This document shows positions 1 to 64,000 of a stretch of 64,000 nt of DNA, one piece after another; the first letter of the stretch is position 1; each line of letters opens with the position of its first letter. This DNA is from a virus. The position numbers and the translations under genes are program-made. The notes under the pieces are model-generated. The model was not told the DNA's origin, ran no database searches, and worked only from the letters and a program-made list of their open reading frames with translations. The DNA lies in the IMG/VR virus record IMGVR_UViG_3300028536_000014, positions 180,726 to 244,725 of that record. One strand, written 5' to 3'.

Positions 1-630
1 TAACATTTCCATATAACGTTGTAATTCAAGCGCATTAATGGTTAGATCGTTTATATTCCTAATCAACAAAGGCCCGATCATTGTAACCATAGGACAAGAA
101 TTTTTCCGTAAATTATTATTTTTACTATGAGTTTCTAGCCATTCATAAGGATCATAAATTGCAATAACAGAAGTTTCTTGTTTTAAATATCCAGGACTTA
201 TATCTTCATATTTCATATATACGAATTCGATCTTTGTGATTTTTCCAGTTCGAATTTGAAGTCCTTTCTTCAATAACTCTTTTTCATCTTCTGTTAATTG
301 ATAAGGATAAAGATTAACAACAATACGAGGTTCTCGTAAGAAGGGTGTTTTGATATTTCCTTCATACGTACGTTGACAAAAATCTCGTATGTAATTCACA
401 ATCGGTGTCATCATAGAAGCTTGAAGTGTGAGTTTATCACGATTCTTATAAAGCTCCTGGAATTTATTTTGATCAACACCTTTAAACACATCACGATCTC
501 GAGTAAAATAACCACCTTTGATATAATCTTCAAGACGGTTTGGATCGATCCTCATTAATGTACCCATACGGGTATCGATGATAGCATCAAGTTCTGTAAA
601 GAAAACAGAAGGAAGTACTTTTTCAGCCAC
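1..630 (-). CDS. Unknown phage protein, 3' part beyond window edge
   Basis: An open frame runs from a GTG codon at 630 to the left edge of the window (210 codons visible, no stop), so the C-terminus is missing. An in-frame TAG lies just upstream of the GTG (AAC GTT GTG GCT), which limits the start to this codon. There is no strong ribosome binding site. The N-terminus reads VAEKVLPSVFFTELDAI and is followed by a hydrophilic mixed alpha/beta-type sequence without a motif I recognise. It starts 15 nt after the stop of the RNAP-beta-like gene and is probably co-transcribed with it. Function unknown. Confidence 0.7.
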   Translation of the reverse strand, partial: MAEKVLPSVFFTELDAIIDTRMGTLMRIDPNRLEDYIKGGYFTRDRDVFKGVDQNKFQELYKNRDKLTLQASMMTPIVNYIRDFCQRTYEGNIKTPFLREPRIVVNLYPYQLTEDEKELLKKGLQIRTGKITKIEFVYMKYEDISPGYLKQETSVIAIYDPYEWLETHSKNNNLRKNSCPMVTMIGPLLIRNINDLTINALELQRYMEML

Positions 631-645
631 AACGTTCTAGTTTGA

Positions 646-1320
646 TCATAGATTATTACGAAGCATAGCTGCACTTAAAAAGGTACGAAGTGATGCTGTA
701 GATTCTACTCCACCCTGATATTTATCCAAGGTAGCAAGATTCACCGAACCGTATCGTGACATCAACCCATTAAACGCAATACGACTCTGAATATCACCTC
801 CACGATGTTTCATCGCTTCAATCAAAGGCGCTTCCAGATTCATAGCAGATAAAACTTGAATTTCAGGTCCTGAAAGTGCAGCACCTTTGGATTCACCTGT
901 TACTTGACCTGTTAAAGAATCAACAACACGAGTGCTCTTAGGAACCTTGATTTTCTTATCAGAGGTTTGAGATAAACGACGAACAGGTAAATCGATGACC
1001 ATATATTCAATTGGAGTAAGATGGTCGGGAAGACCTTCTTTACCGATAACCATAATCTTTGTAAAGAAACTATGACCTATCTTATCACCTACTTCTAAAT
1101 TGTTATCAAGACTGAGACCATCGTCAGTATGATTAGGAGAAATGATCATTAAAATCTCTTCTCCACTACTGAGTCTGTTCATGAAACGATTAAACTCATC
1201 ATCAGACATCGCTTTGAATCGTTTTTCATAAAGCTCACGATTCTGCTTGGACTTCGGAGTCAGACTCTCGATGCTATCGAGAATAAACATTTCAACCTGT
1301 TTCCGTTTGTTAGCAGCCAT
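646..1320 (-). CDS. Possible RNA polymerase beta C-terminal-like fragment
   Basis: A 224-residue protein. Seen: near residue 77 it has GDKIGHSFFTK, two lysines eight residues apart after G-D, followed by a stretch like E-x-LP...P. Further on come DSLTGQVTGESKG and then GPEIQVLSAMNL. Known: bacterial RpoB has GDK(x7)K with two active-centre lysines at the same spacing, then the GGKAQFGGQRFGEMEVWAL region. phiKZ-like phages encode split beta chains. Inferred: this could be a C-terminal piece of a divergent phage RNAP beta chain. It is shorter than known phage beta-C subunits, so it could also be a virion protein with chance resemblance. Leftward, 16 nt after the upstream gene. Confidence 0.4.
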   Translation of the reverse strand: MAANKRKQVEMFILDSIESLTPKSKQNRELYEKRFKAMSDDEFNRFMNRLSSGEEILMIISPNHTDDGLSLDNNLEVGDKIGHSFFTKIMVIGKEGLPDHLTPIEYMVIDLPVRRLSQTSDKKIKVPKSTRVVDSLTGQVTGESKGAALSGPEIQVLSAMNLEAPLIEAMKHRGGDIQSRIAFNGLMSRYGSVNLATLDKYQGGVESTASLRTFLSAAMLRNNL

Positions 1321-1336
1321 GATTGTCTCTCACTAA

Positions 1337-1708
1337 TTAAGGAATATAAATAGGAAGTTGATGTTGAAATACAAACGGAAGAACGGTGTTAGTAAATAAA
1401 CGCATCCAGTCTTCTTCCGAACCATTTGCAATCAAATGCAATCGAATTTCAATGGTGTCTATATTCAACATCATTAACTGTCGTGTCCAATAACGATTCA
1501 GCAGAAATCGCTGAATATGCGATTGTTTATCAACAGCCTCCATAATGATCGGGTCGTTATCAAACCCATTGATAGATTGGCCATTAAACATACCACTTGC
1601 GACAAGTTGGTTTCGAACCAGTGTAACCAGATCAATATCTCCATCTTGACGAGGAGCACTGAAACGTTCGAATCCTTCTTTTAATAGTCCAACGTTAAGA
1701 TCTTGCAT
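1337..1708 (-). CDS. Hypothetical protein, 123 aa
   Basis: A 123-residue protein starting at an ATG preceded by GAGGAATTCTC, a reasonable Shine-Dalgarno site. The sequence begins MQDLNVGLLKEGFERF and has a middle part rich in Ile/Leu/Arg, with no recognised domain, signal peptide or membrane segment. It lies in the same leftward run as the RNAP-beta-like fragment and a membrane protein. Length and context would fit a small virion or baseplate component, but there is no direct evidence for that. Confidence 0.65.
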   Translation of the reverse strand: MQDLNVGLLKEGFERFSAPRQDGDIDLVTLVRNQLVASGMFNGQSINGFDNDPIIMEAVDKQSHIQRFLLNRYWTRQLMMLNIDTIEIRLHLIANGSEEDWMRLFTNTVLPFVFQHQLPIYIP

Positions 1709-1774
1709 GAGAATTCCTCAATATGCTCCAATGTTGATGTTTTACGTTTTCTAAATATTTAATATTCGTATTCA

Positions 1775-2449
1775 TTAACACGAACACGGAGCTGGATATG
1801 TACCTAACACCCACCCAGTATAAGTATTGATAACGCGATCGAAACAACCTTGTGGTGTTTGAATACGTTGTCGAAGAATACCATCGCCAATGAAAACTTG
1901 ACACATGACGATACCACTACCGAATTGAATTGGAATCAAACGAGGTTGTTCGTGATGTGTGTCACTAACCCATAAAGCATTTGTAGTATGTGGTTGTAAT
2001 GCATTTTCAGAATCATGAAATGCATTACTTCCAATATCTGTTTTGCCGGATGTTAATACTGCAACATCTGACCATGCTACCCAACGATATTGAAATTGTT
2101 GCCAACCTGGACGTTTACCTCGAAGTAAAACATCTCCGGTATTGCAAACAGCCGATGAAATCTGAACACCTTCTTCCGTTGTGACAGAAGTGAAAATAGT
2201 TTTCTGTACACAATCGAAATTGATTTGCCATAATGAAGCTTGTACTTTGGCATCATCTACTCGACTGATAGGAACCCCCAGTTGCCACGACTCTATCGCT
2301 TTAATGACAGTAGGAATGGCTCCCATAAGAGAAATAGCGAGGGTTGGATAGATTAGAAACCATTGCCACCATCGATTGATCTTAGGTGTTGGGGCTGGAC
2401 TCTCGGGAACAGGTGTCTCGGATACCACTTCAGTAACTGAATCGTTCAT
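1775..2449 (-). CDS. Single-pass membrane protein, unknown function
   Basis: A 224-residue protein with a Pro/Glu-rich N-terminal tail (about residues 1-24). One hydrophobic segment spans about residues 28-50 (WWQWFLIYPTLAISLMGAIP) and a C-terminal domain of about 170 residues contains several cysteines (INFDCVQ, SAVCNTG, VMCQVF, QGCFD, APCSC). This layout suggests an inner-membrane anchor with a disulphide-containing domain outside the cytoplasm. Its ATG overlaps the stop of the upstream ATPase gene by 4 nt (ATGA), so the two are translationally coupled. Function not recognised. Confidence 0.7.
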   Translation of the reverse strand: MNDSVTEVVSETPVPESPAPTPKINRWWQWFLIYPTLAISLMGAIPTVIKAIESWQLGVPISRVDDAKVQASLWQINFDCVQKTIFTSVTTEEGVQISSAVCNTGDVLLRGKRPGWQQFQYRWVAWSDVAVLTSGKTDIGSNAFHDSENALQPHTTNALWVSDTHHEQPRLIPIQFGSGIVMCQVFIGDGILRQRIQTPQGCFDRVINTYTGWVLGTYPAPCSC

Positions 2450-3915
2450 TTCCCTTTCCTCAAAAATTGCTTCTTAACGGTTTTGTGGTCGTCTTCCATC
2501 CAGTATGGACAATAGTTACCAGCTGACATTTCAAGCAAGTCTAATGAACTGAGATAGTAATCTCCAACACTTTCATTACTATATGTCCACCACCCTCGTG
2601 TGTTTTCAAGAATAAAATCAACGTCATAACCCTGTGCTTTAAGTCCAGTATAAAGTGCATCAGCTGTCATCAATTTCTCACCGATATAAGGTTTCTGAAA
2701 CTGATACATCTGAGCCAGTTCTGAAGTGATATTCAAAGCACGACGTAGTTTTCTTGATTCATCGATCTTCTGTCGAACTGTTGTTCTTTGAAGTGTTTCT
2801 TCAGGAAATAGAAATAATCGATAGGTTCGATCGTTTCCATCAAATCCAAAAGATTCATAATCCTTCAGTAAGTTGAATTCAGTGAGAGAGGGCAGAACAC
2901 CTTCCGACTGAGATACCACGATATCCAATTTGAACCCATTCGGACCCGCGTTACCACGGATGTGTTGGAGAGAAACAAGATTAAGGTCAGTATCACCAAC
3001 CACTGCCTGACCTTGTAACTTAGGGAATTTTGGTGTTTTGTCATCTTTATTCCAAAGCAAACCACAATTTGTAACAAGCCATAAATTGTGTTGTTGATAG
3101 AGAAACTGTCCAGTAACACCTTTAATCTTGGTGTCGGTATTCAGGAATTGAAGTTGCTTCTTAGGAGGGGCTTGACCTGGACCTGATGACATGGTGTTAT
3201 TAGCACCAATATGAGCTGTTGCCAGAATATAATGTTTAGAAGCTGCTCCTAGAGAAGGAAGTTCATGAAGCATTTGGGCTTTACCTAAACCTTCTCTCAT
3301 AAATAAATGAGAACCAGATGAATCACCGATATTGTTTTTATCCATTATATCAGCAGCTGCATTAATATGCATGGCAGAGATACTATCTAACTCGCTGAAA
3401 GTTGGAACCAATTCTGTAGCACGTTTACCTTCTTTGTTATTGAAAGGTAAATTAACTTGGAACTGTTTAGCATTCTTTCGTTTGTCATGCATGAATTCGC
3501 GAAGCTTTGAGTACCACTCATCGGCTAAATAAGCAGATGAATCTGAAATAACCCAAGATCCTTCATCAATAAGATCGATATTACTGAATTGAGGAAATTG
3601 ACACATAAATTTCTTTAACCACTGAGTATGAATATTCGTTTCACTATCATACGTCGAACAAGAGGTTTCAGTAGCAGTCCAAATTTTAGCCATCGCACTC
3701 AGGAGCTGATAATGTAAGATAGTAGACTTGTACATCTTACCAGGCCCAACAATGGCCGTTAATGGACCCAAACCACCCATCAGAACCCATTCACCGTAAA
3801 TGCCACGAACCCAATATCCTGTTGGAATATCAAGTGTAGCGCCAATGTTAATCAACGTCTTATGCTGATCAATTGGTTTAAACCCTGGCTTCAGAATCAT
3901 TTTTATTTTTCTCAT
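2446..3915 (-). CDS. RecA/DnaB-fold P-loop ATPase
   Basis: A 489-residue protein. A P-loop-like motif GPGKMYKST lies at about residues 57-65, in the position expected of a RecA-type core after the LxxGGLGPLTAIV strand. A Walker-B-like TFSELDSISAMH lies near residues 172-183, followed by a basic, polar region and a helical C-terminus. The second glycine of GxxxxGKS/T is replaced by tyrosine. Likely role: DNA recombination or replication ATPase (UvsX-like or DnaB-like); I cannot decide between these. Two ATG codons (3915 and 3900) could start it and neither has a strong ribosome site. Divergent from the rightward gene at 3999. Confidence 0.6.
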   Translation of the reverse strand: MRKIKMILKPGFKPIDQHKTLINIGATLDIPTGYWVRGIYGEWVLMGGLGPLTAIVGPGKMYKSTILHYQLLSAMAKIWTATETSCSTYDSETNIHTQWLKKFMCQFPQFSNIDLIDEGSWVISDSSAYLADEWYSKLREFMHDKRKNAKQFQVNLPFNNKEGKRATELVPTFSELDSISAMHINAAADIMDKNNIGDSSGSHLFMREGLGKAQMLHELPSLGAASKHYILATAHIGANNTMSSGPGQAPPKKQLQFLNTDTKIKGVTGQFLYQQHNLWLVTNCGLLWNKDDKTPKFPKLQGQAVVGDTDLNLVSLQHIRGNAGPNGFKLDIVVSQSEGVLPSLTEFNLLKDYESFGFDGNDRTYRLFLFPEETLQRTTVRQKIDESRKLRRALNITSELAQMYQFQKPYIGEKLMTADALYTGLKAQGYDVDFILENTRGWWTYSNESVGDYYLSSLDLLEMSAGNYCPYWMEDDHKTVKKQFLRKGK

Positions 3916-3998
3916 ATAAGCGAACCATGCGCTATTTGATGAGTAGCGTTATAGGTTTTTTAAACCTATTCATAAATTAAAAACCAGGAATTATATCC

Positions 3999-4856
3999 AT
4001 GAAATTTTATAAGCTTGCTTTAGAGAATAGCGCAACTTGTTTTACGGAAGCGCAGTTCATGAATGAGCTAGCTCTTGAATCGACGATGGCTACCAATGTC
4101 ATTGACTTCTTTCGTAGAAGTCTTCCCATTATGACGAACGAGTTGAAAGACTACGTTAGTCATTTCAGAACACCGGATCAAGAGATCGATCTCACTGCAA
4201 TCGATTCAAATTACGCAACATCCGAAAGACATAAACTTGAACGTTACTATACGAGTTGGAGGGAGGTTCTCGTTCAAGTTCCAGAAGGCTTTAAGAAGGG
4301 AGAGTTTCTTCCTTACGTTATGGCTCTCAACAGTATTGGTTCCAATCTGTTTGAACAAACTAACAAACTGATCTCGGAGTATCGATTTGCTCTCTCGTCT
4401 ATTATCAGCAATAAAGAACAGCGTACATCTCTTAAAGATCTTTCTTACAATTATGAAGGGATTACCTCCGCTCGATCCGAATTGGAAGAAAGAATCGCTT
4501 CCTTCTTTGAGTCAACAACGACTTCTCGCTACAGACTTATCGACGTCCTCCCTCGATATTCCGATAGCAAAAGACTCATCGGAGAAACCAAACAACTCGC
4601 CAGACTCGTTAGCATCAAACAGTTAACGCAAATTAAAACACTTGTTAATGAGACTGTTAGTGTCTTGATGGTTTTAGAAAATCAAATTACCAAAGGTGAT
4701 ATGAGTGATATTTCTCCACAAGTCGTGAAGAATATAGCTCAAGGCGCTTATGAACTGGCCAAATATATCGACAGTATAGCAGTCTTCTATTATGCAGGTG
4801 TTAGTATTATCACTTGCGTGAATCTTCTTTTTGATAAAATAAAAGATTTTGAATAA
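3999..4856 (+). CDS. Internal-head-protein-like virion protein
   Basis: A 285-residue, mostly helical protein, one of the few rightward genes. The start ATG follows AGGAATTATATCC. Near its N-terminus it carries ALE-N (residues 7-9) and ALE-S (26-28), fitting the A/S-x-E cleavage motif also found in the capsid protein (after residue 120) and the internal head proteins at 58.4-60.9 kb. In known phiKZ-like phages a prohead protease trims packaged head proteins at such sites. Inferred: a head-packaged protein with a short propeptide. Not proven; overall similarity to the other two is low. Confidence 0.45.
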   Translation: MKFYKLALENSATCFTEAQFMNELALESTMATNVIDFFRRSLPIMTNELKDYVSHFRTPDQEIDLTAIDSNYATSERHKLERYYTSWREVLVQVPEGFKKGEFLPYVMALNSIGSNLFEQTNKLISEYRFALSSIISNKEQRTSLKDLSYNYEGITSARSELEERIASFFESTTTSRYRLIDVLPRYSDSKRLIGETKQLARLVSIKQLTQIKTLVNETVSVLMVLENQITKGDMSDISPQVVKNIAQGAYELAKYIDSIAVFYYAGVSIITCVNLLFDKIKDFE

Positions 4857-4865
4857 TTACACATC

Positions 4866-4903
4866 ACACTCCATACTCCTGGATATCCAGGAGTATGGAG
4901 TGT
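4866..4903. terminator. Bidirectional hairpin terminator (38-nt perfect palindrome)
   Basis: A perfect 19+19 palindrome lies between the convergent genes ending at 4856 and 4910. Stem arms start ACACTCCATACTCC. It has no long U-tract, but its position between convergent stops suggests it ends transcription from both sides. Confidence 0.7.
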
Positions 4904-4909
4904 TATTAT

Positions 4910-5416
4910 TCAGATCAAACAGGAATTGAAACGTTTATTAAACAATTCAGTTAAACATTGCATCAAATCATTTTTGATGAAAGAAGTTGGTGCATATACA
5001 ATCCATTCTGGTGTTTTACGAATGAAGAAGTTGCATATTTGTTCCAATTCTTTTTCATTGATTTCACAAACATCAAGATTAGTGACATCAATAACTTTGT
5101 CATCTAAAATGATTTGTTCTTTCAAGATGGATTTCCAAATCATATTTCGCATGAACTTAGGAATCCAATAACTTTGACCTTTATAGGTCATTTTCAAAAG
5201 ATTGTTAATCTTCTCGAACAAGATGAAATCAGGCTTATCTGTGAAACTAGTAAGCGCGATGATACTTGCAATATACAGAACCCGTTTCCACTTCCTTGGC
5301 ATGTTAGGTGCAAATTCCGTTTTAAACCAATACGCAAGCCAACGCGTGATTGGATTCTGGATCGGTTCATTTAAGTACCGATAAGCTCCAGAAATTTTTT
5401 CGGGAAATGTAGTCAT
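4910..5416 (-). CDS. Hypothetical protein, 168 aa
   Basis: The start is placed at the ATG at 5416 (MTTFPEKISGAYRYL) because GGAG lies 8 nt upstream; a further upstream ATG at 5458 has no ribosome site. The protein has a Trp/Arg-rich N-terminal third (RWLAYWFKTEF), a moderately hydrophobic middle (VLYIASIIALTSF) and a Lys/Asn-rich C-terminus. No domain recognised. It is the last gene of a leftward run after the RNase H gene and ends at a palindromic terminator. Confidence 0.6.
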   Translation of the reverse strand: MTTFPEKISGAYRYLNEPIQNPITRWLAYWFKTEFAPNMPRKWKRVLYIASIIALTSFTDKPDFILFEKINNLLKMTYKGQSYWIPKFMRNMIWKSILKEQIILDDKVIDVTNLDVCEINEKELEQICNFFIRKTPEWIVYAPTSFIKNDLMQCLTELFNKRFNSCLI

Positions 5417-5479
5417 TACGACAACTCCAAATTTGTAAAAGGAGGAAGAAGTACTCATTTAATATTAGGATTTTTTTTT

Positions 5480-6970
5480 CTAGGAAGGAAGAACGATCTG
5501 ATTGGCAAAGTAGTTAGACCATATTCCAACTCCGAAGTTTGATTGGATAATAGTCGAATATTTCATAATTCCTCCATCTATCCAGGTTAGAAGATAAATC
5601 ATTGGAATTGCATCTTCCAAATATTTAAGATTGTTTCGTGGAAGACAATCAAATCCCAACATGTAAGGGACACGAACAGGTATCATCTTTTCACGATGTT
5701 CAATTTCGATGTCTAACGAAAGGTTTTTAAATCCTACGATAAAATCAGGAAGTAGTTCATGTTTGATTTTACCTTTCTTATCTGTTGTGATATTGAAGAA
5801 TTTGTCTGTAATATCGTGGACTGTGATCTTCATTGCACCAACTAACCAATGAAGATCAACGTCACGTTCTTTAAACCCTATTAACATTTCTTCAAGAAAT
5901 GCAAAATGTTCCAACGCACGAAGTGAAAGCCCTGCAGGGTTCATTTCCAATGTCAGTGGTTTCTTATCCACTAAGTAAAGTGAAGCATCTCGCTTCTGAC
6001 CATACATAGCGTAAGGACCGTATTTATATAGCCACGGATAGACCTGTTTGCTATAAACAGAATCCAGTTTCATTAACGCAATAACGTTAATGCCGTTAGA
6101 ATGTTGATATTGTTTCTTTTTGATTTCCTCAATAACTTGATCAGGTTCGTTAAGATAAATAACTGAATACCCCATTGAAGCAGAAGGTTTACCGATAATA
6201 AAATCAGTATCTGAGGAAATTGCGAGATGATAAATACCGGCTTGGTTATATTCTGGTAGTGAATTAAAATAAAGTCTAGAGAAAGCGATATAAGGATTAC
6301 GATCTGGCTCAGATTTCCAATAACCTTTTGCTACAGATGTTTCGATTGAAGTAATGATTTTTCGTTCTTGACTATGGTTCATACCGATGCCTGCTAAGAT
6401 ATCGGCACGTTCATTACCCAAATGACCATCATGGCTTCTGATCCAATAAATTTGGATATCAACTCCAGTTTGACGGAGTGTTTTGAGAAGATTATAAGTC
6501 TTCTCTAACAATTCACGATTACCTACAGGTGAACCATCTGCTTTTAACCAATTGTTCTTTTCCCACCGTTTACACCATTCTGTCATTGAAGTTCTTAAAT
6601 ATTCGCTATCTGTATAAACACGAACAACTTGAAGTTTGTAATCTTCGAGAAACTTTAGAAGGTGATAAAGTCCTTGGATCTCAGCAACGTTATTCGTCAT
6701 CAATTCAGAATGAGAACCAAAACCGTCTACGTATTCGGTTGGTATAACACATTGAGCATGTTGTGGAAGTTCGTGTGCGATATTGACATAACCATGAGTG
6801 GTATGCTTAAATGATTCAACAACCACAGCTTTGCTGACCACCTCCTGATAAAAATAACCATGAATACCCCAGCCGATATAACCAGGATTATGGGGTCTGC
6901 ATGATCCATCTACGTAGAAGACACCCGATTGAGTTACAAGTTTGCTATGACTCTCTGTTGATTTACTCAT
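5480..6970 (-). CDS. RNase H-domain protein with ~300-residue C-terminal extension
   Basis: A 496-residue protein. Residues about 14-200 form a type-1 RNase H domain, which cleaves RNA in RNA-DNA hybrids: D21 in FYVDGS, E97 in NNVAEIQ, D121 in VYTDSEY, and H180 followed by D190 in the NERADILAG block; all four acidic residues are present. Known role: primer removal during phage DNA replication. Residues about 210-496 match nothing I know; typical RNase HI is about 155 residues, so this is a fusion or a much enlarged enzyme. The start ATG overlaps the stop of the membrane-protein gene at 6970-7290. Confidence 0.85.
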   Translation of the reverse strand: MSKSTESHSKLVTQSGVFYVDGSCRPHNPGYIGWGIHGYFYQEVVSKAVVVESFKHTTHGYVNIAHELPQHAQCVIPTEYVDGFGSHSELMTNNVAEIQGLYHLLKFLEDYKLQVVRVYTDSEYLRTSMTEWCKRWEKNNWLKADGSPVGNRELLEKTYNLLKTLRQTGVDIQIYWIRSHDGHLGNERADILAGIGMNHSQERKIITSIETSVAKGYWKSEPDRNPYIAFSRLYFNSLPEYNQAGIYHLAISSDTDFIIGKPSASMGYSVIYLNEPDQVIEEIKKKQYQHSNGINVIALMKLDSVYSKQVYPWLYKYGPYAMYGQKRDASLYLVDKKPLTLEMNPAGLSLRALEHFAFLEEMLIGFKERDVDLHWLVGAMKITVHDITDKFFNITTDKKGKIKHELLPDFIVGFKNLSLDIEIEHREKMIPVRVPYMLGFDCLPRNNLKYLEDAIPMIYLLTWIDGGIMKYSTIIQSNFGVGIWSNYFANQIVLPS

Positions 6971-7290
6971 TACTGAATCGGTTTTGATGGCGGATGGAGT
7001 TCATTCTGACTAATTCCTGTAGGTGTCTGTGGTACAGCAGGAGGAGTACAAGTTTTCAATTGTTTTTCTTGCGTGATTATAATCACTTCTTGTTCTTTAA
7101 CTTTCTTGTAAAGAAAAAGTGTTCGATTACTTAAAAAGGAACTTAAAGAAATCAAACATACGAATAATAGAAAGATCGTAAACTTCCGAGTATTAAAAGA
7201 ACTGTGTTTAAAATCTGATTCTTCTTTATTATCAAAAAACAGATCTTTAAAGAAATCAACAATGATCGCTAGACGTGACCAAAAAGACAT
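6970..7290 (-). CDS. Small membrane protein, 106 aa
   Basis: The ATG at 7290 follows a very strong AGGAGG ribosome site. The protein has one clear transmembrane stretch at about residues 36-58 (FTIFLLFVCLISLSSFL), then a short coiled-coil-like segment (KKVKEQEVIIITQEKQLK) and a Pro-rich tail. This resembles i-spanin or membrane-anchor topology, but no partner lipoprotein is adjacent. Overlaps the RNase H gene start. Function unknown. Confidence 0.65.
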   Translation of the reverse strand: MSFWSRLAIIVDFFKDLFFDNKEESDFKHSSFNTRKFTIFLLFVCLISLSSFLSNRTLFLYKKVKEQEVIIITQEKQLKTCTPPAVPQTPTGISQNELHPPSKPIQ

Positions 7291-7347
7291 TTATTTTTCC
7301 TCCTTCTAAATTGTCTGAGACACCATCTTCCATCTCGAGAAATCAAT

Positions 7348-7962
7348 ATGTCCAGTAGCGATAAATATATTCCTTCTATTGGTACCCGAGGTTATTACCA
7401 ATTACTGACTCCCTTTGATACCCTTATCGGTACTAACGAACAATATACGCTTAAGTCTGTTCGTACTATTAGTGATTACATCGCAGCTAACGAAGATGTC
7501 AAAAATAACATTTATGTTGCTAATAGCATTAGTGATGCCTATCAAGCTGATTTTCAAAATGATATCGAGATTCTAGGTATTCAGTCGGAACGTGGTGCTT
7601 GGGTTTATGTTCCTATTACTTACGTGGAATGTTATCCAATTGTAAATGGTATACCGTACCGCACAGCGAGTATTGTATTACCACTACAACCGATTCCAAC
7701 CGATATTGATCTCACAAATCTTTTATCTCAGCTCAATCAAGTTGTCCTTGAATCGCTTGGTTTTAATGTAACACCAACGGTTGTAGAGACTTCTAAGGTT
7801 GTTCTGGTTTCAACCAGTGCTGATGCAACCTTGCAAACAGATCGTGCTGTCTATAGAACGATCACAACACCTTACAGTCAGATTCTTCAATTGAATAACG
7901 ATCTTACAATTGCGAATGACAAGGTTGCGGCCTTAGAAGAATATATTCTAGCGCATCCATAA
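7348..7962 (+). CDS. Virion (baseplate/tail)-like protein, 204 aa
   Basis: A rightward gene of 204 residues, starting after GAGAAATCAAT. The sequence is rich in Thr, Val, Ile and Tyr with short beta-type segments (VYVPITYVECYPIVNG, KVVLVSTSADATL) and ends in a short predicted helix (LTIANDKVAALEEYILAHP). No enzyme motif. The composition and rightward orientation match the window's other structural genes, so a minor tail or baseplate protein is inferred. Confidence 0.5.
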   Translation: MSSSDKYIPSIGTRGYYQLLTPFDTLIGTNEQYTLKSVRTISDYIAANEDVKNNIYVANSISDAYQADFQNDIEILGIQSERGAWVYVPITYVECYPIVNGIPYRTASIVLPLQPIPTDIDLTNLLSQLNQVVLESLGFNVTPTVVETSKVVLVSTSADATLQTDRAVYRTITTPYSQILQLNNDLTIANDKVAALEEYILAHP

Positions 7963-8000
7963 TAAAATATATATGTTTCAAATTGGAACAAAAAAAATAC

Positions 8001-8032
8001 ACATACCCACGGCATTGTAGCCGTGGGTATGT
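8001..8032. terminator. Hairpin terminator between convergent genes
   Basis: A 13-bp perfect stem (ACATACCCACGGC) with a 6-nt loop. Read leftward it is followed by a run of U (plus-strand A tract at about 7989-7998), a typical intrinsic terminator. Loop and stem core are almost identical to the hairpin at 46171-46207. Confidence 0.8.
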
Positions 8033-8046
8033 TATGCTTTACAGAT

Positions 8047-8199
8047 TTACGCGTGAGCGTGTTCGCCGGGCGGCCGATTCGCTTCCTTGATCTGCTTCTT
8101 GTGCTTGCGATTGACCAGGCTGCGCCAGCCGTAGACGACGGCGGTACCGATAGCCACAATGGAAAGAGCTGCGACGGCACCGATTGACTTGTCCGACAT
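8047..8199 (-). CDS. Small single-pass membrane protein, 50 aa
   Basis: The start is set at the ATG at 8199 (MSDKSIGAVAAL) because AAGGAG precedes it; a longer frame to 8301 would overlap the next gene. One transmembrane helix covers about residues 6-27, followed by a basic tail (NRKHKKQIKEANR). Codon use is clearly GC-richer than the neighbours, like the capsid gene, suggesting high expression. Its layout repeats that of the gene at 8232-8414. Confidence 0.7.
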   Translation of the reverse strand: MSDKSIGAVAALSIVAIGTAVVYGWRSLVNRKHKKQIKEANRPPGEHAHA

Positions 8200-8231
8200 G
8201 TTGATTCTCCTTACTACGATGGGTGGTGATT

Positions 8232-8414
8232 TTACAACGATGATGTTTCCTGCATCGATGAAACTCTTTTGAGCGCCATCAATTTCTTCCTTCTTATCCA
8301 CTCCGCACGTTGCTTTTTGACGTTGCGAATTTTGAAGTAGTTGTACATAACAACGATTACACCAACAACAGCAGCACCTACAACCGTGCTGTTAATATTG
8401 TCATTGTCTGTCAT
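8232..8414 (-). CDS. Small single-pass membrane protein, 60 aa
   Basis: The ATG at 8414 is preceded by AGGAG. A hydrophobic helix spans about residues 10-27 (VVGAAVVGVIVVMYNYF), then a strongly basic stretch (KIRNVKKQRAEWIRRKK). Its topology and size match the downstream gene at 8047-8199; the two may be distant duplicates. Middle gene of a three-gene leftward unit. Function unknown. Confidence 0.7.
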   Translation of the reverse strand: MTDNDNINSTVVGAAVVGVIVVMYNYFKIRNVKKQRAEWIRRKKLMALKRVSSMQETSSL

Positions 8415-8441
8415 ATTTGTCTCCTAACATACTACAATGAA

Positions 8442-8906
8442 TTATGCTTTTCTTGACTGAGAAGGAACGTTGGAATTATCGTCAATGGTTCCTTCAAATA
8501 GTTTTTGATATCGGCGAGCTGCTTCGATAACCTCATTAATCATATCGCCGATATTTTTGTAACTCTTATCGGGAGTACCGAGAAGAATTAATAGATCGGA
8601 CTGATTGAGGGAAGCATAAGCTCTAATGGCTGCTTTGAAAGTAGCAGGGATGAACTTCGATATAGCCGTGTTGTAAATGATTCCTTCCCCAACAAGGAAG
8701 CGTTCATAAACCACTACAGTACCGAGAGGGGTTCCAACTAGCAGTATTTTACGATTTGACTTCTCGTCTAAACACTTATAAACAACACCGGTTGGAACGG
8801 TGGTAGAGCACGCGTTGGTGAAATGTTCGCCGTCTCGCCAGTACTCCTGAAACTGGACAAGTTCGACATTTGAGCTGTCAAACATCTGACTGAAACAATT
8901 GCTCAC
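8442..8906 (-). CDS. Hypothetical protein, paralogue of the 40.6-kb gene
   Basis: A 154-residue protein starting at GTG (8906) with GGAG about 10 nt upstream. It contains KILLVGTPLGTVVVYER in the middle and a C-terminal helix SYKNIGDMINEVIEAA. The protein at 40619-41077 (152 residues) has LLLIGTRCGTFVIRE and PNISEWIEKIL at matching positions, so the two look like diverged duplicates. No known domain. First gene after the promoter-like motif at 8971-8990. Confidence 0.7.
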   Translation of the reverse strand: MSNCFSQMFDSSNVELVQFQEYWRDGEHFTNACSTTVPTGVVYKCLDEKSNRKILLVGTPLGTVVVYERFLVGEGIIYNTAISKFIPATFKAAIRAYASLNQSDLLILLGTPDKSYKNIGDMINEVIEAARRYQKLFEGTIDDNSNVPSQSRKA

Positions 8907-8970
8907 AATGAATCTCCGTGAATCAGACCGGCACTTCGGATTGGGTTTATAAAGAAATCAGTATGATCTT

Positions 8971-8990
8971 CAGCTAAAGTATATGTGATT
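8971..8990 (-). promoter_or_regulatory. Leftward phage promoter motif
   Basis: Read on the - strand: ATCACATATACTTTAGCTG. It matches the CATATACTyTAnnTG motif seen upstream of other leftward units, and lies between the terminator at 9016-9045 and the three-gene unit starting at 8906. Confidence 0.65.
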
Positions 8991-9015
8991 GAAATTTTTT
9001 CAAAAAGGAAAAAAA

Positions 9016-9045
9016 ATATCACCAACCTTAACTGGTTGGTGATAT
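9016..9045 (-). terminator. Hairpin terminator of the 9.1-9.8 kb unit
   Basis: A 12-bp stem (ATATCACCAACC) with loop TTAACT. On the - strand a run of T follows (plus-strand A tract at about 9007-9016). It lies just after the stop at 9064. Confidence 0.8.
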
Positions 9046-9063
9046 ATGTTTGTTTGAATTTTG

Positions 9064-9534
9064 TTATTGCAAATAAGAAGCTTGGCGCATATACTGTTGC
9101 AATAATCTGTTGACATCATACAAAGCCCTGCTGGGTCTTAAGTAAGTTGTCCGCATAGATCCAAGCAATTTCGATAGACTCTTTGCGACTTTCTTTACAA
9201 GTCGTGTAAATTGTTTCTGAAGAAGTTTGAGTTTGCTAACACTATCTTCTTTTTCACACTGAACCAAGAGAGTCTTCTGATTCAGTGACCGGGTAGATTT
9301 CATCATCTTCCTGATCATGATAGGTGCTTCATCGAAAAACCAAGAAAGTGAGTTGTCACCAATGCGTGAATGTCTGATCAATGCCTTTTTATATACATCG
9401 ATATTGCGCGAAGGTTCGAGAAATCCCATTGTGCGGATCAAACGACGACTAAAAACAACAATGTTCTCAGCCATTTCTTCAAATTGGCTGAGAGATTCTT
9501 CGTAACTAGTCAATGTATCATTGGCGATGTTCAT
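9064..9534 (-). CDS. Hypothetical helical protein, 156 aa
   Basis: Starts at an ATG after GAGGAATT. The protein is helical: an acidic N-terminus (SYEESLSQFEEMAENI), then a strongly basic C-terminal two-thirds with repeated Lys/Leu patterns (KLKLLQKQFTRLVKKVAKSLSKLL), compatible with nucleic-acid binding or a coiled coil. No family recognised. Second gene of the unit driven by the motif at 9798-9820. Confidence 0.65.
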   Translation of the reverse strand: MNIANDTLTSYEESLSQFEEMAENIVVFSRRLIRTMGFLEPSRNIDVYKKALIRHSRIGDNSLSWFFDEAPIMIRKMMKSTRSLNQKTLLVQCEKEDSVSKLKLLQKQFTRLVKKVAKSLSKLLGSMRTTYLRPSRALYDVNRLLQQYMRQASYLQ

Positions 9535-9555
9535 AATTCCTCTAAGAATGATGTG

Positions 9556-9762
9556 TCAGTTGATTCTATCTTTCCTGACCTTCTGATTCGTGATGGCGGC
9601 AGCTTTATTGCGACAATTCATACACAATCCATCATACGCAACAGGATCGTGAGAAATAGCGCTTTCAGTACCATATGTGTAACCTTCGACATGTCCGCAG
9701 GGAAAGCTGATGTTTGCAACAACCATTCCTGACGGTGTTTTGGAAAGCGTATAGGGGTTCAT
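9556..9762 (-). CDS. Small putative zinc-binding protein, 68 aa
   Basis: The start is placed at 9762 (MNPYTLSKT) because GAGG lies 9 nt upstream; the earlier ATG at 9774 is part of that ribosome site. It has a PCGH motif and a later CMNC pair, i.e. C-x-H...C-x2-C, compatible with one zinc site. Basic C-terminus. Function unknown; a small early-type regulatory protein is possible. Confidence 0.6.
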   Translation of the reverse strand: MNPYTLSKTPSGMVVANISFPCGHVEGYTYGTESAISHDPVAYDGLCMNCRNKAAAITNQKVRKDRIN

Positions 9763-9797
9763 AACAAACCTCATGAAAGTTGATAGTGATAAATCTC

Positions 9798-9820
9798 AAC
9801 TAGAGTATATGTTACTGAAA
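9798..9820 (-). promoter_or_regulatory. Leftward phage promoter motif
   Basis: Read on the - strand: TTTCAGTAACATATACTCTAG, the best-conserved version of the recurrent motif. It sits between the hairpin at 9841-9871 and the gene starting at 9762. Confidence 0.7.
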
Positions 9821-9840
9821 TTGGTTAAGAAACAAAAAAA

Positions 9841-9871
9841 AATACTCCAAGGTGGTTAGCCTTGGAGTATT
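9841..9871 (-). terminator. Hairpin terminator of the DEAH helicase unit
   Basis: A 12-bp perfect stem (AATACTCCAAGG) directly after the helicase stop. Read leftward it is followed by a T run (plus-strand A tract at about 9833-9842). Confidence 0.85.
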
Positions 9872-9884
9872 TAATTGATATCAA

Positions 9885-12173
9885 TTACTTCCCGAACTTC
9901 TCAAGCAACTTGCTCACGTCAACACGACCCTTAAGGGGATTGTTTTGTGCAAGAGATTTCTTTTTTGAAATTTCTTCGATCCATTCCGGTGTCTTGTTAT
10001 AAACATCACACAAGTAGTCAATCAGTTTGTTCCTGATCACAAGTGCATCCTGTTCATTCCTTGTCCATTGTATTTCCACGCGATCATTTTGCATCGCATA
10101 AAAATACAGATCTTCACCGGTTGTCGGGTGTGTACCAACCAGATGACGCTCAGGCTGAGGAACGGGTGTGAATGAATCGTAATGCATACACCGGATGTAT
10201 GGCTTCGAATAACTGGTGTACATGTTATCGATTTTGATATTGACCGCATCAGGATGATCAGGATCATACACCTCAACCGAAGAGATCACTACACCATTGA
10301 AAACTGTTTCAGTTGTCGACTTAACACCACATGAGTACGCCCAGTATGGCTTAAGACCCTTACGAGTTTCAACCAAATGCGGTGCTGCTCGCATCAGAAC
10401 AGCTGCATCCACCTTACTGACCATCCGAAGGAGATTCAGTACCTTATTACCGAACCTGGTTTTGATTTCCAGATCGAAAGGTAATGCGATGACAAAATCA
10501 GAAAGACCGGTAAACACTGATTCCCGATTGAGCTGACGCCGTTTATCATCGTCACTACGACTGTATGAACCGTAATTCCTCTGATAAACGTGATTGACCA
10601 TTCCTGCACAAACTGCTTCCAGAATGTTCTCCTTGGTACCTTCGCAGTCAACATCACGAACATAACGCCGTACTGCTTGTTCGATATTCCTGCGAGCTGT
10701 ACGCGCCCGATAGAAAGCACCAATATGGATGCCAGCATAAGCCATCTCCGGCGGTCTCATTTGCTCAGCAGCATTGTACAAATTCAACTGAGCGATAAGA
10801 TCTGAATCCTTCTCGTTTTTGATGTAACCACGCCAAGCATAATTCTCCCGACCATCTTGGGTCTTCCTGGCGTTGAGTTCACCGGTTTCCAGAATCGCAG
10901 CAATCGTAATGATGTCTTTGACAACACCCAAACTTTCTGCCGCGATCACCATACGAGCGTACGGAACCGAAATCGGAAGACGAGAAACACTTCGACCGAT
11001 AGGTGTAACACGACCATTCTGATCCATGCAACCGAGTTTCTTCAGCTCCTCCTTGGTTTTGTGAATGAGAGCATGATCGGGTTCATGGAAGAATGCCAAC
11101 TTCTCCATATCGAAACCGATATCCGCCAGTCTCAGAATGGTCTGATCCAGACGAACACGTTCGATTTCGGCTTTCGGAAACTCAAGCCGATCTTCACTAG
11201 CAACACACCAGTCGATGTAAATACCCGGTTTGGTTCGACCTGCACGACCTGCACGCTGCTTAGAATCAGCCAGAGAGATGGGTTTCAGATACAGACCTTC
11301 GACACCACCATCCAGCTCCAACCGACGTTCCAGACCGCTATCGACAACCGCATCGATATCGTCGATCGTGACACTGGTTTGAGCAACGTTGGTCGAGACG
11401 ATGATCTTCGGCTTACCATAGTGTTGGAAACACTTTTTCTGTTCAGCTGAATCCAATTCACCATGGAGAGGAAGTACAACAAACCGTCCTTGATGTTCCT
11501 CAAGTTCACCGATCAACTTCTCGATCTCCGCCTTACCTGGCTGAAACACCAGAATGTTGTGGCCGTTGTCAGCCAGATTGACAACGTCTTGAAGGAGAGA
11601 AGTACCACACGGTGCTACGGTGACCGGAAAGAGACGGCCAGGAACATTGATCACCGGTGCGTCGTTGAAGAACTTCGAAAGCTTCTCGGCTTCAATCGTG
11701 GCACTCATCAGAACCATCTTGATGTCACGACCAGCGATGATTTGTTCTTTGACCCAAGCAATCAGAACCTCGATGTTCAGATTCCATTCATGGACTTCAT
11801 CGAGGACAAGGACGGTGCTTCCACGTGTCCTTCTGATGTTGAGTAGCTCGTTGACTAACTGCAAACCGTCAGTCACAAACAAACACCGTGTTTCGTCGGA
11901 TACGAACTTCTCTTGAGAGGTCTGGTATCCAACCACCTCACCAAGTTTTGTGCCCATTTCTTCAGCAACACGTTCAGCCAGTGTACGTGCCGCAAGACGA
12001 CGGGGTTGGGTTACCACGACATTGTATCCTGCATCCAGCAGGTATTGCGGCACCTGCGTTGACTTACCGGCGCCAGTGGCGGCAGTAATGATGGTAACAG
12101 GATTTGCACTGTTTGAAACTGAATCAAGTATTTGATCGCGAAAATCAGCGATGGGAAGATGTACCGCATTCAC
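9885..12173 (-). CDS. DEAH-box (HrpA-like) ATP-dependent helicase
   Basis: A 762-residue SF2 helicase. Motif I AATGAGKST is at 31-39, TQPRR near 55, DEVH (motif II) at 125-128, SAT (III) at 157-159 and QRAGRAGR (VI) at 306-313. A helical winged-helix/ratchet-type region and a C-terminal domain follow. DEAH proteins of this layout unwind RNA or RNA-DNA structures using NTP. Bacterial HrpA is about 1300 residues, so this is a short form. It starts at GTG with AAGGAG 9 nt upstream. A single-gene unit: promoter-like motif at about 12221-12245, terminator at 9841-9871. Base composition is more GC-rich than most neighbours. Confidence 0.9.
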   Translation of the reverse strand: MNAVHLPIADFRDQILDSVSNSANPVTIITAATGAGKSTQVPQYLLDAGYNVVVTQPRRLAARTLAERVAEEMGTKLGEVVGYQTSQEKFVSDETRCLFVTDGLQLVNELLNIRRTRGSTVLVLDEVHEWNLNIEVLIAWVKEQIIAGRDIKMVLMSATIEAEKLSKFFNDAPVINVPGRLFPVTVAPCGTSLLQDVVNLADNGHNILVFQPGKAEIEKLIGELEEHQGRFVVLPLHGELDSAEQKKCFQHYGKPKIIVSTNVAQTSVTIDDIDAVVDSGLERRLELDGGVEGLYLKPISLADSKQRAGRAGRTKPGIYIDWCVASEDRLEFPKAEIERVRLDQTILRLADIGFDMEKLAFFHEPDHALIHKTKEELKKLGCMDQNGRVTPIGRSVSRLPISVPYARMVIAAESLGVVKDIITIAAILETGELNARKTQDGRENYAWRGYIKNEKDSDLIAQLNLYNAAEQMRPPEMAYAGIHIGAFYRARTARRNIEQAVRRYVRDVDCEGTKENILEAVCAGMVNHVYQRNYGSYSRSDDDKRRQLNRESVFTGLSDFVIALPFDLEIKTRFGNKVLNLLRMVSKVDAAVLMRAAPHLVETRKGLKPYWAYSCGVKSTTETVFNGVVISSVEVYDPDHPDAVNIKIDNMYTSYSKPYIRCMHYDSFTPVPQPERHLVGTHPTTGEDLYFYAMQNDRVEIQWTRNEQDALVIRNKLIDYLCDVYNKTPEWIEEISKKKSLAQNNPLKGRVDVSKLLEKFGK

Positions 12174-12220
12174 CTGAACTTCTCCTTGTAACTTGGAAGG
12201 GATTAAATCCTACTAGGACT

Positions 12221-12245
12221 CAAATAAGAGTATATATGATTATAA
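12221..12245 (-). promoter_or_regulatory. Leftward phage promoter motif (helicase)
   Basis: Read on the - strand: TTATAATCATATATACTCTT. A variant of the recurrent CATATACT motif, about 50 nt upstream of the GTG start of the helicase and just after the hairpin at 12260-12289. Confidence 0.6.
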
Positions 12246-12259
12246 TTTTTTAAGAAAAA

Positions 12260-12289
12260 TATAGAGACCGGGAATTCCCGGTCTCTATA
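12260..12289 (-). terminator. Hairpin terminator of the Rad50-like gene
   Basis: A 30-nt perfect palindrome centred on GGGAATTCCC, immediately after the stop at 12291. On the - strand it is followed by ATTTTTCTTAAAAAATT. Confidence 0.8.
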
Positions 12290-12290
12290 A

Positions 12291-14795
12291 TTAGGCTATA
12301 AATGTATTACTGTTCATCACTACACCATCAGGTACAATAATGTTTTCTGAACTGAGAACGGTTAAATCAACATTTCTCATACCCGAATAATTTTGTTCAT
12401 GATGACTCACTAAATAAATTTGAGGAACATCTGTGTTTAATGTCAAATTGGTTACAATTTGAAACGCAGCATTTCTATGATGATGATCGAATGATGATCC
12501 AAACTCGTCTAATTGAAGAGGATAATTATTTAATCCTAAACAACGCATGGCTACAATACGAAATGCTAGATCAAAGATTTCACATGTTGAAGCATTTGTT
12601 TCTCCCATTTTAATATCAGGAGCTTCAAATCGATGATCGAATCTGATAGGAAATTTATAATCAAGTTCAATTTCATCTTGAATTGAAATAGGTAAAATCT
12701 CTAGAGGATATACCCAAATGTTCTTCACAAATTGGTTCATGCTAGAAACAAACCAATTAATAAATCCTGTTAGACCTTTTGCAATAAGTCCTGTAGAAGG
12801 AGATAAAGCTTGTTCAGCGATCTTTAAGAGTTTAATTTGTTCTTCATGTTCAACCATTTGTTGTTTGAGTTGAAGAAGTAGATTTTGTTGTATATCGATT
12901 TTTGAAATACTTTGTTCTAATGAAACAAGTTCTTGTCTGAATATCGAAATTAATCGATTAAAATGTTCAACCTTTAAACTTTCTTGAAGCTGTTGAAAGT
13001 TTTGTTCTCGTTCAGATAAAAGAGTTTCAAGATCACTTGTAAAATTTCGAGTTGCTTTTAAAAGTTCAGATAACCGTTCTAATACTCTTTGTTGTTCTTC
13101 TAATGAACGAATCTTTTCTTGAATCTGTGAAACTTTTAATTCATTCTCTTGAATAATGGCCTTCTCACGATCAAATTCAACTAGTGATTGTTGGTTAACT
13201 AAAACAATCATTTCTTGGATTCGTTTTAATTCTTTATAGGAAACATCTATTTTCATCAGAACAGGAATGTCTCTTAGAACGCCTTCTAAGACACGCTGAC
13301 ACTGTTTGGGTGTTAGACCTTCCCCTTCATTTAGAATGTCCCATAATACACTCAGGATAGGCCAGGAACGAACGATTTGACCATAGCGTAAACGTAAGTC
13401 AAAAACTCGATCTATTTCTTTAATGAAGTATTGAAGTTTTGTTAATTCTTCAATAAAATTAGTTTGTTTATTTAGATTTTGTTCTATCGTTGTTTTAATA
13501 ACATTGTACTGATCTTCATTGTAACCATGAATCCATTGATGATTACATTTAGGACATGTACGTTGATGGTTGAGTTTTGCATCATCCATTTGTTCAATAC
13601 GATGTTGATCTTGATTAATGTGGGTCTGAAGAACATTGATAGCGGCTTGAATATCCTGACTTTTTCTAACTGCATTCTCTCTTGTCTGACGAGAGAGATT
13701 ACGATTGTCTTCAGGAAGCTGACTAAAGATCTCACTCAGATTGCTATAAACAGATTCAAAAGCAGATTTTATATCCGAAATGTTGACTCTAATGAAATCT
13801 TGGAACTGTAAGGAATGTTGTAACTCGAGTAGAATTTCTCCATAGCGTTTCTGTTCTTCCCGGAGCTCAGATGCTGATAAATGGTTCGCTTCGTGCAAAT
13901 TATCATACCGTCGATGTCCTTCTTCAAGAACTCGGTGGAGCTCATTAAGTTCTTTGCGCTCATGTATAGTCTCTATTTCTGTTTTATAGATCAACTGTTG
14001 AATTTGTTCTAAATTCAATTCTATTTGTATAACAGAACCATTCACTGTCTTATTGATCGAATGACGGACTTGTGATAATTTCTTATAGAGTTGTTCTAAT
14101 TGACCTTCTTGACCAATTAGCTTTTTCTCCACATCACTTCTAAGTGCTGTAAGTCTAGGTTTAAGTTCTAGGAGTTGATGAAGGAGTTCTTGATAGAACT
14201 TTAACCGTTCTCTAATCTTTAAGATCTCTTCTTCAGAAAGGACCTTTGATAGTTCTGTTAGATAACGATTTTGACTAATATTAAGAGATCCTTGAAGATC
14301 TCTGATACGGGATTTTAGTTGTCCGTAATATTGAAAGGCAAATGTGTAGTCAGCTTGACTCAACAGAGTAAACCAAATACGTCTCTTACCAATATCCATT
14401 GTTGAAAATCGTGTCACACCATCGATTAATGATTGAATATCTTGCGTGATTCCAAACTCTTGTTTGATTAAAGTTCTGAAATCGGTGACGGTAGTACCCT
14501 GGAAAATGTCGATACCATCTTTTATCAGTTGATACTTACCAGATTTACCGTCAAAACGATTAATGACCTGGTAACTCGAGTTCCTGTGTGTGAACTCAAG
14601 TAGTTTGTATCCATCTTTTTCATACTGTGTATGAAGACTGGGTAATGGAGTAATCTCTCTAAGTAAGGATGACTTACCACTTCCATTCATTCCTAGAATC
14701 AACTGAATGGTGTGTTTCGGTTCCAACCTAATCAATGAGATATTACTTAATTGTAAACGCTTGTAACCCTTTAACTCAATTTTACTGTATTCCAC
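12291..14795 (-). CDS. Rad50/SbcC-like (T4 gp46-like) recombination ATPase
   Basis: An 834-residue SMC-type ATPase. Walker A GMNGSGKSS is at 35-43. Two long coiled-coil arms flank a zinc-hook CPKC at 414-417, and a C-terminal half-site has DEFGSSFDHHH near residue 760 and VSHHEQN as the H-loop. Such proteins pair with a Mre11/SbcD nuclease (T4 gp47) to process DNA ends during recombination-dependent replication. No SbcD partner is in this window. Transcribed leftward and divergent, by 25 nt, from the tail spike gene at 14821. Confidence 0.85.
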   Translation of the reverse strand: MEYSKIELKGYKRLQLSNISLIRLEPKHTIQLILGMNGSGKSSLLREITPLPSLHTQYEKDGYKLLEFTHRNSSYQVINRFDGKSGKYQLIKDGIDIFQGTTVTDFRTLIKQEFGITQDIQSLIDGVTRFSTMDIGKRRIWFTLLSQADYTFAFQYYGQLKSRIRDLQGSLNISQNRYLTELSKVLSEEEILKIRERLKFYQELLHQLLELKPRLTALRSDVEKKLIGQEGQLEQLYKKLSQVRHSINKTVNGSVIQIELNLEQIQQLIYKTEIETIHERKELNELHRVLEEGHRRYDNLHEANHLSASELREEQKRYGEILLELQHSLQFQDFIRVNISDIKSAFESVYSNLSEIFSQLPEDNRNLSRQTRENAVRKSQDIQAAINVLQTHINQDQHRIEQMDDAKLNHQRTCPKCNHQWIHGYNEDQYNVIKTTIEQNLNKQTNFIEELTKLQYFIKEIDRVFDLRLRYGQIVRSWPILSVLWDILNEGEGLTPKQCQRVLEGVLRDIPVLMKIDVSYKELKRIQEMIVLVNQQSLVEFDREKAIIQENELKVSQIQEKIRSLEEQQRVLERLSELLKATRNFTSDLETLLSEREQNFQQLQESLKVEHFNRLISIFRQELVSLEQSISKIDIQQNLLLQLKQQMVEHEEQIKLLKIAEQALSPSTGLIAKGLTGFINWFVSSMNQFVKNIWVYPLEILPISIQDEIELDYKFPIRFDHRFEAPDIKMGETNASTCEIFDLAFRIVAMRCLGLNNYPLQLDEFGSSFDHHHRNAAFQIVTNLTLNTDVPQIYLVSHHEQNYSGMRNVDLTVLSSENIIVPDGVVMNSNTFIA

Positions 14796-14820
14796 TATTT
14801 TTCCCTAAAGGAAATTTGAA

Positions 14821-15756
14821 ATGAATCCGATGAACAGCGAAGGAAGCGGATTTCGCTTCTACTCGTTTGGTATCGTTGTTGAAGACAAAACTGATGACGG
14901 AGATTACATCAAAGTCACACCTATCGAAGAACTCCCTCTTGTAAAAGGTAAGCTTAGTGAAGCGGCTTTCAATTACGATGTAAGTGGAACTGACCATAAA
15001 GGTGTGAACGTTACTTCTAACATCAAAGGTGTTTCATACGTTATTGCGCAATGGGCACCACTTGAATGTAATAATCGCAATACCGCTCCAAACGTTTATG
15101 AAAGTGAAACGGTTATGTTGTTAAAGTACGGTAGTACAGATGATGTCTTTTGGTGTGATTTATTTCGTGAACCCAAATTAAGACGTCTTGAAAATGTCAT
15201 TCATTCTTATTCGAATCTAGAAGAGAAAGGCACTGCCTATGATCAAGATTCGTCTTACTGGACACAGATTAGTACACGAGATCAAGTTATTAAACTTCAT
15301 ACATCTAACAATAGAGATGAGAAAGTTGGATATGATATTACAATTGATACCGCTAATGGTACTTTTGAACTTTTAGATACTAACACGAACAGAATGTTTC
15401 TCGATAGTGTCAATGGTGATTTCAAATTATTCACAACGAATAGTATTGAATTAGATTCGCAGATGATTAGAATCAATGGTCAGACTTATGTGAGAACTAC
15501 TGGACCTGAAATTACTGAAACGGGTGATCATATTACCAATAATGGTAATCAATCTATTCAGTATACGTCTAGTGGAACTTGGGATGCTGATTCAGCTGCA
15601 ACAATTAATCTCCATAAAACAACAGATGTTGATGGTGAACTCATCGCTACAGGTGATGTTACAGGAGCTGGTACTAGTCTTAATACACACACTCACAAAT
15701 ACAATCCTGGTTCTGGTGGACCGACTGAAACACAACCCACAACACCTGGGAGTTAA
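14821..15756 (+). CDS. Central tail spike / baseplate protein V-like
   Basis: A 311-residue rightward gene starting after AAAGGAAATTTGAA. The N-terminal ~100 residues look like an OB-fold (YSFGIVVEDKTDDGDYIKVTP). The middle is beta-repeat rich (FELLDTNTNRMFLDSVNGDFKLFTTN), as in trimeric beta-helix spikes. The C-terminus has LNTHTHKYNPGSGG, like the His-x-His iron-binding tip of P2 gpV and phi92 gp138 spikes. Inferred role: membrane-piercing needle at the baseplate centre. No lysozyme domain is seen. Confidence 0.75.
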   Translation: MNPMNSEGSGFRFYSFGIVVEDKTDDGDYIKVTPIEELPLVKGKLSEAAFNYDVSGTDHKGVNVTSNIKGVSYVIAQWAPLECNNRNTAPNVYESETVMLLKYGSTDDVFWCDLFREPKLRRLENVIHSYSNLEEKGTAYDQDSSYWTQISTRDQVIKLHTSNNRDEKVGYDITIDTANGTFELLDTNTNRMFLDSVNGDFKLFTTNSIELDSQMIRINGQTYVRTTGPEITETGDHITNNGNQSIQYTSSGTWDADSAATINLHKTTDVDGELIATGDVTGAGTSLNTHTHKYNPGSGGPTETQPTTPGS

Positions 15757-15759
15757 TCG

Positions 15760-17106
15760 ATGCAATATATTTATGTTTCAACCAAGGTACTTAAATATGG
15801 TATCGATCATAACTGGTGTGATTATAAAAACGCCACACAACCAGTTAGTGAACTCATGGATCCATATCAGTATTTAACGGTTTATATTCAGATCAAACCA
15901 GCTACCGGAAGTGATTTAACACCATTCTGGATTACAGGACAGCAAATCTTTTCTATTATAGGTGCTGTAAACTCACTACTCAATGCTGTTTTATCTCAGA
16001 ATTTTGCAGATGATTATTTCACACCTTACACTAATCCACTTTTCACTGTTGATTCAATTGACTATATTCATTATAAAGATGCCCGTCAAGAAGAATATCA
16101 AATAGGTTTTAGTTGTGCTGGATTTTATACGTCCCCTAATACCTATCGCCCACCTGTTTATGATGATATTCCTACCGATACGTTATTGACTGATCTTCCC
16201 GATTTGATTATGGCGAAGCCTCGTTATGCTACCAATCTTTCTAAGATCGATAACACCTGTCTTGTTACTGTAAATGGTTTTGTTCATAATACAATACTTC
16301 CAGTAGATGAGAACGGTAATCTTATCACTCGTGAATTGATTTATATTAAAGATGGTGGTAAGACAGGAAATATAACAGGTTATGTTAGAGTTAGTATTAT
16401 CGACTTCGATGAAATAGGCGTTATTAAGAAGTTCCCTGTTTCTGAATTAACTGTCACTTCCACCGAAGAAGGTGGTGTCTTATACGGTATTGTTAATATT
16501 AGTGGAATTACAGTTGATATTACAGACTCTCAACTGCTTCTATCACTCGGTGGATATCTTATTCCTTTAACGAATGATATATTTACTAAAGTTGACGCTG
16601 GAACTGTTTCGTTGGATTTAACAAAAGTTAATATTGAAAAGAAAATTGTCGAGTCATCTTATTATCTTGATCTTTCTTCTCTAGGACTCAATACAACAGT
16701 TCCAAATGCTCTCCAGGTTGATTACACTCTCCTTCAGACAAACGCAGTCCTACAAGCTTATCTGAACCTCTCACAGACTTTCCTGATTGTAATTCCTAAG
16801 AAGAATATTACAACGTATGGAAGTTATTTCCGTCGTTACAAAGACAATAGAAAATTTGAAACTAATTATGTTCCAACTCAATTACTTCAATCGAGTACAG
16901 GAAAATTAATTAATTATTGGAATACAGAAACAGTCAAAGATAAAAGATGTTATACTGAAGTTCATCTGGCTGATTTTATGCAAACAGTTGTTGTGACAAC
17001 TTCAACATTATATCCATTAATGGAAATTGCCTATCCTGCTCTTCTTCCTAAGTATTACGATTTATTAGACTACTTCATTTCTATCGGTTTTTTTGATGAT
17101 CCATAA
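15760..17106 (+). CDS. Baseplate/tail-like structural protein, 448 aa
   Basis: Begins 3 nt after the spike stop, with GGGAG before the ATG, so it is co-translated with the spike. The sequence is beta-rich with many Tyr/Thr/Asn residues and a short C-terminal helix. There is no enzymatic motif and I recognise no named family. Coupling to the spike gene suggests a baseplate component. Confidence 0.6.
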   Translation: MQYIYVSTKVLKYGIDHNWCDYKNATQPVSELMDPYQYLTVYIQIKPATGSDLTPFWITGQQIFSIIGAVNSLLNAVLSQNFADDYFTPYTNPLFTVDSIDYIHYKDARQEEYQIGFSCAGFYTSPNTYRPPVYDDIPTDTLLTDLPDLIMAKPRYATNLSKIDNTCLVTVNGFVHNTILPVDENGNLITRELIYIKDGGKTGNITGYVRVSIIDFDEIGVIKKFPVSELTVTSTEEGGVLYGIVNISGITVDITDSQLLLSLGGYLIPLTNDIFTKVDAGTVSLDLTKVNIEKKIVESSYYLDLSSLGLNTTVPNALQVDYTLLQTNAVLQAYLNLSQTFLIVIPKKNITTYGSYFRRYKDNRKFETNYVPTQLLQSSTGKLINYWNTETVKDKRCYTEVHLADFMQTVVVTTSTLYPLMEIAYPALLPKYYDLLDYFISIGFFDDP

Positions 17107-17111
17107 TCACA

Positions 17112-17148
17112 AGTCACTACCTTCTACGTTAAGTAGAAGGTAGTGACT
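17112..17148. terminator. Bidirectional hairpin terminator
   Basis: A 16-bp perfect stem (AGTCACTACCTTCTAC) with loop GTTAA, between the convergent stops at 17106 and 17150. Confidence 0.8.
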
Positions 17149-17149
17149 G

Positions 17150-17572
17150 TTATAGCCCAAATATGGCTTCAAAGAATTTCTCAATATCATCGATAACACT
17201 TCCATCTTGTTTCGGTGATATAAGGATAAAAAAGATATAGATTGTTGTAACGGCAACAAAGAATGAAATCATAATGATCATACATTTTACTAACCAGGAT
17301 TTGAGTTTAATCAACTCCATTTGGTTATATTCATCGATACTAAAATCGTCATCACTTTCTATTTGAACAGGAACAATGATAGGATGTCTTTCGATCTCAA
17401 GTAAACAAGGAAGTATTCCTTTAAGAAGAATAGCTTGATCAAGATCATTCAGGCGGTTATAGATCGCTAGAAGATTATTTTCAATATCGTCTTTATAAAA
17501 CTCTTTTCCGATTTCATAAATTTTAAGAACAACTGCTTTAAGTCCGTTTTGTTCATCCACGGTTAGACTCAC
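17150..17572 (-). CDS. Tail-anchored-type membrane protein, 140 aa
   Basis: GTG start at 17572 (AAGAG upstream). The N-terminal ~95 residues are soluble and helical; one transmembrane helix spans about residues 98-120 (MIIMISFFVAVTTIYIFFIL), followed by a short acidic tail. Last gene of the leftward unit with the CYTH-like and spanin-like genes. Function unknown; membrane position next to a spanin-like pair could mean a lysis role. Confidence 0.6.
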   Translation of the reverse strand: MSLTVDEQNGLKAVVLKIYEIGKEFYKDDIENNLLAIYNRLNDLDQAILLKGILPCLLEIERHPIIVPVQIESDDDFSIDEYNQMELIKLKSWLVKCMIIMISFFVAVTTIYIFFILISPKQDGSVIDDIEKFFEAIFGL

Positions 17573-17598
17573 ATGCTCTTACCCATGGAATAGGGTGT

Positions 17599-18264
17599 TT
17601 AAGCTGTAGGTTCTTCTGTTGGTAAACGCTTAATCGTATAATGGTTTTCCCAAAGATCTTTCACTAGAGCTTTTTGTTCTTCCGTCGCTGTTGGTTTATA
17701 AATCAAATCAGTCAGTTTGATAGGAAGTGTAGAGGTTTTGATTTTCAAATTGAAACTTTCAAGTTCTGGAAAGTGTTCATCAAGATAGGCAAGAAGAGGA
17801 TCTACCTCTACATCAACCTTGACATATTCACAAATCTCACCACGAGTTTTGAAAATATCAATTTCAAATCCAAGGTTATCGATTACGATCGGTGTCGGTT
17901 GTCCTTCGATTGTCAAAACGATAGAAGAGTTTTTGAAGTAATAACGCGTTTTGATAATCTTTTGTTCCATAATTTCAGAAAATGTATTAAGGAACTCTTC
18001 ATTAACAGGAACTGAATACTCTGTCGTATCAGTGATTTTCTCACCTTCAACATCTTGACCAGGATTCTTCCGCTTAGCGGTAAAGATATATTCAGAGGTC
18101 CCATCTGGAATTTTTGTTGTTTTACGAACACGGATTTTATTACCATCCATGAGCCTTGCTTCGAGTTGAACATGTTCTTCAGAATACTCAGCCTGAGACA
18201 AAGCATTATGATCTCCAATCTTAGCATAGAACGTCAGTTCTATTTCTGAATTTGCTTGTGACAT
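17599..18264 (-). CDS. CYTH / triphosphate tunnel metalloenzyme-like protein
   Basis: A 221-residue protein with the order of motifs typical of CYTH domains: N-terminal E-x-E strand (SEIELTFYAKI), R-x-R-K (NKIRVRKTT), FTAKRKN, KTRYYF, a strand VLTIEG, and VKVDVEVD (E-x-E-like). Known CYTH enzymes bind triphosphates in a beta-barrel tunnel (CyaB adenylate cyclase, thiamine or inorganic triphosphatase, RNA triphosphatase). The usual EXEXK start has Thr instead of Lys here, so activity is uncertain. Gene starts after AAAGGAAATTAGTA. Confidence 0.5.
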   Translation of the reverse strand: MSQANSEIELTFYAKIGDHNALSQAEYSEEHVQLEARLMDGNKIRVRKTTKIPDGTSEYIFTAKRKNPGQDVEGEKITDTTEYSVPVNEEFLNTFSEIMEQKIIKTRYYFKNSSIVLTIEGQPTPIVIDNLGFEIDIFKTRGEICEYVKVDVEVDPLLAYLDEHFPELESFNLKIKTSTLPIKLTDLIYKPTATEEQKALVKDLWENHYTIKRLPTEEPTA

Positions 18265-18266
18265 TA

Positions 18267-18653
18267 CTAATTTCCTTTGGCTGTTTTGACAGCAGCATCT
18301 GTGAGTTTATTCACACGATCCGTTTCTTCTTGATTCTTCTGTTTAATTAAAACACCGTTTTTAGCATCTTGATCAGCGATTTGTCCAAGTCGATAATTCA
18401 AGTCGCTTGTAGTCTTGAGAAGATCAGCAATATAATCAGAAAGCATCTGTGCTCGATCTTCAAACGAAGCATTTACATACGCGTCATGCTCAGGCGGAGA
18501 TGGCGGAATAATAGGTGTGGTTAATGCCGCACCAACTGGAATGAAGACATAATCCGATTTCTGGATGATCTGTTTTTCAGTTACACACCCATTCAGAACA
18601 ATCACAAACATGGATGCAAGTAATGGTAAGAAAGGCCAGGTTTTGAATTTCAT
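18267..18653 (-). CDS. Lipoprotein, candidate o-spanin (Rz1-like)
   Basis: A 128-residue protein with a lipoprotein signal: basic start MKFK, hydrophobic run, lipobox VLNGC with Cys23. After the cysteine comes a proline-rich part (TTPIIPPSPP), as in Rz1-type outer-membrane spanins, then a helical C-terminus. The gene just upstream encodes an N-terminally anchored inner-membrane protein, the arrangement expected of a spanin pair that fuses inner and outer membranes at lysis. It is longer than classical Rz1; another outer-membrane lipoprotein role is possible. Confidence 0.55.
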   Translation of the reverse strand: MKFKTWPFLPLLASMFVIVLNGCVTEKQIIQKSDYVFIPVGAALTTPIIPPSPPEHDAYVNASFEDRAQMLSDYIADLLKTTSDLNYRLGQIADQDAKNGVLIKQKNQEETDRVNKLTDAAVKTAKGN

Positions 18654-18667
18654 GATATATTCTCACT

Positions 18668-19141
18668 TTATGCATTCATGGACGAAATAGTTGTTGTACT
18701 TCCTGCCCAGTTTGGCGAACCAGAGTCAGATGAAGCAGTAGGTGCTGGTACAGGCTTCTGTGGATAATAACTTGCATAGATCGCTTCTATGTTAGAGATT
18801 TGAGCTTCACCAATTTGTTTCTCACGTTCAGGTTCTGCTAATGCTTTATTGCTGTTGATAACAGCAATCTTTTTATGAATAGTAACTTTGGCTGTTTTAG
18901 TAACAGCCGTAGTATCTGTTTGATGTTGTTGATCTGCTACAATAGCCGCATTGTTGTTTTCAACAATAGCTGGTGTAATGCTTGATTCGATTGGAGGTGA
19001 TTCGATTACTGATACATCCGGTTTATGATGACTACACGAGTGTGAAAGTAGAAGGAAAGCAAAAAGAACTACAAACCCAAGGATAAAGAGTCCTTTGGCA
19101 CCCGTGAAAAACAATTTGATGGCTTCAAACGGAGGAAACAT
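18668..19141 (-). CDS. Inner-membrane protein, candidate i-spanin
   Basis: A 157-residue protein starting after AGGAG. One N-terminal transmembrane helix (about residues 17-34, LFILGFVVLFAFLLLS), then a periplasmic-type region rich in Ala/Thr/Ser with a charged helix (NKALAEPEREKQIGEAQISNI). Encoded directly before the lipoprotein gene. Topology fits an i-spanin, but the coiled coil is short, so this is a tentative call. Confidence 0.5.
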   Translation of the reverse strand: MFPPFEAIKLFFTGAKGLFILGFVVLFAFLLLSHSCSHHKPDVSVIESPPIESSITPAIVENNNAAIVADQQHQTDTTAVTKTAKVTIHKKIAVINSNKALAEPEREKQIGEAQISNIEAIYASYYPQKPVPAPTASSDSGSPNWAGSTTTISSMNA

Positions 19142-19159
19142 TTTGTGCTCCTAAAAAGA

Positions 19160-19723
19160 TTAAAAACCTAATGCAATAGCATAAGTTTGACCTACAGCAA
19201 TTGCATCAACCGCATGTTCATCTAAGGTTTCGACTGGCGTAATAAGTTTTGATCGAAGATTATTATCTTGAGCCAAAGCTTCTCTCATCACCAACTTACC
19301 TGTTTGACCACTCCTCTTGAACGTTTGCTTAACTTGTTGAGGAGAATAACAAATAAAAGGGATATTGATGTTGTATTGATTTGTCTCCATCCGAAGTGCT
19401 GTAACTGTTTCGGTTAGAGAACCAAAAGCAGATGGCATCTTTGGATTATAGAAAGGACTTTCACAACAAATCAATATAGGATTAACGCTATAAAGAACAC
19501 TTCTAAAAGCGAGACAGAGTCTATGCATCTTAGCATTCCGTTCACTCTGGAATTCTTCTTGATATTCACTTTCAAATCGTATCTTATTATTTATTAGGGT
19601 AAAAGCCTCGATCGATTGTAATCGATTATCAAATACTCTAAAGACCGAGATCCCACAAGTAGCTAATCCTGGATCGATACCGATCCAGGAGTAGTTCCTA
19701 AAATACTCCGGTGGGACGATCAT
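19160..19723 (-). CDS. RuvC-like Holliday junction resolvase
   Basis: A 187-residue protein with the RuvC fold signatures: D17 in WIGIDPG, E88 in ICCESPF, and DEHAVDA at about 168-174 supplying the last acidic residues. Length is close to bacterial RuvC (about 173). It would cleave four-way DNA junctions produced by recombination-dependent replication before packaging. It is separate from the IscB gene 1 kb away and lacks HNH and bridge-helix parts. Confidence 0.85.
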   Translation of the reverse strand: MIVPPEYFRNYSWIGIDPGLATCGISVFRVFDNRLQSIEAFTLINNKIRFESEYQEEFQSERNAKMHRLCLAFRSVLYSVNPILICCESPFYNPKMPSAFGSLTETVTALRMETNQYNINIPFICYSPQQVKQTFKRSGQTGKLVMREALAQDNNLRSKLITPVETLDEHAVDAIAVGQTYAIALGF

Positions 19724-19736
19724 GTTCCCAAAAGGA

Positions 19737-20582
19737 TTAAACTTGAACAGTCAAGAGAGGTTCGGAGTTCCCTACATCGAATGTATATCGAATACCTTGA
19801 CTCCAATCTGCAGATGGAAAGTTGGTCGACAAGTACGACATAACTTGTGTTGCGATACTTTCCGTATAGGTTGTTGAAATACCCCCGGAGGTAACAGTAA
19901 CTACTCTATCAACACCAGAGCACAAAGCAATCTCACTAATCACTGCATGGTTCTCATCACCATAGATGAGACTTGAAGCATTCAGAAGTTCCAGAACATC
20001 ATTTGCGTCCAGAATGAATGGTAGCGATCCTGTTGCGCTGATATAGTTACCATTAGTAGTAACCGTTGTGCCAGATGAGAGTAGTGTTGGTGTAGGAGAA
20101 AGATTACTAGATCCTGGTGTAAAATCTGATATACTAACCGAACCATCGCTAGCTACATCACGATTCTGAAGCGCCATAGCGATCGTTGAAAGATCCAAAA
20201 TTTTACCGTAATAGGCAAAGTAATTCACACTACCTACCGTAATCAATTTTCGAAGTCGATAATTTTCTTGGATGGTAGAACTGATATCGGAGCTGATAGG
20301 TCGAACGATAAAAGGAAGTTCTTGAAAAAGCCCAGTGTCAGTTGGTTTGTGGTTATACGAAGTCGTATAAGTGAATCCATCAGCACCTGTTCCGACAGAT
20401 AAACCTCCGATCCCTACCATCGCATATTTCAATTTCGGAATCTCTCCAGAATTGAGTGTTGCAGCAGCTTGGATATTCAACTTCTGATTGAGCGTACTAT
20501 AAGGAAGTACCGTATAAGGTAAGTCCATTAGCATACACGCCTGAAGTAATGATTTCATAATGGTTGGAACGTTTCTTTCCAA
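19737..20582 (-). CDS. Virion-like structural protein, 281 aa
   Basis: Starts at TTG (20582; GAGGG about 10 nt upstream), or alternatively at an in-frame ATG eight codons later. Ser/Thr/Gly-rich beta-type sequence (SDGSVSISDFTPGSSNLSPTPTLLSSGTTVTTNGNY) with no enzyme motif. It begins 17 nt after the iscB stop; before insertion of iscB it may have followed the 22241-24310 gene directly. Probably a baseplate or tail component. Confidence 0.55.
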   Translation of the reverse strand: MERNVPTIMKSLLQACMLMDLPYTVLPYSTLNQKLNIQAAATLNSGEIPKLKYAMVGIGGLSVGTGADGFTYTTSYNHKPTDTGLFQELPFIVRPISSDISSTIQENYRLRKLITVGSVNYFAYYGKILDLSTIAMALQNRDVASDGSVSISDFTPGSSNLSPTPTLLSSGTTVTTNGNYISATGSLPFILDANDVLELLNASSLIYGDENHAVISEIALCSGVDRVVTVTSGGISTTYTESIATQVMSYLSTNFPSADWSQGIRYTFDVGNSEPLLTVQV

Positions 20583-20599
20583 GACACAATCCCTCTAAT

Positions 20600-21979
20600 T
20601 TATATAACAGTTATGTAACTATATCCATCGATATGTTGAACACGTTGACAGTATCGATAAGAAGGTTGATAAATCTTTTCATTTATTTTAAAAACAAACT
20701 TACCAGAAGCTCGGCATACTACACGACTGACCTTTGACCAAAGTGGTGGGTTAATACCAGATTTGATAGAAGATCTTACACGAACAAGATCACCTGTTCT
20801 GAATCCAAAGAAATATTTCTGTCTAGGTATATAAGCTTTAATAAAACCATATTGGTCAGGTATTGCTCTTTGATATCTACCTCTACCATTACATTTTATA
20901 TGTAATGTTTTATGAATCCATCCATGTATTTTAACTATATAACCAATACAAATAGCATCTAGAGCATGAGTTTTGGGTATTTTAAAACGTAATCTATTAA
21001 ATTTCGTTAACCCACCACTTCCAGTTTCAATTAATAAACCAGTTTTAATAAGTGCTAATCTAAGTTCATTTCGTATAGCGTTCATAACCGCCATATCTCG
21101 AAGAGGTTTTAATATTTGTTTCTTAAATTTATCTATCTTAATTTGATTAAAATTTAAGAACTCTTGATAACTTTTATTACCTTTAGTTTGATTACACTCT
21201 TTGCAAGCAAGAACTAAATTAATCAAACGATTAGATCCACCTCTACTACGAGGAATTACGTGATCTATTTGAAAACCTTTAGAACACCCATTTCCGCAGT
21301 AAGCACATTTATGATCGAATTTAAGTAATAAATATTCACGAAGTTCGTATCCTAATAATGTACCTTGTTGATACATTATGCCTTCTAAATGAGTATTTTG
21401 AGCCAGTTGTGTATCGAACTTAACATCCTCATAAACAATTTTAGTAATTGGAAACCATCGTCTAAGTCGATTAACCCAAGACATCGTGCTATCAATACGA
21501 TGTTGGATAGAAGGAGGTAACCATCCTTGTGGTCTAGTACGATTTAAGAAACGAGCTTCACGATAACGTGTTTTACGCGAACGCCTGTTACGGCGATGCA
21601 TAGCTCGATTATAAAGTTTTAATTTAATAACACGGCCACGATGTTCTAATTCCATTAAACGAATAACTGTAATTTCGTTTGGTCTATCTTCACGCACGAT
21701 AGCTAATCCGGTTGTTTTACTACCAGGATCAATTTTAATTTGTGTAGGTTGTAATTTACAATTGATTTGTGTTCGATCAAGTAATTGAATAATGAACGGT
21801 TCTCTACGAATTACCTTCGCACGACCTTTATCTAAAAGTTTCCTTGCACTTTTGCCACTACATGGCATTAGTGGTTTACCATCACTTCCAATTACACTAA
21901 CAAAAGTAATTGGTTTAACTTTTACTCGACCTGATTTTGAGATAACGATACGTCTTCCATTATTCTGTTTCTTTTCCAT
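20600..21979 (-). CDS. iscB: IscB RNA-guided nuclease (OMEGA system)
   Basis: A 459-residue protein from the ATG at 21979 (the frame is open further upstream, through the RNA region). Domain order matches IscB: N-terminal PLMP domain (GKPLMPCSGKSARKLL, 35-49); RuvC-I IDPGS with D84; Arg-rich bridge helix (about 128-147); RuvC-II VYEDVKFD with E184; HNH domain with CAYC (225-228), IDHVIPRSRGG (H240) and a CKEC pair at 259-262; RuvC-III THALDA with H338 and D341; and a C-terminal GDLVRVRS...SGKFVF beta domain. Known: IscB, the ancestor of Cas9, cuts DNA under guidance of an omega-RNA encoded upstream. All catalytic residues are intact. No TnpA transposase is nearby. Confidence 0.93.
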   Translation of the reverse strand: MEKKQNNGRRIVISKSGRVKVKPITFVSVIGSDGKPLMPCSGKSARKLLDKGRAKVIRREPFIIQLLDRTQINCKLQPTQIKIDPGSKTTGLAIVREDRPNEITVIRLMELEHRGRVIKLKLYNRAMHRRNRRSRKTRYREARFLNRTRPQGWLPPSIQHRIDSTMSWVNRLRRWFPITKIVYEDVKFDTQLAQNTHLEGIMYQQGTLLGYELREYLLLKFDHKCAYCGNGCSKGFQIDHVIPRSRGGSNRLINLVLACKECNQTKGNKSYQEFLNFNQIKIDKFKKQILKPLRDMAVMNAIRNELRLALIKTGLLIETGSGGLTKFNRLRFKIPKTHALDAICIGYIVKIHGWIHKTLHIKCNGRGRYQRAIPDQYGFIKAYIPRQKYFFGFRTGDLVRVRSSIKSGINPPLWSKVSRVVCRASGKFVFKINEKIYQPSYRYCQRVQHIDGYSYITVI

Positions 21980-21984
21980 CAAAA

Positions 21985-22205
21985 ATTCCAATAATCCCGT
22001 AAGGGACTTGTTAGTCACTCTCGCCAATGTTATCTTAAGTTGACTACTACTTATCACACTACTCCTATCTCACAGAGTTGTTTAATGATAAGACCATAGA
22101 GCTTGGAACTGAGTGGGCATTCCAAGATATGCATCAAAATAACGTAGTATTTTCATACTGAGGCTGATTCATCTAGTCTTACAACTCACGTATTAAAGTG
22201 GAGTG
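21985..22205 (-). ncRNA. omega-RNA (HEARO-type) upstream of iscB
   Basis: The ~260 nt between the upstream structural gene and the iscB start has no convincing separate gene. On the - strand it holds hairpins: AGTAT-GAAA-ATACT (22146-22159), CTTGGAA...TTCCAAG (22102-22126), and TCCC-TTAC-GGGA (21995-22006) just before the start codon. Known: IscB-family genes are preceded by HEARO/omega-RNA of about 200 nt with the guide at its 5' end. Inferred: scaffold begins near GTGAG at 22189, with a ~16-nt guide at 22190-22205. Exact ends are uncertain. Confidence 0.75.
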
Positions 22206-22240
22206 GATGAACTTTTTTCCATTTTTAATGTTTTCCGAGG

Positions 22241-24310
22241 TTAGCTAAGGTATTCGACAGTGACATCTTGCATAATCACACCAACAGGTAAACGAGCTGT
22301 GTTGGTGGTATAACTATCAGGAGTCCCATCACCTTGATTAATAGTTCCGTAGAAGATATTGGGTTCTAGTCGTGCTAGTGTAAGATCTGACTCACTGATG
22401 ATTTCGATATACTGAATATTGTAACTGGTCAATGAACGCATAATTTTGATCATTGCTTGAGTAACATCTTTCTGATCAGACGAAGTATTAACTGAAATGC
22501 CTGTTCCAGCCTGATACAGATTGGTGATCAATTGAGGAAGATATTGACCAACAACCTCATACGAATCTAAGTTGTTCAAGTTTAAAAACTCACTTGCAGT
22601 AGTAGAAGAAGTTTCCAATTCCACTACAGTGTCTGCAAAAAGGTTGTATGCCATGTTCTTGACGTACCCTTTTGCAATTGGATCTTGATGACTAGCGATC
22701 AAAGTATTTTGATTGATATAATTCAGATAAACATTTAGAATCAATGTATAAAATAGACTCGTGGTATTTGTAATAGTTAGTGGAACAAATCCAGCCATTA
22801 AAATTTGAGCATCAGTCAATAACAAATCACGATACGATTGATCAACTAAATCAATCAGAGTATTTGCTGAAATCAATGAACTTGTATTAACATGTTGTTG
22901 TGCTAAGAAGTTAGGAATTAAAGTAACGGGTTCGGGTGTTGTGATTGTGTTATATTTCACAAGTTGATTTAAGTCACTAGAAGGAATTCCTACAATTAAA
23001 TCCTGGGCCATTCCTTGTGAGGTATAAGACAAAGATAAGTAATAGAGATACTCAAACGCAGCTTTGGCTGTTATCGTCTGCTGTGTACCTGTGCGAGGAT
23101 TCTGGAATGTTACACTAGCAGTATAAAGACCTACTGCGGCCATATATCCCCAATGTGTAAGAATAAAATCATTAAAACTTAATGTTGTTACATTGACCGT
23201 ATCTTGAGTCTGTGTAATAACATCTTTAGTAATGACACGCGCTTGATTTTGATGTGAGATATCAAAGAGAACGTCGTTCAATTTTGCATCGTAATAATCT
23301 GTGGTACCATATAGAACTGTCTTTTCTTTGTTAAACAGGTCTTGTGGTGTTAAAGTCTCAGTAGAAGGAACAATCTGAACAACATTTAGTGGTTCAGATT
23401 CGATAATAGTATTTGGGGTATAATCGCTTTCGATTTGATTTGTTTGACGAACTGTATATCCAAACATCTGAATATTACGAGGACTAAGGATATTAGTCAT
23501 TAATTCTGAGAACTGACTATCATATCCCATATAACGTACTAAACGAGGTAAATTGCGATAAAGATACATCGCTTGTTTTTGCGTAAGGTAAGGATAATAT
23601 TGATCCAGTCCCATATATCCTCGTAAGAACATTCTCACATGGAAAGAATGAGCTTCGTAAGTATTGCGACAAGCATCTCGAAGATTAAAAAGTTTTGGAA
23701 GAATAAAAAGAGACAAATTGGCATAAAATGCCATGAGATAATAACCATCTGTTAAGGAATAAGCATCAACATAAACACGTGCGGTATAGCGTTTAATTGC
23801 ATCTTCCAAATTCTTAATTAAAGAATATTCGTTGGATTCAACCAAAGAAGTTTGATAACGAAGGATAGTTCCATCTTCTGCATTAATGGCTGTGTTAATA
23901 TTACAGGGCATTAGAATACCCATAATAACATCTTCTTGATTAGGATATTGGTTAACTAATGTCTGATAGTAACGTGTACCAAAAATATATTCAGCAGCGG
24001 TATTAGGACTTATTGCTAAATTTTCCTTGCTAAAAGTGATTGGTAGTAGAGTATCGAGTGACGTGATGGTCATCTGTGTATCGGTCGAATGATACTCACC
24101 TGAAAGATTAAGATAATATTTCCAGGTGGTTGGATCCGATAGGTTAACTGCAGACGTACCATATTCATTGATCAATGTTGTGTTTTGCGCATCAGCAGAT
24201 TTACCTGATTTGATTCCTAATGTCCGAACCAGATTTAGATTTGCCTGGTAATAGTTTTGAATGAGCGGATCGTTGAGCGGATCCGCTTCTCCCGTTATTG
24301 TATCCTTCAT
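22241..24310 (-). CDS. Large virion structural protein, 689 aa
   Basis: A 689-residue protein starting after CTGGAG and divergent from the portal gene (30 nt apart). It is Tyr/Asn/Thr-rich with alternating helical and beta segments and no catalytic motif. Its position, back-to-back with the portal and near tail genes, suggests a head, neck or baseplate protein. Family not recognised. The iscB element lies directly downstream. Confidence 0.6.
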   Translation of the reverse strand: MKDTITGEADPLNDPLIQNYYQANLNLVRTLGIKSGKSADAQNTTLINEYGTSAVNLSDPTTWKYYLNLSGEYHSTDTQMTITSLDTLLPITFSKENLAISPNTAAEYIFGTRYYQTLVNQYPNQEDVIMGILMPCNINTAINAEDGTILRYQTSLVESNEYSLIKNLEDAIKRYTARVYVDAYSLTDGYYLMAFYANLSLFILPKLFNLRDACRNTYEAHSFHVRMFLRGYMGLDQYYPYLTQKQAMYLYRNLPRLVRYMGYDSQFSELMTNILSPRNIQMFGYTVRQTNQIESDYTPNTIIESEPLNVVQIVPSTETLTPQDLFNKEKTVLYGTTDYYDAKLNDVLFDISHQNQARVITKDVITQTQDTVNVTTLSFNDFILTHWGYMAAVGLYTASVTFQNPRTGTQQTITAKAAFEYLYYLSLSYTSQGMAQDLIVGIPSSDLNQLVKYNTITTPEPVTLIPNFLAQQHVNTSSLISANTLIDLVDQSYRDLLLTDAQILMAGFVPLTITNTTSLFYTLILNVYLNYINQNTLIASHQDPIAKGYVKNMAYNLFADTVVELETSSTTASEFLNLNNLDSYEVVGQYLPQLITNLYQAGTGISVNTSSDQKDVTQAMIKIMRSLTSYNIQYIEIISESDLTLARLEPNIFYGTINQGDGTPDSYTTNTARLPVGVIMQDVTVEYLS

Positions 24311-24340
24311 TGACGAAATCTCCAGAATGAGGTCGTTTTC

Positions 24341-27097
24341 ATGTCCAATCCTAATAGGAATTTAGCAGGTACGAGCATTCCCAAACTGGGACTTGTGCGT
24401 ACCAATCCTGAAGCAGCAGCTGTAATCAGTAAAGCTGTTAGAAACCACCTGCAGGCTCGTTTTGATGTATCAAAGCCGGCAAGTTTTTACAGTCTTAACA
24501 CAGGTAAAATGCAGTCGATCTCAGATACTCAAAAGGATCGATTGAAAGAAAATGATAACATTCTGGATCTTTTTCCAGATATCGTTCTGGCAGAACAAAT
24601 TATCGTGAGCAGTATCTTGTCCCCCAAAGATATGTTCACTGATAACCTTATTTATCAAACAGTTGATACACTTCTTCCATCTCACATCCAAACGAGAATT
24701 AACGATATTATTCGTACTCATTTAGAAAGTTACTATGATATCAAGAGCGAGCTTCCAGAAATTCTCAGATCTGCTATCTTCCGTACAGGTTCGTATGTCT
24801 CTGCTGTCATTCCAGAAGCTGCAATCGATGAGATCATTAATGGTCGGAGTTATGCAACTGAATCTCATCGGAATCTAATTAATGAGATAGTTGATTCAAA
24901 CGGTCAATCAATCTCAATCGGTATTTTGGGATCTGGTATCAAAAAAGAAGGAGCTACTGCATTAGAAAGCTTCTTAAATAATAATGCACCAACCTTTAAA
25001 CATTCTAATGCAGTATCGTTAGAAGGTAAATTTGTTTTCTCCGATCAGATAAAAGAAGATAACAATTCAGGGAAACCAGAAGCTATATTTGAAGAAAATT
25101 CGACAACTGCAGCATTCCTTGAAATAACGGATAACTATCAGCTTATTAAGTTACCGAAATTACTGGAAGCTATTGCTGAACAACGTATCAAACGTGCTAT
25201 CAGAAACCCAATGTATAGCACGCATCAGCGAACAACTTCAGCTGAAATTGCGAGTGAGAGTTATGATGTTCATAATGTAAGTGATCCAAAGAAACTCAAT
25301 AATGAAGAGTTTTCAAATCTTATCTATAAAAATAGCCGTCCTGAAGCACAGTTATTTACAATCTTTCCAAATAAGATCAGTCAGAAACGCCACTCTGTTG
25401 GTCGTCCACTTCGGATTAGAATTCCATCAGAAGCTGTCATTCCTGTTTATCCTCCTGGAGATCCTTCTAACCATCGTGGTTATTTCGTAGTTGTTGATAT
25501 CGATGGTAATTGGGTCACACGATCCAGTATAGATTCTTCAACTTCAGGTCTTCAATCATTAGCAGCTAATCAGAATCAAACGAATAACTTAACAGGTCTG
25601 ATGCTTCAGAAGACTCATAAGACCTTAAGTGAAAGTCAAAAAGACATTCGAATTGATAACATGCTCGAGATCTATAGTTCTATTGTTGAAAACGATATGA
25701 TTACTCGATTGAAGAACGGTATTTACGGAACTCAACTTGAAATCGGTAAAGATAAAGAATGGGATCGTATCATGCTAGCTCGTGCATTAGCTGGTAAGAT
25801 GACTCGACTTGTATATTTACCTGCTGAACTCATTACTTATTATGCGTTTGATTATCATCCAAACGGAATTGGTAAATCTTATCTCGATCAAGTTAAAATG
25901 TTAACCAGTCTTCGTGCTGTTCTTCTCTTTAGTAAAGTGATGGCAGAAATGAAGAACGCAATCAATGTAACCAAGATCGATATGACTTTGGATGCAGATG
26001 ATCCAGATCCTCAGAAAACGATTGAGATCGCTTCTCACGACGTCATGAGAATGCGTGAGTCATTCTTCCCATTAGGTGTTAACTCTCCTGTTGATCTTTT
26101 ACAATGGATTCAACGAGCCGGTATGATGTTTACATTTAAAGGGCATCCTGGTCTTCCTGAAACATCATTTGATTTTAGTACAGCCAATCTACAACACCAA
26201 GTACCTGATTCTGCAACAAGTGACGATCTACGTAAACAAACCTTCATGACGTTTGGATTAACACCCGAACAAGTTGATGAAGGATTTAGCGCGCAATTCG
26301 CTACAACGATTATCAATCAGAACGCTCTATTTGCTAAGCGTATTGCATTACTGAGTGATAAAACAGCAGAGCATCTGACAACTGATGTTAGAAATATATG
26401 TATTAACGATGCTCATATTCTTAAAGAGCTTATGAATGTTTTAGTAGAAGCTAAAGACGACGTGATCAAATATCTTAACGATAATGATAAAGAAGAGTTT
26501 AATAAAGACCCTCATAAGTTCCTTCATTCTTTCATTGATATCATCATTGATAACATTTGGGTAGATTTACCTAAACCTAATGTTGGAAGTCAGGAAATTA
26601 AAGCTACAGATTTTAATAGTTATGCAGAGTTGCTGGATAAAGTACTTAACTCCTTTATTTCAAGCGAAGTCTTTAACTCTTCCTTCGATGGTGAAATTGC
26701 TTCTCATGCTGATGAGATCAAACAGTTCTGGAAACATCATCTACTTCGTAAGTGGGTTACTGATGAGGGATTCTTATCAGATATTTCCGAAATCTTTAAG
26801 CGTGATGAAGACGGTAATCCAAGTAATGATATTCTTGAACTCATGACTCAATACAAAGATGAAATTCTACTCTCTGCGATGAAGTTTATTAAGAAATCAA
26901 AAGAGACAGCAAAAGCAACTGATAAAGATCTTAATAATCTTGGTGTTGAACAAGGTCAACCCATTGAATCTTCTTCTGGTGGCACTGATGATTTCGGTAC
27001 AGGAAGTGAATTCGATCTACCAACAGGCGATGAAGTTCCTGAAACTCCTGAAGAAGACGAGTCGGATAATAAACCGCCGGAAGTACCTGAAACGTAA
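24341..27097 (+). CDS. Portal-like protein, 918 aa
   Basis: A rightward gene. The central part (about residues 430-660) has portal-type features: LVYLPAELITYYAFDYHPNG, then KSYLDQVKMLTSLRAVLLFSKVM (a long helix), and a later GLTPEQVDEGFSAQFATTIINQ block like the stem/clip region of myovirus portals. The C-terminal ~70 residues are acidic and low-complexity. Size matches large phiKZ-like portals (about 870). Role: dodecameric DNA-entry ring of the head. Confidence 0.65.
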   Translation: MSNPNRNLAGTSIPKLGLVRTNPEAAAVISKAVRNHLQARFDVSKPASFYSLNTGKMQSISDTQKDRLKENDNILDLFPDIVLAEQIIVSSILSPKDMFTDNLIYQTVDTLLPSHIQTRINDIIRTHLESYYDIKSELPEILRSAIFRTGSYVSAVIPEAAIDEIINGRSYATESHRNLINEIVDSNGQSISIGILGSGIKKEGATALESFLNNNAPTFKHSNAVSLEGKFVFSDQIKEDNNSGKPEAIFEENSTTAAFLEITDNYQLIKLPKLLEAIAEQRIKRAIRNPMYSTHQRTTSAEIASESYDVHNVSDPKKLNNEEFSNLIYKNSRPEAQLFTIFPNKISQKRHSVGRPLRIRIPSEAVIPVYPPGDPSNHRGYFVVVDIDGNWVTRSSIDSSTSGLQSLAANQNQTNNLTGLMLQKTHKTLSESQKDIRIDNMLEIYSSIVENDMITRLKNGIYGTQLEIGKDKEWDRIMLARALAGKMTRLVYLPAELITYYAFDYHPNGIGKSYLDQVKMLTSLRAVLLFSKVMAEMKNAINVTKIDMTLDADDPDPQKTIEIASHDVMRMRESFFPLGVNSPVDLLQWIQRAGMMFTFKGHPGLPETSFDFSTANLQHQVPDSATSDDLRKQTFMTFGLTPEQVDEGFSAQFATTIINQNALFAKRIALLSDKTAEHLTTDVRNICINDAHILKELMNVLVEAKDDVIKYLNDNDKEEFNKDPHKFLHSFIDIIIDNIWVDLPKPNVGSQEIKATDFNSYAELLDKVLNSFISSEVFNSSFDGEIASHADEIKQFWKHHLLRKWVTDEGFLSDISEIFKRDEDGNPSNDILELMTQYKDEILLSAMKFIKKSKETAKATDKDLNNLGVEQGQPIESSSGGTDDFGTGSEFDLPTGDEVPETPEEDESDNKPPEVPET

Positions 27098-27112
27098 TCA
27101 AAAAAAAAATAC

Positions 27113-27145
27113 CACACTCCCTACGAGTTATTCGTAGGGAGTGTG
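27113..27145. terminator. Bidirectional hairpin terminator after the portal gene
   Basis: A 14-bp stem (CACACTCCCTACGA) with loop GTTAT, between the convergent stops at 27097 and 27153. A plus-strand A tract precedes it, giving a T run for leftward transcripts. Confidence 0.85.
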
Positions 27146-27152
27146 AATATGT

Positions 27153-28166
27153 TTATTGAATTGTTGTTGATGAAAGATATTGATGAACGATTTTGTTTGG
27201 ACTAATAATAGGTCCAGTAGTATCAATCGTAGTTGCAATAAGTGGTTGTTTTCTATCTGGACCAATCGTTTTAACAAATTCCAGAATTAAAAAAGGATGC
27301 TGGTCATGATTAGTAATGTCCGGTGGGTGAATAATGATTGAAAGAAATCCTCTTGGAACAACAGAAGGAGTTTTTGTATACATTTCTTCAACTTCATCGA
27401 ATTCACTTACCAAATGTTGATAAATTTTCTCTCGATAACTTGGCCATTGTTTTTCAATATCGTCTTTTGAAATTATAACTGGAACATGTTGGTTACCGAT
27501 CCAATTTTGATACTGATAAATAAGTGATGGTTTCATGAGTTCATCACAAAACTTCATGTAGTAATCAACCATTTCTTGTTTCGTAAAGAAAACGATGGAA
27601 CGATCGATTATACCAGATTCGTCAGGAATATCTTTATATAAAACCGGTACTATAGGTTCTATTTCAAACGTGAAAGAATAACATTGAGTAACGTGATGGT
27701 CATTACTGATTACATCAAGTCCTTCAACGAGATCTGGTGTCATGAAACTTTCAACAACCACAGCAGGTCTTAACCACGCTCTAGGATGGTTTATTTCTTC
27801 GATAGCAACTGAAACAACACACTGTGTATCGTTATCAGCCGTTATAGCAACTACCATTCCAATGCGAATACAAAATTTGGAATCATCAGTTGTTTTATAT
27901 TGCCCGATCTGCTGAATAACAAGAAGCATGATTCGCTTAATCATCAGTTCAGGATGAAATAAGATTTCTGCGATAAGTAATGGATATTCTTTAAAGAGTT
28001 CGATGGATTTAAACTCTTCCTGTCGCTCAATGAAATTAACTAACAGTTCCTTACAAAATGATTTGATGTCGTGCTTTGTGATAACACATCTCATTTCAGC
28101 AGAATAAATAAGCTGATCTCTTAATGTGATTAACTCAATAGCAGGTTTCTGGACCTGTATAGTCAT
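27153..28166 (-). CDS. Hypothetical protein, 337 aa
   Basis: Last of three consecutive leftward genes (337, 287 and 348 residues) with similar composition: Ile/Asp/Glu-rich, beta-strand-heavy, and each with a C-terminal strand pattern such as FLSIIIHPPDI here. The three may be diverged members of one family, but I cannot align them convincingly by eye. No motif of known function. Confidence 0.6.
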   Translation of the reverse strand: MTIQVQKPAIELITLRDQLIYSAEMRCVITKHDIKSFCKELLVNFIERQEEFKSIELFKEYPLLIAEILFHPELMIKRIMLLVIQQIGQYKTTDDSKFCIRIGMVVAITADNDTQCVVSVAIEEINHPRAWLRPAVVVESFMTPDLVEGLDVISNDHHVTQCYSFTFEIEPIVPVLYKDIPDESGIIDRSIVFFTKQEMVDYYMKFCDELMKPSLIYQYQNWIGNQHVPVIISKDDIEKQWPSYREKIYQHLVSEFDEVEEMYTKTPSVVPRGFLSIIIHPPDITNHDQHPFLILEFVKTIGPDRKQPLIATTIDTTGPIISPNKIVHQYLSSTTIQ

Positions 28167-28168
28167 CG

Positions 28169-29032
28169 TTAATTTCCATTTTCTTCAAATACTGGCTGTT
28201 CTGTAAGAAACTTGTACGAATGTAAAATATCGTTTCTTTTAACTTCTGTAGCTTTGTATTCCGGATGAGTAACATGTAGATATGGAGTTGATGTTAGTTC
28301 GCGATCAACTCTGATATGAATACCCAAAGCGACGTTATTCTGTTCAGTGCCTGTATAACAAGCATCTAAGAATACGATTTGACGTTCATTATCATCAGGA
28401 TTTTCAATACGATGTTCGTAGAAGTCCGTAATGATATCATCAAGTTTTGCTTGTACCGATGAAAAATCTGCTTTCAGTTTTTGATTGGTAATGGCTTCAA
28501 ATACCAAAGTCAAATGTTCGAAATACTGTTTAAGATTAGGTATTGCTTTATCGATATAAAACTTCTCAGAATCTTCGATCTCTTTATGTAAAACACGTAA
28601 ATCAAATACAACATTAGAGATCATTGCTTTCTCATCGAACTTATGATTTTGAAAGACTTGGAATCCAATTGGCCAGATGGTTGTTAACTCATCCTTTTCA
28701 TCAGTGTGCCAATGAATGGAATATTGAACATATTCCTTAATGAAATATTGTTGAGATTTAATACTCTCAGACATGATGGTAATATAAATACGTGCTTGAC
28801 CTTTAAAATCATTACGTGAGTCAATCTGGTAAAGTAGCATTTCTGCCAACTTTTCAGGATATACAATACGAACAGAACGCGATAATGGAGACTGAGTTGT
28901 ATACCGCGCGTAATAACGTTCGTGTATATCCTGAATAAAAGTGATGAGGTCATCAATATCTTCATCAGGTTTAATGTCTCGATGAAAAATTACTTGTGTA
29001 AATTGGTCACCAGAACTAATAACAGGTATCAT
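28169..29032 (-). CDS. Hypothetical protein, 287 aa
   Basis: Middle gene of the three-gene leftward run. Contains VRIVYPEKLAEMLLYQI and a C-terminal strand pair (RQIVFLDACYTG...VALGIHIRV) that loosely parallels the flanking genes. Spaced 2 nt from the next gene, so co-translation is likely. Function unknown. Confidence 0.6.
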   Translation of the reverse strand: MIPVISSGDQFTQVIFHRDIKPDEDIDDLITFIQDIHERYYARYTTQSPLSRSVRIVYPEKLAEMLLYQIDSRNDFKGQARIYITIMSESIKSQQYFIKEYVQYSIHWHTDEKDELTTIWPIGFQVFQNHKFDEKAMISNVVFDLRVLHKEIEDSEKFYIDKAIPNLKQYFEHLTLVFEAITNQKLKADFSSVQAKLDDIITDFYEHRIENPDDNERQIVFLDACYTGTEQNNVALGIHIRVDRELTSTPYLHVTHPEYKATEVKRNDILHSYKFLTEQPVFEENGN

Positions 29033-29038
29033 CTTTAA

Positions 29039-30085
29039 TTATCCTTTGTTTTGTGATGAGAATATTTGTTCAATCAACCCAGTAGGCTGAACGATACTGA
29101 TAGATTTTGGCGCATCTGGTGGTTTGACCAAACTTCCTTTCCAATAAACATCATAAGTACGATTGTCTTTTTCAATATTAGAAATAGGAATTAATGTTCC
29201 TGATGATGATAATTCACCTTCAATAATAATAGGATCCATTTTGGAATTATCAATATTGAGACGAACGTCCAGTATGATTTGCTGAGAAAGAATAACTTCT
29301 TTTGTCACATCGTCATCGTCTTTTAAATCTGACAATATGCGATTTTGGATTAATCTTTCAATAACATTTGTAACTTGTTGACGAATACCGATATCATCAT
29401 CAAGTTTAAAGAATGTCGGACTAATCAATTTGATATCAGATATTTTACCACCTTGTCTTAAGATGGCATTTTGATGCTGTTCCACTCTAGCACGAGCAAA
29501 ACGATTGTAATTTTGTTCGATGAAGATCAGAAAGTTTTCAAGTGCTTCCGATGTTTTTATTTTATACATCGTTAGGTTATTCGTAAGTCTACTTATTGAA
29601 TCACCCATTTCAACAACAAATAGAAAACGTGCAGTTTTCACATCGTTTCGTTGTTCATGTGAAACAAAAGAACTTCGAGTAGAGAAGAGATCTACGTTAA
29701 GATAGTTAACGTATTCGCGTTCAGGATATATGATCTGTACAGAAAATGTGATTGTCTGATTTCGATAAATAATGAGAAGACGAGCTTCACTCAGTTCTTT
29801 ATCTATTTCACTATCAGCTTTTGTGATTGCTTCAATGAAAACATTAGCAACATCTTCTTCACTAACTGTCCAAGAACGCATCAAACTACATAACTGATGC
29901 GTTGTATATTCATCTTGAATAGTTTTGTAAGCATTCCGAACAAATACTTCTATATTTTCTTTCCATCGATCAGGTTCATTAAACCTCAAATCTCCATTCT
30001 GACCGATACTGAATTCGAAAATAACAGTATGTGTTCGTGGAGTATCATTGAAAATGATTGGTTTTCGTTTTGAAAGATTTAACAT
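29039..30085 (-). CDS. Hypothetical protein, 348 aa
   Basis: First gene of the three-gene leftward run, starting behind a GGAGG-type ribosome site. Includes VQIIYPEREYVNYL, similar in pattern to the YPE segment of the gene at 28169, and a C-terminal SQQIILDVRLNID strand. These parallels suggest duplication. No known domain. The recurrent promoter motif is not visible upstream. Confidence 0.6.
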   Translation of the reverse strand: MLNLSKRKPIIFNDTPRTHTVIFEFSIGQNGDLRFNEPDRWKENIEVFVRNAYKTIQDEYTTHQLCSLMRSWTVSEEDVANVFIEAITKADSEIDKELSEARLLIIYRNQTITFSVQIIYPEREYVNYLNVDLFSTRSSFVSHEQRNDVKTARFLFVVEMGDSISRLTNNLTMYKIKTSEALENFLIFIEQNYNRFARARVEQHQNAILRQGGKISDIKLISPTFFKLDDDIGIRQQVTNVIERLIQNRILSDLKDDDDVTKEVILSQQIILDVRLNIDNSKMDPIIIEGELSSSGTLIPISNIEKDNRTYDVYWKGSLVKPPDAPKSISIVQPTGLIEQIFSSQNKG

Positions 30086-30106
30086 ACCACCTCCTTAAAA
30101 ATCAAA

Positions 30107-30140
30107 AAATTTAAGACCCAGTTTCCCAGGTCTTAAATTT
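30107..30140 (-). terminator. Hairpin terminator
   Basis: A 12-bp stem (AAATTTAAGACC / GGTCTTAAATTT) just after the stop of the 30156-32066 gene. Read leftward it ends in TTTTTT. A good intrinsic terminator that isolates this gene from the next three. Confidence 0.85.
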
Positions 30141-30155
30141 AATCGTATTCAAATG

Positions 30156-32066
30156 TCAGATCGCTTTGATATACAACTCATTCTTACCCAACGTTTTGAA
30201 CGCCTGATATCGAACACCATCTTTCGTGACAAAAATATGTCGTTCTACTTTGACGGTGTCAAAGAAATTGTTGGCATCACCATCTAACAGAAGATCCTTC
30301 ATGAGGTCATATAAAAGCTTATTGACATCGGGATGAAGGATGATTTTCTTATTCCCTTTAAGTTTCCCTGCCGGAATCTTTAGATCTACTCGATCAACCG
30401 GAATCAATGTCAGTGTATATGTGGATGGAATATATCCAACATATGTCCCATCTGGGCATGTTAGAATACCATCACTCTCCTTCAGGCATAGAGAGATTGT
30501 TTCACTCTTGAAACCCTGACAAACACTAGCATCAAAGAGTTTCAATTCTTCAGAACCATATGCTCCGAATTCTTGAAGAACACAGATAGCAAGATCTGAA
30601 TAATCTTCCATAAAACTTTCGATCCAGAGAGTTTCAGTTTCCAATGTTTCACGTAGAAACTGATTGACTTTCTTTGTGAGAAGATGATCGAGTTCTCTGA
30701 TCAAACTCAGTGCATTGCTGAGTTCCTCTGAAGGAGTACTTCCTGAAAGATCAGATAGTGAGATCTGTAATTTGAGTGCAAGCTCCAATAAGGAATCGCA
30801 TTTTGTCCAACGCGGTAGATAAGAACTGACATCGACCGATGAGACAATCAAATCAGGAATGAGCAGATACTTTCGATGGATTTCTGGTACTTCTGTTTTT
30901 GCGGTATCGAGTCGATACTGAGCAATTGCAGCACTAAGACTCAGATCAACTGCAATTCCTGGATGGATTTCATATTCCAATTCCGATCCGTCACCAACGA
31001 TTTCTTTTACGGCCTCTTCATGTGTGATGGTATTGACGCCATTACCATGAGACATTTCGTGTTGCTGTCTATTCATTACGACACCCCCTGAATGAGTGGT
31101 TGAGTTGACTGGGCCTTTATTCAAAAAGGTTTCATCGGAAGTGATAAAAACATTTTGATCGTCTTCAAACAAAGCAATATCTGGAACATGACTTGGTTTT
31201 GAAGCTGTGCTATGACGAAAATATCGATCTTGACTGATATTTTCCATACGACTATCGGTCTTTGATAAAACCGGATTCAATGGTTCAGATTGACCAATAT
31301 TGTAATCACGTGTTAAAGTTGGATCAGGACGTGATGAAAAACTTGTTACCACTTGTGGACCAGGTCGTGCAAATGCTGAACCAAGATGCCTCTGACCTTG
31401 TTGTAGATGCGGTGGAAGTTGTTGCATCGGAACAGACATTGGAATATGATGTCCAACTTGTGGGTATCCATTTTGAACTGGTATAAATTGACCTGTCCGA
31501 GGATCCTGAATGTACATAGGTTGGTTAACAACCTGTGGCTGTTGCTGATAAACAGGTTGTTGATAAGGAGGATATTGAGGTTGCCCATTATAAGCTTGTC
31601 CATTATAGGACATTCTAGTCATCTCCGCTTTTAAGTTGTTAAATAGTCCAGCATTCTGACACGAAGCATCGTAATGTTGCGGTGAAATTACCGATTGTAA
31701 CTCTGGAAAATCAAACACCAACTGAGAACTAAACAACGTCAAGATTTGATCAACAGTGGGGTCAACAAGAAATTGTGGTGACGTCGCTGTTTTATTTAAG
31801 CTCATGATTAGGAAATCAACAGACCAACGAAAGACATCTTCGAAAGCTTGATTTCTCCAATTGTTGTAACTCAAGACGTTGAAACAAAACATTCTCATTG
31901 GGTTCTTACCGGCCTGTAAGACCGATTGATTAACAATTCTCAACGCAATATCTGGTAAAATATGATTGAGTTGAGGAATATTTACATCAGGGATAGGAGG
32001 TAATTGACTCTTATCGATCTGAAGTAAAGGTGATTCAGGTATATCGTATCTATATTGTAATGTCAC
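30156..32066 (-). CDS. Unknown protein with central Pro/Gln-rich disordered region
   Basis: The start is set at GTG 32066 (then TLQYRYDIPESP) because AAAGGAG lies 6 nt upstream; the longer frame from 32090 would start inside the promoter motif. The ~636-residue protein has a folded N-terminal part (about 1-150), a low-complexity Gln/Pro/Tyr-rich linker (about 155-240, e.g. QYPPYQQPVYQQQPQ), a second low-complexity stretch, and a folded C-terminal half. It forms its own unit: motif upstream, terminator downstream. No family recognised; the layout is reminiscent of scaffold or condensate-type proteins, which is speculation. Confidence 0.6.
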   Translation of the reverse strand: MTLQYRYDIPESPLLQIDKSQLPPIPDVNIPQLNHILPDIALRIVNQSVLQAGKNPMRMFCFNVLSYNNWRNQAFEDVFRWSVDFLIMSLNKTATSPQFLVDPTVDQILTLFSSQLVFDFPELQSVISPQHYDASCQNAGLFNNLKAEMTRMSYNGQAYNGQPQYPPYQQPVYQQQPQVVNQPMYIQDPRTGQFIPVQNGYPQVGHHIPMSVPMQQLPPHLQQGQRHLGSAFARPGPQVVTSFSSRPDPTLTRDYNIGQSEPLNPVLSKTDSRMENISQDRYFRHSTASKPSHVPDIALFEDDQNVFITSDETFLNKGPVNSTTHSGGVVMNRQQHEMSHGNGVNTITHEEAVKEIVGDGSELEYEIHPGIAVDLSLSAAIAQYRLDTAKTEVPEIHRKYLLIPDLIVSSVDVSSYLPRWTKCDSLLELALKLQISLSDLSGSTPSEELSNALSLIRELDHLLTKKVNQFLRETLETETLWIESFMEDYSDLAICVLQEFGAYGSEELKLFDASVCQGFKSETISLCLKESDGILTCPDGTYVGYIPSTYTLTLIPVDRVDLKIPAGKLKGNKKIILHPDVNKLLYDLMKDLLLDGDANNFFDTVKVERHIFVTKDGVRYQAFKTLGKNELYIKAI

Positions 32067-32087
32067 AAAAATCTCCTTTACTAACTT

Positions 32088-32111
32088 CAACTAGAGTATA
32101 TGTTACTCTAG
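32088..32111 (-). promoter_or_regulatory. Leftward phage promoter motif, palindromic variant
   Basis: Read on the - strand: CTAGAGTAACATATACTCTAG, a perfect inverted repeat (8-nt arms, 5-nt centre) that contains the recurrent CATATACTCTAG motif. It lies directly upstream of the gene starting at 32066. Confidence 0.65.
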
Positions 32112-32122
32112 CGAATTAAGAA

Positions 32123-33895
32123 TTAATCTGATTCGTCATCGAGATCAGCTTCACTATAAATCTCAATTTCTTCAGGATCCATATCGTCGTCAGGTTCATC
32201 TTCAGGCTTTTCTACATCGAATTCTTCTTCACTAAGACTTAGATCTTCAGGATTAAAATTATTCGTACGGGTTAACATACTCTGAAGATTGGCAAGAACG
32301 TCCGTAAATTCAGGATTTGGAAGTAGAGTTCCTGTTTTACGATCGATGGTCACATATGGATTAATGCGCGTATTAGGCATCGGGTTTGATTTTGATAAGA
32401 ACAAAACATTACCACCTTCGACCATACTTGCATCGATGTGATTGCTCTCATTCAACGTAACACGTTTTGATTTGCGTCTATACCTTGACGACCCAGATTC
32501 TTGCTCTGTGATCTTAGAGGTTAGTTTGAAATACTTATGATCACCACAATAAGACACCGTCTCAACAATCATTTTGTCTTTAGTGATTCTGAAGATTGTG
32601 CGAGGTGTCATGATCTTATTAAAAGCTTCTGTAACACTCCTGATCGTAAGTGGTTTCTTCGATCTGGATTTACGAAGTTGATAATTAACTTTGAAGATCT
32701 TAAATGCGATCTCAGCAAGCATATAGTAAAGAATCTCGACAGTCTTATTGAACATCGAATTTACATTGATTTGTCCACCTAGTAAGAGATTCGGAAAATC
32801 GATCATGATCTTTGCGATAAGATCATAAAAGTTTTCTACGTTCCAACCTATTTCTCTTAACTTGTCATGAACGATGATATCAAGATAATCATCTAAAGAT
32901 TTGAAATGCTCATCGATACTTTCGAAAAGCTTCGCTTCGCTATAGACACCTGAGAAAATAATGTTTCCCAAAAGGATCGACCAAAGAAAGGTACTATCTA
33001 AGCGATTGGCTACGAAACGATCTGGGAAATGATCAACGACATAAAAGAACCCAGCAACCAGACTTGCGGTTGCACTATTCCAATGTTTTTCAGGTATTTC
33101 CAGATAAAGATCAGAGGACTGATATTTAAACTGAATGAAGGTATTGGGTTTGGAATGTGTTCCGTAATAACTACTTCTGCAGACAATCGTGTTAGGACTA
33201 AATGTCTGACCGGGTGAATAGTGTCCAACTGTTGGAACAAATCCAGCATATTTACGGAATGTTTCAGTGAAACCATAGCGTGCGAAAAGATAATGCGCAA
33301 TCGAACTATTGGCTTGTGTAGTAACAGGAGCCGAACGCTCTTTGGTTGGTTTACGATAGATCCCAGACCAGACGACATTAAACGTCTCACGTCGATTACC
33401 AACCATAACACTATGACCAATATGACGAAAAGTCAATCGATCTCTAATTAGACGAACGAAGATGCTATTCATGCCTGGTGAAATAACCTTATCAGACAGG
33501 ACACCTGTAACATGATACATCGTTCCGCTAATTCTAAAGATATCAGCCTCATTTACAAAAGGCATATACATATAACGGAAAGGAAGAGCTTCTTTATGAC
33601 CTTCGTCATCTTCAAAACTAAACTTCAATTTCAATAGAAATAGATCTGATTCTGCTAGATCGAAGGTTCTTTTATTACCATGAAGTCGAGTTGCATAAGC
33701 ATACTCTTCATAAGGCGTACATCGTTCACAACCATCGTACGTCAATCCTTTTGGGAAACTTTTCGCTGCAGAACGAAAAATTCCATCAAGCCATTCTTGG
33801 GCTAGCGGTACATAAAGACACGCTAGCCCATTCATGACGTCTGGATTATATCTAGGGGTGTGTCGTTCGACAAGTTCTGCAAACAGTCTGTTCAA
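32123..33895 (-). CDS. Candidate RNA polymerase beta N-terminal-like subunit
   Basis: A 590-residue protein starting at TTG with AAGGAG 8 nt upstream. Seen: YMYMPFVNEADIFRISG, then YHVTGVLSDKVISPGMN, which in order and spacing resembles the RpoB block FPLMT...GTFIING...V...L.RSPG. An Arg/Lys-rich segment (RKSRSKKPLTIRSV) and a very acidic C-terminal tail (about 560-590) follow. Known: phiKZ-like phages split beta into N- and C-terminal chains. Inferred: possible beta-N chain; alternatively an unrelated virion protein. Spaced 22 nt from the gene at 33918. Confidence 0.35.
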   Translation of the reverse strand: MNRLFAELVERHTPRYNPDVMNGLACLYVPLAQEWLDGIFRSAAKSFPKGLTYDGCERCTPYEEYAYATRLHGNKRTFDLAESDLFLLKLKFSFEDDEGHKEALPFRYMYMPFVNEADIFRISGTMYHVTGVLSDKVISPGMNSIFVRLIRDRLTFRHIGHSVMVGNRRETFNVVWSGIYRKPTKERSAPVTTQANSSIAHYLFARYGFTETFRKYAGFVPTVGHYSPGQTFSPNTIVCRSSYYGTHSKPNTFIQFKYQSSDLYLEIPEKHWNSATASLVAGFFYVVDHFPDRFVANRLDSTFLWSILLGNIIFSGVYSEAKLFESIDEHFKSLDDYLDIIVHDKLREIGWNVENFYDLIAKIMIDFPNLLLGGQINVNSMFNKTVEILYYMLAEIAFKIFKVNYQLRKSRSKKPLTIRSVTEAFNKIMTPRTIFRITKDKMIVETVSYCGDHKYFKLTSKITEQESGSSRYRRKSKRVTLNESNHIDASMVEGGNVLFLSKSNPMPNTRINPYVTIDRKTGTLLPNPEFTDVLANLQSMLTRTNNFNPEDLSLSEEEFDVEKPEDEPDDDMDPEEIEIYSEADLDDESD

Positions 33896-33917
33896 TCACT
33901 AACTCCTTAACGTGTTT

Positions 33918-35333
33918 TTAAAAACTCAAGCCTTCAAATATATTCTGCCCCTTCGAAGAAGTTTTACTATTTTGCCGTTGCATTACGACGAAAGTTCCAA
34001 TAGTGATCATCGCAGTTGCTAATGTAGGTATCCATTTGAATATCTCGGAACTGTCTTTACGAGCGACAGATCGTTCTTCATAATGGTCTTTCCTTTGATC
34101 TTTCAATCTGTCTAATCTGTCTTGTTCATGACGGCTTAATACCTTCATGACAAGTTCTTCTATCGTTGCTTCATGAGCTAATCGATCTCGTGCGTGTTCC
34201 AATGTAGTCTTCTCAACATTACGATCGTGTTGAAGTCGATCTAATGCTTCATCACGCTCAAGCTGTGTTTGTCTGATAGTTGCTTCCAGCTTTGTACGTT
34301 CTCGTTCAAGACGAGCTAATTCTAATTTGTGCGATTCGTTAACATGACCTTTTGTCTCAGCTTCTTCTTTGGTTGAATAAATACCCAAACTTTCTGAGTC
34401 TTTCAAAGGAGAATGACTCATGACAATTTGAAGATGATCAACATTAATATTATCGATTTTGGTATGATAAATACCTGGTTCTTTACCCGGATCTCGATGA
34501 ATCGGAATTTGTACCAGTTGTTTACCTAAACAGATATAACGAGATGAATAATGAGAATCATTATCTACAATTTCATAAAAAGCACCAGAAATTCGACGAT
34601 CTCCAATATGGTCTAATATCTCACCTTGTAAAACAGCATCTTGACTAGTCGGATGAGGTGTTCCGATATCAACTCCTTCTAATCGAAAGAGAAGATCAAG
34701 ATCTGAGACATAAATAGACGCATATTCGTTAAACGGTTTAATCGGTATGATTCGATCAATGATAATTTCGAGATACGCATTTTGATTTCTCAAATTACCA
34801 GCGCTATCTTCATTACTAATACGTCGAATGATTTGTTCTCGTTCATCATCACTTACTGATAAAAGTCTTTGATCAACTTGATAATTATACAGAACACTTC
34901 GTGCAATTTCAGCATTATGAAAGCGATGCAGTTTTCTGATAATCAAAAACTCTGCTTGATTATGAGCCCAGAATCTAGGTTTGGATAACGCAACAGTAAT
35001 GTTGTGTCGATCTGTTACTCGAATGAGTTTATTAGTACGATTGAAATACTGAATAATACATTCGTATGGTGCAACAAAACCAATATCAGGTATTGCAACT
35101 TCAGTCGGTTCAACATTGACTGCAAGGATTGTATTAAATCCTTGTTTTGGTGTTTTAGCTTCTGACAAAATATGTGGTCGTTCAGGAATTTTCGTTGTGA
35201 GGGTTGTTGATTTAAAACTACGACCGTTAGGACTTGTTGCATCGAAATGAATAAACGGTTCGTCTACACTAGTAATCTTCCTGCGTTTATCTCCGAAAGT
35301 CATCGGAGTTTCGTTATCAACAATAATTGCCAT
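33918..35333 (-). CDS. Coiled-coil membrane-anchored protein, 471 aa
   Basis: The start is set at 35333 (MAIIVDNETPM) with TTGGAG 8 nt upstream; an earlier Met at 35384 falls in the promoter motif. The N-terminal ~310 residues are beta-rich. A long highly charged coiled coil (about residues 330-425, LERERTKLEATIRQTQLERDE) follows, then one hydrophobic segment (about 437-456, WIPTLATAMITIGTFVVMQ) and a short tail. Possibly a membrane-tethered or virion protein. Function unknown. Confidence 0.6.
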   Translation of the reverse strand: MAIIVDNETPMTFGDKRRKITSVDEPFIHFDATSPNGRSFKSTTLTTKIPERPHILSEAKTPKQGFNTILAVNVEPTEVAIPDIGFVAPYECIIQYFNRTNKLIRVTDRHNITVALSKPRFWAHNQAEFLIIRKLHRFHNAEIARSVLYNYQVDQRLLSVSDDEREQIIRRISNEDSAGNLRNQNAYLEIIIDRIIPIKPFNEYASIYVSDLDLLFRLEGVDIGTPHPTSQDAVLQGEILDHIGDRRISGAFYEIVDNDSHYSSRYICLGKQLVQIPIHRDPGKEPGIYHTKIDNINVDHLQIVMSHSPLKDSESLGIYSTKEEAETKGHVNESHKLELARLERERTKLEATIRQTQLERDEALDRLQHDRNVEKTTLEHARDRLAHEATIEELVMKVLSRHEQDRLDRLKDQRKDHYEERSVARKDSSEIFKWIPTLATAMITIGTFVVMQRQNSKTSSKGQNIFEGLSF

Positions 35334-35362
35334 ATGTACTCCAATGATCAATGCACGGGTGA

Positions 35363-35382
35363 CAGTTAAAGTATATCTAGTC
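35363..35382 (-). promoter_or_regulatory. Leftward phage promoter motif
   Basis: Read on the - strand: GACTAGATATACTTTAACTG. A variant of the recurrent motif, about 30 nt upstream of the start at 35333 and just after the hairpin at 35400-35439. Confidence 0.6.
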
Positions 35383-35399
35383 AAAAAGAATTAGGAATT

Positions 35400-35439
35400 A
35401 TCATACCTCTAACACCTTTAGTGGTGTTAGAGGTATGAT
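35400..35439 (-). terminator. Hairpin terminator
   Basis: A stem of 16 or more bp (TCATACCTCTAACACC) with a 6-nt loop, right after the stop at 35446; it ends the long leftward run that begins near 39.9 kb. Confidence 0.85.
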
Positions 35440-35445
35440 GTTTAA

Positions 35446-35781
35446 TTAATGGATATAACTGACAAGATGACGAATGTGCTCTACATTCTCTTTGATTAAA
35501 TTAACAACCACTTGTTCATGACGGAATTTAATGTATTTACCGTGTGTTGATTTAACGATCACACCACCATCTTCTCTATAGAGTTTATAGATTGATGCTA
35601 AAGCTAGTACCAATTCTTCGTTGTCAACGTGTTTAGTGAGGTAATCTTTTAACGCTTCATCAAAATCACGTACCCCCGCTTTAATAACTTTTGGAACATC
35701 AAGACACGACCCAGGATGAATAACATACGTCTTAAGGGTCTTTGAGTCCATCCCTTTTCGTTCTTCTTTAATCCACTGCAT
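35446..35781 (-). CDS. Hypothetical protein, 111 aa
   Basis: A 111-residue protein with a second possible start ten codons in (MDSKTLKTYVIHPG); neither start has a strong ribosome site. Contains HPGSCLDVPKVIKAGVRDF and a helical C-terminus with several His residues. No known family. Last gene of the run with the P-loop ATPase and its membrane-protein neighbour. Confidence 0.55.
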   Translation of the reverse strand: MQWIKEERKGMDSKTLKTYVIHPGSCLDVPKVIKAGVRDFDEALKDYLTKHVDNEELVLALASIYKLYREDGGVIVKSTHGKYIKFRHEQVVVNLIKENVEHIRHLVSYIH

Positions 35782-35801
35782 TGTCAGTTACCGTAGCGTA
35801 G

Positions 35802-36152
35802 TTAAGTGATGAGGAAATTCATCGTGTTGTTAAGCGTCTTGAAATAATTGACCTGAATAAACACAAAGAGAACAAACATCACAAAAGGGATAAGATAATC
35901 AAACAACAAATAATGAAGATTGATATAATTAAATCCAATCAATGAGCTTGTTATTAACACACCTATTGTTGGTAAAATGTTGTCGCTAATTATAGTTTGA
36001 ATTGTAAAAAGATTATCCCATCTGTGTTTTAAAACAAGATGTTCTCGTTGACAAATAATTAACGCTTCATCTCTTAAACTCGTAATGAAAATAAAAACGA
36101 TCAAGACAAACAAGTTAATTGTTGTCAAAAACAGAATTAACCAAGAACTCAT
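35802..36152 (-). CDS. Multi-pass membrane protein, 116 aa
   Basis: Three hydrophobic segments: about residues 3-24 (SWLILFLTTINLFVLIVFIF), 60-76 and 82-103 (LLFDYLIPFVMFVLFVFIQV). Its ATG overlaps the stop of the P-loop ATPase gene by 4 nt, so the two are translationally coupled and probably work together. Holin-like, effector or membrane-sensor roles are all possible; unknown. Confidence 0.65.
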   Translation of the reverse strand: MSSWLILFLTTINLFVLIVFIFITSLRDEALIICQREHLVLKHRWDNLFTIQTIISDNILPTIGVLITSSLIGFNYINLHYLLFDYLIPFVMFVLFVFIQVNYFKTLNNTMNFLIT

Positions 36153-37141
36153 CTAACCGGTTCCCCATTTAAATCCTCAACTTTATAAACCTGACTCATC
36201 TCGATAGTTTTCATTTGTTCAGGTTTATTAACAAAATAATTCTTAAAACGGTCTAACACATCTTTACGTCGTGTTGTGATGAAAAGTTGAATACTACGAT
36301 TTTGAGCAATCGAATATATTTCCGAACTAAGCCACTTAAGTTCTTCTTCAGACAACCCCTTTTCAATATCATCAATTAAAAAGTAAGATTTATTCGTACT
36401 GTGAAGAAAAATGATAATACTTAATAATCTCATCATGGAATATGAACATCCATAAAGAGGAACGATACCTTGACGATCTTTTGTTTTAACCATTATCGTA
36501 TCGATACCAGCGTGTTTAAATAATCCAACAGATTCGATATTATCAAAGTCATTAACAAATGACTGAATACTGTTCCAAAACGATTTTCTAGATTGGAGAG
36601 ATTTATAACATTTTGATAATAACGAGATACTGGTAACACGATCAGGTCCAACGTAATGTCCCGGCCATCGATCTGTAACGTGTTTAAGACTTTGATAAAC
36701 ACGATCCACTTTTGGATAAGAAATGACTCGTGGAAGGATTTGTTTAGGATCAATAGAATCGAATACAAAAAGAAATGGACAATTACCAGAAGTACCAAGT
36801 TCTGCTGAGATCGCTGAACCATTATCTGTTTTCCATATCTCGAATAACCGATTTCTAGTATTGGTAAAGAATAATCTAATCTTAAAGCTTTCAAGATATT
36901 GTTGATGATTAAAGAAATTTAGGTGAACTAAATCATAAAGTGTCAAAGTCTTAGATTGTTCAAAATACATCTGTCTGATCATGGCATGGAATTCATAATC
37001 TGACGAATCTGTCAATGCAATTGCATCTAATAAACTGGTCTTACCAGTTCCAGAAGAACCATGAATTACATTCACAATTCCTGGTATAAAATCAAACTGT
37101 AGAATATTTCTAAAATTCTGAATCGAAATATCTTTAATCAT
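36149..37141 (-). CDS. OLD/RecF-type AAA P-loop ATPase
   Basis: A 330-residue ABC-type ATPase: the N-terminus MIKDISIQNFRNI is typical of RecF/OLD-type proteins; Walker A GSSGTGKTS at 28-36; the signature region is degenerate; Walker B SYFLIDDIEKGL near residue 260; then QLFITTRRKDVL as the switch strand. There is no coiled-coil arm and no TOPRIM nuclease domain. Coupled by 4-nt overlaps to an 86-residue gene upstream and a membrane protein downstream. Could serve DNA repair or a defence/exclusion function. Confidence 0.7.
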   Translation of the reverse strand: MIKDISIQNFRNILQFDFIPGIVNVIHGSSGTGKTSLLDAIALTDSSDYEFHAMIRQMYFEQSKTLTLYDLVHLNFFNHQQYLESFKIRLFFTNTRNRLFEIWKTDNGSAISAELGTSGNCPFLFVFDSIDPKQILPRVISYPKVDRVYQSLKHVTDRWPGHYVGPDRVTSISLLSKCYKSLQSRKSFWNSIQSFVNDFDNIESVGLFKHAGIDTIMVKTKDRQGIVPLYGCSYSMMRLLSIIIFLHSTNKSYFLIDDIEKGLSEEELKWLSSEIYSIAQNRSIQLFITTRRKDVLDRFKNYFVNKPEQMKTIEMSQVYKVEDLNGEPVR

Positions 37142-37398
37142 TTCGATTCAGATTTCTGTAAAAAGATATGTTCAACATCAGGAAACTCAGGGATCATATT
37201 CTCTCCATCTCGAAGTAAAAGTGCGCGTGCCTCACTATGATACCTTCTTTGGATGTCTTGATCTTCTACCCATTCAAACATATTAACTTTTCCATTCCGA
37301 ACATCTTTATTGAAGTTCTGTCTAGCGGCTCGACCAACCGCAGTGTTAAATGGAAGTTCAATCTTTTTTATACTCATGATACCAATGTCGTCACTCAT
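37138..37398 (-). CDS. Hypothetical protein, 86 aa
   Basis: Starts at ATG 37398 with AGGAAG upstream. Sequence MSDDIGIMSIKKIELPFNTA, then Arg/Asn-rich and acidic segments. No recognised motif. Its stop overlaps the start of the P-loop ATPase by 4 nt, so a shared function with the ATPase and the membrane protein is likely. Confidence 0.6.
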   Translation of the reverse strand: MSDDIGIMSIKKIELPFNTAVGRAARQNFNKDVRNGKVNMFEWVEDQDIQRRYHSEARALLLRDGENMIPEFPDVEHIFLQKSESK

Positions 37399-37468
37399 CA
37401 CGAGTTCTTCCTAAAAAATGAATAATGGATAAGGTTTCTACTTCACCTGATTCTATTTTTTATTTAAG

Positions 37469-38173
37469 TTATTGACAACTAACACTTTTATCAAAGCTGT
37501 AATAACTTTGAACCAGTTTTAAGATGGTTTCTGCTTTTCTTAAATCAAACCAATCATTATCGTTACGTAATGATGATTCCATATCAAGCCAAAATGGTTT
37601 ATCACCAGCTGCCACCTCCATCTTAGGAAGTAGTTCTATGAGATTATCTTGATTCAAACCTCCAGCATATCCACACCGTTCTTTCGATGTAATATAACCG
37701 AATGTATTTATAATCTCACCCCGACCATAAGAAGTGTCATATAACACTTCATGGAACTTATTACTGATTTTCTGATTAAGAACAGAATTCCAAGGATTTT
37801 CCTGAGTGATAATAGGTTTCTTAAAGATATCGAAGAAATGTAAAAGTCGATATAACTCAACTGGTTTCTTTTCGTTATGGATATTTAATTGAATACGAGG
37901 AGCGAGATAAGCAATGTTCAGTAACCGAGTATCTCGCATTAGAAGATCATGAACTGAACTTCCACAAAAATGAATTGAAAATGGAATGTTAAATCGGTTA
38001 CTAAACCGACACATCTCCAAAATGAATTCGTAATCAGGATAACGATTGCGACCTTCTGGATTATTAGTATGAAGAATACCAAATTCAGCAATAGGAAATC
38101 GCTTACTCAATGCCCAGATCTTTGAGAAATCAGTTTCTTTATCTACACCCGTTAGTGTAACATGTGTTAGCAT
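37469..38173 (-). CDS. TIM-barrel protein, TrpF-like
   Basis: A 234-residue protein. Seen: repeated strand/helix pattern; FSIHFCGSSVHDLL; GYAGGLNQDNLIELL, which resembles the GGLNPDNV phosphate-binding loop of phosphoribosylanthranilate isomerase; and FWLDMESSLR, like the LDxSSGxE strand. TrpF rearranges phosphoribosylanthranilate in Trp synthesis, but in a phage the substrate may be another phosphoribosyl compound. Its start overlaps the stop of DHFR, so it is coupled to nucleotide metabolism. Confidence 0.5.
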   Translation of the reverse strand: MLTHVTLTGVDKETDFSKIWALSKRFPIAEFGILHTNNPEGRNRYPDYEFILEMCRFSNRFNIPFSIHFCGSSVHDLLMRDTRLLNIAYLAPRIQLNIHNEKKPVELYRLLHFFDIFKKPIITQENPWNSVLNQKISNKFHEVLYDTSYGRGEIINTFGYITSKERCGYAGGLNQDNLIELLPKMEVAAGDKPFWLDMESSLRNDNDWFDLRKAETILKLVQSYYSFDKSVSCQ

Positions 38174-38703
38174 TAAAATTCTCCCTTTCTTATTCGTTCA
38201 TAAGTAATGAAACTATACGGATAAGCATGTTTCTCATCCACAACAAAATCACGCTTGTTAGTGATCTCCCAACCCACTTTCCAGTTATTGTGTAAGAAAT
38301 TTCTGAAATAACGATCGCCTTTAATATCAGCATGAACTAGTGTCAGTTCAACTTTATCAGCAAACATTAAAAATTGGCTATAAATTTGTGATCCACCAAT
38401 TACCATTAGTTCTTTATCTTTAGCTGCCTCTAATACGCTAATTAGATTAGTAAAAATAGTAACACCAGAAGCGGGTTCTTTCCAAGATCTGTTTCCACCT
38501 AGTGTCATTACCCAATTTTCACGATTTGGTAATGGTTTAAAATTATCAGGTAATGATTCCCAAGTTTTACGACCCATAACCACAGTTTTACCTACTGTGA
38601 GTTCTTTGAAATGTTTTAAGTCATTCGGAAGTTTCCACGGAATGGTATCATCTCTTCCTATAACACCATTCTGAGCTACTGCAACGATTAATGTTATACC
38701 CAT
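38173..38703 (-). CDS. folA: Dihydrofolate reductase
   Basis: A 176-residue DHFR: ITLIVAVAQNGVIGRDDTIPW at the N-terminus, LPNDLKHFKELT with the folate-binding acidic residue, KTVVMGRKTWESLP (NADPH site), and VIGGSQIYSQFL with the GG pair. It reduces dihydrofolate produced by thymidylate synthase (thyA at 48 kb) and so keeps phage dTMP synthesis running. Length is normal (about 160-175). Confidence 0.95.
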   Translation of the reverse strand: MGITLIVAVAQNGVIGRDDTIPWKLPNDLKHFKELTVGKTVVMGRKTWESLPDNFKPLPNRENWVMTLGGNRSWKEPASGVTIFTNLISVLEAAKDKELMVIGGSQIYSQFLMFADKVELTLVHADIKGDRYFRNFLHNNWKVGWEITNKRDFVVDEKHAYPYSFITYERIRKGEF

Positions 38704-38704
38704 A

Positions 38705-39295
38705 TTAGATATCCACGAAGTTAGGAGCAGTTACACTGATCACTGGTAGAATATGATTTCTCGGTGCACTAGGTTGATCTTCAGCAGATACTGCAAGCAT
38801 ATTCGGATATTCTCCCTGGAAGATGATGTTCGTTACACCTCGTTTAGCGTAATATTCGATAGTTGCTCTTTTATCATTATCACTCGTGATGAATCTTGTT
38901 AACACAAGACCTAATACAGCGTTTGTATCATCATCAGCATCACACCCTAATAGGTAATGAGTACTTAAACTAAAAACATTAAGATTTGCTAATCCTGTTC
39001 GAATGGTGGTAATCGTATCATCAGCATCCTTAATATCGAAGGTTGCTAACTCGATTGGTTGTCTTGGCTCAGATGCAATTTTTAATGTTTCTATTGCTTG
39101 TTGTATTTTAAAACGATCTGCACCTAAAGCGACCATCACAACTGCGTATTGATCCAAAATGTTTAAAAGTTGTTTTCTAACTACATTAAAACTTGGATTT
39201 GGATAATTACCTTTTACATGTCCGAAAGCATTCGTTATAGAAACAACACGTTGAAACGGTGTTGTTCGTGGATATGGAATTTCATCTAAAGACAT
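38705..39295 (-). CDS. Hypothetical protein, 196 aa
   Basis: The start is set at 39295 (MSLDEIPYPRTTPFQ), preceded by CAGGAG at ideal spacing, rather than the frame start at 39334. Alternating helical and beta segments (YAVVMVALGADRFKIQQAIETL; ITVIRTGLANLNV-type strands). No recognised motif. Located between DHFR and two small genes. Function unknown. Confidence 0.6.
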   Translation of the reverse strand: MSLDEIPYPRTTPFQRVVSITNAFGHVKGNYPNPSFNVVRKQLLNILDQYAVVMVALGADRFKIQQAIETLKIASEPRQPIELATFDIKDADDTITTIRTGLANLNVFSLSTHYLLGCDADDDTNAVLGLVLTRFITSDNDKRATIEYYAKRGVTNIIFQGEYPNMLAVSAEDQPSAPRNHILPVISVTAPNFVDI

Positions 39296-39296
39296 T

Positions 39297-39512
39297 TTAT
39301 TCTCCTGTGATACCAAGCTCTTCATTAATAGCATTATCCAGAGCTTCTATTACTCCTCGTTCTTTAGCACGTTGAATGACAATACTTGCTCGATTTGTTT
39401 CATTAAACAAACGATCAGAAATTCTATCAAGCATTAATTTTTTAGTAATGTTATTACGTTGACTCAATAACAGATTACAGAATTTTATTCCTACTTCTCT
39501 TGCATTAGCCAT
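39297..39512 (-). CDS. Small basic helical protein, 71 aa
   Basis: MANAREVGIKFCNLLLSQRN start, Arg/Lys-rich helix in the middle, acidic C-terminal end. No known domain. Ends one base before the start codon region of the 38705 gene, so tightly coupled. Confidence 0.6.
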   Translation of the reverse strand: MANAREVGIKFCNLLLSQRNNITKKLMLDRISDRLFNETNRASIVIQRAKERGVIEALDNAINEELGITGE

Positions 39513-39524
39513 AAGAATTCCTAG

Positions 39525-39863
39525 CTATTTGTTTGTTGTTTCTAATATTGATAAGAATATATCCAGTTTAGAAATAATCTCGTGTGGATAAATATCTAAA
39601 CATAACTGATTAGCTTCTTCATTTTGTATACCAAGCCAGTATGCAATCGCCTCAGGACCCATCAGCGTTTGTCTCTGTTGCACATTCACTAGTACAGCAC
39701 TACCAGTGATGCGGTGGGCTCTTCCACCATCTGCAGTAAACTCCTGAGATGTCGCAAGATATCTTACCAACGTCGTCCCACTACTCTGACTATCAAACAC
39801 TATCCCCAATCTCATTGCACGTTCTACAACTGTCATTAATTTTTTAATATTGCAAATATTCAA
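39525..39863 (-). CDS. Hypothetical protein, 112 aa
   Basis: Best start is TTG at 39863, with GAGGAG about 8 nt upstream; alternative starts are the frame's TTG at 39884 or the ATG at 39836 (MTVVERAMRLGIV). The sequence includes IVFDSQSSGTTLVRYLATS and GPEAIAYWLGIQNEEAN; no motif recognised. First gene of the leftward run that includes DHFR and the P-loop ATPase. Confidence 0.5.
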   Translation of the reverse strand: MNICNIKKLMTVVERAMRLGIVFDSQSSGTTLVRYLATSQEFTADGGRAHRITGSAVLVNVQQRQTLMGPEAIAYWLGIQNEEANQLCLDIYPHEIISKLDIFLSILETTNK

Positions 39864-39930
39864 TGTTAGACTCCTCAAAACCAATTGCCCTCACACTACC
39901 ATAGAAGATAGAAATAACATAATAAAAACA

Positions 39931-39959
39931 CATCATTACGGGATTATCCCGTAATGATG
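39931..39959 (-). terminator. Hairpin terminator
   Basis: A 13-bp stem (CATCATTACGGGA) with a 3-nt loop immediately after the stop at 39963; ends the unit that starts at the motif near 41.65 kb. Confidence 0.8.
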
Positions 39960-39962
39960 GTA

Positions 39963-40367
39963 TTATGATTGTTTAGTTTCAGGTTTTGGTTTAGTAGCTT
40001 GTCTAAAACGAATACGAGAAATTACACTCACTGTATTGATACGGTTGATTTCTGTATTAGCTGCTCTGATAACATCGATACCACGGCATCGACATAGGTT
40101 CAGGAACGCTACAATGACTTGTCCTGCTTCTTTATCAACTACTCCTCTCTCACGGTCATAAACATAGTTGATGACCTCTATAGCTTTCTCACGAGAGATT
40201 GTACCTGCTTGAACAAGTTCAGTTACTTCTTCAAAGAACCGAAGATCACGTATTTCCGGAGATTCTTGATGATTGATAATATCTTGATTAGGACCAAAAC
40301 ATAATCGTACCCATTTTTCTAACCGTTTAATAGGATCGTTAAAGACCCATAATAACCATTTAAGATT
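39963..40367 (-). CDS. MazG-like (DUF550-type) NTP pyrophosphohydrolase
   Basis: A 134-residue all-alpha protein; start at ATG 40367 with GAGAAG 5 nt upstream, overlapping the previous stop. Seen: RFFEEVTELVQAG (E-E-x-x-E type metal site), INYVYDRERG, then DKEAGQVIVAFLNLC and RGIDVIRAANTEINRI. This matches the phage MazG-like/DUF550 family (EE-VEL-QA...YVYGRxxGExxxEVGxxMVTLAALC). Such enzymes hydrolyse (d)NTPs to (d)NMP and PPi; some phage members clean up dATP/dGTP. The usual Asp of the second motif is Gln here. Confidence 0.7.
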   Translation of the reverse strand, partial: NLKWLLWVFNDPIKRLEKWVRLCFGPNQDIINHQESPEIRDLRFFEEVTELVQAGTISREKAIEVINYVYDRERGVVDKEAGQVIVAFLNLCRCRGIDVIRAANTEINRINTVSVISRIRFRQATKPKPETKQS

Positions 40368-40593
40368 CATTATTCTTCTCATGGTTTACACACTGGTGAG
40401 TACCACCCCAGCAAGAACCTGTTCCTACGTCACTAGAACCATCTGAGGGTTTTCCAACATACTTAGTCCGTAATAAAAGTCGATTAGGATCAATACCATT
40501 TTGACGTTCATAATCCGTTATCATCTCTTGACTTTTCAATATGGAATTAATTGATTCACGTGTAAGCGGTTTATCAATATTCACTTCGTTCAT
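40360..40593 (-). CDS. Small protein with paired Cys, 77 aa
   Basis: A 77-residue protein with a polar N-terminal helix and a C-terminal Gly/Ser/Cys/His-rich segment (GTGSCWGGTHQCVNHE), which could bind a metal. Overlaps the MazG-like start. No known family. Confidence 0.55.
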   Translation of the reverse strand: MNEVNIDKPLTRESINSILKSQEMITDYERQNGIDPNRLLLRTKYVGKPSDGSSDVGTGSCWGGTHQCVNHEKNNES

Positions 40594-40618
40594 GTTCGTT
40601 CTCAGTTAAAAATCAGCG

Positions 40619-41077
40619 TTACGCTGATTTTAATATCTTTTCAATCCATTCACTTATGTTAGGATAAGTGGGATAGATACCTATCAGACGTTTTAATTTA
40701 TCATTTTCTAAACTGTCTCCTGAATGTATCATGAAAGAACTACGATCAATGAATTCTTTTAATAGTCGTGATTGATCCGTTTTAATTTTTGTAAGTTGAT
40801 TGATAAACTCAACACTAGAAAAACCAACAGGTACATCACAACGATAAATAATGATTGCGTACGGTTTGATTTCACGAATAACGAATGTTCCGCAACGAGT
40901 ACCAATCAGTAGCAAACGAATATTAGAGTACTGACATCTTGTTGATAACATTTTACCAGGTTGCAGTTTATGTTGAGTGATCTTTATAAAAGAACCGTCA
41001 TCATCACGCCAGGTATGTTTAAACTTTATGGTGTCAGCTCTTTCATAGGCTAAATTAAACAACTGTTGACGATGCAT
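40619..41077 (-). CDS. Hypothetical protein, paralogue of the 8.4-kb gene
   Basis: The start is set at ATG 41077 (MHRQQLFNLAYERAD), with GGAG 9 nt upstream and no large overlap with the preceding gene. 152 residues. IRLLLIGTRCGTFVIRE and PNISEWIEKILKSA parallel KILLVGTPLGTVVVYER and KNIGDMINEVIEAA in the 154-residue protein at 8442-8906. No known domain. Confidence 0.65.
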   Translation of the reverse strand: MHRQQLFNLAYERADTIKFKHTWRDDDGSFIKITQHKLQPGKMLSTRCQYSNIRLLLIGTRCGTFVIREIKPYAIIIYRCDVPVGFSSVEFINQLTKIKTDQSRLLKEFIDRSSFMIHSGDSLENDKLKRLIGIYPTYPNISEWIEKILKSA

Positions 41078-41093
41078 GATATTTCTCCATTGA

Positions 41094-41384
41094 TTAAACC
41101 CATGTAAATTCGACACTGATTTCAACCGACTCATCGTTATTAACAACATCAAGTTTATCAGTACCAATAGGATAAAGATGACAAACCTGATTTCGTTTTT
41201 CATCTTGGAAATGTTCAAGAAAACTTTTCAATTCTTCTGGATCAGACGGAAGTTTATTATTGCAAATGTATTCGTCGTACATTTTACTGCAAATTTCACA
41301 GCGTGGTAATTGACTACGATCAGGCCTTTTTAATAGATGAACCCATGGTTCATATTTCTCTGTGAAAGATATTTCGTTCATCAT
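41094..41384 (-). CDS. Small Cys-containing protein, 96 aa
   Basis: ATG after TGGAGTTA. Contains LPRCEICSKMYDEYIC (C-x2-C plus a further Cys), compatible with a zinc site, and a hydrophilic C-terminal half. Second gene of its unit. Function unknown. Confidence 0.6.
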   Translation of the reverse strand: MMNEISFTEKYEPWVHLLKRPDRSQLPRCEICSKMYDEYICNNKLPSDPEELKSFLEHFQDEKRNQVCHLYPIGTDKLDVVNNDESVEISVEFTWV

Positions 41385-41418
41385 TAACTCCAGTTTTCAA
41401 ATAGAATTTGAAAACATC

Positions 41419-41625
41419 TTAAAAATTTATTGATACATCAGGTTGATCACAACTGTATTCAATACCGTTGGACTGACAAATCATGTTAGGTTGAATAGCA
41501 GCCAATAAACGAGTTTGTATTTCTTCCAATACCTTTGGATAGATTTTCTCAAACTCTTCGTTTGTCAGTTTCGTTTCAGTTTTAAAACGCATGTTGATTG
41601 ACATCGTAAGAAATTCATGAGACAT
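41419..41625 (-). CDS. Hypothetical protein, 68 aa
   Basis: Starts at ATG 41625 with GGAGG 7 nt upstream, directly behind the promoter-like motif. Beta-alpha type sequence: MRFKTETKLTNEEFEKIYPKVLEE in the middle, acidic C-terminus. No known family. Confidence 0.6.
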   Translation of the reverse strand: MSHEFLTMSINMRFKTETKLTNEEFEKIYPKVLEEIQTRLLAAIQPNMICQSNGIEYSCDQPDVSINF

Positions 41626-41645
41626 AATAACCTCCAGTTAGTTGA

Positions 41646-41668
41646 CATATAAAGTATATATCACTGAC
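41646..41668 (-). promoter_or_regulatory. Leftward phage promoter motif
   Basis: Read on the - strand: CAGTGATATATACTTTATATG. A variant of the recurrent motif, 20-40 nt upstream of the gene starting at 41625. Confidence 0.65.
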
Positions 41669-41692
41669 TTATTTAACATAATAGCATAAACA

Positions 41693-41728
41693 TATACCCC
41701 ACCGCCCTTAAGAGAGCGGTGGGGTATA
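41693..41728 (-). terminator. Hairpin terminator of the capsid gene
   Basis: A 13-bp GC-rich stem (TATACCCCACCGC) with a ~10-nt loop. It lies just downstream of the capsid stop at 41759 and upstream of the promoter motif of the next unit. Confidence 0.85.
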
Positions 41729-41758
41729 CTTATTGCTTCACCCTATACAACTAAGGTG

Positions 41759-43918
41759 TTACGGCGTGACGTCCACAAAGTCAAGAGGAATCTTACCCAG
41801 CGCATCCGGGATGTTGGTCACGGTCAGAACACCCATGACGGGAAGATTCTGGATGAAGCGATAGCGCGGTTGCACCAGCGTTTCACGGCTATACTGACCA
41901 CCACGACCGATGTTAGCGGTGAGAACCAGTTCCGGAGCCCAGAGCAGATTGCCGTTGTTCAGCGGATTGATGCTGACATTGCGCTGCTCATCCATGACGG
42001 CGAACGTGATGACGATCGTACCACGGAAGCGAGTATCCAGCGTCGATACGACGTGGAAGTTGAACTCACCACCCAGCGTACGCAGATCGCCCGTCACGGT
42101 CAGATAACGAGCTGTGTAGGGATCGGTGGCAAGAACCACCGTCGGGATAGGACCAACGCCGCCGGCTAGTGCATCCGCAGCTGCCTTGTACTCGGAATCG
42201 CGATAGAGCGTATAGACCATATCACGGATTTCATTGATGATACCCATCTGGATATCTTCAGCACGTTCGTGCGACTTCAAGCTATCAATCATGGTCGAAG
42301 CATCGAAGGGCCGAGCGATATACGTCGGGCGAACGTAGTAACGACCCACGCCGAGCACATCCGGACCTTCATCCGAAGTGTCACGAACGTCGGAATAAGC
42401 AGCCAGAAGATCCGCAGATTGCAGAATCGATGTAACGGCTTCGTTAGCGATACGGATGCGCGTGGTCGTGATCAGTGCTTGCACGTCGGACGCATCGACT
42501 TGACCATCGATATGCGCGGGATGACGAGCCGTGATCGGGCTACGGAGGGGCACCAGATAACGCTGGTATTCCTTCGCAACGTCCACGAATTGACCCTGCT
42601 GACGTCGGTTCTGGTTGGAACGATAAGCCAGCGGCTCATAACCGAGGAAGATCGTTGCATTCAGAGCCGCAACCAGAGAAGCCACGGAGCTGTCGGTCAG
42701 AGCGATGCTGACACCATTCACATCAGTAATGGAATACACACTGAAGGTGTTACCATAGACCTGGATGTTACCGGTATCCGTACGAACCGAACCCGTCATC
42801 ACTACACGGCAACGGACCGTCCAATGATTCGTGGCGATACCACCTAGCGCGCCGGTCAATGCACCACCCGCCGCATTCAGTGTCTGATCGTTCAGCAAGA
42901 TCGAGTTCGTCTCGGCATTCAGAGTGAGCAGCTTGTAATCACCCTGAGCGTTCGGCACGAAATTGAAGTAAGGCAAGTTCTGGGTGGTGAACATCAGGTT
43001 CTGTGAGAGGGAGCTCACATAGAAGTCCTGAATTTCGACCATCGGATCCAGCGTGTCGGTCTGGTTCTGCGTACCCAGCGCCAGCATGGCGTCGGTCTGG
43101 GAAATACCGAGCAGATCAACTGTACTGCCGAACAACAGTGCCGAAGTGACAATATCTGTACCATCAATGTCGACTGTCTTGGTCGGCAGAGTGCCAGTGG
43201 CAACGAACGCAGCTTCTGACTGACTGGTCCAGACCGGAACAGCACGAGTCTGTTCCTTACGCAGAACAGTAGCGTCAGCGACAGCACGCAGAACGTTCTT
43301 GCGCTTCAGATCGTAGGAAAGACCATTAACGTCACGATCAACGTTGTCCATAACGAACAGCAGATTCGCGGTGATCGTCACGCCCATTTGGTCAGCAGGG
43401 ATGGTGATAGTCGGAAACAGCGTCTCACCGAAATCGTCCTGACGAGCCGACTGCAGATTGTAAGTGATCGAATACGCCACGGCAGAGCGGTTATCACGCT
43501 CGTCGTAGGATTCCTTGGCATAGCTGCGTTCGCCGGCAGTGGTGGAGAATCCATAGGACTCCATCGCGACAGTACGAACCGAAACAGCACCCTTCGGCAA
43601 TGCATCACGCAGGGTACGGTCACGCAGACCATTCCAGTTGGTGGCCATCAGACCTGCTTGTTCAGCCGCATCCTTCTGAGCCGGAGTATATTCACCAGAG
43701 AGTTGGAGAGTATTGCGCAGACCTTCGAGAGCAACCTGGATCATGCTGCCTGTTTCAGTCAGAGCACGACGTTCGTGATCGGTGATGCTCTCGAGAGAGA
43801 CGAGACCCTTGCCTGCCAGACCACCTTGCGGAAGATTGCGGGTCTCTTCATGGATGTGATTGACGATGCTACTGATGACATTGTTGGTGGGACTGATATC
43901 CCGATCGAGAAAATTCAT
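41759..43918 (-). CDS. Major capsid protein (phiKZ-like), with propeptide
   Basis: A 719-residue protein; ATG after AAAGGAAACTTGA. Around residues 155-175 it has NLQSARQDDFGETLFPT, which I associate with phiKZ-like major head proteins, and length is close to theirs (about 750). Residues 118-121 are AME-S, fitting the A/S-x-E prohead-protease site, which would release a ~120-residue N-terminal propeptide; the mature chain would begin SYGF. Codon use is clearly GC-richer than in most of the window, as expected for the most abundant virion protein. Followed by a strong terminator. Confidence 0.75.
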   Translation of the reverse strand: MNFLDRDISPTNNVISSIVNHIHEETRNLPQGGLAGKGLVSLESITDHERRALTETGSMIQVALEGLRNTLQLSGEYTPAQKDAAEQAGLMATNWNGLRDRTLRDALPKGAVSVRTVAMESYGFSTTAGERSYAKESYDERDNRSAVAYSITYNLQSARQDDFGETLFPTITIPADQMGVTITANLLFVMDNVDRDVNGLSYDLKRKNVLRAVADATVLRKEQTRAVPVWTSQSEAAFVATGTLPTKTVDIDGTDIVTSALLFGSTVDLLGISQTDAMLALGTQNQTDTLDPMVEIQDFYVSSLSQNLMFTTQNLPYFNFVPNAQGDYKLLTLNAETNSILLNDQTLNAAGGALTGALGGIATNHWTVRCRVVMTGSVRTDTGNIQVYGNTFSVYSITDVNGVSIALTDSSVASLVAALNATIFLGYEPLAYRSNQNRRQQGQFVDVAKEYQRYLVPLRSPITARHPAHIDGQVDASDVQALITTTRIRIANEAVTSILQSADLLAAYSDVRDTSDEGPDVLGVGRYYVRPTYIARPFDASTMIDSLKSHERAEDIQMGIINEIRDMVYTLYRDSEYKAAADALAGGVGPIPTVVLATDPYTARYLTVTGDLRTLGGEFNFHVVSTLDTRFRGTIVITFAVMDEQRNVSINPLNNGNLLWAPELVLTANIGRGGQYSRETLVQPRYRFIQNLPVMGVLTVTNIPDALGKIPLDFVDVTP

Positions 43919-43966
43919 TCAAGTTTCCTTTGAAAAAGAGGTAGAGAATACTTTCGGTTGTGTTGA

Positions 43967-44536
43967 CTAGCCGACGATTTCTTTGACGTAATAGCTAAAC
44001 ACATCCGTATTTGCGGCACAAGCAAAAAGAACAGTCTTCTCTACCGTTTTCAAATAGTCACGGTAAAAGTTGAGACGGGTAATGGGGTTTTCCAGCATTG
44101 TGAAGAACCCTGATTTCACATTGAGCCAAATTTTGGGTCCCGTCACGATAAACTCGTAAGATGGGTTGGTCTCATCCAATATACCATATAGACTGTTGTA
44201 GGTGTCTTCTTTGATCTTATCGCTATAAGACCAAGTCAGTGCAGTTTTGATCTTGGAATCAAGAGGACCTTGTCCTGATAGACGTGTTTTACTGAGGTAA
44301 TCGATACTGCTATTGAATCCTAAATTCAATCCGTATTTCTGAACCTTCAAGAAAAATGGATTATTAAGAAAGATCAATGTAGCGATATCATCTACAGAAA
44401 GATACTGATCAATTGTCAGATCGTTAAGGAGTTGATCACCTCCAGACACCTTCTTTGTGAGATAATGATAGATATAATCCGGAATAATGGTGATCGAATA
44501 CTCATTCCGAAGTTCAACTTTGTTCTTAGCTTCCAC
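43967..44536 (-). CDS. Hypothetical protein upstream of capsid gene, 189 aa
   Basis: A 189-residue protein ending 49 nt before the capsid start. Tyr/Leu/Asn-rich; no catalytic motif. Probably co-transcribed with the capsid gene and may be a head protein, but I do not recognise a family. Divergent from the helicase-like gene at 44622. Confidence 0.55.
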   Translation of the reverse strand: MEAKNKVELRNEYSITIIPDYIYHYLTKKVSGGDQLLNDLTIDQYLSVDDIATLIFLNNPFFLKVQKYGLNLGFNSSIDYLSKTRLSGQGPLDSKIKTALTWSYSDKIKEDTYNSLYGILDETNPSYEFIVTGPKIWLNVKSGFFTMLENPITRLNFYRDYLKTVEKTVLFACAANTDVFSYYVKEIVG

Positions 44537-44621
44537 TTTAAACTCCTAAAGAAAATTCTTAAACGTAACATGTTGTGCAGGTCGAGAAGACCGAAGCAAT
44601 TACACAAACAGGAAAACATAA

Positions 44622-46160
44622 GTGGACCACAAACTTCTGCTGGCGAAGTGCGTCACACTCCTTTATAAAGAGAGTCTCCTAAAAGAATCAGATAACAATA
44701 GTCGGATTCTGATAGAGGAAGCGATTAAAAAGATCCAGCCTAGGGAGATAGGTCTTGGACTTGGAGGTGATAAAGATGTTGTACAAGCATTGAAAGAAAC
44801 AGTACACGATTTGTTACTAACTCCAAATGATCAGTGGATTGATCGTACTGGTCTTCTTCAAAGAATCAGAATCAATGTTGGTGATAACGATAAGTTATAC
44901 CAAGCATTTGAGAAAGGTTTAATGGAAGATCAGACTGGAGAAGATCTTCTTAAATCTGTTATCAGCATCCGTAAAACGATCGATCGTCATCTTAGAGAAC
45001 TGAAAGTTAGTGAAGTTCTAACAGGTGCATCAGCATCTTGGAATTTTAATCGTGACAAGATTACTGATACACATGAATTCTTAACAGCTATTTGGAAACA
45101 GCTAGAACCTTTAGCATCATTAAAAACCAAAGAAGATTCAGCTGTTATTAATGAAATACGATTAGGTGATACAGAGTCTGTTTTAAAAGTAGTTTCTAAT
45201 TTCCATGTTTCGGTTACAGAAAATAGAATCTATAGAACAGGATGGCAAGGACTTAATCGCATGTTACAAGGCGGTATTCGTCCTGGTGAGTTTTGGATTT
45301 GGCCAGCTTCTTTACAGCATAAATATAAAACAGGATTTTCTCAATCAACGTTTAATCAAATCGCTCGGTATAACAAACCTATGTCGATGGCTCCTAATAA
45401 GAAGCCAGCATTGGTCGCAATTACGTTTGAAGATACCATGGAAGAAAGATTCCAATTTATCTTCAAACAAATGATGTTTACAGAAACGGGTCAAACTGTT
45501 GATATTAGTAATTACTCTGTTGAAGAAATCCAGAATTATGTTTTAACGAAGCTTAGTGTTAATGGATACGAAGTTTTCTTTTATCGTATCAATCCATCTG
45601 AATGGACATATATTGATCTGTTTAATAAAATCGTTCAACTTGAAAATAGTGGTTACGCGATTGAGTTTTGTATGATCGATTATCTTGAGAAACTTCCTAC
45701 TACCGGATGTATTCACTCAGGACCTGCTGGAAACGATCTCCTTGATCTTTTCAATCGAGTCCGTGTATTCTTTAATTCAAGAGGAATTGCGTGTATTACA
45801 CCTCACCAACTTTCAAGTGAAAGTAAACGATTAATTCGTGGAACAGTTACGGAAGATAAGTTTGTTGAAGCTCTGATTGGACGTGGTTATTACAAAGGTA
45901 GTTCACAGCTTGATCAGATCCCAGATGGTATTCTTTTAACTCACTTATTTAAAAGGGGTAATAAATCTTATCTCGCTATTCAACGAGATCGACATCGTAT
46001 TAATACAATCGTCGATGAGAAATACAAACTCATGTATTTAGAATTTGATTCAAAAATGCCATTAGCTGATGATTTATACGGTGAAGATAAAACACTTTCT
46101 CGTCTACCTCCATATGCTGGTAATGCTAATGATGACCTTTTCAACTTTGATGCGATTTAA
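44622..46160 (+). CDS. DnaB-like replicative helicase
   Basis: A 512-residue rightward gene starting at GTG after AGGA. The N-terminal ~200 residues are helical. TGWQGLNRMLQGGIRPGEFWIW (205-226) matches the DnaB/RecA-type core entry (TGxxxLNxMLGGGxxPGE). The P-loop position reads ASLQHKYKTGFS (229-240), with Lys-Thr kept but Tyr for the second Gly. ITFEDTMEER and FCMIDYLEKL (Walker B) follow, then an HQLSSE switch and KRGNKSYLAIQRDRHR. Likely unwinds DNA at the fork. Similar P-loop oddity to the ATPase at 2446-3915. Confidence 0.75.
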   Translation: MDHKLLLAKCVTLLYKESLLKESDNNSRILIEEAIKKIQPREIGLGLGGDKDVVQALKETVHDLLLTPNDQWIDRTGLLQRIRINVGDNDKLYQAFEKGLMEDQTGEDLLKSVISIRKTIDRHLRELKVSEVLTGASASWNFNRDKITDTHEFLTAIWKQLEPLASLKTKEDSAVINEIRLGDTESVLKVVSNFHVSVTENRIYRTGWQGLNRMLQGGIRPGEFWIWPASLQHKYKTGFSQSTFNQIARYNKPMSMAPNKKPALVAITFEDTMEERFQFIFKQMMFTETGQTVDISNYSVEEIQNYVLTKLSVNGYEVFFYRINPSEWTYIDLFNKIVQLENSGYAIEFCMIDYLEKLPTTGCIHSGPAGNDLLDLFNRVRVFFNSRGIACITPHQLSSESKRLIRGTVTEDKFVEALIGRGYYKGSSQLDQIPDGILLTHLFKRGNKSYLAIQRDRHRINTIVDEKYKLMYLEFDSKMPLADDLYGEDKTLSRLPPYAGNANDDLFNFDAI

Positions 46161-46170
46161 ATAAAAAAAA

Positions 46171-46207
46171 ATATAGACCCACGGCATTGATAGCCGTGGG
46201 TCTATAT
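46171..46207. terminator. Bidirectional hairpin terminator
   Basis: A 15-bp stem (ATATAGACCCACGGC) with loop ATTGATA between convergent stops at 46160 and 46222. Its core is nearly identical to the hairpin at 8001-8032. A plus-strand A tract precedes it. Confidence 0.85.
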
Positions 46208-46221
46208 ATAACGTTCATCAA

Positions 46222-46842
46222 CTATGAACCTCGATAATCATCAGGTCCGGTTGAATCGTTGCGTTCGACGCGTTTGAGCTTACCACACATGATGAGAATA
46301 TCAGCTTCTTTATCATCAAAATAGTCGCCATTAACAACACTGACCCTAACAGAACCAGCACCGGCATAACCAAAACCGATATCGTTTCCTTCTTGGTCAC
46401 ACCAAGATACTTCACGATCACCAAAAGCATGATCACGGAGTTCACTACGATACGATTGATCAAGCAATAAAACAGCGTCAAAGAATGTCGGACGAACCTT
46501 AATGATTTTACCAATTGTGATATCCTTGACATCAACTAGAAAACCTTTCTGCCGAAGTTCCTTGTAGAAATCAGTTTGAAAAACTTCATGAACTGTACTA
46601 TGACAAGTCACGGTATAGTTCCCGACGCGTTCAACACCGTTACGATCTTTTGTCCTAATCGTCGATTGATCCTTACCAAACATCTTGGTAAAATAATCAC
46701 CTCGAGTATCATAGGCGATGTCGATACAACTGTCGATGAACCCAACCAGATCGTGAAACTTATCCTTACTTACTTTGGTAGGAATATCAACAGTGACAGA
46801 CACTCGTCTACTCGTCAAGAGACTAAACTGAAACTTTTCCAT
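46222..46842 (-). CDS. Hypothetical protein, 206 aa
   Basis: ATG behind AAGGAGATTTAAA. Beta-rich N-terminus (FQFSLLTSRRVSVTVDIP), Lys/Asp-rich middle, acidic C-terminus. No known motif. A single-gene unit between the motif at 46902-46926 and the terminator at 46171-46207. Confidence 0.65.
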   Translation of the reverse strand: MEKFQFSLLTSRRVSVTVDIPTKVSKDKFHDLVGFIDSCIDIAYDTRGDYFTKMFGKDQSTIRTKDRNGVERVGNYTVTCHSTVHEVFQTDFYKELRQKGFLVDVKDITIGKIIKVRPTFFDAVLLLDQSYRSELRDHAFGDREVSWCDQEGNDIGFGYAGAGSVRVSVVNGDYFDDKEADILIMCGKLKRVERNDSTGPDDYRGS

Positions 46843-46901
46843 TTTAAATCTCCTTAACTAGTAGGTGATTTGAAGTATTTGTAACAATCGATATTGATTG
46901 T

Positions 46902-46926
46902 CATATTAAATATATGTTACTGAAAT
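46902..46926 (-). promoter_or_regulatory. Leftward phage promoter motif
   Basis: Read on the - strand: TTTCAGTAACATATATTTAA. Matches the motif except ATATTT for ATACTT; about 60 nt upstream of the ATG at 46842. Confidence 0.6.
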
Positions 46927-46942
46927 TTTTTCAAAGAGGAAA

Positions 46943-46984
46943 ATATATCTACCTACTCAGGACTTCCTGAGTAGGTAGATATAT
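46943..46984 (-). terminator. Hairpin terminator
   Basis: A 19-bp stem (ATATATCTACCTACTCAGG) with a 4-nt loop, just after the stop at 47004. Confidence 0.85.
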
Positions 46985-47003
46985 GACCATCATATTTACC
47001 AAA

Positions 47004-47483
47004 CTAAGTTCGAGTCTTAAATGCAGGGAACTGAGTCGGTTGACCTTGACGAGTTTGTGCAATAGCAGAAGCAACAACTGCTAAAGAGATCTTTTCATTA
47101 TTTCCAGCACTGGCCGTTTTTGTAACGGATGCTGTCGTAGTGCTTTGTTTGGGTGTTGTAGTAAATAACCCAGCGATTTGGGCTGCTGTCACTAATGGTG
47201 GCTTGGAAGGACGTGACAACTGTTTGCTCTTCGTACTTACAGACTTGGTAGATGTCTTGGAAGTTATTGTGGTTGATGGCTTTGGATCAGGTTTTACCAA
47301 ACCCTTAACAATTTTTACAGGAGTTGACTTGCCGGGAGATGGAGGAACAAGTACGGATGTTTGTTTTGGAACAGATGATGATACTGCTGCGGTTGCTGGT
47401 TTGGTTGTCGATGTTGATTTGGTAGGAACAGTTACTTTCTTCGCTGCTACCGTCTTCTTTACTACTTTCTTTGCTTGGGACAT
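47004..47483 (-). CDS. Lys/Thr/Pro-rich histone H1-like protein
   Basis: The start is set at 47483 (MSQAKKVVKKTVAAKK) with AGGA upstream; the longer frame from 47561 would begin inside the preceding terminator. 159 residues of low-complexity Lys, Thr, Ser and Pro with KKTVAAKK-type repeats, similar in style to bacterial/viral H1-like or AlgP-type DNA-binding tails, and a short hydrophobic C-terminal segment (ISLAVVASAIAQT). Probably binds DNA non-specifically; inferred from composition only. Confidence 0.6.
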   Translation of the reverse strand: MSQAKKVVKKTVAAKKVTVPTKSTSTTKPATAAVSSSVPKQTSVLVPPSPGKSTPVKIVKGLVKPDPKPSTTITSKTSTKSVSTKSKQLSRPSKPPLVTAAQIAGLFTTTPKQSTTTASVTKTASAGNNEKISLAVVASAIAQTRQGQPTQFPAFKTRT

Positions 47484-47550
47484 GGGAATTATTCCTACTG
47501 GTATGACAAGAATGAGATACAAACTAACTTCTTTTCTGATATACGTAAGA

Positions 47551-47584
47551 ACACCACTCAAAGACGGTAAACTTTGAGTGGTGT
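47551..47584 (-). terminator. Hairpin terminator of the dTMP-synthesis unit
   Basis: A 13-bp stem (ACACCACTCAAAG) with an 8-nt loop, directly after the stop at 47592; ends the operon that starts near 51.7 kb. Confidence 0.85.
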
Positions 47585-47591
47585 ATTTTTA

Positions 47592-47936
47592 TTACCACCA
47601 AAACCATGTTGCAGAATAAGGACCATGCCTTTTTTGCACATCAATATCTTCATAATCAATGAACAATTGTGGTTTTAATTGCTTGCGACCATAATAACGT
47701 TCTTGACGATTGAACTGGTTACAGAAACGACTAGGAGCATTACGATGATACGTCTGAACTCCATCTGAATGATAAAACGCTTTTTCTCTAGCCTGATAGA
47801 CGTGATAATCAAGCGTTTCATTTAACAAACCACCATGAACATAACCACCATTAATGTATTCGTTTTCGCTGTACCAAAATCCCCTATGGATAGAACGATT
47901 CTGGTTGGTGATCTTTCTGCGATATGTTCTGGACAT
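47592..47936 (-). CDS. Small basic aromatic-rich protein, 114 aa
   Basis: The start is set at 47936 (MSRTYRRKITNQNRS) with TTGGAG 8 nt upstream. Rich in Tyr, Arg, His and Trp. The MSRTYRRK opening and the pattern of Arg, His and Asn are shared with small uncharacterised proteins of several large phages. Function unknown; last gene of the nucleotide-metabolism operon. Confidence 0.6.
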   Translation of the reverse strand: MSRTYRRKITNQNRSIHRGFWYSENEYINGGYVHGGLLNETLDYHVYQAREKAFYHSDGVQTYHRNAPSRFCNQFNRQERYYGRKQLKPQLFIDYEDIDVQKRHGPYSATWFWW

Positions 47937-48021
47937 TCTTTTCTCCAATTGGATTTAGAAGAACGTCTTTGTAGTAGTACCACGGAAACTCATTCATTGA
48001 ATTTACCTATCTCTGATAATG

Positions 48022-49230
48022 TTATACTGAAACTGGATACTTGATGTGAGGATGATGTTGATAATCGATTATTTCGATATCAGAACGTTGAATAGCAAAC
48101 AAATCTTTGACATTCGGATTGATCTTAATCGTTGGACTTGGTAAAGGAGAACGGTAAACTTGTTCCATCGCTCCTTCAATTTGGTTGGCATAAATATGCA
48201 CATCCCCACCAGACCAGATAAGTTCTTTGACACGCAGATCAGTGCAATGTGCAACTAAATGTAAAAGAGTTGCATAAAAGATCAGATTGGTACAAACTCC
48301 TAATGGTAAATCACAGGACCGTTGAGTCATTCGAAGTGAGAGATAATTTGCACCACCATCTAACGCTTTCTCAACAAAGAACTGAGTGAAGACATGACAA
48401 GGTGCTAAAGCACCCAATCCGAGTAGAATGTTTTCATGTGGCGAATAGGTTCCTTCATATGGCAGAAATTGTGGAATCCATACGGATAGACAATGACGTG
48501 CCGAATAAGGTCGACGCTTGATTCCTCTTATGATTTCACCAAGTTGGTCATTCGATTCAAAATAACGTTTCTTGATATATTGTTCTTTAATAGGAAAAGA
48601 AGTTTCGATGAGCCTCTTATCCAAAAACGCTTTGAGTTCTTCTTCTTTGATCGATTGACTGTTAGCTTCTTCAAGAAATTCATTCTTTACGAAGAAAACC
48701 ATTTCTTCATATTCTTCGCCATAACGTTTCAACTTATCGGAAGGGATGTCTTCCATCAGTAAGTTGTTGAATGGTAGTAAAGCAGTTTCATTGAACGCTG
48801 GATTGTTACGCCAGAAAGCTCCATACATCGGACCGATGGAACCTATATGTTGTTTCATTAAGTTTTCTTTCAGATGACCTAATGCTTCTGGTTCACCATC
48901 TTTGAAGAACTTAGCAATGAAAGCATCAATATCTTTCTCTTCGATAGCCCAAAGTTTCCATATAGGCTTCGTGTTTTCTTTTAGATCGCCAATATTGTAC
49001 GATCCCTTGATCATCCACAAAAGCTCTTCTATCCCATGTTCGTAGTTGATCTTACGAGTAGTAACAATCGGAATAATTCCTGAAGAGAGATCCACACGAA
49101 TATCACGTCCGAATACCCTGACCCTTCCAGAACCCGTTCGATCCGGAGTAACTCCAGTGTCTTCAGCAACCTGAAGGATCTCCTGCATGATATCCAAGTA
49201 ACTTTGTTCCCAATAATTACTACTATTCAT
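48022..49230 (-). CDS. thyA: Thymidylate synthase (ThyA type), enlarged
   Basis: A 402-residue ThyA. PDRTGSG (30-36) is the dUMP phosphate Arg loop, ALAPCHVFTQFFV carries catalytic Cys278, and QRSCDLPLGVCTNLIFYA and DVHIYANQ bind dUMP/folate. It methylates dUMP to dTMP. Typical ThyA is about 264-316 residues; here ~80 extra, mainly charged helical residues lie at about 145-226, between MYGAFWR and the LGEIIRGIKRRPYSAR block. Starts within the end of the upstream collagen-like gene. Works with dCTP deaminase, dTMP kinase and DHFR. Confidence 0.93.
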   Translation of the reverse strand: MNSSNYWEQSYLDIMQEILQVAEDTGVTPDRTGSGRVRVFGRDIRVDLSSGIIPIVTTRKINYEHGIEELLWMIKGSYNIGDLKENTKPIWKLWAIEEKDIDAFIAKFFKDGEPEALGHLKENLMKQHIGSIGPMYGAFWRNNPAFNETALLPFNNLLMEDIPSDKLKRYGEEYEEMVFFVKNEFLEEANSQSIKEEELKAFLDKRLIETSFPIKEQYIKKRYFESNDQLGEIIRGIKRRPYSARHCLSVWIPQFLPYEGTYSPHENILLGLGALAPCHVFTQFFVEKALDGGANYLSLRMTQRSCDLPLGVCTNLIFYATLLHLVAHCTDLRVKELIWSGGDVHIYANQIEGAMEQVYRSPLPSPTIKINPNVKDLFAIQRSDIEIIDYQHHPHIKYPVSV

Positions 49231-49726
49231 GTATTTCTTCCTTCTTTACATTGAATTCAATCCAGTCAAGGAAGTCTTGAAAAGATCGGTTTGGATGACG
49301 CTGTTCCCATGATTCAAATAGTGACTGAATATTCATTCCGTAGATAATACCTACACTGTTAACTGTTTCAGAAGATTGTTCTAAGTTTGTCTGAGTGATA
49401 TCTCTAGGATCGATACCATAAGAAGTCTTGAAGATCTGTTTACCATTACTTCTTTCAATTTTTATCAAGGATCCTAAAAAATCTTTGATAGTACCAGTAT
49501 TTCCATCTTCAAGCCAGATTTCATAGGCTGATTTTCCAGCAGGACCCATCAGTCCTTTAGGACCAGGTTCACCAGGCATGCCTGATATTCCATCTTTAAT
49601 ATATCTTGAGAAATCAATCTTACACATCAAATAAAGATTGATAGAGAAATAACCTACTCCCCTACAAAACCTCAAGATGATATTACCAAACTTTTCAGTG
49701 AAACTCAACGGGTAATCAAAGTCCAT
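49223..49726 (-). CDS. Collagen-like small protein, 167 aa
   Basis: Residues about 47-66 are Gly-x-y repeats (GISGMPGEPGPKGLMGPAGK), typical of phage collagen-like trimerising segments. They are followed by SAYEIWLEDGNTGTIKDFL and later SLFESWEQRHPNRSFQDFL, a W...G/N...DFL mini-motif also found in the neighbouring gene. There is a hydrophobic N-terminal part but no fibre-sized domain. Overlaps the thyA start by 8 nt. Possibly a small virion or trimeric protein. Confidence 0.65.
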   Translation of the reverse strand: MDFDYPLSFTEKFGNIILRFCRGVGYFSINLYLMCKIDFSRYIKDGISGMPGEPGPKGLMGPAGKSAYEIWLEDGNTGTIKDFLGSLIKIERSNGKQIFKTSYGIDPRDITQTNLEQSSETVNSVGIIYGMNIQSLFESWEQRHPNRSFQDFLDWIEFNVKKEEIHE

Positions 49727-49728
49727 GT

Positions 49729-50115
49729 TTATTCCTTTTTCTCTTTTGTCTTTTGCAATTCATCTTCGATAGTCGTCAGTTTGGTTTTAAGCCAAACCAA
49801 GAAAGCTTTCATATCACCTTCTGGATTGATCGATTTGAACTCTTTTTCCAATTTGACGAAGAAAGGTTCGACTTCAACAGTCTTGGTTTTAAACCATGAA
49901 ATGAATTCTTCAACACTTCCTTCATAACCCTTAACACGTTGCCATTCCTTGTAGAGAAAGTCTGCACCAGGTCCTGGCGCACCCATTATACCTTGTGGTC
50001 CTGGAAAACCAGGAGTAGGTGCTGTAGCATTCCTGAGTTCGTTACCGATATGAGTAGTAAAGAACGTCTTGATGTTAGAGAAAAAGTTACTTATCATAAT
50101 AATGATTGCGTTCAT
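49729..50115 (-). CDS. Collagen-like small protein, 128 aa
   Basis: Hydrophobic/amphipathic N-terminus (NAIIIMISNFFSNIKTFF), Gly-x-y stretch (about 36-50, GFPGPQGIMGAPGPG), then YKEWQRVKGYEGSVEEFISW and a second INPEGDMKAFLVWLK copy of the same W...G...FL-W mini-motif, and a charged helical end. Two nt from the next collagen-like gene, so the pair is co-translated and probably arose by duplication. Confidence 0.65.
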   Translation of the reverse strand: MNAIIIMISNFFSNIKTFFTTHIGNELRNATAPTPGFPGPQGIMGAPGPGADFLYKEWQRVKGYEGSVEEFISWFKTKTVEVEPFFVKLEKEFKSINPEGDMKAFLVWLKTKLTTIEDELQKTKEKKE

Positions 50116-50173
50116 ATCAAACCTCTAAATTGTTAAAAGAAAGAAAAGATACTTTTACAAAAACAACTTGTTG

Positions 50174-50824
50174 TTATACTTTTGCAGTAACTAGTGAATT
50201 TTGATTTTGATACTTACCCGCTCGATCTTCATAAGAGGTCAAACAAGGTGATGAAAGTTTATTAAAGATAAATTGCGCGATACCCATACCAGAATAAATC
50301 TTGATAGGGACATTAGACGCATTGGCTATTTCAATCACGATCTTTCCATTCCAACCAGGCTCTATTGGTGTAACGTTTACAATAGCACCGCATCTTGCTA
50401 AGGTTGATTTTCCAACTGCAAGAACGACGACATTACGAGGAATATGAAATGTTTCCATCGTTAGACCTAAGATATAACCATTACCAGGAATAATACAAAA
50501 ATCTCCTTCATGGTCATCATAGTAACTATCGTCCATATTTAACGGATCAATTAGTTGACATTTTGTATTCTTGAAGATTTTGAAATGAGTACCTAGTCTA
50601 ACATCATAACCGGCTGAAGAAAGCCCATATGACAAAATACGTTGTTCTCCTTCTCCGTTTGGATTCCGTCTCGTTTTGATTTGATGATCAAAGAATGGTT
50701 CGATCATTGGTTGGAATACAGTAGGCGGAAGTATTGGGTTCTGAGTTTGAAGAAATTGTTCGATTAATTCCTTATTCGTTGGCCAACATAGATCTGTAAT
50801 ATCAACGTCTGACAGTATACTCAT
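50174..50824 (-). CDS. dcd: dCTP deaminase
   Basis: A 216-residue trimeric dCTP deaminase/dUTPase-fold protein. SSAGYDVRLG is the family signature, VGKSTLARCGAIVNVTPIEPGW contains the catalytic Arg/Glu block, and GMGIAQFIF is a conserved C-terminal strand. It converts dCTP to dUTP, feeding dUMP for thyA. N-terminal ~35 residues are extra compared with E. coli Dcd (193). ATG overlaps the dTMP kinase stop by 4 nt. Confidence 0.9.
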   Translation of the reverse strand: MSILSDVDITDLCWPTNKELIEQFLQTQNPILPPTVFQPMIEPFFDHQIKTRRNPNGEGEQRILSYGLSSAGYDVRLGTHFKIFKNTKCQLIDPLNMDDSYYDDHEGDFCIIPGNGYILGLTMETFHIPRNVVVLAVGKSTLARCGAIVNVTPIEPGWNGKIVIEIANASNVPIKIYSGMGIAQFIFNKLSSPCLTSYEDRAGKYQNQNSLVTAKV

Positions 50825-51669
50825 GGAAGGTTTTCTTGAGAAAAGACGGTGGGAAAACTGAAAGGTTTCATCATTATCGCTTTATAAGCTGCTTCCAATA
50901 ACTCTTCTAAAGGAAGAGAGAAATCAAGATAATGAGTTTCAAGTCTTGACCACTCATGAGTCGTATTGAAGAAACCGTGAACTTGTGTGTGATATTCGAT
51001 TGATGCTTGATCAAAACGATTACTTTCTTCTTTACGACCCTGGAGTCGTTCCAGAGCGACTTCTACAGGAAGTTGCCCAACCAAGACTTTATTTGGCCAG
51101 ATAAAATTGGGAACCAGATTATGAAGTGAACGAACGGCCTCTAGACTACGACCTTGATTTTTATCTTCCCTTCGATGATTGACCAGTCCCTGATAGACCA
51201 TAGAGCTGATAACTGTTCGATCAGAGATCACAATTTTGTTTTGCTTGAGTGCAGGTCGTACAACAAGATTCTGCGTCATGAGACGATCAGCTAAGAACAA
51301 CTCCATTTCTTCTTGGAGTGTCAGTTCATTTTTCATGATAGCTTGTCGGATATAAGCACCGGCTTTTGTATATCCAGGTTCCTTAATCGCGATCGTTTTG
51401 ATCCCTTTATTTATCAAGTACTCATAAAGCTTCATGATGAAAGTTGTTTTACCAATTCCATCAGGACCTTCAATGGCGACATAAGGTGTCGTCTGAATCA
51501 AATTAGAAGGTTTCAAAACCATATTTATTGCATCGTTAGGATCAAAATCGATAACATCTACACCAGAAGAACGAATGTATTCTAAATCAGTTTCATCGGC
51601 TTCTATGAAATGAGAAACTCCCATTTGTCGAAAAATCTTATGACCAATTCGAATATATAAAGATTCCAT
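50821..51669 (-). CDS. tmk: Thymidylate (dTMP) kinase with N-terminal extension
   Basis: A 282-residue protein. The P-loop EGPDGIGKTT (67-76) opens the kinase domain; KEPGYTKAGAYIR is the DR(E)PG-type loop, LFLADRLMTQ the Arg helix, and DRTVISSMVYQG the DRY/S block. It phosphorylates dTMP to dTDP. The first ~60 residues (MESLYIRIGHKIF...) are not part of usual Tmk (about 210 residues) and match nothing I know. ATG follows AAGGAG. First gene of the dTTP-supply operon. Confidence 0.9.
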   Translation of the reverse strand: MESLYIRIGHKIFRQMGVSHFIEADETDLEYIRSSGVDVIDFDPNDAINMVLKPSNLIQTTPYVAIEGPDGIGKTTFIMKLYEYLINKGIKTIAIKEPGYTKAGAYIRQAIMKNELTLQEEMELFLADRLMTQNLVVRPALKQNKIVISDRTVISSMVYQGLVNHRREDKNQGRSLEAVRSLHNLVPNFIWPNKVLVGQLPVEVALERLQGRKEESNRFDQASIEYHTQVHGFFNTTHEWSRLETHYLDFSLPLEELLEAAYKAIMMKPFSFPTVFSQENLP

Positions 51670-51698
51670 ACCACACTCCTTTTGTGTTTGACATCCTC

Positions 51699-51720
51699 AT
51701 ATAGAGTATATCTATTCAAT
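51699..51720 (-). promoter_or_regulatory. Leftward phage promoter motif (dTTP operon)
   Basis: Read on the - strand: TTGAATAGATATACTCTATA. A variant of the recurrent motif, about 40 nt upstream of the dTMP kinase start. Confidence 0.65.
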
Positions 51721-51750
51721 TCCTTTTACGAAAAGAAAAATACAACACTT

Positions 51751-51787
51751 TTATACACCAGTCCGCTAAATGCGGACTGGTGTATAA
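51751..51787 (-). terminator. Hairpin terminator of the endolysin unit
   Basis: A 16-bp stem (TTATACACCAGTCCGC) with a 5-nt loop at the endolysin stop. Read leftward it is followed by AAAAGTGTTGTATTTTTC. Confidence 0.85.
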
Positions 51788-51791
51788 ATAG

Positions 51792-52496
51792 TTAATACAA
51801 ATAAGGTCTATATTTAAATAACCTGACTGACATGTCCTGATAGACATGTTCGATGTTAATACTCTTAGGAGAGCTAGTTCCATATATCGCTACGTCACTT
51901 TGGACAAGCGTGGTTTCAACATTACCAAACCAGACATCTGGATTACAACCCTTTGTCATTCCACAAACTCTACGAGATTTCTGGAGATTACCTATTCCAC
52001 CATTGTAAGCAGAGTCAGCGAAAGCCATACGATTAAATGGATCTTTAATGCTTGATAAAGCTTCGTAGTTATCTCGAGTTAAAAGAAGACCAGCACGAAT
52101 CTGAAGATCTGGTCGCTCTTCAATATTTTCCCAAGTAAGATCTTCTAATTCTTCTGGGTATTTCTTTTTAAGATCAGCCAAGGTATCAAAACGAATACCA
52201 CCAGTTTTATTGAAAGCTTTTGTGATCTGAAAAACTCCACATCCAAATTCTCGTGAAGTGTTAAGTTCGGAGTTAGCTGTCCAACATTTTGAATGAGTTA
52301 GACTAATACAAGATTCTTGTTCAATCAAAGCACCGATATAAAACGGGATTGGTGCATCTGGAAAAACAAGATGCTGTTGCTCTTGCACAATGGGAAGCAG
52401 TGGAAGTGCATTTTTCGGAATATAGGTATAAACATCCAAGCAAAATGCACTTCCACTGAAGAGAAGTAATGAAAAGAATGTTAACAACTTATTCAT
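51792..52496 (-). CDS. Secreted lytic-transglycosylase-like endolysin
   Basis: A 234-residue protein with a cleavable signal peptide (about 1-19, MNKLLTFFSLLLFSGSAFC). The mature part has FYIGALIEQESC, which fits the catalytic-Glu helix of SLT-type lysozyme folds (E59 or E61), GCGVFQIT, and ADSAYNGGIGN, the AYNxG motif. It would cleave peptidoglycan glycan strands from the periplasm at lysis. Several cysteines could form disulphides. Follows a small membrane protein that may be the holin. Confidence 0.75.
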   Translation of the reverse strand: MNKLLTFFSLLLFSGSAFCLDVYTYIPKNALPLLPIVQEQQHLVFPDAPIPFYIGALIEQESCISLTHSKCWTANSELNTSREFGCGVFQITKAFNKTGGIRFDTLADLKKKYPEELEDLTWENIEERPDLQIRAGLLLTRDNYEALSSIKDPFNRMAFADSAYNGGIGNLQKSRRVCGMTKGCNPDVWFGNVETTLVQSDVAIYGTSSPKSINIEHVYQDMSVRLFKYRPYLY

Positions 52497-52521
52497 TTTT
52501 CTTCTCCCTTTAAAATTAATA

Positions 52522-52857
52522 TTAATTACTCAAGACTGCTGCTGCTATTACGATAGCCAGTGCGATCATCATAACACCAACACCAATGACAATTTTACCA
52601 GCACCTTCTGGTGTTTGGATCGCGATCTTAATCACACTTTCCAAATCCATGTAGTCCAAAATAGCACGACGTGAAGCATGAAGGAACGATACGAACCACA
52701 CTGCTTTGAGAAGTGTAGAAATCAGAACGATAGTGTTTGCCCCAAACGGAAGATCTTGAATGATGTGCGCGTGTGGGTCGGTAATGATGTATAAAAGAGC
52801 TACCATAATACAACCAATTACCATGAACATATGACGAAAACGAAGATTCTTGATCAC
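52522..52857 (-). CDS. Membrane protein, candidate holin
   Basis: GTG start at 52857 after AGGAG. 111 residues with three hydrophobic segments: about 8-26 (HMFMVIGCIMVALLYII), 41-60 (TIVLISTLLKAVWFVSF) and 87-110 (IVIGVGVMMIALAIVIAAAVL). A three-helix layout next to an endolysin gene fits a class I holin; an unrelated membrane protein cannot be excluded. Confidence 0.5.
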   Translation of the reverse strand: MIKNLRFRHMFMVIGCIMVALLYIITDPHAHIIQDLPFGANTIVLISTLLKAVWFVSFLHASRRAILDYMDLESVIKIAIQTPEGAGKIVIGVGVMMIALAIVIAAAVLSN

Positions 52858-52892
52858 GATTGAACTCCTAAAAAAAGATAAAAAAAGAATAT

Positions 52893-52919
52893 GGACCCTC
52901 AGATAATCTCTGAGGGTCC
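52893..52919 (-). terminator. Hairpin terminator of the baseplate unit
   Basis: An 11-bp stem (GGACCCTCAGA) with a 5-nt loop after the stop at 52926; plus-strand A tracts upstream give a T-rich 3' end for leftward transcripts. Confidence 0.85.
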
Positions 52920-52925
52920 TGTGTT

Positions 52926-53381
52926 TTAATACTGAGCGGTTTCCAATTCCATATTTTCACCAGTCTCTAGCTGGATATAACCTGTTAAGTCTTCAAGTTG
53001 TATTCCGTTTGGATCAGTACCGTCATCGATAATAGGATTAAGGGTCTGAGAAAGTACCGGAAATAAATTCAACGGTAGATCAGAGATAGAGACAAAAACC
53101 GCATAACCAACACCACCAGGTGTGTTAATCACTTCTTCCTGACGAAACGGATTAATGTATGGTGAGTTAGTAAAACGAATGGCGTAGAGTCGAACTTTGA
53201 GATAATCATTATTCACAGTGGTATTGATCTCAAAACCGATTCGAGTATCAACACGTGCTGTAATGAATTGTGAATTAACTGTAGCTGGATCTACGGTGAC
53301 CTGATATTGGTCAAAATAAATCTGAAGAATGATGGTAATAAGTGCATTAATTTCGGACTGAGGAACAACGTTAGTTGCCAT
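52926..53381 (-). CDS. Baseplate/tail-like protein, 151 aa
   Basis: ATG after AAAGGAAGATC. Beta-rich sequence (VTVDPATVNSQFITARV, YAVFVSISDLPLNLFP) with an acidic C-terminus. No enzyme motif. Last gene of a five-gene structural operon (57.0 to 52.9 kb). Confidence 0.55.
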   Translation of the reverse strand: MATNVVPQSEINALITIILQIYFDQYQVTVDPATVNSQFITARVDTRIGFEINTTVNNDYLKVRLYAIRFTNSPYINPFRQEEVINTPGGVGYAVFVSISDLPLNLFPVLSQTLNPIIDDGTDPNGIQLEDLTGYIQLETGENMELETAQY

Positions 53382-53395
53382 GATCTTCCTTTAGG

Positions 53396-53578
53396 TTAAG
53401 AGTTATCAGATGTTTTTTCAAGGAGATCACATTTCCTTAAAAGTTCATCCACTCGAGTTTTATCAAAAACAGTACGATCCCCATTTTGAGTATCGTCAAC
53501 GGTTGTACTGACTTCTTGTTCTTCTATTCGTTTTGAGAATTGAAGTGATTTAAGAATTAACTGTAAACGTTTCCACAT
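53396..53578 (-). CDS. Small charged protein, 60 aa
   Basis: ATG after AGAGGTC. Begins MWKRLQLILKSLQF and continues highly charged with no known motif. Short spacing on both sides supports it as a real gene of the structural operon. Confidence 0.5.
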   Translation of the reverse strand: MWKRLQLILKSLQFSKRIEEQEVSTTVDDTQNGDRTVFDKTRVDELLRKCDLLEKTSDNS

Positions 53579-53590
53579 AAGAATGACCTC

Positions 53591-55012
53591 TTAATTAGAT
53601 CCTGGACTAAATGACTGATCAGAGTCATAATCGGGAAGTTGGATATTAAGTTCGGTTGCAACCGCAATGATACATTTTGTTGCGTATCGATCAGGTTCAC
53701 CTAATGTTCCTTGTCGATTACGGGTCGCATGAACATTTAATAAAGTCGCTTTGACTTCACAGATTATATCGTTTTGCATATAGACGCATTTACACGGCAT
53801 ACCTGGATAGAGCAAACTCTCATCTGAGTTTTCCCAAGCAAAATGTATAACTGTTGCTTGTCTAGCAGATACTTTCGAAATTTCATGATAAGGATTAGAA
53901 GAGATGTCTCTAACAACAGGTGTATAATTAAGTCCATCACCACGATCAATATATCCTACTTCTCGATTAAGACGAGCACGAGAACCGATGGCAGCACCCG
54001 TATCATCGACTTCAATAGGTTTCTTCATCATAGCGTTAGGGTCAAGCATTCGAAACCCTACACCATCATTTAACTGTGTAACATCCGTTGTGTTGACCTG
54101 GATCTTATCTGTAGTAATGACAGCTTCTAACAAACTACCATTAACTCTATAAGTTCGTTCGATATTCTTCGTAAACTTTGGTGGTGCAAAATAAAAGATT
54201 GCCACATTCTGTTCACGTCCACCATCGAAACGATCGAAATCATAAAGAGGATAAACAAACCATGTAGGTGTGTTATTATTATATCGTTGATAATAAACTC
54301 CTAACCCATATTTATAAATACCACCATACTTCTGTTGAAGTATGTTAGGAACTTCACAAATATGAGTACCGGAACTTAAAATAACTTGATTAAAAGGTGC
54401 TGTGTTATCTGGAGGAACGAGATCAAGTCCTGATACAACAGGTGCACCATCTACTTGAATGTTCTGAGCTTCTCCAAGTAAAACAGAAGTGATCAAATCC
54501 TTCGCTGTAATACCACGAAAGATTCCTTGAACCATCTTAACTCGAAGAGGTTCGGCATTACGATCCATAAGCTGGAATTTGATCGTTAGGATCTGAGTAG
54601 AATTCATAGATTGCTGAGAGAAATTTCCAAGATCATTCGTAGTAAAAGATGGACTTTTTGTATCCAATATACATTTATAACGAACTTGTTCAATTTGCTT
54701 ATCAGCATCTTCACTATCACCTATAGATTGTAAATATGTCTTAGTGACAGTAAGTTCAAGATTGTCCTTATTTGGATAGATCAAATAAGCGTAATCACCC
54801 ATCGGAATCATAACTTTGATCTGAACGGTATCCATCATCATTAATAGATAATCACGAACAAAGTCTTCTGATAAGATTTTAAAGATTGGATAATCCTGAG
54901 TGGTTGTATGTAATATCGCACTGAGTCGAGACTTATAGGAAACGTCCGGTCCACTCACAATGTCTCTAACTGTGATATAGACCGGACTACTTTGCCATTT
55001 GGCAACGTCCAT
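53591..55012 (-). CDS. Baseplate hub-like structural protein, 473 aa
   Basis: A 473-residue protein with many beta-strands. Near the C-terminus LLYPGMPCKCVYMQNDIIC has the pattern of hub proteins (gp27/gpD type: PGM-v-v----g...G-i), followed by conserved-looking CIIAVATELNI. No catalytic residues. Position among the 52.9-57.0 kb genes makes a baseplate role likely; family assignment is tentative. Confidence 0.5.
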   Translation of the reverse strand: MDVAKWQSSPVYITVRDIVSGPDVSYKSRLSAILHTTTQDYPIFKILSEDFVRDYLLMMMDTVQIKVMIPMGDYAYLIYPNKDNLELTVTKTYLQSIGDSEDADKQIEQVRYKCILDTKSPSFTTNDLGNFSQQSMNSTQILTIKFQLMDRNAEPLRVKMVQGIFRGITAKDLITSVLLGEAQNIQVDGAPVVSGLDLVPPDNTAPFNQVILSSGTHICEVPNILQQKYGGIYKYGLGVYYQRYNNNTPTWFVYPLYDFDRFDGGREQNVAIFYFAPPKFTKNIERTYRVNGSLLEAVITTDKIQVNTTDVTQLNDGVGFRMLDPNAMMKKPIEVDDTGAAIGSRARLNREVGYIDRGDGLNYTPVVRDISSNPYHEISKVSARQATVIHFAWENSDESLLYPGMPCKCVYMQNDIICEVKATLLNVHATRNRQGTLGEPDRYATKCIIAVATELNIQLPDYDSDQSFSPGSN

Positions 55013-55015
55013 TGT

Positions 55016-55657
55016 TTAATATTCCCTGAATGTATTGTTATTCATCGAAGCTTTAAACCCTTCTTTAAAGCTTCTACGATCTTCATGTTTGATGGGTTCT
55101 GAAACTCCACTATTAGGATTTACGGTCGTTGATAATGCAGACAAACCATTGATGTTAGAAAAGAAGTTTGTCATATTAACACGCTGAACATCAGACATAC
55201 TTCTTGCTAATTCTGACTGAAGTGTTTCAGGTGTAAAAAAGTGTTTAGCATATGGATAGACTAATGCTGCAAATCTATCCATATTAAGAAGATCATCGAT
55301 AGGTGCATCACGAACATTCATACCAACTCGAATATTCTCAAGCCACTGCATGAGGTGAGTTTGAATGGTATCGTAAATATCTTTCGTGTCCTTAACGTTT
55401 ATGACCCTAACAGGCACGTCACGTTTGAAGAATTCTATCATATCGTTAATGGTCATATAACGAGATAACCAATCGTCCTTCAAATCTTGATCAAGTTTCT
55501 TATCTCCTGTTACAATAACACCATTCCGTCGAACATCTTCAACTGTACGAGAATGAAAGACAGGTATACGACATTTATAACGCCAGGTCCATATTCTATC
55601 TGTCATCGTCGGTGTTCGAGTTCCAGCATCTTCGTATCGAGAACCGATCATGTTCAT
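55016..55657 (-). CDS. Structural protein, 213 aa
   Basis: N-terminal part with several Arg/Trp residues (RIWTWRYKCRIPVF), then a helical C-terminal half with an Asn/Ser-rich end. No motif recognised. Separated from neighbours by 3-6 nt, so translated as part of the structural operon. Confidence 0.5.
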   Translation of the reverse strand: MNMIGSRYEDAGTRTPTMTDRIWTWRYKCRIPVFHSRTVEDVRRNGVIVTGDKKLDQDLKDDWLSRYMTINDMIEFFKRDVPVRVINVKDTKDIYDTIQTHLMQWLENIRVGMNVRDAPIDDLLNMDRFAALVYPYAKHFFTPETLQSELARSMSDVQRVNMTNFFSNINGLSALSTTVNPNSGVSEPIKHEDRRSFKEGFKASMNNNTFREY

Positions 55658-55663
55658 TTGTAT

Positions 55664-57040
55664 TTACCGTTCTGTGTATTGTGCGTAACGTGTATCTTTG
55701 ATAAATGTCATAAGAAGTGGTCCGTAATAGAACTGTTCCAGACGAGAGAGTGAGTAATATTGTTTTGTTAATGCAGTTAATTCGTTTAACTGACAGGCAT
55801 TTCCGTTAAGATAATCCCAAGTCACTTTTTCTAATAATGACCAATTATCTTCGTTGTCATAGAAATCTCTGGAAAGAACATAATACAAATCACAGAGAAC
55901 TCGTTTATAGATAATAACATCACCTGTTGCACTTGTAAAAGTATTTGTTCCTTTAGAACAAATATTTCCATTAGGACCTACAGTTTCCTGAAGACCTGGC
56001 ATAGAAGGTTTTGGATAAGGATCACCAGGTATTGCAACTGATGTATCAGTTTGTAATGGATAGACATATTTATCAATGGTAGAAAGCCCAGCCCCAGCGA
56101 TATATGTATCTCTTACAAATTGCCGACGATCTGTCAACCCCATATACTTATTTGCTTGACAAATAAATAAAGGATTACGATCATAGATAGCTCGCCAGAA
56201 CTGAGGCTGCTCCATATAACGATCTTGATCAGATCCAAGTTTCTTGACCATTTGAATAACTTCATGATCCTGAACACTCACAATCTTCAAAATATAATCA
56301 GTTAAGAATTTGTCATAAACTGCACCAGGCTGACCTGGAAGCACCAAAGTCTGATGTGTACGATTCATAAAAGTAGTAAAATAATAATCTACAATTCGAT
56401 TATAATCACGAAACAATTCATCAATTGAATTATGTTCGTCTTCCTTTAAAAGAGGGTTTGATCCTTCAGCTAAACGGTCTCCACTGAAAAAATAGACCTT
56501 CTTAACTTTTGCTAACAGACTGTTCCATGAAGTCTGAGCATTACCTGTTACATCCGTATATCCAACCATTTGGTAATCGACTTTATGAACACTATCACGG
56601 TTCATGCTCATACGTGTTACATCTGTAATTCTGAATAACGCTAATTTACCACGCGTTGTTACAGTGGTAAAGTAATCGTAAGTATTCGGAGTAATATCTG
56701 GATAAATATTAGCAGAACCAACGATCACGCTTAATCCGCTATCAGAATTATAATCCATTTCCAATGGTTTATCAACACGAATATCCAGATTCTTAATTTG
56801 GATATAAGACTGATAAACACCAGATTGAGCAGGATCTACTTCTCGAGGATCGTTGTTCTCACCCAAGATCTGACCGTAGTAAGTGATTGTAAGAGGATAA
56901 CCTTCTACATAGCGAGTTAAGGAATGTAATGCATGATATTTGTCATCGACGACTACACCTTTATAGTCATCTGGTGCGGTTTTAGGTAATTCTGGTTTGG
57001 TCTTATGTTGTGAATTTGGTTTGAAACCAGCGATGGGCAT
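55664..57040 (-). CDS. Structural protein, 458 aa
   Basis: The start is set at 57040 (MPIAGFKPNSQHKTKPEL) because the upstream frame to 57097 runs into the terminator region. Tyr/Asp/Thr-rich, mixed beta/alpha; contains PGQPGAVYDKFLTDYILKIVSVQDH. No enzymatic motif. First gene of the structural operon that ends at 52926. Confidence 0.55.
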   Translation of the reverse strand: MPIAGFKPNSQHKTKPELPKTAPDDYKGVVVDDKYHALHSLTRYVEGYPLTITYYGQILGENNDPREVDPAQSGVYQSYIQIKNLDIRVDKPLEMDYNSDSGLSVIVGSANIYPDITPNTYDYFTTVTTRGKLALFRITDVTRMSMNRDSVHKVDYQMVGYTDVTGNAQTSWNSLLAKVKKVYFFSGDRLAEGSNPLLKEDEHNSIDELFRDYNRIVDYYFTTFMNRTHQTLVLPGQPGAVYDKFLTDYILKIVSVQDHEVIQMVKKLGSDQDRYMEQPQFWRAIYDRNPLFICQANKYMGLTDRRQFVRDTYIAGAGLSTIDKYVYPLQTDTSVAIPGDPYPKPSMPGLQETVGPNGNICSKGTNTFTSATGDVIIYKRVLCDLYYVLSRDFYDNEDNWSLLEKVTWDYLNGNACQLNELTALTKQYYSLSRLEQFYYGPLLMTFIKDTRYAQYTER

Positions 57041-57103
57041 GATAATACTCGGTTGGTGTATTTGATCACAAGATGTTCTGTTTATATATAAAAACAAAAA
57101 AAA

Positions 57104-57128
57104 AAGACCTTAGATTATCTAAGGTCTT
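57104..57128 (-). terminator. Hairpin terminator
   Basis: An 11-bp stem (AAGACCTTAGA) with a 3-nt loop, ending at the stop of the HAD-like gene. A plus-strand A tract (57091-57105) gives a long T run in leftward transcripts. Confidence 0.85.
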
Positions 57129-57135
57129 CTGTTCA

Positions 57136-57726
57136 TCAAAATAATAATTCTAAATCTTTGACTTCGATTTTACCACCAGACACAATATTGGCCAAGAAAC
57201 AATCATAACTCGTGATGATGTTACGAGTCTTCAATGTCAGTGTTAATTTGTCATCACTAAAGAAAGTACCACGAAAGAATTCCATATTTGCATTACCGAC
57301 TGCATCATCGATCAATATTGCATTGGAAACAGATGATTCCAGCAAAGAGTGAGCAATGGAAAAGAAAGTCATCATTTTGTCACCACAGAAATCATTAAAG
57401 TCAGAATAATCTTTAAAATGAATTTTTTTGACTTTCGTGTACAGCTGCTGAATCTTTTTCTTGGTTAGTATGTAATTAGGATTAAATTTAAGATCTAACT
57501 CATGTTCGATTGTTTGTTGAAGTTTGATTTTAAATGTTATCAAATCATCAATATCATCGATAGCATAAGAAAACAATCCTAGTTCTGTGATGTTATCAGA
57601 AAATATATTCTTTCTTTGATGAATTAAACATTTCTTGATGTAATCGATTTTACTATGAAGAATATTACGATCTGACCACGAGTCAATGATCGTTCCCTCC
57701 AAATCTAGAAACAAAACAGTGTTCAT
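57136..57726 (-). CDS. HAD-superfamily-like hydrolase
   Basis: A 196-residue protein. FLDLEGTIIDS (6-16) matches HAD motif I with the nucleophile D8 but Glu instead of Asp two residues on. A helical cap follows, and NAILIDDAVGNANMEF near 138-153 resembles motif IV. HAD enzymes are mostly phosphatases; in phages some act on nucleotides or polynucleotide ends. The changed motif I makes the activity uncertain. ATG after AAAAGGAG. Confidence 0.6.
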   Translation of the reverse strand: MNTVLFLDLEGTIIDSWSDRNILHSKIDYIKKCLIHQRKNIFSDNITELGLFSYAIDDIDDLITFKIKLQQTIEHELDLKFNPNYILTKKKIQQLYTKVKKIHFKDYSDFNDFCGDKMMTFFSIAHSLLESSVSNAILIDDAVGNANMEFFRGTFFSDDKLTLTLKTRNIITSYDCFLANIVSGGKIEVKDLELLF

Positions 57727-57747
57727 CTATAGAACTCCTTTTAATAA

Positions 57748-58305
57748 TTAATCGGAAAGTCGTGTTTCTCCAGATCCATTTGGATGAAGATGATGTTGAT
57801 GACTACTCCAACAATACTGTTGTTCTTTCTTTTGTATGATGTAAATAAGTCCAGTCAAATTGGTTTCAGAATCAACGGACTCGATCTTTTTAATTTCCCA
57901 ATCGTTATCGATTAAAATCTGCTCACATATCTTGATACACCAAATACGAAATACTAGAGCTAGTTCATTGTTCTTGAAACTTTTATGTAGACACATTACT
58001 TTTGTTATTACCGTTTGATGTAAATGATTAGCTTCAAATCGATAACAATTATTTCCTTCATCTAAACCAGACGTCTGAAGTGATAATAGAAATTGTTGAA
58101 GATTGGTATAAAGAAAACCAAAGTAGTACAATGGTTCAAAATAGACCGGTAGTTCTTGTTCTACACTTTGGTATAGTTTCGATTCTGTAAATGGATCGGT
58201 AGTTGATTCTTTTACCACTCGAATAATCGCCAATGCTCTTTCACGATACTGTTGTGAGATGCTAGGGGGAATGCCTTCAAACGGATTATAATATATATTT
58301 GTCAT
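57748..58305 (-). CDS. Hypothetical protein, 185 aa
   Basis: The start is set at 58305 (MTNIYYNPFEGIPPSI) with CAGGAG upstream; the longer frame to 58449 overlaps the promoter motif and terminator. Helical sequence with aromatic residues (YFEPLYYFGFLYTNLQQF) and a His-rich C-terminal end (WSSHQHHLHPNG). Function unknown. Confidence 0.6.
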   Translation of the reverse strand: MTNIYYNPFEGIPPSISQQYRERALAIIRVVKESTTDPFTESKLYQSVEQELPVYFEPLYYFGFLYTNLQQFLLSLQTSGLDEGNNCYRFEANHLHQTVITKVMCLHKSFKNNELALVFRIWCIKICEQILIDNDWEIKKIESVDSETNLTGLIYIIQKKEQQYCWSSHQHHLHPNGSGETRLSD

Positions 58306-58334
58306 AACAAGAACTCCTGACTGAGATGGAAATT

Positions 58335-58354
58335 CACATAAAGTATATGTTATC
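58335..58354 (-). promoter_or_regulatory. Leftward phage promoter motif
   Basis: Read on the - strand: GATAACATATACTTTATGTG, matching the recurrent motif, 30-50 nt upstream of the gene at 58305. Confidence 0.65.
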
Positions 58355-58370
58355 AAAACAAAATACAAAT

Positions 58371-58402
58371 CACACCACTCCAGAACATTCTGGAGTGGTG
58401 TG
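58371..58402 (-). terminator. Hairpin terminator
   Basis: A 15-bp near-perfect stem (CACACCACTCCAGAA) at the stop of the internal-head-like gene at 58406. Confidence 0.85.
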
Positions 58403-58405
58403 TAA

Positions 58406-59602
58406 TTAGACGAGATTCTTTTCAGACAGAGTGGCGTAAGTAATACCACCTTGGATCATTATGTCGATGTACCCACCAAGACGAACACCAGTTTTCATCA
58501 AGTTCGTTGATAAGTGAGAGATTCTTTCAATGAACTTAATCTTAGTACCCACTTTATGATCACGAGCATGAATGTCATCTGTTTTAGTGTAGAAGTTTTC
58601 ATTACGGATATTATCGATAATGGAATTAATGATCTTAGAAGCTTCTTCCATATGAAGAATGTTCTTACCAAGATTGTTTTTAGTTTCTACAAACGTTTGG
58701 ATAAGACTAATCATGTTTTCAATTTCTTTTAAATTCATTGCTTCACAATCTTGCTCTTGAGCATTGTTGTGATCTTCAACTGTCGATTTCGTAAAATAAA
58801 AACTGAATTTACTATAATCAGTTTTATCATTTTCTATTACACGAAATTCATCGTTTCCAGGAAAATATCTGTAATAAGTTCCAGTTTGTGTCATTGAGGA
58901 TTTTCCCCAATTCTTGTATTTTAAATCATCACCAAAATGATCAGCAATCGTCTTCTCAAGATCATCAAGATAATCCATATTGGTTTCCAGATCGGTTATA
59001 CCTTTAATATGGTTTAACCCAGCCAAGAAAATATCAATGACACGAGTATAGTTTTTAGACATTTGTAGGACACTGTCACCGATGGCCCAAACAGTTATAG
59101 AATCCACTTCCTTATAAAGACCAAACCAATTCGATAACGAATGATTTTGAATCTTAGGAGATTTCATCTTACTGTTTGTTTTTACTCCTAATGCTGATTC
59201 AAGTTCTTTAGTCTTAACTTCAGCTTGTTCTGTTTTATGACGATCAAACAGTTCTTTGACTTTCTTGATAAAAGCAGCAAAGAATGCTTTGATCTTTTCC
59301 CAGATAGCTTTTAAAGTATCAACAATTCCGTTTTCCAGAGTTATATGTTGGTCTTCAGAACCAAAACTCTCAATGGCCAACGAATACTGTTTGACTTCTG
59401 ACATACCAAGACGAGCATGAATTGACTTCATCGTAATATCGATTAGAGTCATTTCATTTGATGTTAAGCTTTCTTGAGCGATTCGTTTACCAACTACGAA
59501 TCCTTGAAGTTGTTCCAATGTATCAATCGTCTCAAGACCTTCATCAATATAAGAATCATAATGATTTAGATCTTCAGATGAGTTTTGAATTAAATCATCC
59601 AT
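58406..59602 (-). CDS. Internal head protein paralogue (AT-rich copy)
   Basis: A 398-residue helical protein. The segment DITMKSIHARLGM, then AIE-SF (cleavage motif, residues 76-78), then GIVDTLKAIWEKIKAFFAAF parallels the next gene (SIRVRLGM, SME-SF, GVFDTIKKIWAKIVDF). In phiKZ-like phages such internal head proteins are processed by the prohead protease and packed with DNA. Its codons are AT-rich, unlike its paralogue, suggesting lower expression. It has no visible promoter motif and follows the terminator at 59632-59664. Confidence 0.65.
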   Translation of the reverse strand: MDDLIQNSSEDLNHYDSYIDEGLETIDTLEQLQGFVVGKRIAQESLTSNEMTLIDITMKSIHARLGMSEVKQYSLAIESFGSEDQHITLENGIVDTLKAIWEKIKAFFAAFIKKVKELFDRHKTEQAEVKTKELESALGVKTNSKMKSPKIQNHSLSNWFGLYKEVDSITVWAIGDSVLQMSKNYTRVIDIFLAGLNHIKGITDLETNMDYLDDLEKTIADHFGDDLKYKNWGKSSMTQTGTYYRYFPGNDEFRVIENDKTDYSKFSFYFTKSTVEDHNNAQEQDCEAMNLKEIENMISLIQTFVETKNNLGKNILHMEEASKIINSIIDNIRNENFYTKTDDIHARDHKVGTKIKFIERISHLSTNLMKTGVRLGGYIDIMIQGGITYATLSEKNLV

Positions 59603-59631
59603 GGATGCTCCGCTGTTTACTACATGACAAA

Positions 59632-59664
59632 AGCCACTCCTTCCTATAGAAGGAAGGAGTGGCT
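59632..59664 (-). terminator. Hairpin terminator of the major internal head gene
   Basis: A 14-bp stem (AGCCACTCCTTCCT) with a 5-nt loop, followed leftward by TTTTGT. It lies between the two internal-head paralogues, so may reduce read-through into the second. Confidence 0.85.
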
Positions 59665-59691
59665 GTTCTTTCTCACTTCAGAAAAAAGAGA

Positions 59692-60948
59692 TTACTTCTT
59701 CTCTTCTTTCTTTTCTTCCTTCTTGAAGTTCAAGAGAGCAGCTGACGCATAGTCACCTGCCATCTTGACCGTCTGGAAGTGCAGAACAGGCAGCTTGCCG
59801 CTGAGCTTGCTCACAATCTTCGTTGCCGCACCGGCCATCGTTGAAGCTTGCTTCACAGACTTACCCTTTTCAGGATCTGCACCCTTGCTCAATACGGCCA
59901 TGATCTTCTCAGCAGCGGTGATGATGGCCTTCAAAGTCTTGTCAGCATCTTCAGCCGACGACTTCAGCTCAGGGCCAGCTTTGGCTTCAGCGATGGCCAT
60001 ATCCAGGAGCGAAACGATCTCGTCCTTGGTCAGAGCCTTGATCATCTTCGCCGATTCCTTGCCAGCTTCGAACTCGATGTCGAACTTACCACCTTCGGTC
60101 TTCACCACTAACATGGTGTTGCCTGGTAGTTCAGCGACGATACCAGATGAACTGAATCCTTCTGCAATCATCTTGAAACAAGCTTGAAGTTCTTCGTCAG
60201 CTTTCTCAGGCGACATTTCGGCAATTTCGGCGAAATTCGCCTTGCTTGCAATGATGTTCATAACCTTCTTACATGCAGGTTCGAATTTGCCGGCGATTTC
60301 CAGAGACTTCTTCGCTGTGTCGAAATCAGCCTTACCGCCGATGGAGAAGAACTTGGCCAGACCGCCCTTGTTGAGTTCAGCTTCTGCCGGTTCACCCGTC
60401 GCTGCTTCTGCCTTGGACTTGATAGCCACGAGATGCTTTTCGAGAGTCGCATAGCTCTTCGTCAGCTTACCTACGAGGGCCAAGATCTTTTCCCAGACCG
60501 CTTTGCAGAAATCGACGATCTTGGCCCAGATCTTCTTGATGGTGTCAAAGACACCCGCTTCCAGGGCAACACGAGAGGCTTCGAGACGGCGACGCGGAGC
60601 CTTGAAGCTTTCCATGGACGGAATACGACCGACGCTCTTCGGCATGCCGAGACGGACACGGATCGATTCGATAGCAACTTCCGCGATCTTCGCGGCATCT
60701 TCAGACAGACCTTCGCCATCAGCGATCTTCGCTTCAACGGCACCGCCGAGGTCAACCAGGGTTTCTCCGGATTCCAGACCTTCTTCGATAGCTGCCTGCA
60801 GCTCTTCGACGTCTGTAGCAACTTCGGCCATTTCGTCGTTAGTTTCTTCAACTTCTGACTTGGTTTCGAGAACCTCATCGGAAGTCACTTCAGGCGTAAC
60901 TTCCACAACAGCTTCTTCTTCGAGTGCAACAAAAAACTTCTTAGCCAT
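59692..60948 (-). CDS. Internal head protein (abundant, GC-rich codons)
   Basis: A 418-residue helical protein. Acidic propeptide-like N-terminus (about 1-110, VEVTPEVTSDEVLETKSEVEE). Candidate protease sites are AIE-S (92-94) and SME-S (111-113), then GVFDTIKKIWAKI and a long helical body; the C-terminus is Lys/Glu (KKEEKKEEKK). Strong GC-rich codon bias like the capsid gene. Long 5' leader (about 120 nt) with hairpins and a weak version of the promoter motif at 61069-61090. Presumed to be packaged with the genome as an inner-body protein. Confidence 0.7.
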   Translation of the reverse strand: MAKKFFVALEEEAVVEVTPEVTSDEVLETKSEVEETNDEMAEVATDVEELQAAIEEGLESGETLVDLGGAVEAKIADGEGLSEDAAKIAEVAIESIRVRLGMPKSVGRIPSMESFKAPRRRLEASRVALEAGVFDTIKKIWAKIVDFCKAVWEKILALVGKLTKSYATLEKHLVAIKSKAEAATGEPAEAELNKGGLAKFFSIGGKADFDTAKKSLEIAGKFEPACKKVMNIIASKANFAEIAEMSPEKADEELQACFKMIAEGFSSSGIVAELPGNTMLVVKTEGGKFDIEFEAGKESAKMIKALTKDEIVSLLDMAIAEAKAGPELKSSAEDADKTLKAIITAAEKIMAVLSKGADPEKGKSVKQASTMAGAATKIVSKLSGKLPVLHFQTVKMAGDYASAALLNFKKEEKKEEKK

Positions 60949-61068
60949 TTCTGGACTCCAGTTTCAAGAGAGATAACAACATTCGAATGTTCGTTCATAA
61001 GGAGAACGACTCCATAATGGAACGCGGTTAACGTACCACTTCACACCATATCAGGTAATTTCTAAATA

Positions 61069-61090
61069 CAACTAAAGTATTTTGATATTA
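61069..61090 (-). promoter_or_regulatory. Weak promoter-like motif upstream of internal head gene
   Basis: Read on the - strand: ATATCAAAATACTTTAGTTG. It keeps ATACTTTAGTTG but lacks the CAT start. About 120 nt upstream of the ATG at 60948. The leader between them contains a perfect palindrome AACATTCGAATGTT and a GGAG/CTCC hairpin. Confidence 0.4.
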
Positions 61091-61116
61091 TTTTAAACAT
61101 ATTTGTCTATTTTAAT

Positions 61117-61177
61117 AACATCAGGAGAATCGGTATCTGAGACCTCATTGTCTCACAATACGCGTTCTCCTGATGTT
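61117..61177 (-). other. Long branched hairpin in intergenic region
   Basis: A structured element in the 243-nt gap 60949-61191: outer 13-bp stem (AACATCAGGAGAA / TTCTCCTGATGTT), inner GTAT/ATAC and TGAGAC/GTCTCA pairings around a 6-nt loop, with small internal loops. It is longer and more complex than the other terminators here and is followed leftward by TATTAAAATAG rather than a clean T run. It may terminate the 61.2-64 kb unit or be a structured RNA. Confidence 0.6.
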
Positions 61178-61191
61178 GTCGACATTTAAGG

Positions 61192-61386
61192 TTAACCCTG
61201 AGCCGCATCCGTTGCTGGCTCAGGGTTTTCCTTATTTGTCACATCTTCTTGTTTCACTTCAGCTTCCGGCTCATCATAGAGTTCATCGAAAGCTAAGCTT
61301 CCTAGTTGTTCATCTTTATTAACAATCTTCTCGATCTCTAGTTCTTCTAGAGACGGTTTGAAATCATTACTGTTAAATAATTTCAT
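61192..61386 (-). CDS. Small acidic protein, 64 aa
   Basis: A 64-residue, strongly acidic protein (EELEIEKIVNKDE, DELYDEPEAEVKQED). No domain. Ends the leftward unit of virion-like genes at 61.2-64 kb. Possibly a head-associated or scaffold-like small protein; not shown. Confidence 0.6.
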   Translation of the reverse strand: MKLFNSNDFKPSLEELEIEKIVNKDEQLGSLAFDELYDEPEAEVKQEDVTNKENPEPATDAAQG

Positions 61387-61393
61387 GATTAAA

Positions 61394-61999
61394 TTAACTC
61401 GCTAAAGCTAATGTACGACGATTGCCAAAGATAGCGGCCATACTACAAATGAAATCATAGTAACCATTTTCTTGACGAAGCCATTTAGTAAAAACAGCTG
61501 ACATGTCAGCTGGAATGGCTTTTGATTCGCGTAGTTTACGAAGTTCTTCGAAATAGTGTTCATTTCGAATAGCGTTCTTCATTTGACTAGAACCTGCTTC
61601 CAGCAAACGAATCCATTGCTGGATATGTGTCTTGCGAGGAGTACCATTGATATATCTCAGAGTTTCAATAATGAAAGCCTGATGAACAGATGAGACGATT
61701 GGACTACTGGATTGAAAATTAATCCAATCCCAGAAGTTCTTAGTTCCAAAAGCTTGTGCTGCAGCTTTGAGAATATTCTCTTGAACTTCAAAACGATCTA
61801 GAATATTAAGATTAGCTTCTTTGAGGGTCAGTACAAATAGTTTCTGTACATTCTCATTATAGAAATGTTCGTCATCAGGTTCTAAGCGTTCTTTACCCAG
61901 AATTGCTGCTGCATGACCATCAAAAGAACTTTTAGGTTGTTTCAGACCCGCATCGGTCATACTGACAAACCCAGATCGTAGAATCGGATATTTTTGCAT
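61394..61999 (-). CDS. Virion-associated-like protein, 201 aa
   Basis: A 201-residue helical protein (MQKYPILRSGFVSMTDAG...), 3 nt from the upstream gene. No motif of known function. Neighbouring internal head genes suggest a head or packaging-related role. Confidence 0.5.
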   Translation of the reverse strand: MQKYPILRSGFVSMTDAGLKQPKSSFDGHAAAILGKERLEPDDEHFYNENVQKLFVLTLKEANLNILDRFEVQENILKAAAQAFGTKNFWDWINFQSSSPIVSSVHQAFIIETLRYINGTPRKTHIQQWIRLLEAGSSQMKNAIRNEHYFEELRKLRESKAIPADMSAVFTKWLRQENGYYDFICSMAAIFGNRRTLALAS

Positions 62000-62001
62000 G
62001 G

Positions 62002-62922
62002 TTATGCAGCGATACCCAGATCTTGTTCCACTTCAACCAGATAACGATCAAGTTTAGCCACACGACTTTGATTGTAAGCAATTTCTTGCTCAAGTCGTGG
62101 ATTCGTACCTTGCTTATCTTTCAGAAGGTTCAGATGTAGAAGACGAAGTTCAAGAACTTTCTTCTTATCTTGACTAACTTTATAACGTTTGGATTGCCAT
62201 TCAGCAACGACCATTCGGATATGATAAATCGGATTACCAGTAAAACCCTGGAGAAGAGGAGATGACATCGGATCCAATTCTGTATCAGAATACATGGATT
62301 CAAGGTCTTGATTATCACCTTTGCTCAGGATAAGATCCGGTGCATTTAAGAGTTCCTTCTCAAACTGCTTGGCATCAATGCCGTAAGACTGAAGAAGACG
62401 AGCAAGATTACCGATAGCACCTTTGGCTTTAGCGATCTCAGCTGGTGACATTTTAATCTCACCAACATCCACTCCAAGTTCAGAAGCTTCGTTCATGTAA
62501 ACGAGATTAAGAAGGTCAAGACTATAACGAGAAATATAAGACATTTTCTCAGTGATACGCATCAGAACCACTTTCTTGGAACTGACACCATCTGTAACGA
62601 CATCTCGTCCGATCTCTTGATCAACGATTTTGATCAAGATTCCAATATTGGCTTCGATCATAACTAGACGAGCACTGAACTCATTAATGAAAGTCGGAAG
62701 ACGACCCATCGATGTTGATTTCAGAATCGAACGAATCTGACTATCAATTGAAAGATTTTCTTTGGATTTGAATTTGTCCTTGGAAAAGAAACCAGCCGCA
62801 TCCGCATAAGCTGGTAATACGATGTTCTGGAGTTCTGTTTCTGTGATTCTAAGATCTTCGAGAATCTGATCTTTCTCAATATGCGGTAAAAGCGTTTTGA
62901 GATATTTGGTAATGCTCAACAT
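62002..62922 (-). CDS. Virion-associated-like helical protein, 306 aa
   Basis: The start is set at 62922 (MLSITKYLKTLLPHIEK) with CAGGAG upstream; the longer frame to 63093 would overlap the previous gene deeply. Mostly helical, with an Arg/Lys-rich region (SKRYKVSQDKKKVLELRLLHLN) and a coiled-coil-like end. No known family. Confidence 0.55.
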   Translation of the reverse strand: MLSITKYLKTLLPHIEKDQILEDLRITETELQNIVLPAYADAAGFFSKDKFKSKENLSIDSQIRSILKSTSMGRLPTFINEFSARLVMIEANIGILIKIVDQEIGRDVVTDGVSSKKVVLMRITEKMSYISRYSLDLLNLVYMNEASELGVDVGEIKMSPAEIAKAKGAIGNLARLLQSYGIDAKQFEKELLNAPDLILSKGDNQDLESMYSDTELDPMSSPLLQGFTGNPIYHIRMVVAEWQSKRYKVSQDKKKVLELRLLHLNLLKDKQGTNPRLEQEIAYNQSRVAKLDRYLVEVEQDLGIAA

Positions 62923-62945
62923 GAAGATAAGCTCCTGAATGTTCG

Positions 62946-64000
62946 TTAAAATGAAGGCGGTTGACCCGCCGTCAATGCTTTCATGATATCGCCGATATCT
63001 GGACCAGTACCCTTGGTTTTGCCTTCCAGCTCCTTGAAGCCGAACGTTGCTGCCCGTGCAATACCACGTGTGTAGAATGTAACGGTTTCCCATTCTTCGC
63101 TGACCACTGTAATGATCATAGCGTATGTGTTTTCAAATGCTTTCTCACGAATACGAGGATTGCTGAGCTTACCACCCAACTTACCTTCAATATCGCGAGC
63201 TACTGCATCCGAAATTACAAATAGAGATGAAGCCGCAACCAACGATGGATTCTTAGTCAGAAGACCATACTTCTTACTATTGCTTGCACGACGTGTAATT
63301 TCAGACAGAACATTCGTCGGATCTTGAATAACAGCTTTCTTATATTCGTCAATGAGATCTTGACAGAGAATAAGATCACGGATGAATTCGATACGACCCG
63401 ATCGAGCATCGTGGATACGTTCGACCAGAGAGTTATCACGATCTTGATAAGTCATGATGCGAGCGATTGATTCGTTCGGTATAGAACTGACCAGTAAACG
63501 GATACTGATCGGAACAGTAACCCCACGTTGTTCTTTGGTATCATCTTTGGTATAGACGATTTTGATGTTGATAAGACGTCCTACTGATAGATTGACTAAA
63601 GTATCTAAATCGATTTCTTGACTAGAACCTATTTCTTTCAATTCTAGTGATTTGTCATCTGCTTTCCTGATCTTGTCTTCAAGATCTTTCTTGCGTTCAG
63701 CATATTCCTTTTTGGATTTATCCAGCTTTTCCAATTCTTCCTGAAGCCTTAACTTATCTGATTCAAGTTTGGTAACTTGATCAAAGATATCTTTTCGTGC
63801 TGCATTAGCCTCACGATCATTAACGATCGCTTCCATTGCAGGACGCGAGTGAGTCGGAAGACGATAGTTATAACCTTCTTGAGAAATTAAACGAAATGAT
63901 TCAAATCCATGTGTACGACCACTGGTCCGTCCACTAGACAACAAGAAACCCGTTTCATCGCGATCGGGATTCAAACGGTCAAGAATACGAACCACTTCAA
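62946..64000 (-). CDS. Coiled-coil virion-like protein, possibly 5'-truncated by window edge
   Basis: The frame is open to the right edge; a GTG at 63995 is the first possible start seen, but the true start may lie outside. At least 349 residues: N-terminal region, a charged coiled coil (about 66-120, KLRLQEELEKLDKSKKEY), a beta-type domain (about 128-190), then a mixed alpha/beta C-terminus. No recognised motif. First visible gene of the unit that ends at 61192. Confidence 0.55.
   Translation of the reverse strand, partial: EVVRILDRLNPDRDETGFLLSSGRTSGRTHGFESFRLISQEGYNYRLPTHSRPAMEAIVNDREANAARKDIFDQVTKLESDKLRLQEELEKLDKSKKEYAERKKDLEDKIRKADDKSLELKEIGSSQEIDLDTLVNLSVGRLINIKIVYTKDDTKEQRGVTVPISIRLLVSSIPNESIARIMTYQDRDNSLVERIHDARSGRIEFIRDLILCQDLIDEYKKAVIQDPTNVLSEITRRASNSKKYGLLTKNPSLVAASSLFVISDAVARDIEGKLGGKLSNPRIREKAFENTYAMIITVVSEEWETVTFYTRGIARAATFGFKELEGKTKGTGPDIGDIMKALTAGQPPSF

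What the first reader, a model, noticed from the sequence alone, without database searches (positions are those of the whole stretch)
20600..22205. Complete IscB-omegaRNA (OMEGA) element inside a jumbo phage structural region
The protein at 20600-21979 has the full IscB order: PLMP domain, RuvC-I (D84), Arg-rich bridge helix, RuvC-II (E184), HNH with two Cys pairs and H240, RuvC-III (H338, D341). A structured leader with at least three hairpins lies directly upstream, where HEARO/omega-RNAs are known to sit. No transposase or IS ends are visible. An intact RNA-guided nuclease carried alone by a lytic-type phage could act as an RNA-guided homing element or as a weapon against co-infecting phages.
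Basis: partly seen in the sequence, partly recalled or inferred. Interest (0 to 1): 0.88.

Follow-up and report, generated by a model that had tools for sequence, protein, structure and literature searches.

The report
RNA-guided homing nuclease in nucleus-forming phage
A giant bacterial virus that builds a nucleus-like compartment carries an intact IscB nuclease gene, a relative of Cas9's ancestor, with its own guide RNA wedged between two virus-particle genes; sister viruses suggest such elements copy themselves into relatives that lack them.

Summary
The window is the last 64 kb of a 244,725-bp virus record. IscB (20600-21979, minus) has every catalytic residue, its predicted fold best matches solved IscB structures, and a full-length HEARO/omega-RNA (Rfam RF02033, 100.3 bits, cut-off 83) lies directly upstream at 22010-22212.

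The phage is phiKZ-like and nucleus-forming: it encodes chimallin and a phage RNA polymerase subunit. The pair sits between two virion genes that are adjacent in about 50 relatives. No IS200/IS605 transposase was found in the record, and only 17 nt separate the IscB stop from the next gene, so the transposon right end is missing.

Function was not shown for this copy; no close relative exists. A sister case is informative: another jumbo phage carries IscB-HEARO, and a 96%-identical chimallin-encoding relative has the empty site. The guide's last 15 nt match that genome exactly once, at the insertion point, beside a TAM-like ATGA.

I file it as a bona fide IscB-omegaRNA pair, most likely a freestanding RNA-guided homing or marker-exclusion element: a known kind in a new setting. 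Viral HEAROs were already reported (PMC9755519).

The parts
22213..22228 (-). guide slot of the omega-RNA (16 nt, 5'-TTAAAAATGGAAAAAA-3')
   Evidence: The HEARO model starts at 22212. In 38 phage loci the conserved GTCA.. starts at HEARO position 1 in nearly all, with unrelated sequence upstream. Near-identical bacterial copies lose homology at that base or within a few bases of it in most groups. OgeuIscB scaffold nt G1 follows the guide (PMC9640706).
22010..22212 (-). omega-RNA scaffold (HEARO, RF02033)
   Evidence: cmscan 100.3 bits, E=2e-19, model positions 1-211 of 211, not truncated
20600..21979 (-). iscB, 459 aa, ATG start; PLMP, RuvC-I, bridge helix, RuvC-II, HNH, RuvC-III, C-terminal TAM-interacting region
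20583..20599 (-). 17-nt spacer with a GAGG ribosome-binding-like site before the TTG start of the next gene; no transposon right-end hairpin
   Evidence: sequence; in most bacterial IscB element groups compared, copies stay homologous 37-98 nt past the stop, several ending in a hairpin
22213..22222 (-). ATGGAAAAAA in the guide: possibly the displaced original start of the downstream virion gene (speculative)
   Evidence: 18 nt after the upstream stop; relatives' genes start ATGGAAAA... ATGGAA is expected about 55 times in the window by chance, so by my arithmetic about 1% for this 28-nt stretch.
19737..20582 (-). downstream virion gene, DUF7208, homologue of 201phi2-1 gp224 / phiKZ gp139
   Evidence: PF23838 E=3.5e-86; gp224 identified as virion protein by mass spectrometry in the 201phi2-1 record
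22241..24310 (-). upstream structural gene (phrog_3222), adjacent to DUF7208 in relatives
   Evidence: phrog_3222 E=6e-132; relatives annotated as virion structural protein; adjacency

Best explanation
It is an intact IscB nuclease with its omega-RNA, living in a nucleus-forming jumbo phage as a freestanding RNA-guided homing (marker-exclusion) element. Inferred steps: the RNA is made with the virion-gene operon, IscB binds it, the RNP cuts the version of the same locus in a co-infecting relative that lacks the element, and recombinational repair copies the element in, or the rival simply loses. Shown here: nuclease and RNA are intact, the insertion is absent at this junction in relatives, no Y1 transposase and no transposon right end. 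Inferred: activity, target, TAM, import into the phage nucleus, homing.
For: Intact catalytic residues on a long branch and a full HEARO argue for maintained function. About 50 relatives have the two flanking genes adjacent without IscB. No Y1 transposase in the record; 17-nt 3' end against 37-98 nt in most compared bacterial groups. Sister case: L069 (IscB, HEARO 108 bits) against L306, a 96%-identical chimallin-encoding phage with no detected IscB: homology resumes at adjacent bases 4915|4916. L069's guide ends ATTCCAAGAAATGAT, which occurs exactly once in the 250,515-bp empty genome, at that point, on the opposite strand, followed by ATGATC. Two further relatives, 64-70% identical, also lack the insertion. 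Some bacterial copies end ...ATGATGA. A protein homing endonuclease acts as a weapon between nucleus-forming phages (PMC11620839).
Against: For the window's copy no close relative exists (best DUF7208 match 44%), so guide and target cannot be compared; no ATGA-like motif lies at its right junction. The sister phage's IscB is in a different clade and its guide is inverted relative to the target, so the mechanism may differ. Expression and nuclear import are unknown.
Confidence: 0.6

Rival explanations
1. Passive relic: an IS200/IS605-type IscB element landed here, lost its right end, and is only inherited; it no longer moves or matters.
For: Right end missing; no transposase found; long branch. 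Decay is real elsewhere: in another nucleus-forming phage one of two IscB copies (L073) is truncated at about residue 293.
Against: All catalytic residues and the full RNA structure persist despite about 50% protein divergence from the nearest IscB; a pure relic should have lost some.
Confidence: 0.22
2. Domesticated weapon or locus-protection system: it cuts co-infecting relatives to the carrier's benefit and no longer transfers itself.
For: PhiPA3 gp210 precedent (PMC11620839, PMC12908238); fixed position in a virion operon; in unrelated freshwater phage contigs an IscB is followed by a CRISPR array with a spacer resembling a phage.
Against: Overlaps with homing and cannot be separated from it by sequence; no array here.
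Confidence: 0.12
3. Host-directed nuclease or RNA-guided regulator of the adjacent virion gene.
For: The guide lies within a few tens of bases of the virion-gene junction.
Against: Both nuclease domains intact, so binding to the phage's own matching DNA would cut it. Host unknown, so no host target could be sought.
Confidence: 0.04

Closest known systems
IscB-omegaRNA (OMEGA) systems of IS200/IS605-like elements; HEARO RNA RF02033
   Same: Domain order, catalytic residues, full HEARO directly upstream, guide slot at the 5' boundary
   Different: No Y1 transposase in the record, no right end, resident in a virion operon of a nucleus-forming phage
Virus-associated HEARO nucleases (PMC9755519)
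   Same: Over 16% of HEARO-encoding fragments were classed as viral or prophage-derived there; 67 IMG/VR loci found here
   Different: Host phage type and insertion sites were not discussed in the passages I read; here the carrier is nucleus-forming and an empty site with a guide match is found in a sister phage
PhiPA3 gp210, intron-encoded HNH homing endonuclease of a nucleus-forming phage (PMC11620839)
   Same: HNH nuclease of a mobile element in the same phage group, proposed interference competition
   Different: gp210 is protein-guided and sits in an intron; IscB is RNA-guided, not in an intron
Freestanding phage homing endonucleases such as T4 SegF (cited in PMC12908238)
   Same: Intergenic, adjacent to conserved genes, no intron
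   Different: Specificity comes from a guide RNA and could be retargeted by changing about 16 nt

Membership tests
IscB-omegaRNA (OMEGA) | PLMP domain, split RuvC with Arg-rich bridge helix, HNH insert, catalytic residues | tested here: met
IscB-omegaRNA (OMEGA) | HEARO/omega-RNA directly upstream, same strand | tested here: met
   RF02033 100.3 bits against 83, full length
IscB-omegaRNA (OMEGA) | guide taken from sequence abutting scaffold nucleotide 1 | tested here: inconclusive
   position of the guide slot is clear, its target is not
IscB-omegaRNA (OMEGA) | RNA-guided double-strand cleavage with a TAM | not testable with these tools
   needs biochemistry
IS200/IS605 transposon | Y1 transposase, in cis or elsewhere in the genome | tested here: not met
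   no PF01797 match in the 244,725-bp record; control genomes ring. The record may be incomplete.
IS200/IS605 transposon | structured right end after iscB | tested here: not met
   17 nt to the next start codon; 37-98 nt past the stop in most compared bacterial groups
Homing element | same locus uninterrupted in relatives | tested here: met
   about 50 relatives, gene level; nucleotide level only in the sister phage
Homing element | nuclease target is the empty site | tested here: inconclusive
   met by sequence in sister phage L069/L306; no close relative for the window
Homing element | unidirectional transfer in co-infection | not testable with these tools
   needs phage crosses
Nucleus-forming jumbo phage (Chimalliviridae) | chimallin | tested here: met
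   ORF of 620 aa, matches phiPA3 PhuN E=4e-16 and other solved chimallins
Nucleus-forming jumbo phage (Chimalliviridae) | phage multisubunit RNA polymerase and phiKZ-type virion proteins | tested here: met
   beta-prime-like E=3e-62; phiKZ_IP, PhiKZ_gp91, DUF7208

The most novel reading that the evidence does not exclude
IscB elements have colonised nucleus-forming jumbo phages several times as freestanding RNA-guided homing elements that carry their own guide inside the mobile unit, insert at the edges of conserved genes without destroying them (here perhaps rebuilding the virion gene's start codon), and must work as an RNP inside a compartment that excludes most nucleases.
Probability: 0.4. 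Interest if true: 0.85.

Novelty: new variant of a known kind. Interest (0 to 1): 0.68.

Why it matters
Homing by IscB has been argued mostly from transposons. A jumbo phage pair that differs by one IscB element, with the guide matching the empty site once in 250 kb, makes RNA-guided homing directly testable in viruses. In nucleus-forming phages it also poses a clean question: RNA is made inside the phage nucleus, IscB is translated outside it, and the target DNA is inside, so a functional RNP must be imported past a shell that excludes other DNA-cutting enzymes.

Tried and rejected
Single-protein searches for close relatives of the window's IscB and DUF7208 in IMG/VR gave nothing or one 33% match; alignment A1 was too diverse, A3 worked. 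A search for a MEKNVPT-type start of the virion gene found no DUF7208 gene with an empty site. No nucleotide match to the element in 50,697 phage records. A direct or inverted copy of the window's guide at its right flank: not above shuffles, so the regenerated-start idea rests only on the short ATGGAA motif. An IscB-free relative of L073's thymidylate kinase: only itself found. Guide with up to 2 mismatches elsewhere in the window's record: no more than the control pattern gives. I considered that the freshwater group L048 would give a second empty-site test; its guide slot lies inside the inserted segment and does not match the empty contigs, and the IscB there is followed by a CRISPR array, so it is not a homing example.

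Full report
What is there. The window is bases 180726-244725 of a 244,725-bp virus record. On the minus strand at 20600-21979 lies a 459-aa IscB: RRXRR (E=2.9e-67) and HNH domains, phrog_2214 over its whole length, best solved relatives TbaIscB and OgeuIscB. An AlphaFold model from 58 relatives (pLDDT 84) finds IscB/IsrB structures as its ten best Foldseek matches. D84, E184, C225, C228, C259, C262, H338 and D341 are invariant in 132 aligned IscBs and H240 in 131. Directly upstream is a full-length HEARO RNA, 22010-22212, 100.3 bits against a cut-off of 83, the only one in the record; IscB is also single-copy.

The guide slot. In 38 phage loci the conserved GTCA.. start of HEARO lies at model position 1 in nearly all, with unrelated sequence before it. 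Near-identical copies at different bacterial sites lose homology at that base or within a few bases of it in most groups; in others the shared stretch runs further. In OgeuIscB the scaffold's G1 follows the guide and 16 nt suffice (PMC9640706). So the slot here is 22213-22228, TTAAAAATGGAAAAAA.

The carrier. The record encodes a 620-aa chimallin matching phiPA3 PhuN and other solved chimallins, a phage RNA polymerase beta-prime-like subunit, and phiKZ internal head and gp91-type proteins. It is therefore, by gene content, a nucleus-forming jumbo phage. Host unknown.

The site. Upstream is a structural gene (phrog_3222), downstream the DUF7208 virion gene, homologue of 201phi2-1 gp224, identified as virion protein by mass spectrometry in that record. 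In about 50 relatives these genes are adjacent, separated by less than about 100 bp and without IscB. The nearest relatives are only about 44% identical in DUF7208, so no nucleotide-level empty site exists for the window.

No transposon. No Y1 transposase was found in the record, while control genomes ring. In most bacterial groups compared, copies stay homologous 37-98 nt past the IscB stop and several end in a hairpin; here only 17 nt remain before a TTG start with a GAGG motif.

A possible displaced start (speculative). The guide ends ATGGAAAAAA, 18 nt after the upstream stop, and relatives of the downstream gene start ATGGAAAA.., while the present gene starts TTGGAAAGAAAC. The element may have entered just inside the gene and its right side now supplies a new start. 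The motif has roughly a 1% chance in that stretch (from the expectation), and the left-right similarity is not above shuffles, so I give this less than even odds.

Relatives. 67 IMG/VR loci encode IscB relatives. Of 48 viral-contig loci scanned with Rfam, about 44 have HEARO. In a tree of 132 IscBs the window is a long branch within a mixed bacterial and viral group whose bacteria are mostly Pseudomonadota and Nitrospirota, with Ktedonobacter too; its exact place is unsure because long branches meet. Its GC3 is 16% against 23-60% for other genes tested, with codon usage otherwise like the phage, so it does not look like a fresh arrival.

The sister case. Three other records with DUF7208 carry IscB. 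One (G033, 220,598 bp, chimallin E=4.6e-26) has two copies, one truncated, followed by TnpB. For the others (L068/L069, HEARO 108 bits), a 96%-identical phage, L306 (250,515 bp), lacks IscB by search, encodes chimallin, and has the empty site: L069 1316-2726 and 4400-7332 match adjacent bases of L306. Two relatives, 64-70% identical in the neighbouring protein, also lack the insertion, so it is derived. The guide GATTCCAAGAAATGAT shares its last 15 nt, as reverse complement, with the empty site; that 15-mer occurs once without mismatch in the empty genome, at the insertion point, followed by ATGATC. Some bacterial copies in the window's part of the tree end in ATGATGA, so this looks like a TAM. 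The insertion replaces CATT, 3-6 bp from the ATGA. A 15-nt match within some 20 bp of the junction has a chance of about 1e-8 (my arithmetic).

What this supports. Guide and empty target correspond in a nucleus-forming lineage, which is what RNA-guided homing predicts. The inverted orientation means the guide there is not simply the continuous left flank; it was either carried in or copied at insertion. Whether the window's element works the same way is inference. Confidence 0.6.

Context. Viral HEAROs were reported: over 16% of HEARO-encoding fragments (PMC9755519). PhiPA3 gp210 shows a protein homing endonuclease acting as a weapon between nucleus-forming phages and selectively imported (PMC11620839; PMC12908238). 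I found no open-access paper describing IscB in such phages, which is not proof of absence.

Noticed in passing
L048, L321, L331-L334, L343-L345, L347, L350, L352, L353 (e.g. L343:5621-6982, L331:5570-6602): Freshwater IMG/VR contigs carry IscB plus HEARO followed by a CRISPR-like array: 36-nt repeats, up to 19 copies, spacers mostly 34-45 nt, 69 distinct, 28 in one contig only. One 37-nt spacer (L343 5732-5768) matches Planktothrix phage PaV-LD at 91.9%. The HEARO 5' end is complementary to 11 of 12 bases of the repeat. Possibly a phage-borne CRISPR-associated IscB aimed at other phages.
   Followed up: partly
L323-L329, L337: Related contigs lacking IscB have a single repeat-like sequence at the site where the others have IscB and array, as if the array had grown from it.
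   Followed up: partly
L073:2141-5204: Nucleus-forming phage G033: HEARO overlaps the 3' end of a thymidylate kinase gene, so the guide is kinase coding sequence and the kinase's last residues are read from the RNA; IscB is truncated and a TnpB follows.
   Followed up: partly
L067 / L319 (G033 ends): The ends of the G033 record overlap by about 120 nt inside a HEARO, so the 220-kb genome is probably circular or circularly permuted with an intact IscB at the junction.
   Followed up: no
L014:1820-2707: HEARO begins at the last base of an upstream gene's stop codon, so the RNA's first G completes TAG: another insertion at a gene edge.
   Followed up: no
L043:2710-2751: HEARO of this phage contig starts inside a tRNA-like sequence, so the guide resembles a tRNA anticodon arm.
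   Followed up: no
window 48022-49230 minus: Thymidylate synthase of 402 aa with roughly 110-130 extra residues inside a 266-position Pfam domain.
   Followed up: no
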